Assembly (NCBI GenBank): GCA_021842405.1
Contig: JAKBZR010000014.1
Location: forward strand, 1-51,517
Reading direction: 5' to 3'
Length of the DNA: 51,517 nucleotides
Source: a bacterium
GTDB lineage: Bacteria; Armatimonadota; Chthonomonadetes; Chthonomonadales; JAMCWF01
Part shown: piece by piece, positions 1 through 51,517 of the stretch
How positions within the stretch are numbered: the stretch's first letter is position 1
How the letters are laid out: every line of letters begins with the position of its first letter
Position numbers and translations under genes: made by a program
Notes under the pieces: generated by a model
Told to the model about the DNA's origin: nothing
Seen by the model: only the letters and a program-made list of their open reading frames with translations
Databases searched by the model: none

Positions 1-208
1 CATAGACCGGAGCGATGTGCGCCTCGTTGTTGCGGTACTCCTCATCAATGATGAAGTGAAACGATTCGGTAAGGCGGCAGAATTTCTTGAGCTCGGCCAC
101 CTCCTCCGGTGTTTCAGGGCAGAGACGCAGAATCACGCTGATCCGCCGGCCTTGCTCATCCACGATCATCGGCTCTCCAGCGCGCATTCCCTCAAAATTG
201 GCCTTCAT
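1..208 (-). CDS. Hypothetical protein, N-terminal part, cut by window edge
   Basis: Only the first 69 codons are inside the window; the gene runs off the left edge. The ATG at 208 (reverse strand) has an AGGAG ribosome binding site about eight bases upstream, so the start is convincing. The visible peptide begins MKANFEGMRAGEPMIVD and continues as a soluble, acidic segment (PETPEEVAELKKF, IIDEEYRNNE) with no signal peptide or membrane segment. I do not recognise the family. It is transcribed away from rpsF, so the 209-457 interval is a divergent intergenic region. Confidence 0.6.
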   Translation of the reverse strand, partial: MKANFEGMRAGEPMIVDEQGRRISVILRLCPETPEEVAELKKFCRLTESFHFIIDEEYRNNEAHIAPVY

Positions 209-319
209 ATTTTCCGCTCCTAGCGATGAAGATAAGGGAGATATGGATTCCCTGGCTGAAATTTACCCTATTTACCCCATTTCCCATCATCGTATTGGGA
301 TGAGGAAAGAGTAATGTGG

Positions 320-349
320 TTGCTCCAACAATCGAGCATGTGGTACAAT
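320..349 (+). promoter_or_regulatory. Putative promoter of the rpsF-ssb-rpsR operon
   Basis: TTGCTC at 320-325 and TACAAT at 344-349 are separated by 18 bases, and TGG directly before the -10 makes it an extended -10 element (TGnTACAAT). It lies about 110 bases before the rpsF start, leaving room for the structured leader at 405-447. Confidence 0.5.
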
Positions 350-404
350 GCAGTTTCAATTACATCACGGTACTGGATTGAAGCCAGCCCTTGAATGCGG
401 CCGG

Positions 405-447
405 CTCCTTCCTGCCCCGTTAGAGCGGGGCCTGTGTCCGAAGGGAG
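405..447 (+). promoter_or_regulatory. Putative S6:S18 autoregulatory leader of rpsF
   Basis: A hairpin GCCCCG (414-419) / CGGGGC (426-431) with a six-base loop sits inside a second stem, CTCCTTC (405-411) against GAAGG-GAG (440-447). The eight unpaired bases on the 3' side include CCG at 438-440. Leaders bound by the S6:S18 complex upstream of rpsF in many bacteria have a stem-loop with a CCG trinucleotide in a 3' bulge. Here the outer stem also covers the GGGAGG ribosome binding site, which would explain repression. Assignment by shape and position only. Confidence 0.5.
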
Positions 448-457
448 GGTTATCACG

Positions 458-760
458 ATGCGCCATTACGAGGCGATGTTCCTCGTTGACGCCGACACCA
501 CCGATGAGGCGCTCGAAGCCATCATCGAAAAGTATAAAAACGTCGTCACCGATACGGGCGGAGTAGTAGGAGAGGTCGGCAAGTGGGAAAATGGCCGCCG
601 CCGGCTGGCTTATGAGTTGGAGGGCCATCAGGAAGCAATCTACATTCTGATGAATTTTGAGGCCGGCTCCGACACACCCCATGAGCTTGATCGCATGTTT
701 CGGATCAGTGATGACGTTTTTCGACATATTATCGTCCGCCAGGATCAACGTGAGGAGTAG
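458..760 (+). CDS. rpsF: 30S ribosomal protein S6
   Basis: Small-subunit protein that binds the central domain of 16S rRNA together with S18. The 100-residue product begins MRHYEAMFLVDADT and shows the family's ferredoxin-like pattern: an opening YEAMFL beta strand, then GEVGKWENGRRRLAYELEGHQEAIYILMNF, then the C-terminal RISDDVFRHIIVR strand. The ATG at 458 is chosen over an upstream in-frame ATG because a GGGAGG Shine-Dalgarno sequence lies about ten bases before it and S6 proteins start with M-R/K-x-Y-E. First gene of the classical rpsF-ssb-rpsR operon; its leader probably binds the S6:S18 complex. Confidence 0.95.
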   Translation: MRHYEAMFLVDADTTDEALEAIIEKYKNVVTDTGGVVGEVGKWENGRRRLAYELEGHQEAIYILMNFEAGSDTPHELDRMFRISDDVFRHIIVRQDQREE

Positions 761-899
761 TCGCCCCGATCCTCATTTTTACGATCCGCAAAATGTCCTC
801 AAGCTGAATCCTGAACCAATTGACGCCTGATCCCATCCGGTATGGGGTCCGGCGGTTAAGGCGTAGGATAACCGTTGAACTAGGAGGAGTGTTAAGAGC

Positions 900-1325
900 A
901 TGCTCAATCGAATCGTTCTGGTCGGCCGCTTAACCCGTGACCCGGAGCTGAAGTACGCGCCCAGCGGAACGCCGCTGGTGACTTTCGGGATTGCGGTGGA
1001 CCGCCGCACGAAATCGGCTTCCGGCGATCGTGAAACCGATTTCGTCAACATTGTGGCTTTCCGGCAAACCGCCGAGTTCGTCAGCCAGTACGTAGGTAAG
1101 GGGCGGCTGGTTGCGATTGACGGCCGGCTGCAGATCCGGAGCTGGACCGCTACCGACGGCACCCGAAGGACCAGCGCCGAAGTCATCGCCGAATCAGTGC
1201 AGGCGTTGGATCGTCCGAAAGAGGGAACGACGGCCGTGGCAGCCGGTGCGGCGACCGAGGGAATTGAAGTAGCGGCCGGAGAATATGGTATGAACGAAGA
1301 GGCGGACCCCTTCGCCGATGAGTAG
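900..1325 (+). CDS. ssb: Single-stranded DNA-binding protein
   Basis: Binds and protects single-stranded DNA during replication, repair and recombination. The 141-residue product has the typical OB-fold opening MLNRIVLVGRLTRDPEL, then GTPLVTFGIAVDR, DFVNIVAFRQTAEFVSQYVGKGRLVAIDGRLQ and RTSAEVIAESVQ. AGGAGG about twelve bases before the ATG supports this start. The C-terminal tail is short and acidic but ends EEADPFADE: the partner-binding Pro-Phe is followed by three more residues rather than being terminal as in most SSBs. Position between rpsF and rpsR is conserved across bacteria. Confidence 0.95.
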   Translation: MLNRIVLVGRLTRDPELKYAPSGTPLVTFGIAVDRRTKSASGDRETDFVNIVAFRQTAEFVSQYVGKGRLVAIDGRLQIRSWTATDGTRRTSAEVIAESVQALDRPKEGTTAVAAGAATEGIEVAAGEYGMNEEADPFADE

Positions 1326-1483
1326 CGCCCCGACAAGGGATGGGTCGAGGCTGCTCAAATAAGCTATTCAGCAAAGGCGAGGCAGGATGAAAAATCGGCT
1401 GATGTCCGGCCGAACGGAATCATCGGCACCCTGCTGTCGCTGGATAAACAACTACCTGTCCAGGAGATTCAACGCAACCAGCT

Positions 1484-1720
1484 ATGAACAAACGAACCAC
1501 TAAGTTTCGCCGCCCACGCCGGAAGGTATGCACTTTTTGTGTGGAGAAGACAACCGATATTAATTACAAGGCGGTCGCTAAATTGCGCCGCTTTACCTCC
1601 GATCGCGGTAAGATAATCCCTCGCCGCACCAGCGGAGTGTGTGCTCGCCATCAGCGCGACCTGAGCAATGCGATTAAGCGTGCGCGGCATATCGCATTGT
1701 TGCCATTCGTGGCGGAGTAA
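1484..1720 (+). CDS. rpsR: 30S ribosomal protein S18
   Basis: Partner of S6 on the small-subunit platform. The 78-residue basic protein carries CTFC (17-20 region), the [27 protein letters not shown] core typical of S18, and [25 protein letters not shown]. Two Cys-x-x-Cys plus Cys-x-x-His pairs make this the 'C-plus' zinc-ribbon form of S18. The gap to ssb is 158 bases. The gene is not followed by rplI, the usual next gene; a sugar isomerase gene starts 39 bases later instead. Confidence 0.95.
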
Positions 1721-1759
1721 TAAGACTACCTAAAAATTACAGGTTAGGAGCATCGCGGA

Positions 1760-2884
1760 ATGCTTGTTAAGCCAATCTCTGAGATACTCGACAACCCGGC
1801 TCAAATGAAAGCGTTGGATCCCGGCGATATGCTCGGGCTGACGGTTGATTTTCCCAATCAGTGCCGGCGTGGTGCTGAGTTGGGTCGGCAGTTCGAGCGG
1901 GATATCCGGCCGCAAACCTCGATCCAAAACATCGTTGTCACCGGAATGGGAGGTTCGGCCATCGGTGGAGATATGCTGCGCTGCCTCATCGAGGAGGCGG
2001 GAGTGGTGCCTTTATCGGTAAACCGCGGCTATGATCTGCCCGGCTATGTGGGAAGTCATACTCTGGTCATTGCGGCCAGCTACTCCGGCAACACTGAGGA
2101 GACGCTCGCTTCGTATAGGGCGGCGCACAGCCGGCGGGCGCAGGTTGCGGTGATCACCAGCGGTGGAGCCCTCGCCGAGCTGGCTCGAAAAGATAAGGTG
2201 CCGCTGTGCATCATTCCGGGCGGCCAGCCGCCCCGCGCTTCAACCGGCTATCTCTTTTTTCCGGCGCTGATCTACCTCATATCGCGGGGGGGGGTCAACC
2301 GCGACTTGAGCGGGGATATTGACGAATCGCTCCAATTGATGGCAAAAATGCGGACCGAGCTTGGGCCGGAGGCCCCGACCGTCAATAATGAGGCGAAAAC
2401 GATTGCGGAGCAGCTTTACCGGCGACTGCCCATCATCTACGGCTCACAAGATTACGGCGCGGTGGCCGCACTTCGCTGGCGGACGCAAATCAACGAAAAC
2501 TCCAAATGCCTGGCCTTTCCCTACGCTTTTCCGGAAATGAACCATAACGAGATCCTAGGTTGGACACTGGCTCATAAACTCCAATCACGTAACTTTGCAA
2601 CCGTCATCCTGCAAGACCCCAGCGAGCTCGAAAAGACGCTGCCCGGCAGCGATCCGCGACGCCGTATCGGCCGCCGTATCGAGGTGACCAAAGACCTCAT
2701 TCACCGGGCGACCCGCCTGATCAATGTGGTGGCCCGCGGGGAGTCACTGCTGAGCCGAATGTTGAGCCTGATCTATCTGGGTGACTTCACCAGCGTCTAC
2801 CTTGCCTATCTGAACCAGATAGATCCTACCAATATAGACAACATCAACATCTTGAAGGCTAAGATGGCGAAGCTGCGAAGCTGA
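1760..2884 (+). CDS. Bifunctional phosphoglucose/phosphomannose isomerase
   Basis: Interconverts glucose-6-phosphate or mannose-6-phosphate and fructose-6-phosphate in the cytoplasm. The 374-residue length fits the short bifunctional PGI/PMI family, not the ~550-residue classical PGI. Two SIS domains are visible. The first has VVTGMGGSAIGGDMLR (about 58-75) and AASYSGNTEETL, a typical phosphosugar-binding loop. The second contains PIIYGSQDYGAVAALRWRTQINENSK and the FPEMNHNEILGW motif that carries the catalytic Glu and His. The ATG at 1760 follows GGTTAGGAG. It is close behind rpsR and could be co-transcribed with the ribosomal operon. Confidence 0.85.
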   Translation: MLVKPISEILDNPAQMKALDPGDMLGLTVDFPNQCRRGAELGRQFERDIRPQTSIQNIVVTGMGGSAIGGDMLRCLIEEAGVVPLSVNRGYDLPGYVGSHTLVIAASYSGNTEETLASYRAAHSRRAQVAVITSGGALAELARKDKVPLCIIPGGQPPRASTGYLFFPALIYLISRGGVNRDLSGDIDESLQLMAKMRTELGPEAPTVNNEAKTIAEQLYRRLPIIYGSQDYGAVAALRWRTQINENSKCLAFPYAFPEMNHNEILGWTLAHKLQSRNFATVILQDPSELEKTLPGSDPRRRIGRRIEVTKDLIHRATRLINVVARGESLLSRMLSLIYLGDFTSVYLAYLNQIDPTNIDNINILKAKMAKLRS

Positions 2885-2909
2885 ATTTTGAAGCCGGTAT
2901 CAGCCCGAT

Positions 2910-3680
2910 TTAAAAGTCGAACAGGGAGGTGCTGAGATCGGTATTGACCTTGATTCGGCTGGCGGTGGTGATGGCCGCCACCTGGCCGCCGCCGTCCTCC
3001 ACCTCGACTTTCGTCGGCAGCCAGATACCGGGCGCCGCCTCAACCGGATCGGTATAAAGAAAGATCGCCTTTGTATGACCGCTGTCGCCTACCCACTCCC
3101 GGCGAGCGGTAATGTGGGTTTGAGGATCGAACCAAACGAGGTACTTGGAGTCGCCGTCATTGGCGCCCTTATAAGTTAATTCAAAGACCGGCATATTTTT
3201 GCCGTCACAGCTTTCGGTGCGCAGGTAGCTGGCCTGGAGATAGGTGAGCGCATCGGGAGTCAAAAGGCCCGCATCGAGCAGCGACTGGCGCGTTCCCGGC
3301 GTGGTACCGACCCTCGACTTTTGCTTTAATCCCAGTTTTGGAATGGCGAAATAGCGCTCTTCCCCGTTAATGATGTAAACCGCCTTCGTGATGCCGATTT
3401 CACCCTCCAACCGCAGTCGGTTCGGCGCCATATAGCTGAGCGTCATCCGCTTGAAACGGTAAGCCATTTCAAAGTCTCGTCCCATTTTTTCCAGGGTGCC
3501 TTGATCCGCCTGCACGATCTGGATGTTTTCTTGAAGGCTGTTGATCTTGTTGGCGATGAAGTCGTTGATGTTGGGGAGAGCGTAGGATTTCCCCGCAGAC
3601 AGCAGCAGGAAGACGCCCGCTACACCAGTAAGACAGCGGCCGCCCCATGCGCGCAAATAGTGGTTCATTCTGTTCATCAT
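2910..3680 (-). CDS. Secreted LolA-like (outer-membrane lipoprotein-sorting-like) protein
   Basis: A 256-residue exported protein. An N-terminal signal peptide is clear: hydrophobic GVAGVFLLLSAGKSYA ends with a signal-peptidase-type SYA-LP site near residue 34. The rest is rich in beta-strand alternation with features of the LolA/LolB-like fold: an opening helix (NDFIANKINSLQENIQ), the MTLSYMAPNRLRLEGE strand pair, KYLVWFDPQTHITARREWVGDSG and VEAAPGIWLPTKVEVED. No lipobox Cys is present. Function is probably binding of a hydrophobic ligand in the periplasm. Three in-frame ATG codons compete for the start and none has a strong Shine-Dalgarno sequence. It converges on the PGI/PMI gene. Confidence 0.65.
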   Translation of the reverse strand: MMNRMNHYLRAWGGRCLTGVAGVFLLLSAGKSYALPNINDFIANKINSLQENIQIVQADQGTLEKMGRDFEMAYRFKRMTLSYMAPNRLRLEGEIGITKAVYIINGEERYFAIPKLGLKQKSRVGTTPGTRQSLLDAGLLTPDALTYLQASYLRTESCDGKNMPVFELTYKGANDGDSKYLVWFDPQTHITARREWVGDSGHTKAIFLYTDPVEAAPGIWLPTKVEVEDGGGQVAAITTASRIKVNTDLSTSLFDF

Positions 3681-3804
3681 GCGATTAGTATATCACGCCG
3701 TCGGGGAATCAGCACCCATCGCTCAATCGCCGATCGGTCTTATTTTTTAGAGATTAAAATTTTGTTTCGTTGTTGCTATGTGCCAAAGGGTTTTGCAACC
3801 ATCT

Positions 3805-4617
3805 CTAATCATCGGTTGGGTCGCGGGCCAGCAACCACTCCAACCCTTTCTTCACGTCCGGAGTCGGATCCCCTTCGGCCGGCTCATGCTCCAGCGAAAG
3901 GTAGCCGCTGAACCCGATTTCCCGCAATGCGTTCAGCACGCCCTGCATATCCAGCACGCCGTAGCCCATCGCGCAGGAAGCATGGCCCCCTAAACCGGCC
4001 ATATCTTTCCAGTGAACGTGCAGGATGTGAGCCCCCAGCAACCGCACGCCCGCCACCGGGTCGGCGTTGACCGCGCCAAACCAGCCAATGTCGGGGCCGG
4101 CTCCCAGCACATCGGGCGCCTGTTTTATCTGCTCAAGCATCTTCTCCGCCGTCTCCATACCGGGATGGTTTTCGATGGTGATCTTGACCTCGTACTCTTT
4201 CAGCACCGGCTGCGCGACGTCCAGTTTATCCCACGCCATGCCGCCCTGAATATAGGGCGCGCCGATCGTTTTAGCCGCGATGCAGGCCTTCTCAAAGCTG
4301 GCGCGCGAGTTGTCCGGCCCGCCGACCCAGCCGGCCAGCGCGCTCACCTTCAAGCCGTGATCGTGGGTGATCCGGGCGAACTCCTTGATGTGGTTTTCAT
4401 CCACCCGATGGTATGGGAGATGGGCCAGCCAGACCTCGATCGCCTTTAAGCCGAGATCGGCCGTCTCAGTGCAAATTTTCGACCACTCCCTTTGCCAACC
4501 GGTACTGGAAAACAGCTCCTGCGTTGCCTGGTCACACTGCCCCCAGTTAAACGGCTGCGGCGGGTGGTAGTTGAAGACCCGTGTCACGTAATTCGCGGTA
4601 ACCTGTGATTTTTTCAT
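3805..4617 (-). CDS. Sugar phosphate isomerase/epimerase family TIM-barrel protein
   Basis: A 270-residue xylose-isomerase-like TIM barrel. The metal-binding acidic residues sit at the expected strand ends: LKAIEVWLAH, VKITIENHPG (Glu), GAGPDIGWFGA (Asp), HILHVHWKDM (His and Asp) and YLSLEHEP (Glu). Such enzymes isomerise or epimerise sugars or sugar acids with a divalent metal; the substrate cannot be read from the sequence. AAGGAG ten bases before the ATG at 4617 fixes the start. It lies 107 bases downstream of the FucI-type isomerase on the same strand, so the two may act in one sugar pathway. Confidence 0.8.
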   Translation of the reverse strand: MKKSQVTANYVTRVFNYHPPQPFNWGQCDQATQELFSSTGWQREWSKICTETADLGLKAIEVWLAHLPYHRVDENHIKEFARITHDHGLKVSALAGWVGGPDNSRASFEKACIAAKTIGAPYIQGGMAWDKLDVAQPVLKEYEVKITIENHPGMETAEKMLEQIKQAPDVLGAGPDIGWFGAVNADPVAGVRLLGAHILHVHWKDMAGLGGHASCAMGYGVLDMQGVLNALREIGFSGYLSLEHEPAEGDPTPDVKKGLEWLLARDPTDD

Positions 4618-4724
4618 CTTAAAATCACTCCTTCTTAATTTTGAATTCGGGATTACTTCACTAACCTTAGAAAATTATCCTTGCATTCCGCCGGTAAACG
4701 GGTTTTTCAACAATCTCCGAAGCG

Positions 4725-6182
4725 TTAATCCAGCACGATCGGCTCCACGTCCAGGTTCTCGCAGGCGGTCACCAATTCACCCACATAGTCTCCCACCACC
4801 GCATGAATGTGGTTGGAGGAGTAGTTTTGGGCAAGGGTGCGCACGCTGCAGTTGAATTTGGCGTAGACGTGAGGCCACTCGAAGGTCGTCTGCTTCGCCA
4901 AGCGCTCGTCCTCTTCCGGCCCGAAATCCACAAAGGAGCCGGTTAAAAGGTGCATCCGATACTCGCCCCGCTTGCGGGTGAGGCGGGCGAAGGTCACCTT
5001 TTCGGCCGGCGCCGCGAAAAATTTCACGCAGGCTCCGCCGCTTTTAAAGTAAAAGGCGGGCGCCGGGTAAAGCTCCACTTGCTTCCAGTTTTCGCGCCAA
5101 TCATGACTACGGCGGGCCAGCCAGGGCGTATGTTCGCCCGAGTTGGTCAAATCGTAAATGCCGAGGTCCTGGTGGTAGTGACGCAAATCGGCGAATAGTA
5201 CCGGTGTGCCGCTCAGCAGATGCAGCAGCTCCATTGTGAGGGCGCCGTTGGAATCGCACTCGGTGGCGCAGATGATCACCGGCTTATTTTCGTCTTCCCA
5301 GTCGGTGATGTCGTTCAACAGCGCTTCGGGAACGTCCATGGTGCAGCCCTTGTCCCACTCGGTGAAGTCGAGCTGACCGGTCAACCCGCAAAAATCAATG
5401 CCCTCGTCTCGGCATAGGTCTTTGATGGCCAGGTAGACCCGGATCTGGCGGGCGAGCGTACCGTCCGGCCCATCGGTCAGCGCCTTGCCATCCCAGTGAA
5501 TGGCTCGCGTATTGGCCTTCAGCCACTCGAGGCCCGCCTCCACTCGCTCCCGCTTGATTCGGTCCGCCATCCACGCCAGAGTAAGCTGGCTGCGATGGTG
5601 AACGTGCACGCCAAACTGCGACATCCACTGGCTCTGATCAATGTGGCCGGTGTACATCCCCATCGAAGGGCCGTCAAACTCACCGTACCTCAACCCGTGC
5701 AGCATTTCGGCGGCCTCAACCCCGCGCGAGCGGACATCGGGCTGGTGCTGAGCGAGAAAGCGGCGAATCTCGTTTTGTACGACCGCATCAGTGATGTCGC
5801 CCAACGCCCGGCCGAACGGGCGGCCGATCTCATTTAACGTACCGATCGAGGCAAAGAAGGCGACCCATCCCGGATAGCCCGGATTGATGTTGCCCATGCA
5901 GAGGATGGGGGCGCTAATACGAAGCGCGGCTTGGGCGGTAAAGTCGGGAAATGACCAGACCGAAAAGTTAAAGATCACCGCATCGCAGTCGGAATTGGCC
6001 AGCTTTTCCGATTCCTGGATGGTGGTCGCATGATCGCGCAGGATCGCACCGGCTTCGACGACGGTATGTCCTTCGCTCCGCAACCAATCCGCAATTCGAT
6101 GTTGAAAGTTAAAGCAGATATCTCGAACCGACTCGGCGACCCGCTCGCGGCCGTCGGTAAAGGTGCAGATGCCAATTTTCAT
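4725..6182 (-). CDS. L-fucose/L-arabinose isomerase family protein
   Basis: A 485-residue member of the FucI/AraA-like ketol isomerase superfamily, expected to convert an aldose to a ketose with Mn2+. The opening MKIGICTFTDGRERVAES is the Rossmann-like N1 domain. The metal ligands in FucI-like enzymes are a Glu, an Asp and a His; matching places are ICATECDSNGAL (Glu), PVLFADLRHY (Asp) and SSNHIHAVVGDY (His) near the C-terminus. GGGAGGG eight bases before the ATG at 6182 fixes the start. The protein is shorter than FucI (~590), as are many uncharacterised family members, so the exact sugar is unknown. It diverges from the dipeptide epimerase gene. Confidence 0.8.
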   Translation of the reverse strand: MKIGICTFTDGRERVAESVRDICFNFQHRIADWLRSEGHTVVEAGAILRDHATTIQESEKLANSDCDAVIFNFSVWSFPDFTAQAALRISAPILCMGNINPGYPGWVAFFASIGTLNEIGRPFGRALGDITDAVVQNEIRRFLAQHQPDVRSRGVEAAEMLHGLRYGEFDGPSMGMYTGHIDQSQWMSQFGVHVHHRSQLTLAWMADRIKRERVEAGLEWLKANTRAIHWDGKALTDGPDGTLARQIRVYLAIKDLCRDEGIDFCGLTGQLDFTEWDKGCTMDVPEALLNDITDWEDENKPVIICATECDSNGALTMELLHLLSGTPVLFADLRHYHQDLGIYDLTNSGEHTPWLARRSHDWRENWKQVELYPAPAFYFKSGGACVKFFAAPAEKVTFARLTRKRGEYRMHLLTGSFVDFGPEEDERLAKQTTFEWPHVYAKFNCSVRTLAQNYSSNHIHAVVGDYVGELVTACENLDVEPIVLD

Positions 6183-6434
6183 CGGTACCCTCCCGTGATT
6201 TCGTTAATATGAAATTGGCCGCGCCGCCGCGAAATACCTGCATCTCCGGCCGTTTAATTCATGAAAATTCAAAACGAAATTTAGGGCTGATCCATTCAAA
6301 GTCAGCGCAAAATTGGTTGATACATGGAGTGCATTGTTGGCAGGAAATGGGGTTGTACGGAGTGAATTATAAAATATAGCAGGGATATTGTAATCGGCTA
6401 ATCGAACAGATCATCCCTTGAAGGAAATAGATCA

Positions 6435-7517
6435 ATGGAACAGCCACCAACCTTAATTACCGATATCAATGCGTTACGGCACGAGGCGCCACTACACCAC
6501 CCCTTTGTGATCTCCCAGCGATCCGCCTCCACCTCAACTCAAATACGCCTCTGCCTGGATCTGGCAAACGGCCACAGCTACTGGGGTGAAGCGGTGCCGG
6601 TAACCTACGTCACCGGAGAAACGCCTGATACGGTATCAGCCGCAATCGGCGAAGTTCGAGGCACCATAATGGGGCGGGACGTTATGCGGCCGGCGATAAT
6701 CGCCGACAGCCTCTCCGACATTTTACGCGCCGCCCCTTCAGCCAAAGCGGCAATCGAGATGGCGCTATGGAACGCCTTTTCCGGCGAAACCGGCATCCCG
6801 CTCTGGCGGCTCTGGGGTGGGGCGCGCCAATGGGTGGAGACCAGCTTGACCATTTCGATATTGCCGGAGGTGGTGGAGCTGGCCAAACAGGCGGCGGAAT
6901 CGGGATTCCATACCTTGAAGGTGAAAATGGGACTGCGTTCCATTTCGGATGAGATCGAGCGGCTGAACCAGATTCATCAAGCGGCGCCGAACGCCCTTTT
7001 AAGACTGGACGCCAACCAGGCGTTCAGTCCCGATGAGGCGATTGATCTCACCCATCGCGCCTCGGATCTAGGCTTGCCGATCGAGCTGATCGAGCAGCCC
7101 ACCCCCAAGGAGGATTGGGCCGCCATTGACCGCGTGGCGCGCAGCTCGCCCTATCCGGTATACGCAGACGAAATGATCAAGACGCCGAGTGATGCCTTGC
7201 GGTTGGTCTGCGAAACCGAAGTGCAGGGAATAAACGTGAAACTGATGAAATCGGGAATCCGTGACGCCTTCCGGATCATTTCGATCGCCCTCTCAGCCGG
7301 CCGCTCACTGATGCTCGGTTGCATGCTGGAATCCACGATCGGCATCGGGGTTGCCGCCTCGCTGGCCTGCGGCACGGGGGCTTTCACAGCGGTGGACTTG
7401 GATGCGCACCTTCTTATATCCGAAAAGATGGAGGAGACGCAATTCAGCCCCTTCGGCCCCCGATTGGTAATGCGGCAATCACTTGATACCTTATCCCCCT
7501 CCGAACCCTCTAGCTAG
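6435..7517 (+). CDS. Dipeptide epimerase (enolase superfamily, L-Ala-D/L-Glu epimerase type)
   Basis: Racemises the second residue of dipeptides such as L-Ala-D-Glu released from peptidoglycan, in the cytoplasm. All catalytic residues of the family are in place: K162-V-K164 (general bases), D192 in LRLDANQAF, E220 in IEQP and D245 in ADEM (the three Mg ligands), and K269 in NVKLMKSG. These lie within two positions of those in characterised Ala-Glu epimerases. Length 360 is normal. AAGGAA precedes the ATG by about nine bases. An LD-carboxypeptidase at 36876-37811 could supply murein peptides, though the genes are not linked. Substrate specificity in this family varies widely and is not provable here. 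Confidence 0.85.
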   Translation: MEQPPTLITDINALRHEAPLHHPFVISQRSASTSTQIRLCLDLANGHSYWGEAVPVTYVTGETPDTVSAAIGEVRGTIMGRDVMRPAIIADSLSDILRAAPSAKAAIEMALWNAFSGETGIPLWRLWGGARQWVETSLTISILPEVVELAKQAAESGFHTLKVKMGLRSISDEIERLNQIHQAAPNALLRLDANQAFSPDEAIDLTHRASDLGLPIELIEQPTPKEDWAAIDRVARSSPYPVYADEMIKTPSDALRLVCETEVQGINVKLMKSGIRDAFRIISIALSAGRSLMLGCMLESTIGIGVAASLACGTGAFTAVDLDAHLLISEKMEETQFSPFGPRLVMRQSLDTLSPSEPSS

Positions 7518-7550
7518 CGTTTCAGCCGTTGTGCCGGGCGTTATCTGGAC

Positions 7551-7566
7551 TGTGAAAATTATCACT
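7551..7566 (+). promoter_or_regulatory. CRP-like operator upstream of the CoA-transferase gene
   Basis: TGTGA-AAATTA-TCACT matches the TGTGA-N6-TCACA consensus of CRP-type activators at nine of ten conserved positions. It lies about 30 bases upstream of an extended -10 element, so its centre would be near -50 relative to the transcription start. A very similar site is found before the hydrogenase operon (9976-9991). Confidence 0.5.
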
Positions 7567-7592
7567 AAATATACGAAATCCCATGCCCATCG

Positions 7593-7601
7593 TGGTATAA
7601 T
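7593..7601 (+). promoter_or_regulatory. Extended -10 promoter of the CoA-transferase/GNAT gene
   Basis: TGG-TATAAT at 7593-7601 is a consensus extended -10 with no recognisable -35, as expected for an activator-dependent promoter. It is about 175 bases before the start codon at 7778; no other gene is seen between. Confidence 0.5.
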
Positions 7602-7777
7602 TCTGTTGAAATGATGGTTCATTCGAAATTAAAAGTAAAATTAATGCGTTTAGTTACACTTGCAATACGGGATGATGCACACTCCAATACTCCTCCAAGC
7701 AATTGCAATCACTCTTTCCAACCTAAATCAGATCACTCTCCATCAGATGATGGCACACCTATAAGGAAGGCACCTGT

Positions 7778-9643
7778 ATGCGCACATCCGAAATTTACCA
7801 ACAGAAGCTGACTTCAGCCGAGCGGGCGGTCGCTTCCATCAAAAGCGGGCAGCGCGTGTTCGTCGGCAGCAACGCCGCCACCCCCCAGACGCTGGTTGAG
7901 GCGCTCACCGCGCGCGCACCCAATCTGGCCGATGTCGAGATCATCACCCTGCTGACACTGGGCGTCGCCCCCTACACCGATCCGAAATATCAGGACAGCT
8001 TTCGCCATCGGTCTCTCTTTATCGGGGCGAACGTCCGTCAGGCGGTGAACGAGTGCCGGGCCGACTACATGCCGATTTTCTTATCCGAGGTGCCGGCCCT
8101 TTTCCGTCGGGGGCAGTTTCCCATTGATTACGCACTGGTCCACCTTTCACCGCCTGACGAGCACGGCTTTTGCTCGATGGGCGTATCGGTGGACGTGGTG
8201 AAGGCGGCGGTCGAAAGCGCCCGCCACGTCATCGCGGAGGTAAACCCCAAGATGCCCCGCACCCTTGGAGACAGCATCATCCACCTGAGCCAGATCCATG
8301 CGATCATCGAAAGCGACCGCGATATTCCGGAGCTGCCCCGTCGCCCCACCAACGAAATTGCGCAGCGGATTGGCAGCATCATCGCCGATATGATCCCGGA
8401 TGGGGCAACGCTTCAAATGGGAATTGGCTCCATCCCCGACGCCGTCATCTCCTATCTGGGCGAAAAAAACGACCTTGGCGTTCACACCGAGATGTTCAGC
8501 GACGGGGTGATTCCGCTGGTGGAAGCGGGTGTGATCAACAATCGCAAAAAAACTCTGCATCCGGGCAAGATGATCGTCACCTTTTGTATGGGGTCGCGAA
8601 AACTGTATGACTTCATTGACAACAACCCCTTCGTGGAGTTCCGACCGACCGAATACGTGAACGATCCCTTCGTCATCGCGCAAAACGACCGAATGGTTGC
8701 AATCAACTCCGCGATCGAGGTTGACTTAACCGGTCAGGTCTCATCCGATTCGATCGGGTACCGATTCTATTCCGGATTCGGAGGCCAGGTGGATTTCGTG
8801 CGCGGCGCCTCGCGCAGTCGGGAGGGCAAGCCGATCATTGCCCTGAACTCCACCGTCGAGTTTTCAAACGGCGATGTGCGCTCCCGCATCGTCCCTCATC
8901 TCCAGGAAGGCGCCGGGGTGGTTACCTCACGGGCGGACGTCCATTACGTGGCAACTGAATGGGGCGTGGCCTACCTCCATGGCAAAAGCGTCCGAGAGCG
9001 GGTGCTCGCATTGATCAGCATCGCGCACCCGGACTTCCGCTCCGAGCTGCTGGACGCGGCCAAAAAGCGCAAGTACGTGCTGCCCGATCAGTCGCCGCTT
9101 GGATTGCTGCAACCCTACTACCCCAAGGAGTACGAGCGCGCCGGCAAGCTGCCGGACGGAACCAACATCTTCATCCGTCCGGTGAAATCAATTGACGAGG
9201 ATGCCATGCGGGAGTTTTTCTATTCCCTGTCCGATGACACCGTCTATCGCCGCTACCGGGAATCGTTGAAGTCAATGCCGCATCGCAAGTTGCAGCAGTA
9301 TGTCAGCCTGGACTACGAGCACCAGTTCGCACTGCTGGCCGTCAACCAGCATGAAACGCGGGAGGAGATCGTCGGCGAGGCGCGCTACTATCTAGATGAG
9401 GAGAATCGCTACGCTGAAATAGCGCTGATGGTGCGAGATGACTGGCAAGATCGCGGAGTCGGCACTATGTTGTTTGAGCAGCTCACCGAGGTGGGGAAGA
9501 ATAAGCAACTGGCCGGCTTTGACGCCTTCGTACAGGTGGATAACTATCGGATGGTTGACATGGCGCTGCGCCATGGCTATAAACTGCAGAGCCAGGAGGA
9601 TGGCACCTGCTTCTTCCGGATGACCTTCGCCCCCCAAGAATAA
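7778..9643 (+). CDS. Acetyl-CoA hydrolase/transferase family protein fused to GNAT acetyltransferase
   Basis: A 621-residue two-domain protein. Residues ~1-430 are a CoA-transferase of the acetyl-CoA hydrolase / 4-hydroxybutyrate CoA-transferase type: the GIGSIPDAV loop and HTEMFSDGV, whose Glu is residue 238, the position of the catalytic Glu in this family, and GFGGQVDFVRGA. It would move CoA between acetate and another acid. Residues ~455-621 are a GNAT domain with SDDTVYRRYRESLKSMPH, EIALMVRDDWQDRGVGTMLFEQL (acetyl-CoA loop Q-x-x-G-x-G) and a final FFRMTF strand. The fusion may allow acetylation of the transferase or of a partner; that is inference. AAGGAAGG before the ATG supports the start. 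The gene has its own promoter and CRP-like site. Confidence 0.85.
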   Translation: MRTSEIYQQKLTSAERAVASIKSGQRVFVGSNAATPQTLVEALTARAPNLADVEIITLLTLGVAPYTDPKYQDSFRHRSLFIGANVRQAVNECRADYMPIFLSEVPALFRRGQFPIDYALVHLSPPDEHGFCSMGVSVDVVKAAVESARHVIAEVNPKMPRTLGDSIIHLSQIHAIIESDRDIPELPRRPTNEIAQRIGSIIADMIPDGATLQMGIGSIPDAVISYLGEKNDLGVHTEMFSDGVIPLVEAGVINNRKKTLHPGKMIVTFCMGSRKLYDFIDNNPFVEFRPTEYVNDPFVIAQNDRMVAINSAIEVDLTGQVSSDSIGYRFYSGFGGQVDFVRGASRSREGKPIIALNSTVEFSNGDVRSRIVPHLQEGAGVVTSRADVHYVATEWGVAYLHGKSVRERVLALISIAHPDFRSELLDAAKKRKYVLPDQSPLGLLQPYYPKEYERAGKLPDGTNIFIRPVKSIDEDAMREFFYSLSDDTVYRRYRESLKSMPHRKLQQYVSLDYEHQFALLAVNQHETREEIVGEARYYLDEENRYAEIALMVRDDWQDRGVGTMLFEQLTEVGKNKQLAGFDAFVQVDNYRMVDMALRHGYKLQSQEDGTCFFRMTFAPQE

Positions 9644-9649
9644 CCCTCG

Positions 9650-9864
9650 ATAGACGATTGGGGCGCCCCCCACCCCAGCCCTCCCCCGCTGTATACTGTA
9701 TAGACCGCGAGGGGGGAGGGGGCACCTGCGTGGGCGTCCTCTCACAAGGGGGTGTCATTGCGAGCGAAGCGAAGCAATCTCGTTCCCCTGTCCTCTCCCA
9801 GGATTGGGAAAAGAGTTCGAGTGAGGGCCTGCTACCTAAATCACCCAGAGAACTGAGCTCGTTC
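9650..9864. repeat. Dispersed repeat family A, copy 1 (left-truncated)
   Basis: The 458-base gap between the CoA-transferase and the hydrogenase operon starts with this element. It begins inside the family's C-rich arm (GGCGCCCCCCACCCC at ~9661), includes ATTGCGAGCGAAGCGAAGC at 9759-9777, and ends with the conserved terminus CACCCAGAGAACTGAGCTCG. The left terminus seen in complete copies is missing; it would have fallen at the CoA-transferase stop codon. The rest of the gap holds the operators listed at 9952-9991. Confidence 0.7.
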
Positions 9865-9951
9865 GGGTTATTTCCAGCGCTTGAGGGAATGATACCGTTC
9901 CATTTTTCAACTACGAATATCGATTCCGGTACTATCGTCACGAAAAATTGA

Positions 9952-9969
9952 GACAATCGGCCTATTGTC
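9952..9969. promoter_or_regulatory. Palindromic operator candidate before hydrogenase operon
   Basis: GACAAT-CGGCCT-ATTGTC is an 18-base palindrome with six perfectly paired bases on each side and a near-palindromic GGCC core. It stands seven bases upstream of the CRP-like site, a spacing that suggests two regulators acting on the hydrogenase promoter. Which protein binds is unknown. Confidence 0.35.
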
Positions 9970-9975
9970 ATTGGT

Positions 9976-9991
9976 TGTGAAAAATAGCACA
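9976..9991 (+). promoter_or_regulatory. CRP-like operator upstream of hydrogenase operon
   Basis: TGTGA-AAAATA-GCACA matches the CRP consensus TGTGA-N6-TCACA at nine of ten positions; the flanking T and A extend the palindrome to TTGTG/CACAA. It lies 111 bases before the hydrogenase beta-subunit start. Confidence 0.5.
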
Positions 9992-10101
9992 ATACGAGTC
10001 GAAAGCATTGAAGTATTAAGAAGTATCAACCGAATGATAAATGGCATCCCCAGATGCCCCATCATAGAAATTGAACGAGCATCGGAGAGGAGGTACGGTA
10101 A

Positions 10102-11178
10102 ATGGTCGAGGCGATGGAATACCGGGTCCTGTTAAAAAAGGACATTCGCGTTTGGGTCGAGTGGCTAATGGGCAAAGGCGAGCTGCATGCTCCGGTAGCC
10201 AAATCGGCCAGCCACCCTCAGTACCAGTTCGAGAAGATCAGCCAGCCCGACACCGTTTGCCTGGACTATGCAACCACTATCTTGCCCCCCAAGCAGTGCG
10301 TGCAGCCCGTTCGTGAAACACTCATTCGGTTTGACCGGGTGGCAAACCAGTTCACTCTCAGCGACCAGGTCCCTGAGCGCCGGCTCCACATCATTTTCGG
10401 CATCCACACCTGCGATATCCACGCCTTCAATTTTCTCAATACCGTAATGAGGGACGGCAATGCGGACACCCAATTCCTGGCACGCAGCGCCAACACCGCC
10501 ATTATCGGACTGCGGTGCCGGCAGCATTGCGATGATAAGAGCTTTTGCGAGAGCATGGGGACCAATGAACCGCCCGATACCGGTTATGACATTCTGATGA
10601 CCGATATCGGCGATCGCTACTTCCTGGAGCTGGCCACCGAACGGGCTGCCAAACTGGTGGATGACCTGAGCTGCATTCCCCATACCGGCGATGAAGACGT
10701 GGTCAAATGGCGCCAGATGTTGGCGGATAGTAAGAAAAATTTTGATCGCCGCCTGAGCATCAATATTGAGGAGCTGCCCGCCTATTGCGAGGCGAACTAC
10801 CACAGTCCGATGTGGGATGTAATCGGCAAGAAATGTGTGGCCTGCGGAAGCTGCACTCTGGTCTGCCCGACCTGCTACTGCTTTGACATCAGGGATGAGC
10901 TGGATATGAGTCTGCAGGGCGGAGAGCGATACCGGGTGTGGGATTCCTGCCAGTTGGGCGAATTTGCCGCAGTGGCGGGTGGCGTAAACTTCCGCCGCGA
11001 CCGCCGGGATCGCCAACGCCACCGAGTGCACCGCAAAGTGAAATACCCGAAAGAGCGCTACAACCTGTTTGCATGCGTTGGATGCGGGCGGTGTAGTCGA
11101 GCCTGTATCGCCGACATTCAGATGCTCGATATATTAAGACAGTTGGGAGCAAAGAGCCATGAGTTCCAGCGCACTTGA
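10102..11178 (+). CDS. hydB: Group 3b NiFe (sulf)hydrogenase beta subunit, 4Fe-4S protein
   Basis: Iron-sulfur electron-transfer subunit of a cytoplasmic bidirectional NADP-linked hydrogenase / sulfur reductase. The 358-residue protein has two 4Fe-4S motifs near the C-terminus: CVACGSCTLVCPTCYC (about 245-260) and CVGCGRCSRACIADI (about 334-348). The upstream half, including HIIFGIHTCDIHAFNF and GLRCRQHC, is typical of the HydB/HyhB family. GGAGG eleven bases before the ATG fixes the start. It is the first gene of the operon and its end overlaps the gamma subunit by 20 bases. Two operator-like palindromes lie just upstream. Confidence 0.9.
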   Translation: MVEAMEYRVLLKKDIRVWVEWLMGKGELHAPVAKSASHPQYQFEKISQPDTVCLDYATTILPPKQCVQPVRETLIRFDRVANQFTLSDQVPERRLHIIFGIHTCDIHAFNFLNTVMRDGNADTQFLARSANTAIIGLRCRQHCDDKSFCESMGTNEPPDTGYDILMTDIGDRYFLELATERAAKLVDDLSCIPHTGDEDVVKWRQMLADSKKNFDRRLSINIEELPAYCEANYHSPMWDVIGKKCVACGSCTLVCPTCYCFDIRDELDMSLQGGERYRVWDSCQLGEFAAVAGGVNFRRDRRDRQRHRVHRKVKYPKERYNLFACVGCGRCSRACIADIQMLDILRQLGAKSHEFQRT

Positions 11179-12025
11179 AGAAGAATTGACCACTGAATAC
11201 GAGGATTGGACGAACCTATTTCTGCCCCGCACGGCGCAGATACTGAAAAGCACGCCGCTGACCGCCACCGATACGCTTCATCGGCTGCGCTTTCAAAACG
11301 GCGATATCGGGGACTACAAACCGGGCCAGTTCGTGATGGTTTCGATGCTGGGAATCGGCGAAGTTCCCATTTCAATCTGCTCTTCGCCCACCCATATCGG
11401 CGGCTTCGAGCTCTGCGTCCGCTCGGCCGGCACGGTGACCCAAGCCATCAACGAGCTCAATGCCGGGGCGCTCGTCCCGATCCGCGGGCCCTATGGGCGC
11501 GGATTTTCCACCGAGAAAATGGTGGGCCATGACGTGATGATCATTGCCGGAGGAATCGGATTGGCTCCGATGCGCTCGCTAATTCAGTATCTGTTGGATC
11601 AACGCAGCCAATACGGCGAAATTTGGATTCTGTTCGGCGCAAAAAGGCCCGGCGAGGTGCTCTTTCAGGACGAAGTGCTCTCCTGGTCGAGCCGTCCCGA
11701 TATTCATTTCCTGATGACGGTGGATATCGCCAATCGCGCTTGGCGGGGGAATGTAGGACCGGTGACCTCGCTGTTCCATTACGTGAAGGTGGATCCGCAT
11801 AATACCTGCGCCGCCGTCTGCGGCCCTCCCGTGATGTACCGACCCGTCTTGCGGGAGCTTCAGCACCTGGAGTTGCCGGACGCTCAGATGTTCTTTTCCT
11901 TTGAGCGACGAATGAAGTGCGGCCTTGGAAAGTGCGGCCACTGCCTGATTAACGGCCACTACTGCTGCAAAGAGGGCCCGGTGCTCTCTTACGCTGAAAT
12001 TCGAGAGTTGCCGGAGGCAATGTAG
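11159..12025 (+). CDS. hydG: Group 3b NiFe (sulf)hydrogenase gamma subunit, FAD/NAD(P)-binding
   Basis: Flavoprotein subunit that passes electrons to or from NAD(P). The 288-residue ferredoxin-NADP-reductase-like protein has the FAD-binding FKPGQFVMVS-type strand (here YKPGQFVMVSMLG, ~58-70), VPISICSS, GPYGRGF, the nucleotide-binding IIAGGIGLAPMRSL, and the C-terminal 2Fe-2S ligands in CGLGKCGHC...YCCKEGP (~259-277). GGGAG ahead of the ATG lies inside hydB, and the 20-base overlap implies translational coupling. All features fit a complete subunit. Confidence 0.9.
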   Translation: MSSSALEEELTTEYEDWTNLFLPRTAQILKSTPLTATDTLHRLRFQNGDIGDYKPGQFVMVSMLGIGEVPISICSSPTHIGGFELCVRSAGTVTQAINELNAGALVPIRGPYGRGFSTEKMVGHDVMIIAGGIGLAPMRSLIQYLLDQRSQYGEIWILFGAKRPGEVLFQDEVLSWSSRPDIHFLMTVDIANRAWRGNVGPVTSLFHYVKVDPHNTCAAVCGPPVMYRPVLRELQHLELPDAQMFFSFERRMKCGLGKCGHCLINGHYCCKEGPVLSYAEIRELPEAM

Positions 12026-12136
12026 CAAAGCAAGCCGATTGAATATCGGATAAGAGGATAGAGATCGTTCGGATTGAAATAACGCGATGGAGTGCCGCTA
12101 GACGGCTGGCTTCGGTTAATGGATAAGGAGCATCGG

Positions 12137-12898
12137 ATGAAACCAAAAGTGGCGTTTTTTTCATTCAGCAGTTGCGAGGGCTGCCAGCTACAAGCTTTGA
12201 ACCTGGAAGATCAACTGCTGAGCCTGCTGGATATCATTGAAATCGTGAATTTTCGGGAGGCCATTGACGATAAGCTGGAAAATTACGACATCGCATTCGT
12301 GGAGGGAAGCATCTCCCGCTACTCCGATATACCGGAGCTGATAAAGATTCGCAACACGGCCAAGGTGCTGGTTGCGTTCGGCTCCTGCTCGAGCCAGGCC
12401 GGCATTAACGCGATCCGCAACCGCCTTCGTCCCGAAGAGGCCAACGCGATGGTCTACGGTGACCGCGCGGCTTGGGTTGAAACCGGGCACGCCAAGGGAA
12501 TTGATGAGTTCGTTAAAGTGGATTACTACCTGAACGGCTGTCCGATGGATCGGCGTGAGTTTATACGGCTGGTGAAGGCGGCCGCCAGCGGCATACCCTT
12601 CATTATTCCCAAGCTCCCGGTCTGCACCGAGTGTAAGTTGCGCGGCAACGTCTGCATACTGGAGGATCGCAACACCCTGTGCCTTGGCGCGGTCACGCTG
12701 GGAGGTTGCAACGCAATTTGCCCCGCCTATGGGCATCCGTGCGTGGGGTGCCGCGGAATTTTGCCCGATGCCAATATCGAGGGAATGGCCGAACTGTTGC
12801 GTCATCACGGCGCCTCCGATCTCGAAATCGAGCACCTTTATGCGATGTACAACTATGGGCGGATCAGCCTGTTGACCGCTCGAGCCGCATCGCGCTAA
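12137..12898 (+). CDS. hydD: Group 3b NiFe hydrogenase delta (small) subunit
   Basis: Small electron-transfer subunit that pairs with the NiFe large subunit. The 253-residue product starts MKPKVAFFSFSSCEGCQ, with the proximal-cluster CxxC, then VAFGSCSSQAGINAIRNR, YLNGCPMDRREF, a CTECKLRGNVC motif, and GGCNAICPAYGHPCVGCRG. The ATG at 12137 was chosen because AAGGAG lies seven bases upstream; an in-frame ATG 45 bases earlier lacks one and would add residues before the conserved start. There is no Tat signal, as expected for a cytoplasmic group 3 enzyme. Confidence 0.9.
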   Translation: MKPKVAFFSFSSCEGCQLQALNLEDQLLSLLDIIEIVNFREAIDDKLENYDIAFVEGSISRYSDIPELIKIRNTAKVLVAFGSCSSQAGINAIRNRLRPEEANAMVYGDRAAWVETGHAKGIDEFVKVDYYLNGCPMDRREFIRLVKAAASGIPFIIPKLPVCTECKLRGNVCILEDRNTLCLGAVTLGGCNAICPAYGHPCVGCRGILPDANIEGMAELLRHHGASDLEIEHLYAMYNYGRISLLTARAASR

Positions 12899-13002
12899 GA
12901 GTCTGAACCTAGATTTAGGGGATTACAGAGATTAAGTGGTTGTTGAAAAATACCGTAAATCCAATTAATTCCGGTTCAGATTTAGAAAGGGAGGAAAGAA
13001 AT

Positions 13003-14316
13003 ATGCACGGAGCCGTTCAGCTTAATATACACCACGTTACGCGGGTGGAAGGGCACGGCAATATCACCGTCAACGTTCGGGACGGCGAGATCGAGGAGTG
13101 CCGGCTTGAGATCGTCGAATCGCCTCGCTTTTTCGAGGTGATGCTGCAGGGCAGAAGCTATCGGGATGCGGCCCACATCACCTCCCGAATCTGCGGCATC
13201 TGCTCGGTCGGTCATACCACCGCCTCCATCCGGGCGACCGAAAGCGCGCTGGGCATTGAGCCGACCGAACAAACCCTGCTCCTTCGCAAGTTGATCCTGC
13301 ACGGTGAAACCCTACAAAGCCACATTCTGCACATCTACTTTCTGGCGGCCCCCGATTTTCTGGGCGCTCCCAGCGTGATTCCGCTGGCACGAACCCACAC
13401 CGATGTAGTGCTCCGCGCGCTTCGATTGAAAAAATTAGCCAACGACCTCTGTGACTTGATCGGGGGACGCAGCGTTCATCCGGTGGCGATGATGCCGGGC
13501 GGTTTTACGTCCGTTCCTACCATCGCCGGGCTGCAGGAGGTGCGTGCGCGATTGGAAGCGGCGATGGCCGATATGGTTGCCACCGCGGAGCTCTTCGCGA
13601 CGCTCGATATCCCCAAATTCGAGCGCGAGACCGAATACATATCGCTCAAGCGCCCGGATGAGTATGCCTTTTACGATGGAGAGCTCTACTCCTCCGATAC
13701 CGGTATCCACCCGGTTTCACATTACCGGCGGCTGACCAATGAGCAGGTCGTTCAGCGTTCCACCGCCAAGCACGCGCACGCCAACCGCGATTCATTTGCG
13801 GTGGGCGCGCTGGCCCGTTATAATAACAATTTTGATCGGCTGAACCCCTTTGCGAAGGAGATCGCGGACGAAATGTCTCTGCCGGTTCCCTGCTTTAACC
13901 CCTTTATGACCACCGCCGCCCAGGTGGTGGAATGCGCCCACGCGGTGGCGGATGGGATTGCCCTGATTGACGAGCTGATCGGCCGGGGCGTTCAACCGGA
14001 GCCGCTGGTTCAGTCGGCGCGCCTGGACGGGCAGGGCATTGGCGCGGTGGAGGTCCCCCGCGGAATCCTGTACCATGATTACCAGTACGCGGACGGCCGG
14101 ATCACGCGGGCCAACTGCATCATCCCAACCGGCCAGAACGTCGCTAATATTGAGGCGGACATGCGCTTTTTAGTCCCGCAAATCCTGGATAAACCGGAAG
14201 CGGAAATCGCGCAAAATCTGGAAATGCTGGTTCGCGCGTACGATCCCTGTATTTCATGCTCGGCCCATATGCTGGATGTGAAATTCGTGGGCAAGTCGGA
14301 AGGAGAGCAATCATGA
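13003..14316 (+). CDS. hydA: Group 3b NiFe hydrogenase alpha (large) subunit, catalytic
   Basis: Carries the NiFe active site that splits or forms H2. The 437-residue protein has both signature motifs: N-terminal RICGICSVGH (Cys64, Cys67) and C-terminal DPCISCSAH (Cys416, Cys419, His422). The four Cys bind Ni and Fe. A 15-residue tail after His422 is the piece normally removed by a maturation protease, which is encoded by the next gene. The ATG at 13003 follows GGGAGG by about ten bases and gives the family's usual start near HHVTRVEGHGN. Cysteine, not selenocysteine, is at all four positions despite the Sec machinery in the window. The stop overlaps the protease start (ATGA). Confidence 0.93.
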   Translation: MHGAVQLNIHHVTRVEGHGNITVNVRDGEIEECRLEIVESPRFFEVMLQGRSYRDAAHITSRICGICSVGHTTASIRATESALGIEPTEQTLLLRKLILHGETLQSHILHIYFLAAPDFLGAPSVIPLARTHTDVVLRALRLKKLANDLCDLIGGRSVHPVAMMPGGFTSVPTIAGLQEVRARLEAAMADMVATAELFATLDIPKFERETEYISLKRPDEYAFYDGELYSSDTGIHPVSHYRRLTNEQVVQRSTAKHAHANRDSFAVGALARYNNNFDRLNPFAKEIADEMSLPVPCFNPFMTTAAQVVECAHAVADGIALIDELIGRGVQPEPLVQSARLDGQGIGAVEVPRGILYHDYQYADGRITRANCIIPTGQNVANIEADMRFLVPQILDKPEAEIAQNLEMLVRAYDPCISCSAHMLDVKFVGKSEGEQS

Positions 14317-14789
14317 GACCTCGCATCGGCATTATCGGCATCGGCAACACCCTGCTGGGCGATGACGGAGTCGGAATCCGGGTGATCGAGGAGCTTCGCG
14401 ATCGTGGCCTACCGGAGGAGATCGAGCTGGTGGACGGCGGCACCTGCGGCGTGGACCTCTTTTACCTGTTTCAGCGCTACGATGTGGCGGTGGTGGTGGA
14501 CGCGGCCCGGATGGGGCTTCCGCCCGGCACGATCCATCGGGTGAGGCCGGAAGAGGTGACGCGCCTGGCCGACGAGCAGGCCTTTTCAGTCCATGACCTG
14601 GGGCTTTGGGAGGCAATCCAGCTCGGCTCGGTTCTTCATACCCTACCGCCCATTCATATCATTGGGGTCGAGCCGGAGCAATACAATAAACAGCACCAAT
14701 TGTCTGAACGAGTTTCCAATTCAGTTGAGATGGTCGCCCAGCTTGCAATCGAGGTTGCCGAGTGCGAGCTGGGCGACGTGATATCATAA
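14313..14789 (+). CDS. NiFe hydrogenase maturation endopeptidase (HyaD/HycI family)
   Basis: Clips the C-terminal tail of the large subunit once Ni is inserted. The 158-residue protein has the family's GIGNTLLGDDGVGIRV opening (GNxLLxDDGxG with the metal-binding Asp), ELVDGGTCGVDLFYL, VVVDAARMGLPPG and SVHDLGL (metal-binding His), and ends the core with HIIGVEPEQ. The ATG at 14313 overlaps the alpha-subunit stop; AAGGAGAG lies just upstream. An upstream in-frame ATG would read through the large-subunit end and is not used. Confidence 0.9.
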   Translation: MRPRIGIIGIGNTLLGDDGVGIRVIEELRDRGLPEEIELVDGGTCGVDLFYLFQRYDVAVVVDAARMGLPPGTIHRVRPEEVTRLADEQAFSVHDLGLWEAIQLGSVLHTLPPIHIIGVEPEQYNKQHQLSERVSNSVEMVAQLAIEVAECELGDVIS

Positions 14790-14799
14790 GGAGAATGCT

Positions 14800-15252
14800 A
14801 TGATAGACGTTGAGGACTTGAAATCCACCGAGATAGCCGATTCGCTGACGCCGGAGGATCTGGCGGCGATCGCCCGCATCAGCCAGATTGAGCGTTACCC
14901 GGCTGGAGAATACATCTTTCTGGAAGACTCTAATGCGGATCGCCTCTACTTCGTACTACATGGTAAGGTTGCGATAGGGCTTACTGCACTTCCCGGCAAA
15001 GAGGTGACCGTTTCGACCGTTGATACGGGCGGCTGCTTTGCCTGGGCGACGATGCTCCCACCCTACACCCACTTCGCATCCGGTACCGCAGTGGTGGATT
15101 CATCCGTCGTAGCGATTGACGGCAAAAAGTTGCTGGCGCTCTGTGAGGAGCGTCCCAAGCTGGGAATGGCGATATTCCGAGCGCTCACCGAAACGCTTTC
15201 ACGCCGCATCCGGGACACACGGATACAGCTCGTGACCTGCTGCTCCGGCTAG
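14800..15252 (+). CDS. Stand-alone cyclic-nucleotide-binding (Crp/Fnr sensory) domain protein
   Basis: A 150-residue protein made only of a cNMP-binding beta-roll: ISQIERYPAGEYIFLEDSNADRLYFVLHGKVAIGLTALPGKEVTVSTVDTGGCFAWATML is the classic barrel, followed by the C-helix region ALTETLSRRIRDTR. The DNA-binding helix-turn-helix of Crp/Fnr regulators is absent. The end has two adjacent Cys (TCCSG), which might sense redox state. AAGGAG precedes the ATG, and the 10-base gap to the protease gene makes it the last gene of the hydrogenase operon. It may modulate the enzyme directly or bind a partner; that is inference. CRP-like sites in this window need a full-length regulator encoded elsewhere. Confidence 0.85.
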   Translation: MIDVEDLKSTEIADSLTPEDLAAIARISQIERYPAGEYIFLEDSNADRLYFVLHGKVAIGLTALPGKEVTVSTVDTGGCFAWATMLPPYTHFASGTAVVDSSVVAIDGKKLLALCEERPKLGMAIFRALTETLSRRIRDTRIQLVTCCSG

Positions 15253-15337
15253 GGGCAAACGGTTTATTTCAGGGCGATCCCCGTTGAGGCCGAGAATAGA
15301 GCCGATGTGAGCAGTGCAACACGAGTGTGGCGCAGTA

Positions 15338-15678
15338 AGAGTTCAATTTTCGGGGAATGTTTTCTTGCAGCATTTGTCGCCCACCCCACCCCATCCCTCC
15401 CCGCAAGCGGGGAGGGAGAAGGAGTTTAGCGGCGGCGCTTTTATCTTGCCCCCCCCCAGTCCGGATCCCCTCCCCCGTCAACGGGGGAGGGGATCCGGAC
15501 TGGGTCTTGACGATTACTACGTCGCACCACATCCTGGCCTTCCACCTTAAACTTGTCCTACTCTTCCCCCTCGCAACCGTTCCGTGCTCCTTCCCCCTCT
15601 TAGGGGGAAGGCTGGGATGGGGGTCAAGACACACCGCCCTGTAACACCCGCCTAAATTACCCACAAAACTGAACTCTT
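15338..15678. repeat. Dispersed repeat family A, copy 2 (complete, 341 bp)
   Basis: This fills most of the 645-base gap after the hydrogenase operon. The left end reads AGAGTTCAATTTTCGGGGAATG and the right end CTAAATTACCCACAAAACTG then AACTC, so the ends are inverted copies of GAGTTCA-type sequence. The interior has G/C-rich hairpins and the segment CTCGCAACCGTTCCGTGCTCC, which recurs inverted in copy 5 (~26190). The remaining 15253-15337 and 15679-15897 stretches show nothing recognisable except the ribosome binding site of the next gene. Confidence 0.75.
15455..15504. repeat. Perfect 24-bp inverted repeat (cruciform-type)
   Basis: Arms at 15455-15478 and 15481-15504 are exact reverse complements with a two-base loop (CA). 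The arms join GTCCGGATC to the CCCTCCCCCGT hairpin core of family A repeats. There is no T-run on the plus strand after it, so it is unlikely to be an intrinsic terminator, but it would fold strongly in RNA. Confidence 0.85.
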
Positions 15679-15897
15679 GCCAATCAAGATATTCTATCCA
15701 TTCCAGCAGCAACATGAGGTTAAATGAATGAAGGAATCCGCAACCATTATCTCGTAAATATAAAGTGATTTACGACCGAGCTAGCGCGTTTTTGTACAAT
15801 TTGCCGGGAAACGATGTGGGCCGAAGCGCTTTCGCCGGTCGGCAGAAAGCTGTCGACATTTATTTTAAATCAGAAAGCGTGGAGGTGCACGCTCGTG

Positions 15898-16536
15898 ATG
15901 GCACCAACGAATGGATTAAAATTACAATTGCGCACGTCGCTAACTACGATATTGGGATGCTGCTGGATGGTGCTGGCCATCTATTCAGCGGTTCGCGCGA
16001 TGGAATACGGTTGGATGTCGAATGATCCGGCGTTGTGGTGGTCCCTGATTCTCTCGTGTTTAATTGCGTGGGCGGTCATCGAACGGAAACGGTGGGGTCG
16101 GATTTCGCTACAAGGTTTGGCCTTGGCCAACATTCTGCAGCTCCTATTTGCGATGTTACTGGTTGCCGACGCGGTAGCCAACATTTCTATTTCGGCCGTT
16201 CCATGGCTGCCAAGCTCGTTTCATGTTTACGGACGAGGGATGTTATTCGGGGTGGCGCTTTCGGCTTTAAGCGTCATTTCTCTGATCTGGTTTCGGCACC
16301 CAGAAGTGGTGGCCGAATTTGAAACCGGGAAACAGCGGTCGACTCGTAAATGGCAGCTTTACATCGCATACACGCTCGTATTTGGATGGCTGTTATCGCT
16401 CGCAATGAGCCATGATGTAACGCGCTTCGCCAGCTTCTTGCGGCATTTACACAACTCCAGCCATGCGGGTCAATACCGTCAGAGCAATGGATTTTCGAGC
16501 GAGGGTCCGATCTCGTGGCCCAGCCGCAGCGCCTGA
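15898..16536 (+). CDS. Hypothetical multi-pass membrane protein
   Basis: A 212-residue integral membrane protein with about five hydrophobic stretches: TTILGCCWMVLAIYSAV, LWWSLILSCLIAWAVI, ALANILQLLFAMLLVADAVANI, GMLFGVALSALSVISLIWF and WQLYIAYTLVFGWLLSLAM. I do not recognise the family. The ATG at 15898 is preferred because GGAGGTG lies about ten bases before it; the longer reading frame from 15814 lacks such a site. Its last 58 bases overlap, tail to tail, with the glycerate kinase gene. The C-terminal ~35 residues are hydrophilic and may be an accidental extension into the convergent gene. Confidence 0.6.
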   Translation: MAPTNGLKLQLRTSLTTILGCCWMVLAIYSAVRAMEYGWMSNDPALWWSLILSCLIAWAVIERKRWGRISLQGLALANILQLLFAMLLVADAVANISISAVPWLPSSFHVYGRGMLFGVALSALSVISLIWFRHPEVVAEFETGKQRSTRKWQLYIAYTLVFGWLLSLAMSHDVTRFASFLRHLHNSSHAGQYRQSNGFSSEGPISWPSRSA

Positions 16537-17642
16537 GCCATATTTCTTGAAGCGGCGGATAGTAGTGTTTCCGCATTGGCCATAGCTTCAGGCAGAGAAT
16601 AGGGGACGTGCATGATGGAGAAGGCCGCCGCAATGCCCCAGCGATTCAACGTCTCGATATCAACGTCAACCACACCGCTGAGCGCAATGACCGGCCTTCC
16701 AACGGAGAGGGCGAGTCGGCCGACCGCTCCAACCACCTTGCCGAAACCCGATTGAAGGTCAATCTTGCCTTCACCGGTGATGACCAGATCGCTTTTCGCC
16801 ATTCGCTTTTCAAGCTGAACGGCGCGCGCCACGACCTGCCAGCCCGGTTCCAGGCCGGCACCCAGATAGGCGGCGAGTCCAGCACCCAGTCCGCCGGCCG
16901 CACCGGCTCCCGGCAAGGAAGCCATATCGAAACCGGTAATCCGAGCCGTTACCTCAGCGAAGCGCTGCAGTGCCGCGTCCAATTTCTCGATCATCTCGGA
17001 ACCGGCGCCCTTTTGTGGACCGTATACCACGCTCGCTCCTTCAGCGCCCAGCAAAGGATTGGTCACATCACATGCCACCATCAATTTGAGATGACGGTAC
17101 GGCTCCAGCCCGGAAATATCCACCTCGTACAATTTTTGTAGCGCCAAGCCGCCCTGCTCCAGCACACGGCCATCGCCATCCAGGAACCGCGCGCCTAATG
17201 CCGATAGAGCACCCGAGCCGCCGTCATTCGTCGCGCTGCCGCCGATACCGATGATCATCCGGCTGCATCCGGTGGCTGCTGCTTGCTTGATCAGCTCACC
17301 AACTCCATAAGTGGTCGCTTTATCGGGTGCCAGCTCGTTTGAATTAAGCTGAGCCAGTCCGGCAGCCCTCGCCATCTCGATCACCGCGGTTCGCTGATCG
17401 CCGAGCAAACCCCATTCCGCCTGAATCGGGCGCATCAAGGCGTCATGAACGGGCACCGGTCGAACGGTTCCGCCGGTCGCGGTGACCAGCGTTTCGAGGG
17501 TCCCGTCTCCCCCGTCCGCGAGCGGGCAGATGTCCAGGTCGGCCCCGGGAATTACGGCTGCAATGGCATCCGATATGATGCGTGCTGCTCGGCTCGCACT
17601 GAGCGACCCTTTGAATGCGTTGGGGCAAATTAAGATGCGCAA
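16479..17642 (-). CDS. Glycerate kinase (GlxK/GarK family)
   Basis: Phosphorylates glycerate to 2- or 3-phosphoglycerate. The core motifs are complete: ILICPNAFKGSLSA at the N-terminus, CPLADGGDGTLETL, MARAAGLAQL, TTYGVGELI, IIGIGGSATNDGGSGALSALGARFLD, the VACDVTNPLLGAEGAS segment, LPGAGAAGGLGAG, and LVITGEGKIDLQSGFGK. I take the TTG at 17642 as start (387 residues), because family members begin one or two residues before R-I-L-I-C-P; an upstream ATG at 17699 would add 19 residues without similarity. The C-terminal end overlaps the convergent membrane-protein gene. Confidence 0.88.
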   Translation of the reverse strand: MRILICPNAFKGSLSASRAARIISDAIAAVIPGADLDICPLADGGDGTLETLVTATGGTVRPVPVHDALMRPIQAEWGLLGDQRTAVIEMARAAGLAQLNSNELAPDKATTYGVGELIKQAAATGCSRMIIGIGGSATNDGGSGALSALGARFLDGDGRVLEQGGLALQKLYEVDISGLEPYRHLKLMVACDVTNPLLGAEGASVVYGPQKGAGSEMIEKLDAALQRFAEVTARITGFDMASLPGAGAAGGLGAGLAAYLGAGLEPGWQVVARAVQLEKRMAKSDLVITGEGKIDLQSGFGKVVGAVGRLALSVGRPVIALSGVVDVDIETLNRWGIAAAFSIMHVPYSLPEAMANAETLLSAASRNMAQALRLGHEIGPSLENPLL

Positions 17643-17741
17643 CGTGAAGCCCTGTTCAGCGACCGAATATACCCTTTGTGATTGATAATGTCGTCTCACC
17701 CAGGAAGTCGCTAGCGGTTGCTGAGACTAATGTGGATTGGC

Positions 17742-20700
17742 CTACTCAATCCAACCGAAGTCGCCGCCTAGTATTTGATTGACTGTCTCCTGGATTGGCT
17801 GTTTCAAATCAACGCCCCTGCCGGCCTCCACCACCGATTCCCCTTTATCGCTGGCGAGGTGTATCCAAACGCGGCCATCGCCTGGATATCGCTCCAGCGC
17901 CCCTCGTAAAAGTCGCAGCTTGGGGCGGTGCATCTCATTAATGCGGATGTGAAGGATTCGCTTGCCGTTGGAATTACTATTTGATTTGGAGGTGGTATCC
18001 ACCTGATTGATCTCATCCGCCAAAATCTCCACCTCAGCGGCAAACCCATTTCCCTCCTCATTACCCTCGCCGGAATCCCCGTTGACCTTTCGTCCGCGAG
18101 CAACCGAACTCTCCCGGTAGCTGACCTTTCCCTTTAACAGTATGACCCGATCCAGCGTCAGCCACTTGCTGCATTCACGATAAACGGTCGGAAAAACGGT
18201 AACCCGTACCGAATCGGACAAATCCTCAACCGTCAAAAAGACCATCTTTTCATGGGTTCGTTTAGTTGTGAACGGTTTGACTTGCGTCACAATGCAAATC
18301 AAGGAGACCTCGTCGTGGTCGGCCTTCTCTTTTAATTCGGCAATCGTCGTATTAGCCTGCTTCAGCATCTGAGGCGGTACGTGCTTCAGTGGATGATCCG
18401 AGATGTAGAGGCCCAAAAGCTCCCTCTCAAACGCCAGCATCTCGGCATGATTGTAGTCTGTTGCCTCATTCGGCATAGTACTTTCGTTGACAGTTTGGAT
18501 TTGCTCACCGCCGAACAACGGGGACTGTCCAGCTCGTCGATTCCGTTGCTCCCGTGACACCCGGCTTAATTCGTTGTCCAGTGAATTCAGGAGCGATTTT
18601 CGATTGGGATGAATCGAACGAAACGCGCCGCATCGAATTAACGCTTCGATGACCGAGCGATTGATGCCGCCGTGGGCAGCAGTACGGCTCACGAAATCGG
18701 AGAACGAGGTGAAATCGCCGCTCTCGGAGCGGGCGGCCAGGATTATTTCAACCGCCGCCCGGCCTACGTTCTTAATCGCACTGAGGCCGAAACGGATTGA
18801 TTTTCCCTCCACCTCAAAATCGGCGCCGCTTCGATTGATGTCGGGCGGCAGCACCTCGATCTTTAACCGCTGGCATTCCTCAATGGCGCCGGTCAGTTTA
18901 TCGGTTCGGTCACTGAAGCAGGCCATCAAGGCGGCCATATATTCCACCGGATAGTTTGCTTTCAAGTAGGCCGTTTGGTAAGCCAGCAGCGCATAGCAAA
19001 CCGAATGGGCTTTATTGAACGCATACCCGGCGAAAGGCTCAATCAGGTCAAAAATCTCATTCGCCTTTTTTGCGTTGATGCCGTTCTTAGCCGCCCCATC
19101 CACGAAGTTGGCTCGCTCCTGAGCCATCGTCTCCCTTTTCTTTTTGCCCATCGCCCGGCGTAAAATATCGGCTTGACCGAGCGTATACCCGGCGATGGCC
19201 TGCACGATTCGAAGCACCTGATCCTGGTAAACGATAACCCCATAGGTCTCCTCCAGAATCGGCTTCAGCAAATCGTGCGGACATCTGATCGGATCGAGCC
19301 CATGTTTGGCGCGGATGAAGGTTGGGATGTGGGCCATCGGGCCGGGGCGATAGAGGGCGACCATTGCGGCCAGATCACGGATCGAATTTGGCTTGAGGCT
19401 CTGAATGTAGCGCCTCATGCCGGCACTCTCGAGTTGAAATACACCGGTCGTCTCGCCCTGGCCCAGCATCTCGAACGTCCTCTTATCGTCGAGCGGAAGC
19501 AAGCCCAGATCGAGATTGACCTGCCTGAATTTTTCGATATTTTGCAAAGCACGGCTTATGATGGAGAGGTTTATCAACCCCAGAAAGTCCATTTTCAGCA
19601 GTCCGATCTGCTCCAGCGCGCCGGCCGGATATTGCGTCACCAGGCCGCCGTCGGCCGAGCGGCTGAGCGGCACGTGGTTAACCAGCGGATCGCGTGAAAT
19701 CACGACGCCGGCCGCATGAACCGAGGCGTGACGGGAGATTCCTTCAAGCCGGCGGGCGGTATCCAGGAGCTGGCGGGCATTTCCGTCGCTGCGATACAGC
19801 TCTTTCAGCTCGGTGCTCTGTTCCAGCGCATCACTGATGGTGATGCCGAGTTGAGACGGGATCAATTTACAGATGCGATCTACTTCAGGGATCGGCACGG
19901 CCAGCGCACGGCCGGAATCCCGCACCGCCGCTTTCGCCTGAAGAGTGCCGAAGGTGGTAATTTGAGCGACGTGATCCTCACCGTATTTTTCGGTAACGTA
20001 TCGGATCACCTCGTCCCGGCGGGAGTCCTCAAAATCCATATCAATATCCGGCATCTGAACCCGCTCCGGATTCAGAAACCGCTCGAAGGTGAGGTCGTAT
20101 TCGAGGGGGTCAATATCGGTGATCCCCACCGCGTATGAGGTAAGGCTGCCGGCCGCCGATCCACGGACTCCGAAGAAGATGCCCCTCTCACGGGCGAAAC
20201 GGGCGAAATCGCGCACGATCAGAATATATTGGCTGAAACCGGTCTGCCGTATCACCGAAAGCTCGTAGTCCAGCCGGTGCAAGGCCACTTCCGACGGCGA
20301 TCCCTTACACCGTTGGGCGATCCCATCCCGAGCCAGTTGCATGAGGTATTCATGGGCTTCCATACCGTTCGGAATTTCAGGGGTGGGTAGTTGAAGGCGG
20401 CCGAACTCCAGCTTTAAGTTGCAGCGATCCGCAATTTCAACCGTGCGCTCCACTGCATCGCCGTGTTGCCTGAAGACACCGGCCATCTCTTCGGCCGATT
20501 TCAGGTAAAAGTGGTTGGAGCCGTACCGCAGGCGCTCCGGTTCATTTACGGTGGAGCCGGTCCCGATGCAAAGCAACACATCATGGGCATCCGCATCCGC
20601 TTGATTCAGGTAGTGAACGTCGTTTGTACAGATGAGGGGCAAATGCAGCTCAGCCGCGATTTTCAGTAGACCTTCATTGCACTTATGTTGCTCGGGAAGC

Positions 20701-21245
20701 GTATGGTACTGCAGTTCAATAAAGTAGTTATCAGAACCGAATATCTCGCTGTACATCACGGCAGTATCGCGGGCGGCCGTGTAGTTGTTTTGCAAAAGAG
20801 CGGTGCAGACCTCACCGCCAAGGCAGGCGCTGGTTGCAATCAATCCTTCGTGATACTGTCTTAACAGCTTATGGTCAACCCGAGGCTTGTAATAAAACCC
20901 TTCGATCGCGGCGATGGTGGTCAACTTCAACAGATTGTGATAGCCGGTTTCATCTTTGGCCAGTAAAAGCAAGTGATAGGCGTTTTTCTCGTTCGCAGCG
21001 CCTCGTCGTTCGGTATGGTTACCGGGCGTAACGTACGCCTCCACCCCGATGATGGGCTTGATTCCCTTGCTCTGACATTTCACGTAAAAATCGAGCGAGC
21101 CGTACATCATCCCATGGTCGGTCAAGGCCAGAGCCGGCATCTCAAGCTCGGCCGCTCGGTTGATCAACAGATCGAGTCGCGCTGCGCCGTCCAGCAGACT
21201 GTATTCGGAATGGGTATGGAGATGAACAAAGTTTCGGTGGGACAT
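17742..21245 (-). CDS. dnaE: DNA polymerase III alpha subunit
   Basis: Replicative DNA polymerase. The 1167-residue protein starts MSHRNFVHLHTHSEYSLLDG, the PHP domain with its metal-binding His residues. Then come the palm-domain catalytic motif MPDIDMDFED (~396-405), FGVRGSAAGSLTSYAVG, RHASVHAAGVVIS, the KMDFLGL motif with the third Asp, VALYRPGPM, the IVYQDQVLRI helix-hairpin-helix region, and a C-terminal OB-fold (DEVSLICIVTQVKPF...VFLTVEDLSDSVRVTVFPTVY). The ATG at 21245 matches family starts; a TTG 39 bases upstream is an alternative. The order is that of DnaE rather than PolC. The gene ends 42 bases before 17700. Confidence 0.95.
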   Translation of the reverse strand: MSHRNFVHLHTHSEYSLLDGAARLDLLINRAAELEMPALALTDHGMMYGSLDFYVKCQSKGIKPIIGVEAYVTPGNHTERRGAANEKNAYHLLLLAKDETGYHNLLKLTTIAAIEGFYYKPRVDHKLLRQYHEGLIATSACLGGEVCTALLQNNYTAARDTAVMYSEIFGSDNYFIELQYHTLPEQHKCNEGLLKIAAELHLPLICTNDVHYLNQADADAHDVLLCIGTGSTVNEPERLRYGSNHFYLKSAEEMAGVFRQHGDAVERTVEIADRCNLKLEFGRLQLPTPEIPNGMEAHEYLMQLARDGIAQRCKGSPSEVALHRLDYELSVIRQTGFSQYILIVRDFARFARERGIFFGVRGSAAGSLTSYAVGITDIDPLEYDLTFERFLNPERVQMPDIDMDFEDSRRDEVIRYVTEKYGEDHVAQITTFGTLQAKAAVRDSGRALAVPIPEVDRICKLIPSQLGITISDALEQSTELKELYRSDGNARQLLDTARRLEGISRHASVHAAGVVISRDPLVNHVPLSRSADGGLVTQYPAGALEQIGLLKMDFLGLINLSIISRALQNIEKFRQVNLDLGLLPLDDKRTFEMLGQGETTGVFQLESAGMRRYIQSLKPNSIRDLAAMVALYRPGPMAHIPTFIRAKHGLDPIRCPHDLLKPILEETYGVIVYQDQVLRIVQAIAGYTLGQADILRRAMGKKKRETMAQERANFVDGAAKNGINAKKANEIFDLIEPFAGYAFNKAHSVCYALLAYQTAYLKANYPVEYMAALMACFSDRTDKLTGAIEECQRLKIEVLPPDINRSGADFEVEGKSIRFGLSAIKNVGRAAVEIILAARSESGDFTSFSDFVSRTAAHGGINRSVIEALIRCGAFRSIHPNRKSLLNSLDNELSRVSREQRNRRAGQSPLFGGEQIQTVNESTMPNEATDYNHAEMLAFERELLGLYISDHPLKHVPPQMLKQANTTIAELKEKADHDEVSLICIVTQVKPFTTKRTHEKMVFLTVEDLSDSVRVTVFPTVYRECSKWLTLDRVILLKGKVSYRESSVARGRKVNGDSGEGNEEGNGFAAEVEILADEINQVDTTSKSNSNSNGKRILHIRINEMHRPKLRLLRGALERYPGDGRVWIHLASDKGESVVEAGRGVDLKQPIQETVNQILGGDFGWIE

Positions 21246-21355
21246 ACCGGCGCGAATGAACACCCTTTCGTCGAAACGGTACAAACCCTATATGCGGGCG
21301 GTCATTAGTCGCTCAGCGTTGCATATAGGAGGATGTTGAAAATAATATAACGCCC

Positions 21356-22648
21356 CTATTTTATCCGAAGCGGATTGGCTTGTAAAGGCACACTTCCGCT
21401 ATCTTTGTTGGATTTAGTATTCTCATTCTGCGGATTTCCGATGAAGGCCGACAGCGCCGATCGGGCGTTTTTGGCGTTGGTAAGGGCAAACAATCGGGTT
21501 GAGACAGTAACTGGATCTCCTCGATTGATAACGACTGGATCCTCGGAGGTCGTTGCTATTGCTGCCAGTCGGTTGAAATCAGTGCCGACCGGTGATGGAA
21601 TGAGGCTGATTTGCCAGCTTGGCCTGATTGATTGGGAGCTCGAATCAATTACGGGCAGGCGCCAGATAATGCCCGAAGTGATATCCCGCCAGCGGCAGGC
21701 CATTAACAGCCCATCTGATAAAGCTTGAGGAGGTACCAGTTCGGACACAGTGGACCCGTAGCTTCGATCCCCGGCCAGCAGCGGCAACAACTCCACTTTT
21801 TCCAGTGCCATATCCTCCAGTGGAGATAATATCAGCTTTACTGAAATGACGGATGAACCGGCAGTAAGCGTCAGAGTCAGATCGGCGGTCCAGCGCAACC
21901 CCATCATACCGTTTAATACCAGACCAACCGTTTTATTATCATGGAACGGCATGATACGCTTGAGGTTGAAATCGTCCCACCACGAGCGTGCACCCACCCC
22001 TCCGCTGAGGACCCGGCCCAATGGGATTGAGGTCCCAACCAACCGCCAAGCGCCGTTTGCATTGGCACATAAGGAAAGACCGGCGACGTCGGAGGAGGTA
22101 TGAAAAATGACCGCTCCGATTCGATTATTTTCCAGGTAGGCGGTGCGATGGCTGATCCGGACCAGCGGCTTGGGAGGTACGGTGGTTGGTAAAGCCGGTG
22201 GGGCTGCGCTGAGATGCTGGAGCACGAGAACCCGGGTTTGGATCGGGGCGCCGTTTTGAATTAGGTTCAACGAGGTAACCAGGGGTGAGCGGGCGCCGTT
22301 TGGTTGTACCCAATAGTGAAAGGTCACCGTTTGATTGGGCGCCAAGGCTGGTAAATCGGGACCGGTATCTCCATGTGAGTAATCCAGTCCCGTAAGGTTG
22401 TACAATCTAGCAATGATGGTATTTGGAGATAGTGGTTGAGGTCCACTATTTTGTATGGTTGCAATCAGCTCCGTGTCATCCGTGCCGATAACGTACCCAT
22501 GCTTGGCTGCAAAGGAGACAATCTTCACACCGCTGGATGTGGGCTGACCGAACGCATTAGCAGATGACAACAAAATCATTGGTAGGGTAAGGATTATCAA
22601 TAACTTGCGGGTTGTCAGAGACTGCTCCTCCTTCGATGAGTGACGCAA
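21356..22648 (-). CDS. Secreted beta-rich protein of unknown function with CARDB-like N-terminal domain
   Basis: A 430-residue exported protein. The signal peptide is LLIILTLPMILLSSANAFG, cleaved near residue 34. Residues ~40-150 look like an immunoglobulin-like CARDB-type domain (ELIATIQNSGPQPLSPNTI, DLPALAPNQTVTFHYWV). A Pro-rich linker (PPALPTTVPPKP) follows, then a beta-sandwich-like region with YLENNRIGAVIFHTSSDVAGLSL and GARSWWDDFNLKRIMPF, which resembles carbohydrate-active accessory modules. No catalytic motif is visible. Two ATGs near 22648 are possible; GGAGGAGCAG lies before the internal TTG/ATG region so the exact start is uncertain. It diverges from selA. Confidence 0.65.
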   Translation of the reverse strand: MRHSSKEEQSLTTRKLLIILTLPMILLSSANAFGQPTSSGVKIVSFAAKHGYVIGTDDTELIATIQNSGPQPLSPNTIIARLYNLTGLDYSHGDTGPDLPALAPNQTVTFHYWVQPNGARSPLVTSLNLIQNGAPIQTRVLVLQHLSAAPPALPTTVPPKPLVRISHRTAYLENNRIGAVIFHTSSDVAGLSLCANANGAWRLVGTSIPLGRVLSGGVGARSWWDDFNLKRIMPFHDNKTVGLVLNGMMGLRWTADLTLTLTAGSSVISVKLILSPLEDMALEKVELLPLLAGDRSYGSTVSELVPPQALSDGLLMACRWRDITSGIIWRLPVIDSSSQSIRPSWQISLIPSPVGTDFNRLAAIATTSEDPVVINRGDPVTVSTRLFALTNAKNARSALSAFIGNPQNENTKSNKDSGSVPLQANPLRIK

Positions 22649-22871
22649 CCTATTACGGTTTTACTTGGGAAATGATGCCGATGCGATGGTTGTGCCCGAT
22701 TGAACCTTTTAAATAAAAATCCAACTCGCCGATGACTATCCGAGCTGCAAATGCTCTGATAAACGCTCTTATTGCCTGGAGATGGAAATGATCCTCGCCT
22801 TAACCATTCTCATTATAGCACCCTCACGCCCTGACCATCGCAACAATACCCCACTCCTCGGTAATCGCCTG

Positions 22872-22880
22872 TGGTACAAT
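22872..22880 (+). promoter_or_regulatory. Putative extended -10 promoter of selA
   Basis: TGG-TACAAT lies 41 bases before the selA ATG and is identical, including the preceding GTG context, to the -10 of the rpsF operon. No clear -35 hexamer is present. Confidence 0.4.
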
Positions 22881-22920
22881 TCACTTTCGGAAGAGTTGCA
22901 TTTCTAAGAAGTCCACCATT

Positions 22921-24351
22921 ATGGATCGGAATGGAATGACTAAGGAAGCTCAAAGCGATCACCGCCGCCAATTGCCATCCGTCTCACGCCTTTTGGAAAC
23001 TTCAGCGATCAAATCGCTCATCGAATCGGAGGGCAGGCCGCTGATACTGAAGGCAATTCGTGAAGAGTTGAGCCGATTGCGCGTCCAACTTCCAAACGGT
23101 TCCGATTCTTATCAAATTTCAGTTGAAAATATCGCCGCAAGCGTAGCGATGAACATGCGCAACCGAATTGATCAATCCATTAAGCCGGTCATCAATGCAA
23201 CCGGCATCATCCTTCACACCGGTTTGGGCAGGGCGGTGTTGCCGAAGGCCGCCATCGAAAACGCCGTTCGGATCGCAACCGGTCACTGCAATCTGGAAAT
23301 CATGCTGGAGACCGGGAACCGGGGCGACCGCCAGGCCCATCTCCAATCGTTGCTGAGTGAGTTGACCGGCGCCGAATCGGCCGCTGTTTTCAACAATAAC
23401 GCAGCGGCGGTGCTGATTGTAATGACCGCACTGGGCGCCGGTAAAGAGGTGATCGTCTCACGAGGTGAACTGGTTGAGATCGGCGGCAGTTTTCGGCTGC
23501 CCGACCTTATTCGAACCAGCGGAGCCACACTGGTTGAGGTGGGAACAACCAACCGGACACGCCTCACCGATTACGCCAATGCACTCAATGACCGGACCGC
23601 CATCATCTTGCGCTGCCACCCCAGCAACTTCCGAATGATCGGTTTTACCGAGGAGGCCACCAATACCGAGCTTGCCGAATTTTGCCGGCAGCATGGTCTG
23701 ATCTTAGTGGACGATCTGGGCAGCGGCGCGTTGGTGGACTGCAGCAACACCGGATTGGAGCCTGCCGTTACCGTGCAACAGTCACTGGCCTCCGGTGCTG
23801 ATCTGGTAACCTTCAGCGGCGACAAGATGCTGGGCGGTCCCCAGGCTGGCATCGTGGTTGGAAACCGGCCTCTCGTTTCTCAGTTGATTTCGCATCCGCT
23901 TGCCCGTGCAATGCGAGTGGACAAGATTACTCTGGCGTTACTGGAGACGGTGCTCCAGCTTTACCTGAATCCGGAACGCGCTGGGTCAGAGATACCCACC
24001 TTATGGAGATTGGGCCGCCCTTTGGCTGAACTGAAAAGGCAGGCGCAGAGATTAGTTAAATTGATGAAAAATGAGCTTCCGGACCGGTATCGGCTTGAAA
24101 TCATCGCTTCTCAGTCGGAGGTCGGCGGCGGATCGCTGCCGGGGCAAACCATAGCCAGTGTCGCGGTTGCCATATCGGATGATCGCGGCAAGATCGAACT
24201 TTTGGCTCAAAAGTTACGAACCGGATCGCCGCCCGTCGTCGGTTATATCAAGGAGGATCGGCTGTGGCTCGATATGCGGACGGTATCGGGCGACGAGGTT
24301 ACCCTGCTGGCCGAGGCGTTACGAGACGCCGGCGCCAACGGTGAAGTATAA
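22921..24351 (+). CDS. selA: L-seryl-tRNA(Sec) selenium transferase
   Basis: PLP enzyme that converts Ser-tRNA(Sec) to selenocysteyl-tRNA(Sec) using selenophosphate. The 476-residue protein (E. coli 463) has the N-terminal tRNA-binding start RQLPSVSRLLETSAIKSLIE, then PVINATGIILHTGLGRAVLP, NLEIMLETGNRGDR, AAVFNNNAAAVLI, VSRGELVEIGGSFRLPD, VGTTNRTRLTDY, LVDDLGSGALVD, and the PLP lysine Lys302 in FSGDKMLGGPQAGIVVG. Followed by selD and then selC, so a full Sec-tRNA charging unit is encoded here. selB is not in the window. The ATG at 22921 gives the conserved N-terminus; a second ATG 15 bases in is an alternative. Confidence 0.95.
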   Translation: MDRNGMTKEAQSDHRRQLPSVSRLLETSAIKSLIESEGRPLILKAIREELSRLRVQLPNGSDSYQISVENIAASVAMNMRNRIDQSIKPVINATGIILHTGLGRAVLPKAAIENAVRIATGHCNLEIMLETGNRGDRQAHLQSLLSELTGAESAAVFNNNAAAVLIVMTALGAGKEVIVSRGELVEIGGSFRLPDLIRTSGATLVEVGTTNRTRLTDYANALNDRTAIILRCHPSNFRMIGFTEEATNTELAEFCRQHGLILVDDLGSGALVDCSNTGLEPAVTVQQSLASGADLVTFSGDKMLGGPQAGIVVGNRPLVSQLISHPLARAMRVDKITLALLETVLQLYLNPERAGSEIPTLWRLGRPLAELKRQAQRLVKLMKNELPDRYRLEIIASQSEVGGGSLPGQTIASVAVAISDDRGKIELLAQKLRTGSPPVVGYIKEDRLWLDMRTVSGDEVTLLAEALRDAGANGEV

Positions 24352-24402
24352 TAATGAAAATCGGATGTGATATTAATGGGGATATTAAATAATAGACACG
24401 TG

Positions 24403-24613
24403 AGAGTTCACTTCTCTTGGGATGATTATGGCAGCATCGGGAGTCACCCCCACCCTAACCCTCCCCCACGGAGGGAGGAGGGTGTCAGTGCGAGCGAAGC
24501 GAAGCAATCTCATTCCCCAGCATTCTCACAGGATTGGGAAAAGAGTTGCCTGCCTGGCGGCAGACAGGGAGTGAGGGACTTCTGCCTAAATTGCCCAGAG
24601 AACTGAACTCTTT
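24403..24613. repeat. Dispersed repeat family A, copy 3
   Basis: This fills the 307-base gap between selA and selD. Left end AGAGTTCACTTCTCTTGGGATG, right end TTGCCCAGAGAACTGAACTC at 24592-24610. It contains TGCGAGCGAAGCGAAGCAATC at ~24489 and C/G-rich hairpins. About 45 bases separate its right end from the selD start codon. Confidence 0.72.
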
Positions 24614-24658
24614 CTGAATATCCACGCACAGCATCTATCCCTTGGTGAAAGGATCACG

Positions 24659-25717
24659 ATGGATCAGCGGAAACGGCTGACGCACCTTGCACGATGCGCC
24701 GGTTGAGCGTCTAAAATTGGCCCCGGCCAGCTCGCGCAGGTTTTGCGGGAGCTTCCAAGCGAATTGATAAACGGACTGTTGGTCGGTATCGGAACCGCCG
24801 ACGATGCCGGAGTGGTTCGTCTCGACTCGGATCGGGCGCTAGTTCAAACGCTGGACTTTTTTGCCCCCATTGTGGATGATCCCTACCGATTCGGCCGGAT
24901 TGCAGCCACCAATGCGCTCTCCGACGTCTATGCGATGGCAGCAAAACCGTTGACGGCGATGAATGTGGTTGCCTTTCCCTTAAGTGACCGGGGGAATGAG
25001 GAGCTGCTGGCGATATTGCGGGGCGGTGCCGACGCGGTGCTCGAAGCCGGCGCGGTGCTGGTTGGCGGGCATACGGTTGAGGATACGGAACCGAAATACG
25101 GGCTGGCCGTTACCGGTCTGGTGCACCCCGATCGTATAGCCACCAACGCGGGCGCTCGGCCGGGCGACACCATCATTTTAACCAAGCCGATCGGCACCGG
25201 CGTCATCACCACCGCAGCCAAGATGGATGCCTGCCCGGCCGACGCGATGGAGACCGCCTATCGAATTATGGAGAAGCTGAACCGGAGCGCCGCGCTGGCG
25301 GTGGATGTGATTGGTGTGGGAGCGGAGGGGGTCCACGCGATCACCGATATCACGGGCTTTGGATTACTGGGGCACCTCTATAATGTCGCCCGGGCTAGTT
25401 CGGTCAGCATCGCCATTGATGCTTCAAAGGTGCCGGTCTTACCGGAGGCGATGCGTCTCTGGCACGAAGGATATGCGACTGGAGGGGAGCTTTCAAATCG
25501 GGAGTACCTGGAAGGCAATGTTCAATTTTCATCCACCGATAGGAACGACGTAGTCAACCTCTTTTACGATCCTCAAACTTCAGGAGGATTGGCTATCTTT
25601 GTTGAGCCGAAGGCGGCACCCCTATTGATGGACGAGCTGGAAAAGAATGGGGTGGAGTGGGCAGTCGTCATTGGTGAGGTTGAGGCGCCGCGCCAAGCCG
25701 CTATTCGGATTGAATGA
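24659..25717 (+). CDS. selD: Selenophosphate synthetase, itself a selenoprotein (in-frame UGA)
   Basis: Makes selenophosphate from selenide and ATP. Reading from the ATG at 24659 through an in-frame TGA at 24704-24706 gives 352 residues (family ~345): MDQRKRLTHLARCAG-U16-ASKIGPG, where U16 sits at the catalytic Cys/Sec position of SelD and the following Lys is the family's essential one. After it come VGIGTADDAGVVRLD, VQTLDFFAPIVDDPYRFGRIAATNALSDVYAMAAKP, VGGHTVEDTEPKYGLAVTG, AITDITGFGLLGHL and YDPQTSGGL. A gene finder stopping at UGA would start at an internal codon (24743) and lose the active site. A SECIS-like hairpin follows the UGA. The upstream AAAGGATC is a fair ribosome binding site. 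The stop codon lies inside a family A repeat end. Confidence 0.93.
24704..24758 (+). promoter_or_regulatory. UGA selenocysteine codon and bacterial SECIS-like hairpin in selD
   Basis: After the UGA at 24704, AGCTC (24729-24733) pairs with GAGCT (24749-24753) and CGCA (24735-24738) with TGCG (24744-24747), with one G/G mismatch between and a five-base apical loop GGTTT. TTGG/CCAA (24717-24720, 24755-24758) can close the base. The loop lies about 33 bases after the UGA and contains the GGU expected for SelB recognition in bacterial SECIS elements. Confidence 0.7.
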
Positions 25718-25835
25718 GTTCAGTTCGCTGGGCAATTTAGGCAGGCGTTGCAGGGCGGTATGTCTTGACCCCCATCCCGCCCTTCCCTCTAAGAGGGGGA
25801 AGGAGTTTAGGGGTGAGAACGGGATGAGGAGATTG
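25712..25835. repeat. Dispersed repeat family A, copy 4, overlapping the selD stop
   Basis: The left terminus GAATGAGTTCAGTTC (25712-25726) includes the last codon and stop codon of selD (GAA TGA). The following CTGGGCAATTTAGGCAG, and the segment around ACCCCCATCCCGCCCTTCCC, match copy 2 in reverse orientation. The copy breaks off a few bases before selC; no right terminus is seen. Confidence 0.72.
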
Positions 25836-25841
25836 TAAGAT

Positions 25842-25940
25842 GGGGGCGGTTGGGGTCTGGTGGCTCTCCCGGTCTTCAAAACCGTGCGAGGGGCGAGGAG
25901 ACTCGTCCTTGGTGGGTTCGATTCCCACACGCTCCCGCCA
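25842..25940 (+). tRNA. selC: tRNA-Sec (anticodon TCA)
   Basis: A 99-base tRNA with an encoded CCA. It has an eight-position acceptor (GGGGGCGG against ACGCTCCC, one wobble and one terminal mismatch), a six-pair D stem GGGGTC/GGCTCT with a four-base loop TGGT, anticodon loop CTTCAAA (anticodon TCA, reading UGA), a long variable arm of nine pairs (AGGGGCGAG/CTCGTCCTT) with loop GAGA, and T arm GTGGG-TTCGATT-CCCAC. The long acceptor, six-pair D stem, extended variable arm and UCA anticodon are diagnostic of tRNA-Sec. It follows selA and selD on the same strand. The next ~190 bases (25941-26130) show no feature. Confidence 0.95.
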
Positions 25941-26129
25941 ACTTCGCTATCAAAAAAGCAGCGGGTTTACTGACTGCATTCGGCCCCGGCCCTGATATGA
26001 TCGTGGAGAACGAGAATGGGATTATCGTTAGGCATAAACAGTCAGTGTGTACGCTCGCTCACGCTCGCGGCTCAGAGGTGGCTCGCAGGCTAGTAGATTG
26101 ATTCCCCGATAACATTGCAGTACTAGGGA

Positions 26130-26277
26130 GAGACTGGGGAATGAGATTGCTTCGCTTCGCTCGCAATGACTCCTTCGCTCTTCTGGGGGAAGGAGCACGG
26201 AACGGTTGCGAGGGGGAAGGCTGGGATGGGGGGCGACCAATGCTGTCACAAATCATTCCCACAAAACTGAACTCTTT
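26130..26277. repeat. Dispersed repeat family A, copy 5
   Basis: Right terminus CATTCCCACAAAACTG then AACTC (26254-26275). The interior includes AGATTGCTTCGCTTCGCTCG (inverted relative to copies 1 and 3) and GAGCACGGAACGGTTGCGAG (inverse of copy 2). The left boundary is not sharp. Together with copy 4 it brackets selC with inward-facing family ends. Confidence 0.65.
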
Positions 26278-26285
26278 CCCGGCGA

Positions 26286-26314
26286 TTGCAAACCGAGGCG
26301 GGTTGATGTATAAT
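26286..26314 (+). promoter_or_regulatory. Promoter of tRNA-Ala
   Basis: TTGCAA (26286-26291) and a perfect TATAAT (26309-26314) are separated by 17 bases, the best sigma-70-type promoter in the window. The start of transcription would fall near 26321, about 40 bases before the tRNA. Confidence 0.75.
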
Positions 26315-26361
26315 GAGATTCGGTGCACCGAGAGAACATACGACAAAGGTTTAAATGCAAG

Positions 26362-26437
<76 letters not shown>

Positions 26438-26739
26438 GTCTTTTGTATTGTTGGCAATAAGCCGACCCAGTTTAATCATTAAGAATGCGGGCGCGTTAAA
26501 TAATGATGGGGGCGTTATGAACGCCAGAATCCGGTAAATATCCTCAAATCATAAATGGTTAATAAAAATCCTCTCACCTCAATGCTTCATCGAATTCCTT
26601 TCCCGCCATCTCAAAGGCGTCGCTATGTTCCATCTCGATGCATAAACCGCTCTTAGCTCGAATCGTCTCGTCGTGAATGTTCGCAAACCATGTTTTAAGG
26701 TGGAATAATCTCTTATGGATAACTACAAGGAGCCAGTGA
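26438..26739. other. Intergenic stretch between tRNA-Ala and bioY
   Basis: About 300 bases without a supported gene. It has a small hairpin-like GGGGGCGTTATGAACGCC near 26508 and, on the minus strand, an open frame without a start codon that ends at 26574 (see rejected items). AAGGAG at 26727-26732 is the ribosome binding site of bioY. Confidence 0.5.
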
Positions 26740-27390
26740 TTGAGACGTAGAAACGACCCTGCGCGTCAATCCTTACGCCCAAATCAGGACAGAGTGAGAT
26801 CACTCGCGCGCTGTCCCCTTGCCCATCGCCGCAGCTTGACGAGCGTGACGGGGAGGATTGTGCTTTCGCTCTCCTTTGCGGTAATCATGTCAGTGGCAGC
26901 ACGAGTGCAGATCGCTCTGCCCTTTACCCCGGTTCCCATCACATTTCAAACTTTTGTGGCACTATTGGCGGGCATGCTCCTTGGTCCCGGGCTGGGAATG
27001 GCGGCCATGCTGGAGTATCTATGTTTAGGGGCGATTGGATTTCCTGTATTTGCCCATGGCGGCGGCATCGCCTACTTCCTCTCACCAACGGCCGGCTATT
27101 TAATCAGCTTCCCGCTGGCAGCCGCATTAACCGGAAAAGTGGTTCAAACGCTCGGCCGTGAGGATGTGCGCTCGTTTGGGCTGGCGGCTATGGTTGGTTT
27201 AATCGTAAATTACAGCATCGGCTGCCTCTGGCTGTCGGCGATAACCCGGCAAGACGCATGGATGGCGCTGATATGGGGCGTTTTACCGTTTATTGGATTG
27301 GATATCGTAAAAGGAGCGATCGCGGCTTGCCTTGCTGCTGCGGCCAGCCGAATGGCTCATAATCAATGGCACGATCGTCCAGGATCTTAA
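26740..27390 (+). CDS. bioY: Biotin transporter S-component (BioY family)
   Basis: Membrane substrate-binding component that takes up biotin, alone or with an ECF energy-coupling module. The 216-residue protein has the family signature: ARVQIALPFTPVPITFQTFVALLAGMLLGP, then EYLCLGAIGFPVFAHGGGIAYFLSPTAGYLISFPLAAALTGK, and about six membrane helices. The TTG at 26740 is accepted because AAGGAG lies seven bases before it; this adds a basic N-terminal extension of some 30 residues that is unusual for BioY, so a later start (for example the GTG of VTGRIVLS) is possible. No ECF ATPase genes are nearby. Its end overlaps the next gene by 25 bases. Confidence 0.88.
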   Translation: MRRRNDPARQSLRPNQDRVRSLARCPLAHRRSLTSVTGRIVLSLSFAVIMSVAARVQIALPFTPVPITFQTFVALLAGMLLGPGLGMAAMLEYLCLGAIGFPVFAHGGGIAYFLSPTAGYLISFPLAAALTGKVVQTLGREDVRSFGLAAMVGLIVNYSIGCLWLSAITRQDAWMALIWGVLPFIGLDIVKGAIAACLAAAASRMAHNQWHDRPGS

Positions 27391-28145
27391 ACTTGGCGAA
27401 AAGCGATTGGCTGTTTCTCTTCTTGATCATCGGTTTAGTGCATCCGGCAGCCAGTGGAGCGCAAGCCGCGCCGGGAGCCCTGTACTCCCCCGGATGGCGA
27501 CCGGATGTTATCATACTAATTAAGCCGTTAGGGGCGCAAAATTACCAGGTGGTTGCAGCATCGCCGCATAACAATCAAACGGCGATGCTGTTCCAAGCCG
27601 TAAAGTCGCTGTCTCAGATGGATTTACAGGTTTCCAGTATCCGAAGCATGGTTCTCTCCGGCCCGCAAGGGGGACGTGATTCGATCGTACAATTTTTCGT
27701 ATCGGGATATCTGGTGGTCCATGGAGGAATATGGATCGAACCGCTTATTCGTGCATTTAGCCGATTCAAGCGGCAGGAAATCTCGTTTCTAATTGGAAAT
27801 TACCCACAATTCAATGGACTACGGCAATTTTCAAATCCTGATATTATCATCGCGTTGGTTCAGGCGTCAGGTGGGGTATTTCGTTATCGCATTCAGCTTG
27901 AACGCCCGGGGGCAGCGATCCCATCGCTGCCCCTGTTTCAGCCGATTGTATCTGCACCTCCGCCACCAAAACCGAGGGAAGCCAAAGATTCCCTCTCTTC
28001 ACTATATTGGATTCTAGCCGCCGGACTTATCGCCGGATTTGGTGGGTATATCATAACACGGAGGTTTTCGGCACTGAGAGGTAGAACCGATGCCGGAGCG
28101 CAAACCACCGTCACGCAACGGTGGGATCACTCCAGAAAGCGTTAG
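27366..28145 (+). CDS. Hypothetical exported protein with C-terminal membrane anchor
   Basis: A 259-residue protein with an N-terminal signal sequence (LAKSDWLFLFLIIGLVHPAASGAQA, cleaved near residue 34) and a single C-terminal membrane segment (LYWILAAGLIAGFGGYIITRRF, ~222-243) followed by a basic tail. The domain between would lie outside the cytoplasmic membrane; it has a VDVIILIKPLG-like strand pattern and a Pro-rich stretch (SAPPPPKPRE) before the anchor. I do not recognise the family. It overlaps bioY by 25 bases and ends about 50 bases before the first pilT-like gene, so it may be co-transcribed with the pilus ATPases. The lack of a clear ribosome binding site suggests translational coupling to bioY. 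Confidence 0.6.
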   Translation: MARSSRILNLAKSDWLFLFLIIGLVHPAASGAQAAPGALYSPGWRPDVIILIKPLGAQNYQVVAASPHNNQTAMLFQAVKSLSQMDLQVSSIRSMVLSGPQGGRDSIVQFFVSGYLVVHGGIWIEPLIRAFSRFKRQEISFLIGNYPQFNGLRQFSNPDIIIALVQASGGVFRYRIQLERPGAAIPSLPLFQPIVSAPPPPKPREAKDSLSSLYWILAAGLIAGFGGYIITRRFSALRGRTDAGAQTTVTQRWDHSRKR

Positions 28146-28194
28146 CTTTGCCGGAGCCTCCTAAGGATTGTAGCTGGAAGAAAGGGTTAAACCA

Positions 28195-29268
28195 GTGATT
28201 GAACTTGATGAACTGCTGACCAGGTGTGCGGAATTAAAATGTTCCGACCTTTTTATTAAGGCGGGGGTCACACCCAACGCTCGACTGAACGGGCGGGTAA
28301 CCACCTTGGATGATAGTTTGCCGCCCCTGACGGCGGAAGATACCCGCCGCATGGCGTACAGTAAGATGGATCCGCACCAGATGGAATTCTTTGATGCCCA
28401 CCATGAAATGGACCTGGCCTTCACGATCGAGGGTGTGAGCCGTATTCGGGGCAGCATTATGCAGCAACGGGGTACGGTCGCCATGTTTTGCCGGTTAATT
28501 CCGATTGAAATTCCTTCGCTGGCTGATCTTGGACTGCCGGAAACACTGGCTGACATGACCAAACATCGAGACGGCCTGGTTCTGGTAACCGGACCCACCG
28601 GGTGCGGAAAGTCAACCACCTTGGCTTCATTAGTCAATATGATTAACGAAACCCGACGGGTCAATATAATCACCATCGAGGATCCCATCGAGTACGTACA
28701 TCGCGACAAGATGGCGATCGTCAGCCAGCGTGAAGTGGGCATTGATACCGATTCATTCCAAGATGCGCTGCGGCACGTTTTGAGGCAGACGCCAGACATC
28801 ATCCTGATTGGTGAGATGCGCGATTTGGAGACCATGAATGTGGCGTTGCAGGCGGCGGAAACCGGTCACCTCGTCTTCGCTACCCTGCACACCGCCAGCG
28901 CCGCTGAAACGTTGGACCGCCTGGCGAACATGTTTCAACCTCACGAGCGCCCCATGCTCTGGCTGAGGTTATCCACATCCCTGCGCGGGGTGGTATCTCA
29001 GAAGCTCATTCCAAACCTGGATGCAACCGGGCGATTGGCCGCGCTGGAAGTGATGCTGGTAACGCCGACCATCGCTAAAATGCTGGAGGAAGGCCGATCG
29101 GATGACATTTACGGCGCAATACGCCAGGCCGGATTGGAGGCTTACTGGGGAATGCAGACCATGAACCAGTGCTTGGTGAAGTTCGCGAAGGCCGGTCTCA
29201 TCACGGAGGAAGACGCGCTGCATAACGCCGGCAACTACTCGGAACTTCGGCAGTTGCTGAGAAGGTGA
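28195..29268 (+). CDS. Type IV pilus retraction ATPase, PilU-like (first of three)
   Basis: Cytoplasmic hexameric ATPase of the PilT/VirB11 family. The 357-residue protein has an N-terminal PAS-like region (LFIKAGVTPNARLNG), Walker A GPTGCGKSTT (~130-139), the Asp box IITIEDPIEYVH, Walker B DIILIGEMRDLET and the His box ETGHLVFATLHT. The AIRNLIRE helix that PilT needs for retraction is degenerate here (TPTIAKMLEEG), while the C-terminal ITEEDALHNAGNYSELRQLL end resembles PilU. I therefore call it PilU-like. The GTG start at 28195 follows GAAAGGG. Two further paralogs follow on the same strand. Confidence 0.85.
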   Translation: MIELDELLTRCAELKCSDLFIKAGVTPNARLNGRVTTLDDSLPPLTAEDTRRMAYSKMDPHQMEFFDAHHEMDLAFTIEGVSRIRGSIMQQRGTVAMFCRLIPIEIPSLADLGLPETLADMTKHRDGLVLVTGPTGCGKSTTLASLVNMINETRRVNIITIEDPIEYVHRDKMAIVSQREVGIDTDSFQDALRHVLRQTPDIILIGEMRDLETMNVALQAAETGHLVFATLHTASAAETLDRLANMFQPHERPMLWLRLSTSLRGVVSQKLIPNLDATGRLAALEVMLVTPTIAKMLEEGRSDDIYGAIRQAGLEAYWGMQTMNQCLVKFAKAGLITEEDALHNAGNYSELRQLLRR

Positions 29269-29439
29269 CAAAAAAGCAAGCTCGCACCGCTTCTTGAACC
29301 GCCTAATCCAGTGGTTCATCTATAATAATTGAAAGCATATCGGCAATCGGCCAGCCGGATAACGATATCAATCGTAATTACAATTGACGATGGTGCTAAA
29401 ATAAAGCGTACCAAGATTTAATTCTGTCAATTAAAGACG

Positions 29440-30549
29440 ATGGCAACCGAAATTACTTACCAAATTGATGATTTGCTACGGCAACTGGTGGCCCGGGACG
29501 GTACCGATCTTCACCTGAAGGTTGATGAGCCGCCGATTATGCGCATTCAAGGCCAACTGATGAGGCTGGACGGGCCAAAGCTCACCGATCGCGATATGTA
29601 TGACCTGGTCTACAGCTTGCTCAATGACGAGAGGAAGGTCCGCTATGAGCAAAATATGGAGCTCGACCTCTCTTATTCGGTGCCCGGACTGTCCCGATTC
29701 CGAATTAACCTATTCCGGCAGCAGCAACACATTGGAGCGGTGCTGCGGGTGATCCCGTTCCGCATTCGCACCATTGATGAGCTGATGCTGCCTCAAATTA
29801 CGAAGGAATTAGCCCTTTTACCCCGCGGCTTGATCTTGGTCACTGGGCCGACCGGCTCCGGCAAATCCACCACACTGGCAGCCCTGATTGATCATATCAA
29901 CGAACAACGCCGTTGCCACATCATAACGATTGAAGACCCCATCGAATACATGCACTCGGATAAACTGGCGACCGTCAACCAGCGTGAATTGGGCGTGGAT
30001 ACTCATTCCTTTGCATCTGCCCTCAAACACGTAATGCGGCAAAACCCGGACGTCATCCTGGTGGGTGAAATGCGTGATCTCGAGACGATCCGGCTGGCCA
30101 TCACCGCGGCTGAAACCGGGCACCTTGTTTTCGCCACCCTTCACACCACCGATGCACCCCAAACGGTTGACCGGATCATTGATGTGTTTGAACCGGATCA
30201 ACAGCAGCAGATTCGGATGCAACTTTCCACCACTCTGCAGGCGGTTGTCTCTCAAACACTGCTCCCGCGTGCGGATGGGAGCGGGCGGCTTGCTGCATTT
30301 GAAATTATGATCTGCACCCCTGCCATTCGCACGTTGATCCGAGAAGGAAAGACCTACCAGATGTACACCGACATTCAAACCGGACGCCAGTTCGGCATGC
30401 AGACGCTCGATGGACATCTGCTGGACCTCGTTCGAAAGGGCATGGTGCTGTTTGAGGACGCGCTGGTTAAATCATCGAACCCCGGCGAATTTCAAGATCG
30501 CTATGAGCGCCATGTTGAGCGAGCCCCCGCGCCGGGGACGGGAGGATAG
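29440..30549 (+). CDS. pilT: Type IV pilus retraction ATPase PilT (second of three)
   Basis: A 369-residue PilT. Walker A is GPTGSGKSTT (~135-144), Asp box HIITIEDPIEYMHSDKLATVNQRELG, Walker B DVILVGEMRDLETIR, His box AETGHLVFATLHTTDAPQTVDRIIDVF. The retraction helix reads TPAIRTLIREGKTYQMY, close to the PilT consensus AIRNLIREGK, followed by GMQTLDGHLLDLVRKG. It is the most canonical PilT of the three. The gap to the first gene is 171 bases, and the third gene starts six bases after its stop. It would drive pilus retraction for twitching motility, DNA uptake or surface sensing. Confidence 0.9.
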   Translation: MATEITYQIDDLLRQLVARDGTDLHLKVDEPPIMRIQGQLMRLDGPKLTDRDMYDLVYSLLNDERKVRYEQNMELDLSYSVPGLSRFRINLFRQQQHIGAVLRVIPFRIRTIDELMLPQITKELALLPRGLILVTGPTGSGKSTTLAALIDHINEQRRCHIITIEDPIEYMHSDKLATVNQRELGVDTHSFASALKHVMRQNPDVILVGEMRDLETIRLAITAAETGHLVFATLHTTDAPQTVDRIIDVFEPDQQQQIRMQLSTTLQAVVSQTLLPRADGSGRLAAFEIMICTPAIRTLIREGKTYQMYTDIQTGRQFGMQTLDGHLLDLVRKGMVLFEDALVKSSNPGEFQDRYERHVERAPAPGTGG

Positions 30550-30554
30550 TTGAC

Positions 30555-31646
30555 GTGCTGGTAACCATTGACCAACTGCTGCAAACCACCGTTCACTACC
30601 AGGCATCCGACCTGCATATCAAGGTGGACAGCCCTCCTCTGATACGAATCCACGGCGACCTGCTGCCTTTGGATATGGATCCACTCAATGAGGAGCAGAC
30701 GAAATACCTGGCGATGAGCGTTTTGAGCGATATTCAGCGAGCCCGATTCGAAGAGGATTTGGAGTTGGATTTCGCCTATGAGATACCGGGGCTGGCCCGC
30801 TTTCGAGGAAATATCTACCAGCAGCGGGGCGCCGTTCAGGTCGCCTATCGCGTGATCCCTCTTCACATCAGCACGATGGAAGAGCTGGGATTGCCGCCGG
30901 TTTGCCGCTACTTCGCCGAGCGCCCACGCGGTCTGGTGCTGGTGACCGGACCGGCCGGCTCCGGTAAATCCACGACCCAGGCCGCCATGATTGACTATAT
31001 CAACCACAACTACCCCCTTCACATCGTGACGGTGGAGGACCCTTTGGAGTTTATTCACGAGGATGACGTGTCCCTCATCAACCAACGCGAGCTGGATAAC
31101 GATACGCTCTCTTTCGCCAATGCGCTGAAGTTTGTTTTGAGGCAGGATCCTGACGTGATATTGATCGGTGAGATGCGCGACCTGGAGACAATTCACCTTG
31201 CCATTACAGCAGCCGAAACCGGCCACTTGGTCTTCGGAACGCTGCACACCACCGATGCCGTTCAGACGGTTGACCGAGTGATTGATGTGTTTCCAACCCA
31301 CCAGCAGCAACAGGTCCGAATGCAGATGTCGGTGAATCTGGTTGGTGTCATCTCCCAGACTTTGATCAAGCAGATGGATGGCAATGGCCGAGTGGCGGCT
31401 TTTGAAACGCTGGTCGGCATTGCACCGGTGCGCAACCTGATCCGAGAAAACAAGACCTATCAGATCAACTCCATCGTCGAGACCGGCCAGCGCCACGGGA
31501 TGATGACACTGGATCAATCGCTGGCCGATATGGTGAAGCGGAAAATTGTAAGCTATGAGGATGCCCTTGCCAAGGCGAAGGCGGTCACTGAGTTTAAAGC
31601 GCTGGTGGGCGAAGGTGAAGCGCGGCCGGAATCGGCGGCCGGCTGA
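30555..31646 (+). CDS. Type IV pilus retraction ATPase PilT paralog (third of three)
   Basis: A 363-residue PilT-family ATPase. Walker A is GPAGSGKSTT, with Ala in place of the usual Thr; the Asp box HIVTVEDPLEFIHEDDVSLINQREL and the Walker B/His box (DVILIGEMRDLETIHL, HLVFGTLHT) are otherwise intact. The retraction helix APVRNLIRENKTYQINS is also intact. The GTG start lies six bases after the previous stop, with GGAGG spanning the junction, so it is translationally coupled. Its divergence from the second copy suggests a duplicated gene with a separate role rather than a recent tandem copy. No pilB, pilC, pilM-Q genes are in the window. Confidence 0.87.
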   Translation: MLVTIDQLLQTTVHYQASDLHIKVDSPPLIRIHGDLLPLDMDPLNEEQTKYLAMSVLSDIQRARFEEDLELDFAYEIPGLARFRGNIYQQRGAVQVAYRVIPLHISTMEELGLPPVCRYFAERPRGLVLVTGPAGSGKSTTQAAMIDYINHNYPLHIVTVEDPLEFIHEDDVSLINQRELDNDTLSFANALKFVLRQDPDVILIGEMRDLETIHLAITAAETGHLVFGTLHTTDAVQTVDRVIDVFPTHQQQQVRMQMSVNLVGVISQTLIKQMDGNGRVAAFETLVGIAPVRNLIRENKTYQINSIVETGQRHGMMTLDQSLADMVKRKIVSYEDALAKAKAVTEFKALVGEGEARPESAAG

Positions 31647-31673
31647 TTGTTCTCAATTCACCTTACTCTTCCC

Positions 31674-31703
31674 CCCTCCCCTTCATTGAAGCGAAGGGGA
31701 GGG
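31674..31703. repeat. GC-rich hairpin after pilT cluster
   Basis: CCCTCCCCTTC and GAAGGGGAGGG form a perfect 11-pair stem around an eight-base loop. It resembles the hairpin cores of family A but lacks the family ends, so it may be a fragment. It is not followed by a T-run. Confidence 0.55.
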
Positions 31704-31838
31704 CGCTAAGGTTTCAGCTTCTCTCTCCTCGAATGGGTACCGAGTGAATTACAAGAGAGGGGATCAGGATGGCAGAGCCGATTTTCGGCGCGTCATGCCG
31801 CCCCAAGCCAAATTAAGCACGCCGATCGAAATACCCGA

Positions 31839-34478
31839 ATGAAACTAACCGATTCCACTCATAAGCGATCGCCCGCGCCCGAAACAGGCCGGCCGGACGT
31901 GGAGGAGTTAAGCCGATTCCTGCAGGTGGGACGCGCCTTAATTCAGCAAAAAGTTCTGGCCAGCGCACCCGGCTTACCCATCGCCGCCGAGATCGCTGAC
32001 CTGGTGGACGAGGCGATCCGGAGGATGCTGACGATCGCCTGCGAACGGGTTGGAAAGGGGCTATCGCCTGCCAATATCCCGATTGCGGTTGTGGCGACCG
32101 GTGGTTACGGACGCCGCGAACTTTGCCCTTATTCCGACATTGATCTCACCTTCATTCCCCATCACGATACCGACGAGACGGTTGACCAGGTGATCAAACA
32201 GATGTTCACGCTGGTCATGGACGTTTTCATTGCCCGATGTTCCATTCAAGTCGGTTATGCTTATCGTCTGATGGATGACTGCGCCGATCTGGACCATCAA
32301 ACGCGCAGTGGGCTGCTGGATGCGCGGCTGGTGGCTGGCAGCGAGCGGGTATTCATCGGCTTTGAAAACGAGTATTGGAACGTATTCAATCCAGCCGATT
32401 TCATCTTTCACAAGCTCGAGGAGCGGCGCCAGGCTCAGACGCGCTGGGGTCTCACGCCCCGGGTTGTAGAGCCCAACTTGAAGGAAGGGGTTGGAGGACT
32501 GCGAGAGCTTCAAACGGCGGTATGGATTTGCCAAGCCCGTTATCTACTGCCGGCCGCCCGGGTAAGAGGCGAGCGGGCGTGGGAGGCGCTGGTGAGAAAT
32601 GGCGCGCTCACCGAAGCGGAGGGCAAGGAGTTGGCGGCGTCCAAGGAGTTTTTGTTCCGGGCGCGTAACGCCTTGCATGCCATCACCCAAGCCGAGCGGG
32701 ATGAGCTGGTGGTGACCCGGCAGGAGGAGGTGGCCCACGCGCTCGGCTACACTGACCTTGATGAGAGCGGGGCGACACCGCCGGTTGAGCGATTCCTGCG
32801 AGAGCTTTACGTTCACCTAGCCCGCACCTCCGCCATCGCCCGCCGAGTCTATCGGGTGATCGAGGACGAGCCGCTTTTTTTGGGAATCGGATTGGATACG
32901 GTGCGGCGTGAAATTGTGCCGGCCAATACCGCACTCATTCTGGAGGATCCGGTCTGGATGCTCTGGGCTTGTGAGATGGCGCAAAAGTACAATTTAGAGT
33001 TCAGTAGTGCGCTGGAGCGCCGAATTGAAGAGATCTTGCAGAAGGCCCCAACCGATTACGACCTGGCGCAGGCGGGCGCGGTATTTACCCGCATTTTAAG
33101 CGCACCTTCACGAGTCTATCTCACGCTGCAACGCATGGCCGACACCGGCGTGCTTCGGTGGTTTTTGCCCGAATTGGGGGATACGCTGGACTTAATTCCC
33201 TATGATTCCTCACATGATTATACGGTCGGCCAGCACACCCTCTACGTGGTAAAGTACCTTGAGGAGCTGGGAAATTCGAGCGGCGACGAAGAGACGGCCG
33301 ATTTGCACCGTATCTTTGCCGATCTCGGCTCGCGGGAAGTTCTCTATCTCGCCGCTCTACTCCATGACGCCGGTAAGATTCAGACCGATACCTCCCATTC
33401 GGAGGCGGGCGCCGCGCTCAGCCGAACCATAACCCGGCGGCTGCAGTGGGATGAAAAGCGCGCCGGTGATGTCGCTTTCCTGGTGCAGCATCATCTGCTG
33501 ATGTCCGATACATCCCGTTTACGAGATCTAAACCTCGAGAGCACCGTCCGTGATTTCGTATCGGTGGTCAACGATGTTGATCGCCTACAGATGCTCTACC
33601 TGCTGACCTACGCCGATACCCGCGCGGTTGGCGCCGGGGTCTGGACACAGGTGAGGGCCCGATTTTTACGCGATCTCTACCGGCGCGCCGAAAGGTTGTT
33701 GATCTCGGAAGAGCCGGAGATGAGCGAAGAGGATCAGGTTCGCCGCGCACGCCGGTTTTTGCAGCAAGAGCTACCGCTCGAAAACCTACCTCCCGATCAG
33801 GTTTCCAATCATATCCAATATATGCCGGCAACCTACATTTTGAACACACCCCTCAAAGAGATTGCGCTTCACATCACCTACGTGCAGCGCGCTCGGGAGA
33901 GCAGGCCGGTGATTGAGTTCACGGAAGAACGGGGCGCCGGCTACACCGAACTCACCGTCTGCACTCAAGATGATCCCAAGCCGGGGTTGCTAGCCAAGAT
34001 TTCCGGCTCCCTCTACTCCGCCGATCTCAATATCCACAGCGCTCAAGTCTATACCCGCCATTCCGATCTGGATGACATGGCCCTTGACGTCTTATGGGTT
34101 GATTTTCGAGGCCGTCCCCTGACGCCGGGCAAACGTCGGGAAGTATCGAAACGGCTCGCGGCGGTCCTCACCGGCGAAGTTTTAGTAGGGGACCTATTGG
34201 CCTCTCGAAAAGCGGCGGATCGGACCGGCGAGGTGCGAGAGATCACGGTGGAAAATGATCTATCGGAAGGTCTTACCCTGATTCAGGCGCTTTTCTTAAG
34301 GGAGCCGGCCGCGCTCTATCGGCTCAGCCAGGCATGCGCCGGATCAGGGTTTAACATCACCAGCGCCCGCGTCGCCGCCAGCGAAGATCGGACCACGGTG
34401 AGCTGTTACGTGACCGGCGCGAAGGACCTCACCCCAACCGAGGTTACCGATGCGCTCTTTGCCTATTTAAAAAGGTGA
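31839..34478 (+). CDS. glnD: [Protein-PII] uridylyltransferase / uridylyl-removing enzyme
   Basis: Glutamine sensor that uridylylates or deuridylylates PII proteins. The 879-residue protein has the full domain order: nucleotidyltransferase (ATGGYGRRELCPYSDIDLTF, ~87-106, with the GG and DxD-type metal site), a helical linker with VEPNLKEGVGGLRELQTAVW, the HD phosphohydrolase domain (SHDYTVGQHTLYVVKYL and ALLHDAGK ~507-514), and two ACT domains at the end (ELTVCTQDDPKPGLLAKISGSLYSADLNI and LFLREPAALYRLSQACAGSGFNI). No glnB, glnA or amt gene is nearby. The ATG at 31839 has no clear Shine-Dalgarno sequence, but the next 30 residues are poorly conserved so a later start is possible. Confidence 0.93.
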   Translation: MKLTDSTHKRSPAPETGRPDVEELSRFLQVGRALIQQKVLASAPGLPIAAEIADLVDEAIRRMLTIACERVGKGLSPANIPIAVVATGGYGRRELCPYSDIDLTFIPHHDTDETVDQVIKQMFTLVMDVFIARCSIQVGYAYRLMDDCADLDHQTRSGLLDARLVAGSERVFIGFENEYWNVFNPADFIFHKLEERRQAQTRWGLTPRVVEPNLKEGVGGLRELQTAVWICQARYLLPAARVRGERAWEALVRNGALTEAEGKELAASKEFLFRARNALHAITQAERDELVVTRQEEVAHALGYTDLDESGATPPVERFLRELYVHLARTSAIARRVYRVIEDEPLFLGIGLDTVRREIVPANTALILEDPVWMLWACEMAQKYNLEFSSALERRIEEILQKAPTDYDLAQAGAVFTRILSAPSRVYLTLQRMADTGVLRWFLPELGDTLDLIPYDSSHDYTVGQHTLYVVKYLEELGNSSGDEETADLHRIFADLGSREVLYLAALLHDAGKIQTDTSHSEAGAALSRTITRRLQWDEKRAGDVAFLVQHHLLMSDTSRLRDLNLESTVRDFVSVVNDVDRLQMLYLLTYADTRAVGAGVWTQVRARFLRDLYRRAERLLISEEPEMSEEDQVRRARRFLQQELPLENLPPDQVSNHIQYMPATYILNTPLKEIALHITYVQRARESRPVIEFTEERGAGYTELTVCTQDDPKPGLLAKISGSLYSADLNIHSAQVYTRHSDLDDMALDVLWVDFRGRPLTPGKRREVSKRLAAVLTGEVLVGDLLASRKAADRTGEVREITVENDLSEGLTLIQALFLREPAALYRLSQACAGSGFNITSARVAASEDRTTVSCYVTGAKDLTPTEVTDALFAYLKR

Positions 34479-34497
34479 AGGGGTAAAATTTAAACGG

Positions 34498-34503
34498 TAT
34501 AAT
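34498..34503 (+). promoter_or_regulatory. Putative -10 element for the 34601 gene
   Basis: A perfect TATAAT, preceded by CGG, lies about 98 bases before the start codon in the glnD-34601 gap. There is no clear -35. Confidence 0.35.
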
Positions 34504-34600
34504 ACGTATCATGTAAGATGGCGTCGTGAACCGTAAATCATTCTATCTTGTGTCGATTCGTAGTCTCGATACGGTTCATCTTCAAGTGAGGTAAGAAATC

Positions 34601-35008
34601 ATGGTTAAACGGGGTATCTCGGTAACTCATCTTTTGATCGTGGTCGTTCTGCTCGTTCTGGTTGCTTTGCTGGGGAAGGCGGTCACTCCACTGACACAGG
34701 CCGAATATGACGCGCAGCAGAGGAAAGTGGCAAAAGCCAACGCGCCGACGCAGGCGCAAGCGATGCAGAATGAGCAGAAGCAGATGGCAATGACTGAAAA
34801 GCTTCAGATGAAAGCGATGAAGGCACAAAAGAAAAAGCTGGCGCAGGAAGAGAAGTTGCTGAAATCCGGTAAGCTGAAAAAAGCGGATGCGATCGCACTG
34901 CAAAAGAAAATCAACAAAAACACCGGCATGGACATCTCATCGGAATGGTGGTTGAAACGAACTCCCGGGAGTAAAGGCATCAATCAGTACAGCGTTCCCG
35001 GAGAATAG
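34601..35008 (+). CDS. Small membrane-anchored Lys/Gln-rich coiled-coil protein
   Basis: A 135-residue protein with one N-terminal membrane segment (HLLIVVVLLVLVALLGKAV, ~10-28) and a highly charged, helical remainder (AQQRKVAKANAPTQ, NEQKQMAMTEKLQ, AQKKKLAQEEKLLK) that should form a coiled coil, ending in a short SEWWLKRTPGSK segment. The type is N-in with a long periplasmic helix, or a signal-anchor. I do not recognise the family. GAGG about nine bases before the ATG supports the start. Its stop is three bases before the GTG of the M61 peptidase gene, so the two are one translation unit, with a strong terminator hairpin just past the junction. Confidence 0.65.
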   Translation: MVKRGISVTHLLIVVVLLVLVALLGKAVTPLTQAEYDAQQRKVAKANAPTQAQAMQNEQKQMAMTEKLQMKAMKAQKKKLAQEEKLLKSGKLKKADAIALQKKINKNTGMDISSEWWLKRTPGSKGINQYSVPGE

Positions 35009-35011
35009 CGG

Positions 35012-36892
35012 GTGGCCGATCAATTTTCCATTCGGATTTGCCGATTGAAAGCGACCAGAGCGCGCTCAGTGGAAAGCGCGCTTTGGTCGCTTTTTTCTTT
35101 GGCTTTCTTAGTTCTATGTGCCGCCAAAGGAGATGCACTGCCGCGTATTACCTATCGGCTCCGCGTCGCCGATTTCAAAGCGCACACTTTTCATGTCAGC
35201 ATCCAGACATACAGCGACAACCCGCAAATCTTCTTCCAGATACCGGCGTGGTCACCCGGTTACTACCAGCTTCTCAACTACTATAAAAATATCCAATCCG
35301 TTTCCGCAACCGATGCGCGGGGCTCTCAACTGGCCGTCTCCACCGTCAATCCTTCGACCTGGATGGTGCATCTCAAAAAGCCGGGACCGATTAACTTTCA
35401 GTATCAGGTGAAGGCAACCGATGCTGGGCTCGGCTTCTTCGGCGCTTTTCTGGACAAACAGACCGGTTATATCAATGGTCCCTCCACATTCATGTATATT
35501 TTGGGCCATAAAGCCGACCCGGTTGCGCTGGAGGTCTCACTGCCGGCCGGCTGGAAGCTGGCGACCGGTTTGAGACCGGCCGGCAACAACCGCTTCACCG
35601 CCGTCAACTACGACCAGATGGTTGATTGCCCGCTTCAGATGGGATATTTCAAGCGGGTGAACTTTGAGGTGGATGGTATTTCATTTGCCTTTATAGCGGT
35701 GGGTAGCGTGAAATTTAATGCTCAAGCCACGACCGAGTTGCTGAGTCGGATTGCAGCGGCTGCAATCCGACTTTTTGGAAATGCGCCGTTCCATCGCTAT
35801 CTGTTTATCTATCATGGGACCCTCCGGGGATTCGGCGGCGGCTTGGAGCATCACGATTGCACCGTGCTCTCCTTCATTCCCGATATCCAGGATAACCTCA
35901 ATTTACTGGGGCCGCTTGCCGCTCACGAATATTTCCACGCCTGGAACGTCAAGTACATTCATCCTGCCGTGCTGGGCCCGTTCGACTACACCCGGCCGGA
36001 CCGCACCCATTCGATCTGGTTTTGCGAGGGCGTCACCGATTATTACGCCTATGTGCTGTTGAGGATGGCGCACCTCATCACCCCGGCGCAGTTCCTCCAG
36101 ACCATGGCGGGCCGGATACGCGCCCTACAACTGGATCCGGCACGCCGCTATGTGAGCCTTGCCGAGGCGAGCTGGAAATCGTGGAAGGGCGGCAGCATCG
36201 GTTATGGCGGCCTGAACTACTACCTGAAAGGCAGCCTGGTCGGCTTTCTGTTTGATATTGAAATCCGCCATGCGACCCAAGATCGCGAAAGCCTCAACGA
36301 CGTAATGCGCTTTTTCGACGATCAGTACGGGCGATTTCATCTCGGTTACGATGACGGTGCAATTGAGAGAATCATCAATTTGACTGCCGGAACCGATCTT
36401 TCCGCCGACTATCACAATTACGTGGACGGCACCGGTCACATCCCCTGGTCCCGCATTTTATCGGAAGCCGGTTTAAACTTTGAATATCGCAAGACGGAGA
36501 GACCGCTGCTGGGCATTTCAACGACGCCCGAAAAGAAAAACGGCGTCGAGCGATTGATGGTGAACGATGTGGTAAGCGACTCGGCCGCCGAAAAAATGGG
36601 AATCAAACCGAATGATTGGATCGCGGATTTCAATGGCAAGCCAATTTCCGGATCCGGTAACTTCATTTTGGCCGCCCACCTCAAGGCGGGGGACCCGATT
36701 CGGTTGACGATTATCCGTTCCGGTAAGACGTTGATTCTCAAAGGTGAGGTGGGGGCGCGGAGCACTACTCAGGTTCGAATCGGGCCGAAATCGAACGCCA
36801 CACCGATGCAGGTTCGCATTCGAAAGGGATTGCTCCGAGAAAGCCCTCAGCTTGCGAAAGGTCAGTTAAATCATTTCAAAATTGCGCGTTGA
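35012..36892 (+). CDS. Secreted M61-family glycyl aminopeptidase with PDZ domain
   Basis: A 626-residue exported zinc peptidase. An N-terminal M61 beta domain (ITYRLRVADFKAHTFHVSIQ, FQIPAWSPGYY) precedes the catalytic domain with the zinc motif HEYFHAW (His305-Glu306-His309) and the third ligand Glu in FCEGVTDYYAY, the GGLEHHDC segment, and a C-terminal PDZ domain (~500-590: GVERLMVNDVVSDSAAEKMGIKPNDWIADFNGKPI). M61 enzymes remove N-terminal Gly or Ala in the periplasm. The GTG at 35012 has GGAG eight bases upstream. The signal peptide (ALWSLFSLAFLVLCAAKGDA) is encoded partly by the descending arm of a terminator hairpin; a TTG (35045) or GTG (35069) start inside the hairpin is the alternative. 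Confidence 0.88.
   Translation: MADQFSIRICRLKATRARSVESALWSLFSLAFLVLCAAKGDALPRITYRLRVADFKAHTFHVSIQTYSDNPQIFFQIPAWSPGYYQLLNYYKNIQSVSATDARGSQLAVSTVNPSTWMVHLKKPGPINFQYQVKATDAGLGFFGAFLDKQTGYINGPSTFMYILGHKADPVALEVSLPAGWKLATGLRPAGNNRFTAVNYDQMVDCPLQMGYFKRVNFEVDGISFAFIAVGSVKFNAQATTELLSRIAAAAIRLFGNAPFHRYLFIYHGTLRGFGGGLEHHDCTVLSFIPDIQDNLNLLGPLAAHEYFHAWNVKYIHPAVLGPFDYTRPDRTHSIWFCEGVTDYYAYVLLRMAHLITPAQFLQTMAGRIRALQLDPARRYVSLAEASWKSWKGGSIGYGGLNYYLKGSLVGFLFDIEIRHATQDRESLNDVMRFFDDQYGRFHLGYDDGAIERIINLTAGTDLSADYHNYVDGTGHIPWSRILSEAGLNFEYRKTERPLLGISTTPEKKNGVERLMVNDVVSDSAAEKMGIKPNDWIADFNGKPISGSGNFILAAHLKAGDPIRLTIIRSGKTLILKGEVGARSTTQVRIGPKSNATPMQVRIRKGLLRESPQLAKGQLNHFKIAR
35048..35096 (+). terminator. Strong intrinsic terminator inside the M61 gene's 5' end
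   Basis: AAAGCGACC-AGAGCGCGCT (35048-35066) pairs with AGCGCGCTTT-GGTCGCTTT (35075-35093): 19 pairs with one G-U, an eight-base loop CAGTGGAA and six T at 35091-35096. It is one of the two terminator-like structures in the window and would end the 34601 transcript, but it lies wholly inside the M61 reading frame. Confidence 0.85.
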
Positions 36893-37811
36893 CCGGCGAT
36901 TCCGTCAAAACCACATCGCCGGCCGCCGTATCCATCCGCGCCATGCATCCGAGCGGTATGGCGAGCGGTTGCGGCTCATGACCGATCGGAGCGCCGGCCA
37001 AAATCGGCTTCCCCAGCGGCCCCAGCCGGTCCAGCCAAATTCGATCCAACGCATCTTCCTCCGGCGATTCCTCGAGCTGCTGCCAGTTGGTGGCGTTTCC
37101 CAGTAGGAATCCGGCCGCATTTTGCAAGCAGCCGGCGCGGATCAGTTGGGTCAGCATTCGATCAACCCGGTAGAGCGCCTCATTCGTATCCTCCAGCGCC
37201 ACGATGCAGCCGTCCAGAACAGGCTGTTCAGGCGTTCCCGCTGCGGCGGCCAGCAGGCAAAGGCAGCCGCCAGCCAGCCTACCAGTCGCCTGGCCGTCTT
37301 GCAGCGCCTTCAGCGGATGTCCAGCATAGCGCGCCGGGCTCCAATCGCATGCCCCTTCCATCAAGCCCCAGATCTCCTTTCCGGCCTTTGAGGTGGGCAA
37401 AACCGATTCCTCAACCGCCATTGGGCCGTAGAAGGTAGCCAGATCCGCGTGCCGAGATAGAGCGAGGTGGAGCGTAGTGACATCGCTGTAACCGATGAAA
37501 AGCTTTGGGTTGGCGCGGATGATCTCCCAATCCAGATCATCGAGGATTCGAGAGCAGCCATAACCGCCGCGCACGCACAGGATCGCCTTTACCTGATCGT
37601 TGGCGAAGGCCGCGTTCAGGTCGGCGGCGCGATCGGCGTCGGAGCCGGCCAGGAATCCGGAGCGGTCATAAACGTGCCGGCCAACCCACAGCGGATGTTT
37701 CAGCTCGCTCGCCGCTTCGATGAAGGGCTGGATCTCCTCCGGCTGAATGGGTCCGGCCGGCGCCACCAGCGCAATCGTTTGGCCGGGCTGAAGCGGATGG
37801 GGCTTCCTCAT
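36876..37811 (-). CDS. LD-carboxypeptidase (peptidase family S66)
   Basis: Removes the terminal D-Ala from murein tetrapeptides in recycling. The 311-residue protein contains VAPAGPI, CVRGGYGCSRILDDLDW, the nucleophile region LFIGYSDVTTLHLAL (Ser), EDTNEALYRVDRMLTQL (catalytic Glu), FLLGNATN and the GHEPQPLAIPLG motif (catalytic His). The start at 37811 gives MRKPHPLQPGQTIALVAPAG, typical of S66 proteins; an upstream ATG at 37889 or the 37955 start would add sequence without similarity and contains low-complexity bases. It diverges from yifB and its end overlaps the M61 gene end by 17 bases. It pairs in function with the dipeptide epimerase at 6435. Confidence 0.9.
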   Translation of the reverse strand: MRKPHPLQPGQTIALVAPAGPIQPEEIQPFIEAASELKHPLWVGRHVYDRSGFLAGSDADRAADLNAAFANDQVKAILCVRGGYGCSRILDDLDWEIIRANPKLFIGYSDVTTLHLALSRHADLATFYGPMAVEESVLPTSKAGKEIWGLMEGACDWSPARYAGHPLKALQDGQATGRLAGGCLCLLAAAAGTPEQPVLDGCIVALEDTNEALYRVDRMLTQLIRAGCLQNAAGFLLGNATNWQQLEESPEEDALDRIWLDRLGPLGKPILAGAPIGHEPQPLAIPLGCMARMDTAAGDVVLTESPVNAQF

Positions 37812-37980
37812 GGGGTAACGACCGAATTCCTTCTCTATTATTTCATTAAAAAACGCAAACCGACGTTTCAGTATAGCACGACCCGGCATCCTCAAATTTT
37901 TTAATAATCGGCCGATTGAAGCAGGGATATCGTCCTCTTTTGCCGAATAAAACAATAGCCGATTTGGAGGAGTTGATATA

Positions 37981-39537
37981 ATGCTGGCGCACGTCTCTTC
38001 AAGCGCGCTGATGGGGATTGACGCCTACCCGGTGGAGGTGGAGGTGGACGTCAGCCCCGGTATCCCATTTTTTGCCATCGTAGGACTACCCGACAAGGCG
38101 GTTCAGGAATCGAGGGATCGCGTCCGCTCCGCCATCCGCAACACCAGCTTCGACTTTCCGATCAGCAAAAGGATCGTCATCAACATGGCGCCGGCCGATA
38201 CGCGCAAGGAGGGGCCGAGCTTTGACCTGCCGATCGCGGTTGCGCTGCTGGCCGCCACCCGGCAGGTGAACGAGGCGTCGCTGGAAAGCACCGTGCTGGT
38301 AGGAGAGCTGGCGCTCGACGGCGTCGTGCGGCCGGTCGCCGGCGTGTTGCCGATTGCCATAGCCTGCAAAGAGCGCGGCGTCAAACGGCTGATCGTGCCG
38401 GAAAGCAACGCGCATGAGGCGGCCGTTGTGGGTAATCTGGACGTCTATCCGGTTACAAGCTTGCAAGAGGTTGCCGAGTTTCTGGCTGATGGAACGCGGA
38501 TTCCACCGCTTAGCCTCGATGCCGGCAGCCTGATGCCGGAGCAGCCCTTTTACGATGCCGATTTCGCCGATGTGAAGGCGCAAGCTCACGTGAAGAGGGC
38601 GCTGGAGGTGGCGGCCGCGGGCGGGCATAACGTGCTGATGATCGGACCGCCCGGCTCCGGCAAAACGATGCTGGCCCGGCGCCTGCCATCCATCCTGCCG
38701 CCCCTTTCGCTGGAGGAGGCGCTGGAGACGACGCGGCTCTACAGCGTGAGCGGCTTGCTCGGCTCCAACCGGTCGCTCATCACCGAGCGGGTATTTCGCT
38801 CACCTCATCATACGATCTCGGACGCGGCGCTGATCGGCGGCGGAACGATACCGCGACCGGGCGAGGTCAGCCTGGCCCACCAGGGCGTGCTTTTCCTGGA
38901 TGAGCTGCCGGAGTTTAAGCGCGATGTGCTGGAGGTTCTGCGCCAGCCGCTTGAAGACGGCTACGTGGCCGTTTCGCGGGTGCACGCCTCCATCACCTTC
39001 CCGGCCTCCTTCTGCCTGGTCGCCGCCATGAACCCGTGCCCATGCGGCTATTACGGCGATAATTTCCGCCAATGCACCTGTGCGCCGGGGCAAATCGCCA
39101 AATATCAGAAACGGATATCGGGGCCGCTGCTCGATCGGATTGACCTTCACATCGAGGTGCCTCGCCTCACCGAAGATGAGCTGCTGCACGCGCCGTCGGG
39201 GGAACCGTCGAGCGCGGTTCGGCAGCGGGTATGCCGCGCCCGTGAGATCCAACAGCGGCGGTTCGCCGAGCGCAACGCGAAATTAGGCCGCAGCCACATC
39301 TATTGCAACGCTCAGATGCCGGCCCGCGATGTGCGGACGTTTTGCGCATTGGCCGACGACGTGCGCGCCCTGCTGCGGGCCGCCATTCAAAAGCTGGGTT
39401 TGTCCGCCCGCGCCTACGACCGCATCTTGAAGGTCTCGCGCACCATCGCCGACTTGGACGGCGCACCGCAAATCGCGGTCGCTCACGTGGCAGAGGCGAT
39501 CCAGTACCGCGCCTTGGATCGCAAGATGTGGAACTGA
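37981..39537 (+). CDS. YifB/ComM family Mg-chelatase-like AAA ATPase
   Basis: A 518-residue ATPase related to ComM, a branch-migration helicase used in natural transformation and recombination. An N-terminal YifB domain (MLAHVSSSALMGIDAYPVEVEVDVSPGIPFFAIVGLPDKAVQESRDRVRSAI) is followed by an AAA module with Walker A GPPGSGKTMLARRLPSILPPL (~222-243) and Walker B VLFLDELPEF, a zinc-knuckle-like CPCGYYGDNFRQCTC motif, and the C-terminal LSARAYDRILKVSRTIADL sensor region. GGAGG ten bases before the ATG is clear. Three PilT-type ATPases in the same window would fit DNA uptake, but no com genes are present. Confidence 0.92.
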   Translation: MLAHVSSSALMGIDAYPVEVEVDVSPGIPFFAIVGLPDKAVQESRDRVRSAIRNTSFDFPISKRIVINMAPADTRKEGPSFDLPIAVALLAATRQVNEASLESTVLVGELALDGVVRPVAGVLPIAIACKERGVKRLIVPESNAHEAAVVGNLDVYPVTSLQEVAEFLADGTRIPPLSLDAGSLMPEQPFYDADFADVKAQAHVKRALEVAAAGGHNVLMIGPPGSGKTMLARRLPSILPPLSLEEALETTRLYSVSGLLGSNRSLITERVFRSPHHTISDAALIGGGTIPRPGEVSLAHQGVLFLDELPEFKRDVLEVLRQPLEDGYVAVSRVHASITFPASFCLVAAMNPCPCGYYGDNFRQCTCAPGQIAKYQKRISGPLLDRIDLHIEVPRLTEDELLHAPSGEPSSAVRQRVCRAREIQQRRFAERNAKLGRSHIYCNAQMPARDVRTFCALADDVRALLRAAIQKLGLSARAYDRILKVSRTIADLDGAPQIAVAHVAEAIQYRALDRKMWN

Positions 39538-39569
39538 CGCCAAATCCGGCCGGTATCCCAAAGCTATTT

Positions 39570-39779
39570 GAATGAGTTCAGTTCTCTGGGTAATTTAGGT
39601 AGCAGGCTCTTACCCTCACCGCAATTATCAACTCCCTCCCCCGTTGACGGGGGAGGGCTGCCGCAACTTACGTGGATGCCGGGGTTGAAATCGCTCCCTC
39701 CCCCGTTGACGGGGGAGGGCTGGGGTGGGGGGTGCATCCAATATGGTCGTAAATGATTCCCGTAGAACTGAACTCGTTC
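39570..39779. repeat. Dispersed repeat family A, copy 6 (reference copy, 210 bp)
   Basis: The best preserved copy. Its ends GAATGAGTTCAGTTC (39570-39584) and GAACTGAACTCGTTC (39765-39779) are inverted with 14 of 15 bases matching. The interior has two hairpins of the type CCCTCCCCCGTTGACGGGGG separated by about 50 bases. It fills the 5' part of the 507-base gap 39538-40044; the rest (39780-39974) shows nothing recognisable. Confidence 0.8.
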
Positions 39780-39974
39780 GTTTAATGGCCACCGGAGGCA
39801 AGGTCTCCGAATTGATTGACGTGACATGGATGGTACGTGCGTACCGAGCAAGCCTATCAACAACGTATCGCCGAACGGCTGTATTCCAGAGGACGGGCAA
39901 CGCGCGTAAGGCCATCTCCTATGCCGTAAGCGTAAGGCTGTTTGCTTATTACTTCGTCATTTTCGGTAATTGGT

Positions 39975-40015
39975 AAAAAGAAGTAGGGAATGCACCGCAA
40001 CAAGCACTCCCTACT
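39975..40015 (-). terminator. Intrinsic terminator downstream of the prepilin gene
   Basis: On the minus strand, AGTAGGGAGTGC and GCATTCCCTACT form an almost perfect 12-position stem (one mismatch) with a ten-base loop, followed by TTCTTTTT. It begins about 30 bases after the prepilin stop codon and closes the minus-strand cluster 44450-40045. Confidence 0.85.
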
Positions 40016-40044
40016 CATATCCCTGGCTAAGTTGTCGCGGGGGC

Positions 40045-40806
40045 TTAGGGGCAATCGAAGTAGGAATTGGTGCTCGGGTCATATCCGTTAAACCACCAGA
40101 AGTTCCAGTTCACGCCGTCATCGCCCCGCTGGCCGGCCGGGCAGACCGACGGGATGATGAACTTTGCATGACCATCCATATAGATCACGTTAAATGCGCG
40201 ATCCGGCCCCATCAACGAGTACGGCACCAGGCCCCAGCCGCTTACCGGATTGGATGGCTCGCCGACACCCGGACCCAAGCCGTGGTTCAGCTCCCATTCA
40301 CCGGCCCAATAGAGCTGTGCCGGCAACTGCCAGCTCGACTCGTTGTCCCAACCCCACCAGGTGGCCAGAAAATCGTACCCATTTCGGATGTTGTAGGAAA
40401 TTTGGGTAGGATCGTTCGGCCGCTCAATCGAGGAAGGACAATAGAATAACTGTGTGTTCTTGATGTAGGGTTGAAGCACCCATCCCCAGCCGATCAACCC
40501 CGGTGTGGCCGCATCTTGAGGATTATCGCGGCTGTATTCGAAGGTAAGCTGATCGGTGGGACCAAGCTGCTGGGCGTTGCCGCCGCCGCCGACCCAGCCC
40601 GCCGCATTGAGGCAGAGCAAATGGTCATCGTAATCCTGCGAATACATCATGTAGGCAATCCCGATCTGCTTCAAATTGCTGAGGCAAGAGATTTTTCGAG
40701 CCTCCTCCCGCGCCTTGGCGAAAACCGGAAATAGGATGGCGGCCAATATTGCGATAATCGCAATAACTACAAGTAGCTCGATTAAGGTAAACCCTTTTTT
40801 CTGCAT
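40045..40806 (-). CDS. Prepilin-type protein with DUF1559-like C-terminus (pseudopilin)
   Basis: A 253-residue type II secretion / type IV pilus-like prepilin. [19 protein letters not shown] has the KKG/FTLIE cleavage-methylation site of prepilin peptidase and the hydrophobic alpha-1 helix, leading into [19 protein letters not shown] and YSQDYDD. The C-terminal globular domain carries the DGH motif ([11 protein letters not shown]) of the DUF1559/H-X9-DG family. Such proteins are found in large numbers in Armatimonadota and Planctomycetes. GAAGGAGC about ten bases before the ATG is a good ribosome binding site. It is the last gene of a minus-strand cluster behind the sigma-LacI fusion and is followed by an intrinsic terminator. 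Its assembly partners are not in the window. Confidence 0.9.
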
Positions 40807-40902
40807 CGTGTTTGCTCCTTCATTTTGAGTTCGTTCTTGAGATTCGTTCCAGCATTCAAGACCTATTGAATTGAAGAATACTCGGCTTGGCTAATCGCTT
40901 AA

Positions 40903-41151
40903 TCATGGCGCAACGCCCGATGGCGGCGCCATTCGCCTTACCGGTGAGGTTCGTGTTTGAGTGCCTGGCATCGCCGAGGTCGGCATGCCCATCTGGCGAT
41001 AACTCAGCCGCTTCCCATGTGGCTTGCTCTGGTAGGCATAAATGAGCACCAGCGCCGCCACAATCACCACGATGATAATCGTCGTCACAATCGGTGAAAT
41101 CGGTTGCCGCCATTTCGACTCCCGTTGATTTTTCAAGCTATCCTTCGCCAT
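40903..41151 (-). CDS. Small single-pass membrane protein
   Basis: An 82-residue protein with one hydrophobic helix, SPIVTTIIIVVIVAALVLIYAY (~19-40), a basic N-terminus (KNQRESKWRQP) and a Pro/Met/Thr-rich tail (GMPTSAMPGTQTRTSPVRRMAPPSG) that looks unstructured. GGGGGAGA lies just before the ATG. I cannot name the family. It stands 96 bases upstream of the prepilin on the same strand and downstream of the sigma-LacI fusion, with a family B repeat between. The context suggests an accessory protein for the prepilin or an anti-sigma-like partner; both are inference. Confidence 0.6.
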   Translation of the reverse strand: MAKDSLKNQRESKWRQPISPIVTTIIIVVIVAALVLIYAYQSKPHGKRLSYRQMGMPTSAMPGTQTRTSPVRRMAPPSGVAP

Positions 41152-41173
41152 TTAATCTCCCCCTAATGAGGCC

Positions 41174-41359
41174 GTTGAAAAAGTCGCTGGAGCCCATCGC
41201 TTCGTCATTCCCGCATAGCTCCACTCCAGTGGAGTGGATGGCGGGAATCCAGTCCCATACCTACCGCCAGGCAGTGATGCTGATGTTCTGGATTCCGGGT
41301 TCCGCTTTGCGGCCCCGGAATGACGATCCAGTGGGTGTTACTGATTTTTTCAACAACCA
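41174..41359. repeat. Dispersed repeat family B, copy 1 (186 bp)
   Basis: Ends GTTGAAAAAG (41174-41183) and TTTTTTCAACAACC (41345-41358) are inverted. The interior has a 52-base core at 41201-41252 around the palindrome CCACTCCA-G-TGGAGTGG that recurs with one mismatch at 44611-44662. It occupies the gap between the small membrane protein and the sigma-LacI gene. Confidence 0.72.
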
Positions 41360-41392
41360 CTTTTCTCGCTGGATACTTTATACTTTGGACGT

Positions 41393-43000
41393 TCAATCCT
41401 CGACATTTTTGCCGGATCGGTTCATTTGATCGGTACGGTTCGGCCGAATAACGGAATGGGTAATGCATGAGCTACCTGGAGGCGCGCAGCTTTCCCGAAG
41501 GATCATATCAATTGGGTGACTCTCGCGGATGGCGCCGGCCGGCTTCCCATCGCGAACAAAGTCAACCAACATATTGAGCGCCCGCCGCCCCATCAGCTCT
41601 AAAGGTTGCCGGAATGTGGTCAATGAGGGATGAAGCAGCCCCGCCGAGGCGGGATCGTCAAACCCAATGACCGACAACTCTTCCGGTATCGCAATATTCT
41701 CTTCCCGGGCCACCCGCATCAACTTTAAGGCGAAATGATAGCCGGTGGCAAATACGGCGCTTGGTCTCGACTTATGCCGGAACATTCGCTGCAGCACCAC
41801 CCGATCCGTTTCCGTCAACTCTCCCGCTTCGATTCCTGAAACCACGTTCAGCGGATCCAGCTCCAATCCCAAATTGCGTATTCCCTCTTGAAACCCCAGC
41901 CACCGGTCAAGCCAGTTGGAGGTCACGAAAGGAGCAACCATAATTCCCAACCGGCGGTGTCCGAGGCTCGCCAGGTATTGCGCCGCGGTCTGTGCGGCGC
42001 CCCGGTTATCACTATCCACACAGGAGGCATCGCCGTGCGCAACCGTGCCTCCTAGAACCACGAGCGGAGTGCCCTTGACGTCCAACTCTCTCAGCATATA
42101 GTCCCGGTTCCATACCGGAGCGATAATCAGCAAACCGTCCACCTTTTTCTCACGGGCAAGCTTTACGTAATCATCTCCCGCCATTACGTTGACGCTGATA
42201 TCAATTCCGCTTTTAAAGGCCTCACTTTGGATGGCGGACATCAAAGGGCCGGTGTAGTGATTGTTTTCAATGGCGTGCCCGGTGATCTCTTCGCTGAAGA
42301 CAATGCCGATTCTTAAGGGAGATGCAGAGGTTGACCGCTCATTTTGAACCGCTTTCCTCTCAATCCGGCGGCCGTAAGCGGCGCCGTCGTTGGAATAGAT
42401 TCCTTTAACCTTTTCGCGACTCGTTCGATTCAACCGATTGGGACGAGACGGACCGAAGTAGGGATCGCGCGCCTCCAGTGTTCGCTTCAATTCTTGAGTC
42501 GCCCGCCACAGCCTTGATTGCACCGTTCCCACCGGCACCTCCAACTTCTCGGCGGCTTGCCGGTAGCTCATTCCCTCCATCTTCACCAGCACAAACACTT
42601 CCCAGCAAAGCGGCGGCAGGGTAGCGATCGCTGCTTCGATTGCTTTGACGGACTCATGCCGGGCTAACCAGGTGAGCGGATCGGCATCTTCCCTCGCAGC
42701 CACCTCTTCTTTCAGGGGCTCGGCTACATAGCTTCCGCGCCGACGATTGCGGTTGGCATGAAGGTGAAAAGCGATGCCGTAGAGCCAACTGCCAAATCGG
42801 CCGTCTTCCCTCCAGGAGCTCAATGACTGAAAAGCGGCGATGAAGGTCTCTTGCGTGAGGTCCTCCGCTTCGGCATCGTTGGCGGTCAGCCGTCGCAGTA
42901 AAGAGAAGACCTTGCGGGCGTACCGATCGTAGAGACGGTCAAAAGCCTCCGAACGGCCTCGAATGCACTCTTTAACAAGGGAATGGTCGTCATCGCCCAT
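41393..43000 (-). CDS. ECF sigma factor fused to a LacI/PurR-type sugar-binding domain
   Basis: One uninterrupted 535-residue frame. Residues ~10-90 are sigma region 2 (FDRLYDRYARKVFSLLRRLT, DAEAEDLTQETFIAAFQSLSSW, GSWLYGIAFHLHANRNRR); ~115-175 are sigma region 4 (LPPLCWEVFVLVKMEGMSYRQAAEKLEVPVGTVQSRLWRATQEL). A basic linker (~176-228) leads to a complete LacI effector domain, ~229-505: IGIVFSEEI, VDGLLIIAP, GTPLVVLGG, CVDSDNRGAAQTAAQYLASLGHRRLGIM, PSAVFATGYHFALKLMRV, IPEELSVIGFDD, LHPSLTTFRQP. The usual ~60-residue LacI DNA-binding head is missing and replaced by the sigma factor. A ligand-controlled sigma factor is the simplest reading. GAGG precedes the ATG. Gene order: GH5-like enzyme, this gene, small membrane protein, prepilin. 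Confidence 0.9.
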   Translation of the reverse strand: MGDDDHSLVKECIRGRSEAFDRLYDRYARKVFSLLRRLTANDAEAEDLTQETFIAAFQSLSSWREDGRFGSWLYGIAFHLHANRNRRRGSYVAEPLKEEVAAREDADPLTWLARHESVKAIEAAIATLPPLCWEVFVLVKMEGMSYRQAAEKLEVPVGTVQSRLWRATQELKRTLEARDPYFGPSRPNRLNRTSREKVKGIYSNDGAAYGRRIERKAVQNERSTSASPLRIGIVFSEEITGHAIENNHYTGPLMSAIQSEAFKSGIDISVNVMAGDDYVKLAREKKVDGLLIIAPVWNRDYMLRELDVKGTPLVVLGGTVAHGDASCVDSDNRGAAQTAAQYLASLGHRRLGIMVAPFVTSNWLDRWLGFQEGIRNLGLELDPLNVVSGIEAGELTETDRVVLQRMFRHKSRPSAVFATGYHFALKLMRVAREENIAIPEELSVIGFDDPASAGLLHPSLTTFRQPLELMGRRALNMLVDFVRDGKPAGAIRESHPIDMILRESCAPPGSSCITHSVIRPNRTDQMNRSGKNVED

Positions 43001-43112
43001 GGGTGATCTATCCTCATTCGATAGTGGTTATTTCATTCCGTTTTGTTCGCAGTGTGAATCAGTCGTATGCCTGCTCCCCATTTATTCACCCATAGATGAT
43101 GAAAACCGAGAT

Positions 43113-44450
43113 TCAGATGCTCAGGCTCTGGTTGGTCTCGCGGATAATGGCCGCCAATCGAGGGGTTCGGGTCAGGCTTAAGGTGGTGGGATTTTGGGCC
43201 GGATCGCCATTATAAAACTCCCACGACCAGATGGTTGCGACCGGAACCACTCCTTCTCGAGTTTGCCGCAAGACATCCAGCACAAACGGCGATGAGACCT
43301 CCTTCCCATCCTGGAAAACCGGCCCCCCAAACTCGCCCAGGTAGAGCGCACACTTCATGGAGTCGGTCACTTGGCGGCTGTAGGGCAGCATCTGATCCCG
43401 GTTTTTATCGAATTCGGGTTTCAGCCAGCTTCCCACATCACCGGGGACCTTCGGCGGATACTGATGAACGCTGATCACGTCAATCGGCGGCGGGTTAAAC
43501 CAGCGCGTCATCTCCTTGTACTCGGCAAAGGTGTCGCCTCGCCAATCCATCGGATAGTTAAAGGGATCGGCATCGCGCTGGTGTTTCAGCATAGCTTGGC
43601 GGATATGCCACGCATACGGCCGCATGTCCGCATTGCCGCTGGTGATGGCATGATTGTGATCATGTTGTTTTATGAGAGCTGCCATCTGCTGGAGAAAAGC
43701 CCGGATATTGTTGGAGGTGGGAATTTCGTTGGCCGGCCTCTGTTTCCATTGAGCGGAGAGATCGGCCGCCAGATTATATTCATTTCCGACTTCCCAAAAA
43801 AGCACCCTCGCGTCATCTCGATAGCGCTCCACGATGGTGGTAACGTACTCCACCGCCAACTGATTGGAGAGCGTGCCGGGTGTGCAGAGGTCAACCACGT
43901 GCTCATCCGGTTTTCCCCGATATTTGCGGACGTAGTGCGGGATCATTCCGATATTAAAGAGCAGCGACGGCACCAGGCCGACGCCGTTGTCGCCGGCTGC
44001 CGCCATGGTGCGGTCATACGCCTTCAACCAACGCGAGCGATCGTGCTCAAAAATCTGAAAATCATCCCAGAGCCAGGTTGATCCAAAGCACCGAACCGCC
44101 TCAATCCCAATCGAGGCCGCATTTTTCAACGTCTGGGTGGCGCCACGATCATCCCCGTGCAAAAATCGGACGAACAGATCGGGGATGTTCGCGCCGACGT
44201 TCCGAAAGGGCTTTCCGCCGCGAACCAACTGAGCGCCCTTCACCTTGAGAAACGGTGAATGCTTCGATGGTTGATCTTCTTTGAGACCGATGGCTGCCGC
44301 CGCATCCGTCCCCATATTTTCCAGGCCGACCATCAACCCAATGCCCAGCAAATGCGCGAAAAAGCGCTTCCGCGTCATTTTGAAAGGTGATTCCGTACCG
44401 GTTGGCTGCTTATCGTCCAATTTAATTACCCCCGTCGGTTGTTTTCCCAC
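43113..44450 (-). CDS. Exported glycoside hydrolase family 5-like endo-glycosidase (mannanase/cellulase type)
   Basis: A 445-residue retaining beta-glycosidase of clan A. The acid/base is Glu224 in FWEVGNEYN and the nucleophile Glu373 in LYLGEFGGP, at the ends of TIM-barrel strands 4 and 7. Other family features are KGAQLVRGGKPFRNVGANIPDLF, WLWDDF and VISVHQYPP. A hydrophobic stretch at 29-43 (RFFAHLLGIGLMVGLENM) after MTRKR is a possible signal or anchor; there is no clear twin-arginine motif. AAGGGGCGG just before the ATG at 44450 supports this start, with the MTRKR Met at 44378 as alternative. Substrate is probably mannan or beta-glucan. It lies upstream of the sigma-LacI gene on the same strand. 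Confidence 0.85.
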   Translation of the reverse strand: MGKQPTGVIKLDDKQPTGTESPFKMTRKRFFAHLLGIGLMVGLENMGTDAAAAIGLKEDQPSKHSPFLKVKGAQLVRGGKPFRNVGANIPDLFVRFLHGDDRGATQTLKNAASIGIEAVRCFGSTWLWDDFQIFEHDRSRWLKAYDRTMAAAGDNGVGLVPSLLFNIGMIPHYVRKYRGKPDEHVVDLCTPGTLSNQLAVEYVTTIVERYRDDARVLFWEVGNEYNLAADLSAQWKQRPANEIPTSNNIRAFLQQMAALIKQHDHNHAITSGNADMRPYAWHIRQAMLKHQRDADPFNYPMDWRGDTFAEYKEMTRWFNPPPIDVISVHQYPPKVPGDVGSWLKPEFDKNRDQMLPYSRQVTDSMKCALYLGEFGGPVFQDGKEVSSPFVLDVLRQTREGVVPVATIWSWEFYNGDPAQNPTTLSLTRTPRLAAIIRETNQSLSI

Positions 44451-44588
44451 ATCGCCGCCCCTTCCAGAGATCCGGATCGGTGGGGAGCGTTGTTTTCAGA
44501 CTAAATTCGCGCACCGCCCTTTCACTTCCTTCCACCGACCTCCGAGGAGATCCCTTCGGCCTCGGTTTGGAATTGCCCCAACTTAAGT

Positions 44589-44745
44589 GGTTGTTGAAGA
44601 AGCCGCAGGCTTCGTCATTCCCGCATGGCTCCACTCCAGTGGAGTGGATGGCGGGAATCCAGCTCCCTGCCTACCGGCTGGTAAAGAATCGGCTGCCCAC
44701 CTTGTCATTGCGAGGAAGCCGCGCAGCGGCGACGAAGCAATCTCT
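44589..44745. repeat. Composite repeat: family B copy 2 plus CATTGCGAG-type repeat
   Basis: GGTTGTTGAAGAAG (44589-44602) is a family B end and 44611-44662 is the 52-base core shared with copy 1. It is followed by the GTCATTGCGAGGAAGCCGCG / GACGAAGCAATCTC pair (44703-44745), related to the internal repeat of family A copies 1, 3 and 5. The 485-base gap 44451-44935 otherwise shows nothing clear. Confidence 0.65.
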
Positions 44746-44935
44746 CTTTGCCGTCGTCGCCCACAACGCGCCGACCCCCTAAACCCTATATGTGATAATT
44801 TCGGTCGTACTATCAAAAAATCCCAAAATTGAAATCCTAAACCCTGTCACGATCCGATCAAGCCATCGTTTACCCAACACACATAAGCGGAGCGGATACA
44901 AGCGACAGCGACGGTACGGAGACGGAACGAATTCA

Positions 44936-45610
44936 ATGGGGGCCAACGTGAAGATCGCACCCGCATCGGGATTGAGGTCAACCACCGGCGAAGAGATCGC
45001 CAATGCGATTACGCACGGCGTCGGCGCCGTGTTGAGCCTGGCCGGACTGGTGGTGATGGTGGCGCTGGCCGCCTTGCACAGCGGGGTTTGGCAGGTGATT
45101 GGCTGCTCTATCTACGCAAGCTCTCTGCTGATTCTCTACCTGATCTCCACGCTCTACCACTCACTCACTCACGCCGGCGCGAAGCGAGTGTTTCAAATCC
45201 TCGATCACTGCTCCATCTTTCTGTTCATCGCCGGCTCTTACACCCCCTTTTTGCTGGTGAACCTTCATGGCGGTTGGGGATGGAGCCTGCTGGGGATCGT
45301 GTGGGGCATCGCGGTGCTCGGAATTATTTTCAAAATCCTGTATATCGGTCGTGACGAAATCGTTTCCGTAATCGTCTATATTACTATGGGATGGTTGATA
45401 CTGGTGGCCATCAAGCCTTTAATGGAGCACATCACTCATCAGGGGCTTGATCTGCTGGTAGCTGGCGGATTATTTTATACGATCGGCGTTGTCTTTTACG
45501 CGTTGGAAAAGCTGCCGTATAACCATTCGGTGTGGCATATCTACGTAATGGCGGGTAGCGCTTGTCACTACTTCGCCATTCTTTACGCGGTATTGCCAGC
45601 CAGAATCTAG
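44936..45610 (+). CDS. Hemolysin III (TrhA/YqfA, PAQR-like) family membrane protein
   Basis: A 224-residue seven-helix membrane protein. Family motifs are present: EEIANAITHGVGAVLSLAGL at helix 1, LYLISTLYHSLTHAGAKRVFQILDHCSIFLFIAGSYTPF with the conserved Ser, His and Asp of the putative metal site, and SVWHIYVMAGSACHYFAILY with the paired His near the C-terminus. The ATG at 44936 gives the usual short N-terminus; the reading frame continues upstream to 44792 but without similarity. Function of bacterial homologs is membrane fluidity or energetics, not firmly haemolysis. It is followed 31 bases later by the sigma-TPR gene. Confidence 0.9.
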   Translation: MGANVKIAPASGLRSTTGEEIANAITHGVGAVLSLAGLVVMVALAALHSGVWQVIGCSIYASSLLILYLISTLYHSLTHAGAKRVFQILDHCSIFLFIAGSYTPFLLVNLHGGWGWSLLGIVWGIAVLGIIFKILYIGRDEIVSVIVYITMGWLILVAIKPLMEHITHQGLDLLVAGGLFYTIGVVFYALEKLPYNHSVWHIYVMAGSACHYFAILYAVLPARI

Positions 45611-45641
45611 CCGAGGTTCTCAAGTTAGAGAGGAAAATTCG

Positions 45642-47201
45642 GTGGAGAAAGTGCTCATAACTAAAGAGAAGCCGCTACGATCCCTATCCAGTGGTGATGT
45701 GGATCTGGTTCAGGCGGCGGATGTCATTATCGAGCATTTCGGGTCGCGTGCGGTGACCATCGTCTCCCAGGGGCGCCAGAGCAGTGAGATCGCTCCCTCC
45801 GGCATGCGCCTGTCCGCCAACGACGGATACGTGGCGCTGGGCGACGCCGCTCGAAAGATGGCGCGGGTTGCAATCAGCCGCTACCGCCAGAGCTCGCTGC
45901 AAAAGCAGGGCATCCCGTTCGCCGAATCGCTGGATCGCCTCTTTCCCGATGGAGCCGCCTACCTTTCCCGCTGCATCCGATCGGTGGTCAGCGATGTGGG
46001 CAGGGTTGCCCGAAGAGAGCTGCCGACCATCTCGCTGGAGCAGTCCATTACCAATGCTGATGGCGAGGATTCCATCCCGCTGATGGATACGCTGGCCGAC
46101 GGAAACGCTGAGACGGACCCTTTGACCTCCTTATTAGAAAAAGAGGCGCGCGGCGACCTCAGAGAGGCGCTCCACCGTGCCCTGAAGCGGCTGCCGGCCA
46201 ACTACCGCGCCGTGCTTCTTCGCGATATAGAGCGGGAGCGCGTACGTCGCCGCGGAGAGGCGATACCCGCGGAGAGCGATCGCGAGCGGCAATCGGTCTG
46301 CCGCGCTCGAGCCACACTGGCCCGGCTGATCATCCAGGAGTGCGGGTCGGATAACCCCTATATCCAGATGCTGAAGCCACCGACCAATCCCACCGTTCGA
46401 GTGCGCCGTCACGATTCGATCGCACGGCCTCGATATCAATGGTCACCACAGCGGCAATCAGAGCTATTCCAACTGATGCTCAGCCAACCCTGGACGCTGC
46501 GAATGACTGAAAACGGCAATGCGCCGGAGGCGATCGCCCACGATGTCACGCCCGGTCATCATGCGGCAGCCCCTTCACCCGAGCTGCGCAAAGCGATGCG
46601 GGTCATTGACCTCTACACCATTGACACCGTGCGCCCAAAGGGTGAGGCCGCACAGCAGCTTTACGACCGAGCGCGGGCATTGAGGAAGGAGGGACGGCTG
46701 GAAGAGGCAATTATCGCCTATCGCACCTGCTATGAGGCGGAGCCATCCTTCGTGGCCGCCTATAACGAAGTGGGCGTCTTGCAAAGCCAGATGGGGCGAT
46801 TGAGGGATGCACTGCGGATCTATCACCATATCATCGAGCGACACCCGACGCGGGAAGATTTCTATATTGCAGCCACCAACGCGGCCGACATCTATTTAAC
46901 CTGGTTTGAAGCCGGACGCAATCGCGATGAAAATATTCAGCGCGCGATAGATTTCGCCGAGTTGGCGATGCAGCGCCCAACCCCCATGCGCGCCGCCAAC
47001 TTGATCCTAGCCTACGTGAAGGACCGCTACTACTTGCGCGCCCGGCAGGTGCTCGCCGATGCGATGAGCGGAACTTGGCCGAACTGCCCGCCAGAAAAGG
47101 CGCTTCATACTTTGAGCCAGATTCGCGACGAGGATTTAATTCACTGGTGGGTCTGGCTGGACGAACAACTCCATGAGGAGACACAGAATGAAAATCATTA
47201 A
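45642..47201 (+). CDS. Sigma-70-like protein fused to TPR domain
   Basis: A 519-residue protein. Residues ~55-230 resemble a divergent sigma factor: a region 2-like helical part (~60-125), then SLEQSI..DGEDSIPLMDTLAD (~131-152), a region 3/4 pattern EARGDLREALHRALKRLPANYRAVLLRDIE (~168-197) and a degenerate helix-turn-helix ending RERQSVCRARATLARLI. Residues ~337-420 hold TPR repeats (GEAAQQLYDRARALRKEGRLEEAIIAYRTCYEAEP, AAYNEVGVLQSQMGRLRDALRIYHHIIER), and the end is helical. The linker (~235-330) is probably disordered. GTG start at 45642 after AGAGAGGAAAA. The first micro-membrane protein gene begins inside its end. Activity as a true sigma factor is unproven. Confidence 0.65.
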   Translation: MEKVLITKEKPLRSLSSGDVDLVQAADVIIEHFGSRAVTIVSQGRQSSEIAPSGMRLSANDGYVALGDAARKMARVAISRYRQSSLQKQGIPFAESLDRLFPDGAAYLSRCIRSVVSDVGRVARRELPTISLEQSITNADGEDSIPLMDTLADGNAETDPLTSLLEKEARGDLREALHRALKRLPANYRAVLLRDIERERVRRRGEAIPAESDRERQSVCRARATLARLIIQECGSDNPYIQMLKPPTNPTVRVRRHDSIARPRYQWSPQRQSELFQLMLSQPWTLRMTENGNAPEAIAHDVTPGHHAAAPSPELRKAMRVIDLYTIDTVRPKGEAAQQLYDRARALRKEGRLEEAIIAYRTCYEAEPSFVAAYNEVGVLQSQMGRLRDALRIYHHIIERHPTREDFYIAATNAADIYLTWFEAGRNRDENIQRAIDFAELAMQRPTPMRAANLILAYVKDRYYLRARQVLADAMSGTWPNCPPEKALHTLSQIRDEDLIHWWVWLDEQLHEETQNENH

Positions 47202-47352
47202 GAGCTTAAAAAAGATCGGATTGATCGCGGTCGCCACGGTGGTTCTAGGGACGATCGCTCTCAGCACCGTAAAGTGGGTGATACCGGTCGTGGAGCACAC
47301 CGGCACATCCGTCACCATTATGCTGGCCGACGGCCAGGAGACACACGGGTAG
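47188..47352 (+). CDS. 54-residue membrane protein, coupled to the sigma-TPR gene
   Basis: Short ORF starting 14 bases before the sigma-TPR stop codon. MKIIKSLKKIGLIAV begins a positively charged N-terminus, followed by a helix LIAVATVVLGTIALSTVKW and a short polar tail ending DGQETHG. GAGGAGACACAG before the ATG is a good ribosome binding site within the upstream gene, and the overlap suggests translational coupling. It may be a micro-protein controlling the sigma-TPR protein; that is inference only. I recognise no family. Confidence 0.5.
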   Translation: MKIIKSLKKIGLIAVATVVLGTIALSTVKWVIPVVEHTGTSVTIMLADGQETHG

Positions 47353-47457
47353 AGGCATGTGATGCGCTGCCGTACCACCGATTAAATGGGTGACGGGAAC
47401 TTAATGCTCTCGAAATACGATACTAGAAATGGTGAACAAACTTAGGGAGCGATTACA

Positions 47458-47613
47458 ATGGTATTTAATATCGTATCAAGCGTTATTCTGGCGATGGGCG
47501 TGATGGGCCTAGCCGTGATATTGCAGTCATCGTCGAAGAGTGCTGAAAGAATGGTTAAGCAAGAGGCGCCGCTGAGCGATGAGCAGCACTCCAATGACCG
47601 TGAGGAGCGATAG
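47458..47613 (+). CDS. 51-residue membrane protein
   Basis: ATG at 47458 preceded by AGGGAG; the product has one N-terminal hydrophobic helix, MVFNIVSSVILAMGVMGLAVI, and an acidic, Ser/Glu-rich tail (SAERMVKQEAP, DEQHSNDREER). It follows the 54-residue membrane protein by about 100 bases on the same strand. No family recognised. Small size keeps confidence moderate, but the start signal and length to a clear stop are better than chance. Confidence 0.45.
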   Translation: MVFNIVSSVILAMGVMGLAVILQSSSKSAERMVKQEAPLSDEQHSNDREER

Positions 47614-47741
47614 GTTCGGTTCATTCAACCAACCCGCTCCGCTTTGCAAGCGTGAATTAACCGCAAAATCAACCTCACTTTTTCCAATAGTTTCAAAATT
47701 ACGCAATACCCAGTTAAAATAGAATATTCCCTTAAGCGGAT

Positions 47742-47846
47742 GTTGAAAAATACGGTAGCACCCATCGGTTGTCATACCGGCCGGCCGGTAGGCAGGCGGG
47801 AATGACGAGACGAAACGATGGGCTCAAACGACCTTTTCCAACAACC
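47742..47846. repeat. Dispersed repeat family B, copy 3 (105 bp)
   Basis: Ends GTTGAAAAATACGG (47742-47755) and CTTTTCCAACAACC (47833-47846) are imperfect inverted copies. The interior GCGGGAATGACGAGACGAAA, then CGATGGG, is the inverse of the CCCATCG..TCGTCATTCCCGC segment in copy 1. It precedes the DUF423 gene. Confidence 0.7.
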
Positions 47847-47878
47847 AATTGAAATGACCAGCCAGCGGAGAGGAGAAA

Positions 47879-48295
47879 ATGACAGCGAAGAGTGATCCAC
47901 GGGTTGCCGGCGAGCTTGAGCTCTGGGTTGTGGTCGGCGCAATTTCCGGCTTTCTGGCGGTTGCGTTGGGAGCCATCGGCGCCCACTTGCTGGAAGGCCG
48001 CCTATCATCGGGTATGTATCAGGTTTACCAAACGGCCGCCCGCTACCAGATGGCGCACTCGCTGGCCCTGCTCTTGGTGGCCGCGCTGGGCGACCGTCTG
48101 CAATGGCAACCGGTGGTAAAATGGTCCGCCCGGCTGTTTACGGCCGGCATCCTGCTCTTTTCGGGCAGCCTCTACCTGCTGGCAGTTACCGGCGTGGTAT
48201 GGCTCGGCGCAATCACCCCGTTCGGCGGTCTCTGCTTTCTGGGCGGCTGGCTGCTGCTATTCTTGGCCGCCATCCGGAACCGACGCTCCAGTTAA
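47879..48295 (+). CDS. DUF423 family membrane protein
   Basis: A 138-residue protein of the YwdK/YgdD (DUF423) family with about four membrane helices. The signature is clear: VVGAISGFLAVALGAIGAHLLEGRL, then YQTAARYQMAHSLALLLVAALG, AGILLFSGSLYLLAVTGV and LGAITPFGGLCFLGGWLLLFLAAI. AGAGGAGAAA precedes the ATG closely. Function of the family is unknown. A family B repeat lies just upstream and the convergent glycosidase ends 31 bases downstream. Confidence 0.88.
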   Translation: MTAKSDPRVAGELELWVVVGAISGFLAVALGAIGAHLLEGRLSSGMYQVYQTAARYQMAHSLALLLVAALGDRLQWQPVVKWSARLFTAGILLFSGSLYLLAVTGVVWLGAITPFGGLCFLGGWLLLFLAAIRNRRSS

Positions 48296-48326
48296 TTGAT
48301 CTCCGACCGCTCGACCATTTAATCCC

Positions 48327-50840
48327 TCAATTTTTAGGTATCGGAACCCCGCGCCTGAGATAGCCGGTGATGAAAGCGGTCTGCGCGTAGTAGGTATCGG
48401 TCAGCAGTCCCTCGTAACCGCAAGGCGTGCCGTCCCACCGCTTCCAATCCACCCCCGAGCCGACCCCGTTTTGAAAGACCCCGTCCCGGTAGCCTTTTAA
48501 CAGTTGAAAGAAGATGCGATTGGCCTCCGCCCTTCTGCCCAGCGTATAGAGCGCCTGAATGTAGAAATAGGCGAAGCTGGCGGTTGCAGCGCCGTTTTCG
48601 TAGTCCTGAAACGAATCGGAGCCGTCCGCTTTGTGGGGTTGACCCAGCACGCCGCCGCCGGCGTAATCTTTACGGGCTATCGGGATCAGGTTACCGGGCA
48701 GGCCGATGCGGAAATTCGTGTAGCCCACCTCGCTCATCTTGGCCTGCATCCGATCCATGATAGCGTTTCCCTCCTGCGGCGTCACTAGCCCGTAAGCGAT
48801 CGCAATCCCATTGACAAACGTAAAATAGTAATCGTGCAGTTGGCCATCTTTACTTTTCCAGCCGGCCAGCACGCCCGTCTTTGGATCATAAAAGGTTGTA
48901 TAGTAGACCTTCTTTATCATGTTGGCGCGGCGCGCGTAGAGTTCAGCTTGCTTTTTCCTGCCCAGCCGCCGCTCCAGATCGGCTGCGCATCGAAAGGCGC
49001 GGTAATCGAGGGCGTTGGCGTAGGCGTCCTTCCAGCCGAAGCTAATGACATCCCACCAGTTGCTCGACCACTGGCCGGCGCCGTCAACGCCGGTTCCGCT
49101 GATGCCGGTACGTATCGATTCGGCCAGACCATCCCCATCCACGTCCGACGCAATGATCCGATCCGCGTACTTTTCGATATCCTTGATATGCTTGCCCAGC
49201 CAGGTCCAATCATGTCGGCCGACTGCGTAGTCCCAACTAGCTATCACCATGGCCGGATCGGTATCCAAGAATACCTTGTCATCATCGCCGTAGCCCGAAG
49301 CGCCGGCAAAGTAACGGTCAAGGCTGCTTTTCACCATATCCAGCGCGGTGAAATGACCGAAAAGCGGTGGAGTGTAGTAGGCCTGGTCGGCGTATTCATA
49401 CATGCAAAAGAGACAGTTATCGCTGATCGTGTTGTTTGACAGGATGCCGATGTCGGGCCTAAACTGAAAAATGTTCAGCCACCCCCGCTTGATGCCGCTC
49501 AACGCCGGATCCACATCTACCAGCGATTTTTCCGGGTAGACGTTGGCCATTGTCAGATTTAAAACGGTGCGGTAATTTCCTTCGAGTTGGCTGGTGGTGG
49601 CATCCCAGTTTTTCCGGCAGCCGGTTCTCAGCTCATACTCCTCCTCCCGCTCCCCGCGAAGGCCGGTAAACTTCAGGTAGGGATTCCCGCCTTCGGCCTC
49701 GATGAACAGGGAGCCATAGTCCGGAAAGTGGAGCAAGAGCGGAAATTCCAGGTCGCCGGGGGCTTTTAGCGCGCCCATCGGACCGGGCGGCGTCACCGAG
49801 GCGTCAAAAAGCAGCCGCAATGGTGAGACATCCACGGCCAGAAAGCCGTTGGGGACGCGCCGATTCACCGTGATCCGCAGCCCCTTCGGCTCAACCGTAA
49901 AGGTCAGGTCGTCGGTTTCCAGATTCCCCAGCGAAATGTGGGTGTATTGAACGACGTTGCCCTGCTGAACGACGTCGAACGAGGCGTCACCGGCCGAAAA
50001 GGCCGATTTCCAGCTTTTGGCGACCATATCCGCGCCGCGAGGGAGCTTGAGCAGGTTGCGATCGAGCCGGCCGGAGCCGCTTTGATCCAAACAGAGAAAC
50101 GAGATGCCGGGGTGATTCAGCGGGAAGGCGACTTTCAGCCAGCGCGAGGTGAAAACGATATCGGTTAAAGTGGTCTCCTCATGCAGGCCGGCCGGCAGCG
50201 GCGCGTATTCGAGCCGGGATACGATATGGCGGGGAGCGGCGACCGCAGTGGGGGCAACAGAAGGCGGCCCCGCCCAGTAGCCGAATACCTGCAGCTCGCT
50301 GGCCTGGCAGTAGTTGGGAAATTGAGTATTGGAAGAACGAGTGATGAAGAGCCGAAAGTTATCGCTCACCACGGACGGGAAATTCACCGTTACCGACGGG
50401 TGGCTGCGGTCGAGCTGGACGTTAGTTTTGCGAAAAAGGACGCGGCAGGCGCTCCCATGGGGCGGCAGGTACTCCCCCACGAAATCCACCGGCGACCCGA
50501 TGCCGGCGCGCCACAGCACCATTTTATCAATGCGAGCGGGGCGGGCAAAGCGGATCCAGACCCAGTGAGGGTGCGGCGCGCTCAGGTCGGCGTGCCAGCG
50601 ATTGAACTCGGGCGGGTTGTTCGAGCCGCGGATAATGCCGTCAATCAGCCGGCTGGCCGGCGCCACACCGCCCGGATCGAAGGGTGAGCCATGCCACTCC
50701 GAATCGGCGGTGATAGTAGCGCCGTTTGAAGCCAGCGCGACGTTGATTTCCGGCGGATTGGAGGTTTGGGCGAAGGAGGGCGCGGTGAAAAGCGCCCATC
50801 CTGTCCATAGAATCAATGCAATGACTGCCTTTTTAAGCAT
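48327..50840 (-). CDS. Large secreted alpha/alpha-barrel glycosidase with N-terminal sugar-binding module
   Basis: An 837-residue exported protein. Signal peptide: LKKAVIALILWTGWALFTAPSFA, cleaved before QTSNPP. Residues ~40-180 resemble an F5/8-type discoidin carbohydrate-binding module (RLIDGI, HPHWVWIRFARPARIDKMVLWRAG). A beta-rich middle follows, then a C-terminal (alpha/alpha)6 barrel of six-hairpin glycosidase type from ~480: ASWDYAVGRHDWTWLGKHI, DVDGDGLAESI, WSSNWWDVISFGWKDAYANALDY, FQDYENGAATASFAYFYIQAL and VDWKRWDGTPCGYEGLLTDTYYAQ. It is like GH63/GH78-class enzymes but I cannot fix a family. AAAGGAAGGG before the ATG at 50840 supports this start over 50879. Confidence 0.8.
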   Translation of the reverse strand: MLKKAVIALILWTGWALFTAPSFAQTSNPPEINVALASNGATITADSEWHGSPFDPGGVAPASRLIDGIIRGSNNPPEFNRWHADLSAPHPHWVWIRFARPARIDKMVLWRAGIGSPVDFVGEYLPPHGSACRVLFRKTNVQLDRSHPSVTVNFPSVVSDNFRLFITRSSNTQFPNYCQASELQVFGYWAGPPSVAPTAVAAPRHIVSRLEYAPLPAGLHEETTLTDIVFTSRWLKVAFPLNHPGISFLCLDQSGSGRLDRNLLKLPRGADMVAKSWKSAFSAGDASFDVVQQGNVVQYTHISLGNLETDDLTFTVEPKGLRITVNRRVPNGFLAVDVSPLRLLFDASVTPPGPMGALKAPGDLEFPLLLHFPDYGSLFIEAEGGNPYLKFTGLRGEREEEYELRTGCRKNWDATTSQLEGNYRTVLNLTMANVYPEKSLVDVDPALSGIKRGWLNIFQFRPDIGILSNNTISDNCLFCMYEYADQAYYTPPLFGHFTALDMVKSSLDRYFAGASGYGDDDKVFLDTDPAMVIASWDYAVGRHDWTWLGKHIKDIEKYADRIIASDVDGDGLAESIRTGISGTGVDGAGQWSSNWWDVISFGWKDAYANALDYRAFRCAADLERRLGRKKQAELYARRANMIKKVYYTTFYDPKTGVLAGWKSKDGQLHDYYFTFVNGIAIAYGLVTPQEGNAIMDRMQAKMSEVGYTNFRIGLPGNLIPIARKDYAGGGVLGQPHKADGSDSFQDYENGAATASFAYFYIQALYTLGRRAEANRIFFQLLKGYRDGVFQNGVGSGVDWKRWDGTPCGYEGLLTDTYYAQTAFITGYLRRGVPIPKN

Positions 50841-51115
50841 TATCCGTACCCTTCCTTTGAAGCTGAGGATTTTCGCCATCGGGAAAATAGAACGGAACGC
50901 CCAACGATGGGATCGGCCGGCCGCCGCAATCCGGCTTAGCCGTGATTTCCAGTGGTAAATTCGATGGACGCTTCCAAAAAACCTACCGGCAATTGAGGGA
51001 TTTCGTCACGTGCGGCCAGATCGCAGCGGTGAGGAGTGCAAAAGGAGGGGCGTGTCGCCATACACCTCTATCATTTCGTTCGGATAGATCATTACATCAG
51101 AACTGAACAGGACCA

Positions 51116-51306
51116 GAATGAGTTCGGTTTTGCGGAAAATAAAAAGTTGACCGGTTAATCACCTCACCCCCTAACCCCCTCTCCGAACTCGGAGAGGGGG
51201 AATCGGAAGCGAGAGGAAATGGGTGGCGCCCTCCCCGCTTGCGGGGAGGGTTGGGGTGGGGGGCGAACAATGCTGCTAGAAAACATTCCCGTAAAATTGA
51301 ACTGTT
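51116..51306. repeat. Dispersed repeat family A, copy 7 (191 bp)
   Basis: Left end GAATGAGTTCGGTTTTGCGG and right end CATTCCCGTAAAATTGAACT are inverted family termini. The interior has hairpins CCCTCTCCGA-ACTCGGAGAGGG and CCCTCCCCGC-TTGCGGGGAGGG. It fills most of the 511-base gap 50841-51351; 50841-51115 shows nothing recognisable apart from AACTGAAC at 51101. Confidence 0.68.
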
Positions 51307-51351
51307 ACGTCGTTGACAATTCCGAAAAAGTGGCGTAGATTAATGGCAAGT

Positions 51352-51517
51352 TACCGGTCACTTTCCACTATTTCTAGGACAAGCTCGTACTCGGTATACC
51401 CCCTCTTGAAGGCATTCAGGGTTTCTGGGCGCAAAGACCATTCATACTTTTCGAAGTCGCGCACCGGCGTGACCACGATATGCCGGAACCCCAGCTCAAT
51501 CAGATGTTGGTACACCT
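51352..51517 (-). CDS. Protein of unknown function, C-terminal part, cut by window edge
   Basis: The reverse strand is open from the right edge to a TAA at 51352-51354. The visible C-terminal ~55 residues include YQHLIELGFRHIVVTPVRDFEKYEWSL, ETLNAFKRGYTEYEL and end LEIVESDR. The HIVVTPVRDFEKYEW segment looks like the end of a folded enzyme domain, but I do not recognise the family. The codon pattern fits coding sequence and it ends 46 bases before a family A repeat. Confidence 0.5.

Follow-up and report, generated by a model that had tools for sequence, protein, structure and literature searches.

The selD gene of an Armatimonadota bacterium: a selenophosphate synthetase gene with an in-frame UGA at the catalytic position

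SelD, the selenide water dikinase, is often a selenoprotein itself (PMC4561486), and its selenocysteine (Sec)-containing form is the second most widespread bacterial selenoprotein family (PMC1794560, PMC13188914). The replacement of Sec by Cys in SelD has also been reported (PMC1794560), and E. coli SelD (PDB 3u0o) features a cysteine, Cys17, at the position where the protein described here has Sec16. A literature search found no selenocysteine study of Armatimonadota. The selD gene characterized here is located in a 51,517-nucleotide stretch of DNA from a bacterium of this phylum (contig JAKBZR010000014.1, called the window below; the genome under study is G000). The gene almost certainly encodes a Sec-type selenophosphate synthetase in which Sec16 is inserted at a hairpin-directed UGA. 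The earlier note on this DNA had read selD as a selenoprotein gene, and it was correct in both observation and interpretation.

The selD gene and its catalytic codon

The selD gene is complete and runs from an ATG at 24659 to a terminal TGA at 25715-25717, with one in-frame UGA at residue 16, exactly where the earlier note had placed it. The features of the gene are as follows.

24659..25717, + strand: selD, encoding a 352-residue selenide water dikinase (Sec16)
24704..24706, + strand: UGA codon read as selenocysteine, codon 16 of selD (alignment to 3u0o; 54 UGA and 33 Cys SelDs)
24648..24653, + strand: AAAGGA, likely Shine-Dalgarno sequence for ATG 24659 (read from the sequence)
24743..25717, + strand: artefactual truncated ORF with a TTG start inside the hairpin loop (mechanical ORF listing)

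The AAAGGA element lies 5 nt ahead of the ATG and is a plausible ribosome-binding site. The read-through protein belongs to the SelD family, as it scores above the curated cut-offs of TIGR00476 (selD; 364 bits, cut-off 125, residues 6-319) and NF002098 (325 bits, cut-off 299) and the whole domain is covered. A phmmer comparison with solved structures places U16 opposite the catalytic Cys17 and K19 opposite Lys20 of E. coli SelD, so that U16-A-S-K19 aligns to C17-G-C-K20 and the catalytic residue is followed by a lysine three residues on. SelD loci were extracted by tblastn, and 87 distinct SelDs were obtained from the fetched loci, mainly from Armatimonadota with some from Bacteroidota, Bacillota, Planctomycetota, and others; L037, a duplicate of L008, was left out. 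The codon at the catalytic site is TGA in 54 of these and TGT or TGC in the other 33 (TGT in L096), and nothing else is found there. The UGA is therefore aligned to Cys in homologues, the Sec/Cys pair by which a bacterial selenoprotein gene is recognized, and the placement of the UGA at the catalytic position in the earlier note is borne out with both Sec- and Cys-type SelDs. An upstream start that would supply a Cys-containing N-terminus is excluded, because the UGA lies inside the reading frame, opposite the catalytic Cys of solved SelDs and opposite Cys codons in 33 relatives. About 8 changes between Sec and Cys are placed on the SelD tree, of which at least 3 are forced by well-supported branches, and this fits the published Sec-to-Cys replacement in SelD (PMC1794560).

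The UGA could in principle be a nonsense mutation or an assembly error, with selD being a pseudogene or starting at 24743, where a stop-free 324-aa ORF is available. The form that starts at this TTG lacks Sec16 and Lys19, however, and it scores 333 bits against TIGR00476 with the profile matched only from position 37, while the residues before and around the UGA are conserved. Additionally, the same UGA occurs in the separately assembled genome of a same-genus bacterium (G056), whose SelD is 89% identical at the protein level, and it recurs in dozens of further genera. The pseudogene and sequencing-error readings are ruled out, with negligible probability, because the site is conserved as UGA or Cys and because most full-length SelD matches in a phylum-wide search have exactly one internal TGA. 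One SelD homologue, G105:C9:43562-44590, has one TGA and one TAG inside the match and is possibly decayed or misaligned.

With the UGA taken as a Sec codon, the TTG form is an annotation problem. Standard ORF calling gives exactly TTG 24743 and drops the catalytic residue, as the earlier note had warned for automatic annotation, and many Armatimonadota SelD genes are probably truncated in the same way. The description of selD as a hidden gene thus holds as a warning to annotators and does not hold as a claim of biological novelty.

Several other features were observed in the window. A 33-nt inverted repeat (94%) surrounds selD at 24582-24614 and 25712-25744, with one arm overlapping the selD stop codon. 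Its core is CTGCCTAAATTGCCCA, and two more near copies of the core in the window indicate that it is a dispersed intergenic repeat. A second element, GCGAGCGAAGCGAAGCAATCTC, is present in three exact copies (9760-9781, 24490-24511, and 26143-26164) and is part of a longer dispersed repeat. A [NiFe] hydrogenase operon at 10102-14789 encodes iron-sulfur, NAD-binding, small, and large subunits and a HycI-type protease; the large subunit features the C-terminal motif DPCISCSAHML, with Cys and not Sec. Three consecutive genes at 28195-31646 encode PilT-like ATPases, as judged by their translated sequences.

The SECIS hairpin

The earlier note had pointed to a hairpin with a GGTTT loop at SECIS distance from the UGA, and this element stands up to closer analysis.

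24729..24753, + strand: bacterial SECIS hairpin, stem 24729-24738/24744-24753, loop GGTTT 24739-24743 (fold, comparative stem, two-sided changes, published criteria)

The hairpin features 9 pairs, one G-G mismatch, and a 5-nt loop, the first G of which is located 32 nt after the UGA, and it agrees with the published bacterial SECIS (bSECIS) model on every point (PMC13188914). It folds at -16.9 kcal/mol with a z of -2.58 against dinucleotide shuffles. Folding energy alone is weak evidence for the hairpin, because a longer 65-nt stretch around it is not unusual in its fold (z -0.77), and it is the comparative evidence that decides that the hairpin is real. All five inner pairs form in 40 of the 54 Sec genes and in only 1 of the 33 Cys genes, and most Sec genes carry a GGTNC or GGTTT loop. 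Against synonymous-codon shuffles the mean z is -1.40 (s.e. 0.12) for Sec genes and -0.11 (s.e. 0.17) for Cys genes; only the Sec genes fold better than their shuffles, so the protein sequence does not by itself account for the hairpin.

Compensatory changes in the stem were observed on the SelD tree, from which the first 40 residues of each sequence, spanning the Sec/Cys site and the stretch that encodes the hairpin, had been removed. There are about 20 two-sided pair changes over seven pairs, a count that is approximate because the tree is a quick one in which 31 of the 84 inner branches have weak support. One example is the contrast between Q-V-L codons CAG GTN CTG in some genes and E-V-L codons GAG GTN CTC in others. 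Five loci with the UGA (L018, L031, L035, L044, and L111) have no clean version of the selD hairpin and may use another hairpin form.

Selenocysteine machinery and decoding of the UGA

The genes for Sec synthesis adjoin selD as the earlier note had described, with selA upstream and tRNA-Sec downstream.

22921..24351, + strand: selA, L-seryl-tRNA(Sec) selenium transferase (TIGR00474, 558.8 bits)
25842..25940, + strand: selC, tRNA-Sec, anticodon TCA (ARAGORN; Rfam RF01852, 68.9 bits)

The order selA-selD-selC is found again in several relatives. The lack of a SelB gene anywhere in the genome had been named as a ground for rejecting the Sec reading; an intact SelB is encoded on another contig (G000:C93) as a 636-aa ORF that scores 360 bits against a 242-bit cut-off. 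SelA, SelB, and tRNA-Sec are therefore all encoded in the genome, as is characteristic of a genome with a selenoprotein gene, and the selA/selB/selC/selD set is complete. A code change or suppression by which the UGA is decoded as another amino acid, apart from any Sec machinery, has next to no probability. Nothing was found in its favor, the full Sec machinery is present, relatives that lack the UGA invariably have Cys at this site, and UGA is otherwise an ordinary stop codon, at which 14 of the 27 genes counted in the window terminate, selD included.

For the Sec reading, family knowledge suggests how insertion, SelB binding, and catalysis would proceed. SelA, tRNA-Sec, and SelB would produce and deliver selenocysteine, and SelB would bind the hairpin with the GG loop, 32 nt downstream of codon 16, so that the ribosome inserts Sec at the UGA. 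Sec16 and Lys19, in a flexible N-terminal loop, are predicted to take part in selenide handling in the ATP-dependent formation of selenophosphate. The selenophosphate would feed SelA, such that SelD would help to make the amino acid that it contains.

Retention of the Sec trait and comparison with known systems

The Sec trait is usually accompanied by formate dehydrogenase (FdhA) and by YbbB. FdhA is absent from the genome under study, in which the only PF00384 protein is a 749-aa NuoG-like subunit by sequence inspection, and a PF00384 search found it likewise absent from the single-contig relative G045. The relatives G039 and G040 have a molybdopterin-family (PF00384) protein whose gene is interrupted by a UGA and which is probably FdhA, and for this reason FdhA may have been lost from the lineage rather than never present. 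The selenouridine enzyme YbbB gave no match above the 220-bit cut-off in 291 Armatimonadota genomes, where the weak matches reach at most 28 bits and mostly cover stretches of about 25 residues; the control genome was positive. YqeB, the product of a Se-cofactor gene, was absent in the nine genomes searched.

These absences favor a reading in which SelD is the sole selenoprotein of the genome and the Sec system serves only to make SelD; SelD as the sole selenoprotein has a published precedent in Helicobacter mustelae (PMC4607533). This explanation is improbable here and was rejected when a UGA-containing tandem peroxiredoxin appeared in the same genome (G000:C148; locus L139 1927-3018, + strand). 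The protein features two AhpC-TSA stretches, and in comparison with solved peroxiredoxins the UGA in its first domain (L139 2185-2187) coincides exactly with their peroxidatic Cys. The gene does not have a clean SECIS hairpin. It is a probable second selenoprotein gene, and the selenoproteins of the genome probably extend beyond SelD. Additionally, G045 has UGA-containing thioredoxin/TlpA-like and AhpD-like genes (L140, L141, and L142), in each of which a hairpin follows the UGA at a distance of about 16 nt. Searches of the genome under study for thioredoxin (PF00085) and MsrA (PF01625) found no UGA-containing member, and a codon-usage scan for UGA-interrupted genes returned none and missed the known selD as well, so that it had no power.

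There is about an even chance that the Sec system of the lineage persists without FdhA, selenouridine synthase, and YqeB and is kept for SelD and a few thiol-peroxidase-type selenoproteins. If this is true, it departs from the common view that either FdhA or selenouridine sustains the trait. Zhang et al. reported in 2006 that Sec-SelD is present in every Sec-decoding bacterium that lacks FdhA, and YbbB in most of them (PMC1794560); the present genome has Sec-SelD with neither FdhA nor YbbB. Genomes of this kind are test cases for the retention of the Sec trait.

Among solved SelDs, the E. coli protein shows full-length homology (219 bits) with the catalytic position and the Lys conserved, and Aquifex aeolicus SelD (PDB 2yye/2zod) is more distant in sequence (186 bits), with a catalytic motif G-C-A-x-K in the deposited sequence that aligns with G-U-A-S-K here. 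The Sec-SelDs of Armatimonadota, including those of G056 and G045, have the same UGA, a GGTNC-type hairpin loop, and often a tRNA-Sec just downstream. Other Armatimonadota SelDs are of the Cys type, and in one clade of these the C-terminus is extended and includes an AhpD-like domain. Extended C-termini were observed in L078, L081, L085-L089, L091, L092, L095, and L096; the three that were read (L078, L086, and L095) consist of a Cys-rich linker and an AhpD/CMD-like stretch with a CxxC motif, which scores 58 bits against PF02627 in L086. The published SelD fusions found are Ndh-SelD and NifS-SelD, and the literature search found no description of a SelD-AhpD-like fusion.

With the Sec-SelD family the present protein shares the UGA at the catalytic position, a downstream bSECIS within the coding region, and full SelD family scores. 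It has no defining difference from the family, and what sets it apart is a host without the usual companions of the trait. The Sec-SelD arrangement is long known and widespread, and it is common to most SelD genes of Armatimonadota, where Sec-SelD is the prevailing form.

Follow-up and report, generated by a model that had tools for sequence, protein, structure and literature searches.

An ECF sigma factor joined in frame to a LacI-type effector domain: a candidate ligand-gated sigma factor in an Armatimonadota draft genome

A single gene in a draft genome of the phylum Armatimonadota (3.5 Mb, 174 contigs) encodes an ECF sigma factor that continues, within the same open frame, into a LacI-type effector domain, which raises the question of whether a sigma factor can be placed under the direct control of a small molecule bound by its own polypeptide chain. 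The window analyzed here, which means the whole stretch of 51,517 nucleotides, is contig 171 of that draft, and the features of the locus are collected in Table 1. Its prepilins of the DUF1559 type would themselves hint at Armatimonadota.

Domain organization and genomic setting

The frame begins with an ATG and runs for 535 codons. Its product gave four Pfam matches, all over the curated cut-offs and far beyond chance, which are those to sigma regions 2 and 4 (Table 1), to Peripla_BP_3 at residues 340–505 (1.6e-30), and to Peripla_BP_1 at residues 253–482 (4.7e-12). The domain search proposed in a preliminary description of this DNA thus found Sigma70_r2, Sigma70_r4_2, and Peripla_BP_3, and the single frame holding ECF regions 2 and 4 and then a full LacI-type domain, as described there, was confirmed. 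With NCBIfam, many ECF models matched within residues 3–180 and many LacI-family models within about residues 250–510. The ECF part consists of regions 2 and 4 with 31 residues between them, without regions 1.1 or 3. No LacI head (PF00356, at 1e-3), GntR head (PF00392), or other helix-turn-helix was found in the protein by Pfam besides sigma region 4, in agreement with the earlier claim that the DNA-binding head of LacI is missing.

In the AlphaFold2 model, which was built from an alignment of 43 rows, the mean pLDDT was 83.4 and both domains were confident, whereas residues 183–224 were below 50. The best Foldseek matches of the model were all to the LacI family, namely CelR with cellobiose, RbsR, LacI ancestors, PurR, and AraR; by sequence, the nearest structures were SigE, SigH, and RpoE for the sigma half and a LacI ancestor and PurR for the sensor half. 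The linker between the halves, previously put at about 50 residues and called basic, was found to have 46 residues with 11 K/R against 4 D/E, and it is predicted to be disordered. In LacI proteins, a short hinge couples the sensor to the head. The fusion shares the fold of the effector domain with the LacI/GalR family repressors, but the sigma domains stand before the core, and the flexible linker is present in place of the helix-turn-helix and hinge helix. Both the sigma half and the LacI half look intact and complete.

Table 1. Positions of the features of the fusion gene and its surroundings in the window.
Feature	Position	Strand	Basis
ECF sigma and LacI effector-domain fusion gene, 535 aa	41393..43000	-	open frame, Pfam, NCBIfam, AlphaFold2, Foldseek
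Sigma region 2, residues 23–88	42737..42934	-	Pfam Sigma70_r2, 1.6e-15
Sigma region 4, residues 120–168	42497..42643	-	Pfam Sigma70_r4_2, 1.1e-12
Basic flexible linker (junction), residues 183–228	42317..42454	-	pLDDT, composition, unique DNA
LacI-type effector domain, residues 229–510	41471..42316	-	Pfam, Foldseek, tree sister of GntR-LacI L009
Ribosome-binding-site-like GAGGA	43011..43015	-	sequence; 10 nt 5' of the fusion ATG
Putative autoregulatory ECF promoter, GAACAAA-N15-CACT	43023..43048	-	shared with the ECF clade only; 48 nt 5' of the ATG
GH5 endo-mannanase-like protein with Tat-like signal, upstream	43113..44450	-	phmmer to 8d89, a GH5 endo-mannanase, 2.2e-16
Small membrane protein, 82 aa, downstream; possible target	40903..41151	-	open frame; no Pfam family; 241 nt from the fusion
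DUF1559-type prepilin, downstream; possible target	40045..40806	-	Pfam N_methyl and DUF1559

The neighbors named in the preliminary description, a GH5-like gene on one side and a gene for a small membrane protein and a prepilin gene on the other, all on the minus strand, were found as described, and no Pfam or NCBIfam family matched the GH5 endo-mannanase-like protein over the cut-offs. Just behind the stop codon of the fusion lies a repeat element, MITE- or REP-like and about 170 bp long (41170–41345), with a partial copy at 44609–44681; its predicted fold is very stable (z −4.8), and the genome contains 53 matches to it, corresponding to some 40 or more copies. Because this folding repeat stands between the fusion and the membrane-protein gene, it is not certain that the downstream genes are co-transcribed with the fusion. 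Two other observations concern the same contig. A 519-aa protein encoded on the plus strand at 45642–47201, 2.6 kb from the fusion, has a weak likeness to sigma-70 in its middle (NCBIfam WhiG at residues 129–192 and ECF models at about residues 142–231, with E values of about 0.002–0.004 that are below the cut-offs), followed by TPR repeats, and it is possibly another, degenerate sigma-type fusion. In addition, two identical 29-nt copies of CTCCCTCCCCCGTTGACGGGGGAGGGCTG, each with an inverted repeat, are located at 39632–39660 and 39694–39722.

Parentage of the sigma and sensor halves

The closest relatives of the sigma domains, with about 41–50% identity, were the standalone ECF factors L011, L055, and L071–L074. 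In a tree of 40 rows, the sigma half of the fusion was nested in a 10-row ECF clade with a support of 95, within which the inner order is uncertain. The six closest standalone genes encode proteins that end in HVL or HAL (HVLR in L072), and each of these genes runs 11 to 23 nt into the one that follows. The product of the overlapping gene consists of a short N-terminal stretch, a single hydrophobic segment, and a large remaining part. Behind L011 and L055, and also behind L090 of the same clade, the downstream product carries the HxxxCxxC motif of zinc-binding anti-sigma factors, which is absent behind the others. These single-pass membrane proteins look like anti-sigma factors, as judged by their layout and, in some, by HxxxCxxC. 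No anti-sigma-like open frame was found downstream of L075. The fusion thus shares its sigma lineage and, as described below, its promoter motif with ECF factors paired with membrane anti-sigma factors, but it differs from them in that no anti-sigma-like gene follows it: the frame runs into the LacI domain, and the next gene is 241 nt away. As a separate observation, the membrane proteins behind the ECF genes L055, L061, L062, L072, and L073 have in common a motif near TWHFxGWR...RWEIWxRRxPFxYRE, which follows the hydrophobic segment in proteins with or without a zinc-finger N-terminus, and the region of this motif is possibly an unrecognized sensor domain of anti-sigma factors.

The motif upstream of the fusion reads as a putative autoregulatory promoter with an AAC-type −35 element. 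Its likeness between the window and three relatives was spotted by eye, and the tests came after. With loosened ends, the motif was present 46–60 nt upstream of L071, L072, L073, L074, and L075, that is, in 5 of the 8 scanned clade members from outside the window, compared with 0 of the 37 non-clade ECF genes (Fisher p 4.6e-5); L055 has the motif with one base less spacing, and L011 has the CACT part only. A pattern search of six genomes gave 12 sites, 5 of which were just upstream of ECF genes, including a site upstream of the ECF gene L111, which was unused in defining the motif. The reversed pattern gave 14 sites in the same six genomes as against those 12, so that the total number of sites is not enriched and only their placement before ECF genes is. 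When the 100 bp upstream of the fusion was shuffled, an equally good match arose with a p of 5e-5, a value that is somewhat too favorable, the window having itself contributed to the choice of consensus; the window also matched at every fixed position of a consensus made from the other clade members alone. The full GAACAAA-N15-CACT match is the only one in the window and the only one in its own genome, in which two other sites, of the form GAACAA-N16-CACT, lie within coding sequence and look like chance. At the sequence level, the evidence is good that the ancestral promoter is still recognized by the sigma half, which drives its own gene. Since the genome has no other full match, the direct regulon may be the fusion gene and what follows it, or it may involve other targets with more degenerate sites.

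The nearest relative of the LacI half was L009 from the sole other available genome of the genus, with 43% identity over residues 211–507. L009 consists of a GntR winged helix (Pfam GntR, 8.6e-20) and a LacI domain. In a tree of 36 LacI domains, the fusion and L009 were sisters (SH-aLRT 99), and the surrounding group was almost all GntR-LacI proteins; a script assigned these head types by a simple rule applied to the text, and Pfam confirmed the type for L009 only. The stretches S-N-x-x-D-R and G-F-D-D-P are common to the fusion and L009, and the arginine and aspartate in them align with what we take to be the sensor-pocket residues R196 and D275 in the numbering of PurR. A prepilin gene adjoins L009 as well, which represents weak synteny, because prepilin N-termini are conserved generally. 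With respect to the earlier assignment to a LacI effector domain, the fold is therefore upheld by Pfam and Foldseek, and the origin is refined to regulators of the GntR+LacI type, not a LacI repressor. The fusion belongs to the same effector-domain lineage as the GntR/LacI chimeric regulators (AraR type, including L009), but it carries an ECF sigma factor at the position of their GntR winged-helix head. Judged from these relationships, the fusion is a true two-parent chimera, and its parentage puts the sensor in the place expected of the anti-sigma gene and the sigma factor in the place expected of the GntR head.

Occurrence and integrity of the join

In the 291 genomes of the phylum, no second full-length match to the fusion was found among the matches listed, and a profile search of the same genomes gave more than 100 LacI-domain proteins, of which, among the matches listed, the fusion only had a sigma domain; these searches scored the best few candidates per genome and should favor a true double-domain homolog. 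A homolog from a related genome with this order of domains, on which the preliminary description had made its claim depend, was accordingly absent from the matches listed for these 291 genomes. Scanning 84,980 species genomes with a peptide pattern revealed no close relative, and no protein with the same architecture was found among the best matches in plasmids. Several candidates were rejected on inspection. H1, on an Ensifer plasmid, covered most of the query but consisted of two genes, an ordinary one for a LacI protein and behind it one for an ECF factor, and H2 was an ordinary LacI regulator. Among the LacI-type matches listed in the phylum, the longest open frames, which reached 573 aa, encoded ordinary LacI or GntR-LacI proteins whose start was preceded by a long leader, and L099, an ECF match in a 519-aa open frame, was without a C-terminal extension. 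The fusion is a singleton from one draft assembly with respect to the 291 phylum genomes, among the matches listed, and this status lowers confidence in it.

The two sides of the join have the same GC3, which is 0.65 for both region 2 and the LacI domain, whereas the linker has a GC3 of 0.52 and a GC2 higher than its GC1. The linker appears less gene-like, which may fit former non-coding or out-of-frame DNA, although the indication is weak for such a short segment. Residues 211–228 of the linker align weakly to L009 where its GntR domain ends, an alignment that is not significant alone. Inspection by eye of the remaining linker frames revealed no remnant of a GntR domain or an anti-sigma factor, and the lack of a GntR or LacI head between the halves indicates that a frameshift joining two adjacent genes does not explain the fusion. 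It is also unlikely that the LacI part is translated by itself, since the stretch joining the halves showed no in-frame start codon with a ribosome-binding site.

A recent accident following the loss of the anti-sigma gene might have left an active or decaying sigma factor with the LacI domain as a mere passenger and no control by a ligand. Such uncoupling is suggested by the singleton status in the phylum, among the matches listed, and by the linker, which has no predicted structure and the composition given above; however, the halves, though diverged from their nearest relatives to 50% and 43% identity, contain neither a stop nor a frameshift and have kept their key residues, which implies that both have been kept if the join is old, and the residues of the sensor pocket are conserved. 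We regard uncoupling as unlikely. We give still less credence to a chimera of assembly or sequencing, in which two separate genes were joined in the draft. The division of the draft into 174 contigs, the lack of an independent genome with the same join, and a linker composition unlike that of both halves are points in its favor, but the DNA of the junction has no second copy in the genome, and the nearest paralogs of the halves in the same genome have at best 35% and 32% identity, none being near-identical, which makes a repeat-driven mis-assembly at the join unlikely; moreover, the join is in frame, the GC3 is equal on both sides, and the GntR head is wholly missing. The retained promoter and the apparently intact domains argue against a dead or artefactual fusion. 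Sigma region 2 binds core polymerase and the −10 element. It is likewise improbable that the sigma domains are a DNA-binding head only, so that a LacI-core dimer with two region 4 units would be a sugar-responsive repressor or activator at −35-like sites, since region 2 is fully kept and the −35 and the second promoter element are both conserved upstream, even though the sigma domains sit where the sister protein has its GntR head.

Possible mode of control and its meaning

We are inclined to favor, as moderately probable, the reading of the fusion as a one-component, ligand-gated ECF sigma factor, for which we infer the gating, the ligand, and the dimerization. The anti-sigma partner would have been lost, and an effector domain of the GntR/LacI type would have come into its place through the flexible linker. 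This domain, probably a dimer like other LacI-family cores, would block or license the access of the sigma domains to core RNA polymerase depending on the bound small molecule. Our guess for the ligand is a plant-cell-wall sugar such as a manno-oligosaccharide, and a mannan-derived compound is suggested by the GH5 mannanase-like neighbor. The first target would be its own promoter, giving positive feedback, and perhaps the genes behind the fusion. Caution is called for by the model, in which coupling of the sensor to the sigma domains is not evident, the linker being long and predicted to be disordered; given such a linker and no evident interface, the control may be exerted by steric hindrance in a dimer, or the sensor may dock on the sigma domains. 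As to the more specific proposal that a cytoplasmic sugar, bound to the LacI-type domain of the same chain, directly switches promoter selection by the polymerase, with the sigma factor having replaced the GntR head and the anti-sigma factor having been dropped, we consider the chances to be even.

In cellulolytic clostridia, SigI-RsgI pairs sense extracellular carbohydrates through a separate membrane anti-sigma factor. The fusion as read here would resemble them in tying an alternative sigma factor to carbohydrate sensing, but the sensing would be cytoplasmic and within one chain, whereas the anti-sigma factor of SigI-RsgI is separate and senses outside the cell. ECF factors with C-terminal extensions that act by conformational change form a recognized group that includes the SnoaL-type ECF41 and the metal-responsive CorE, and such extensions are said to stand in for the anti-sigma factor that these proteins lack (PMC8999054, PMC8103513). 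The extension types described there are SnoaL, TPR, Cys-rich, WD40, and ZAS/TM (PMC8999054), and none of these is present in the fusion, whose extension matches Peripla_BP_3 and Peripla_BP_1 only. Like the C-terminally extended ECF groups in that account, the fusion carries its sensory domain in the same frame and lacks a neighboring cognate anti-sigma gene (PMC8999054). It differs from them in being present as one copy in 291 genomes, among the matches listed, whereas those groups are conserved across many genomes, and in having a LacI-type sugar-binding domain. The suggestion in the preliminary description that the architecture is absent from the described groups holds for the open-access reviews in a comparison that is not exhaustive, in that they contain no LacI/Peripla_BP type of C-terminal extension.

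If the reading as a ligand-gated sigma factor is true, allosteric sugar sensing and sigma-factor exchange would be joined in one protein that needs no partner, and the list of sensory domains able to replace an anti-sigma factor would become wider. It would also mean that a LacI-type core can control more than a small DNA-binding head, and the protein could provide a compact ligand-inducible sigma factor for synthetic circuits.
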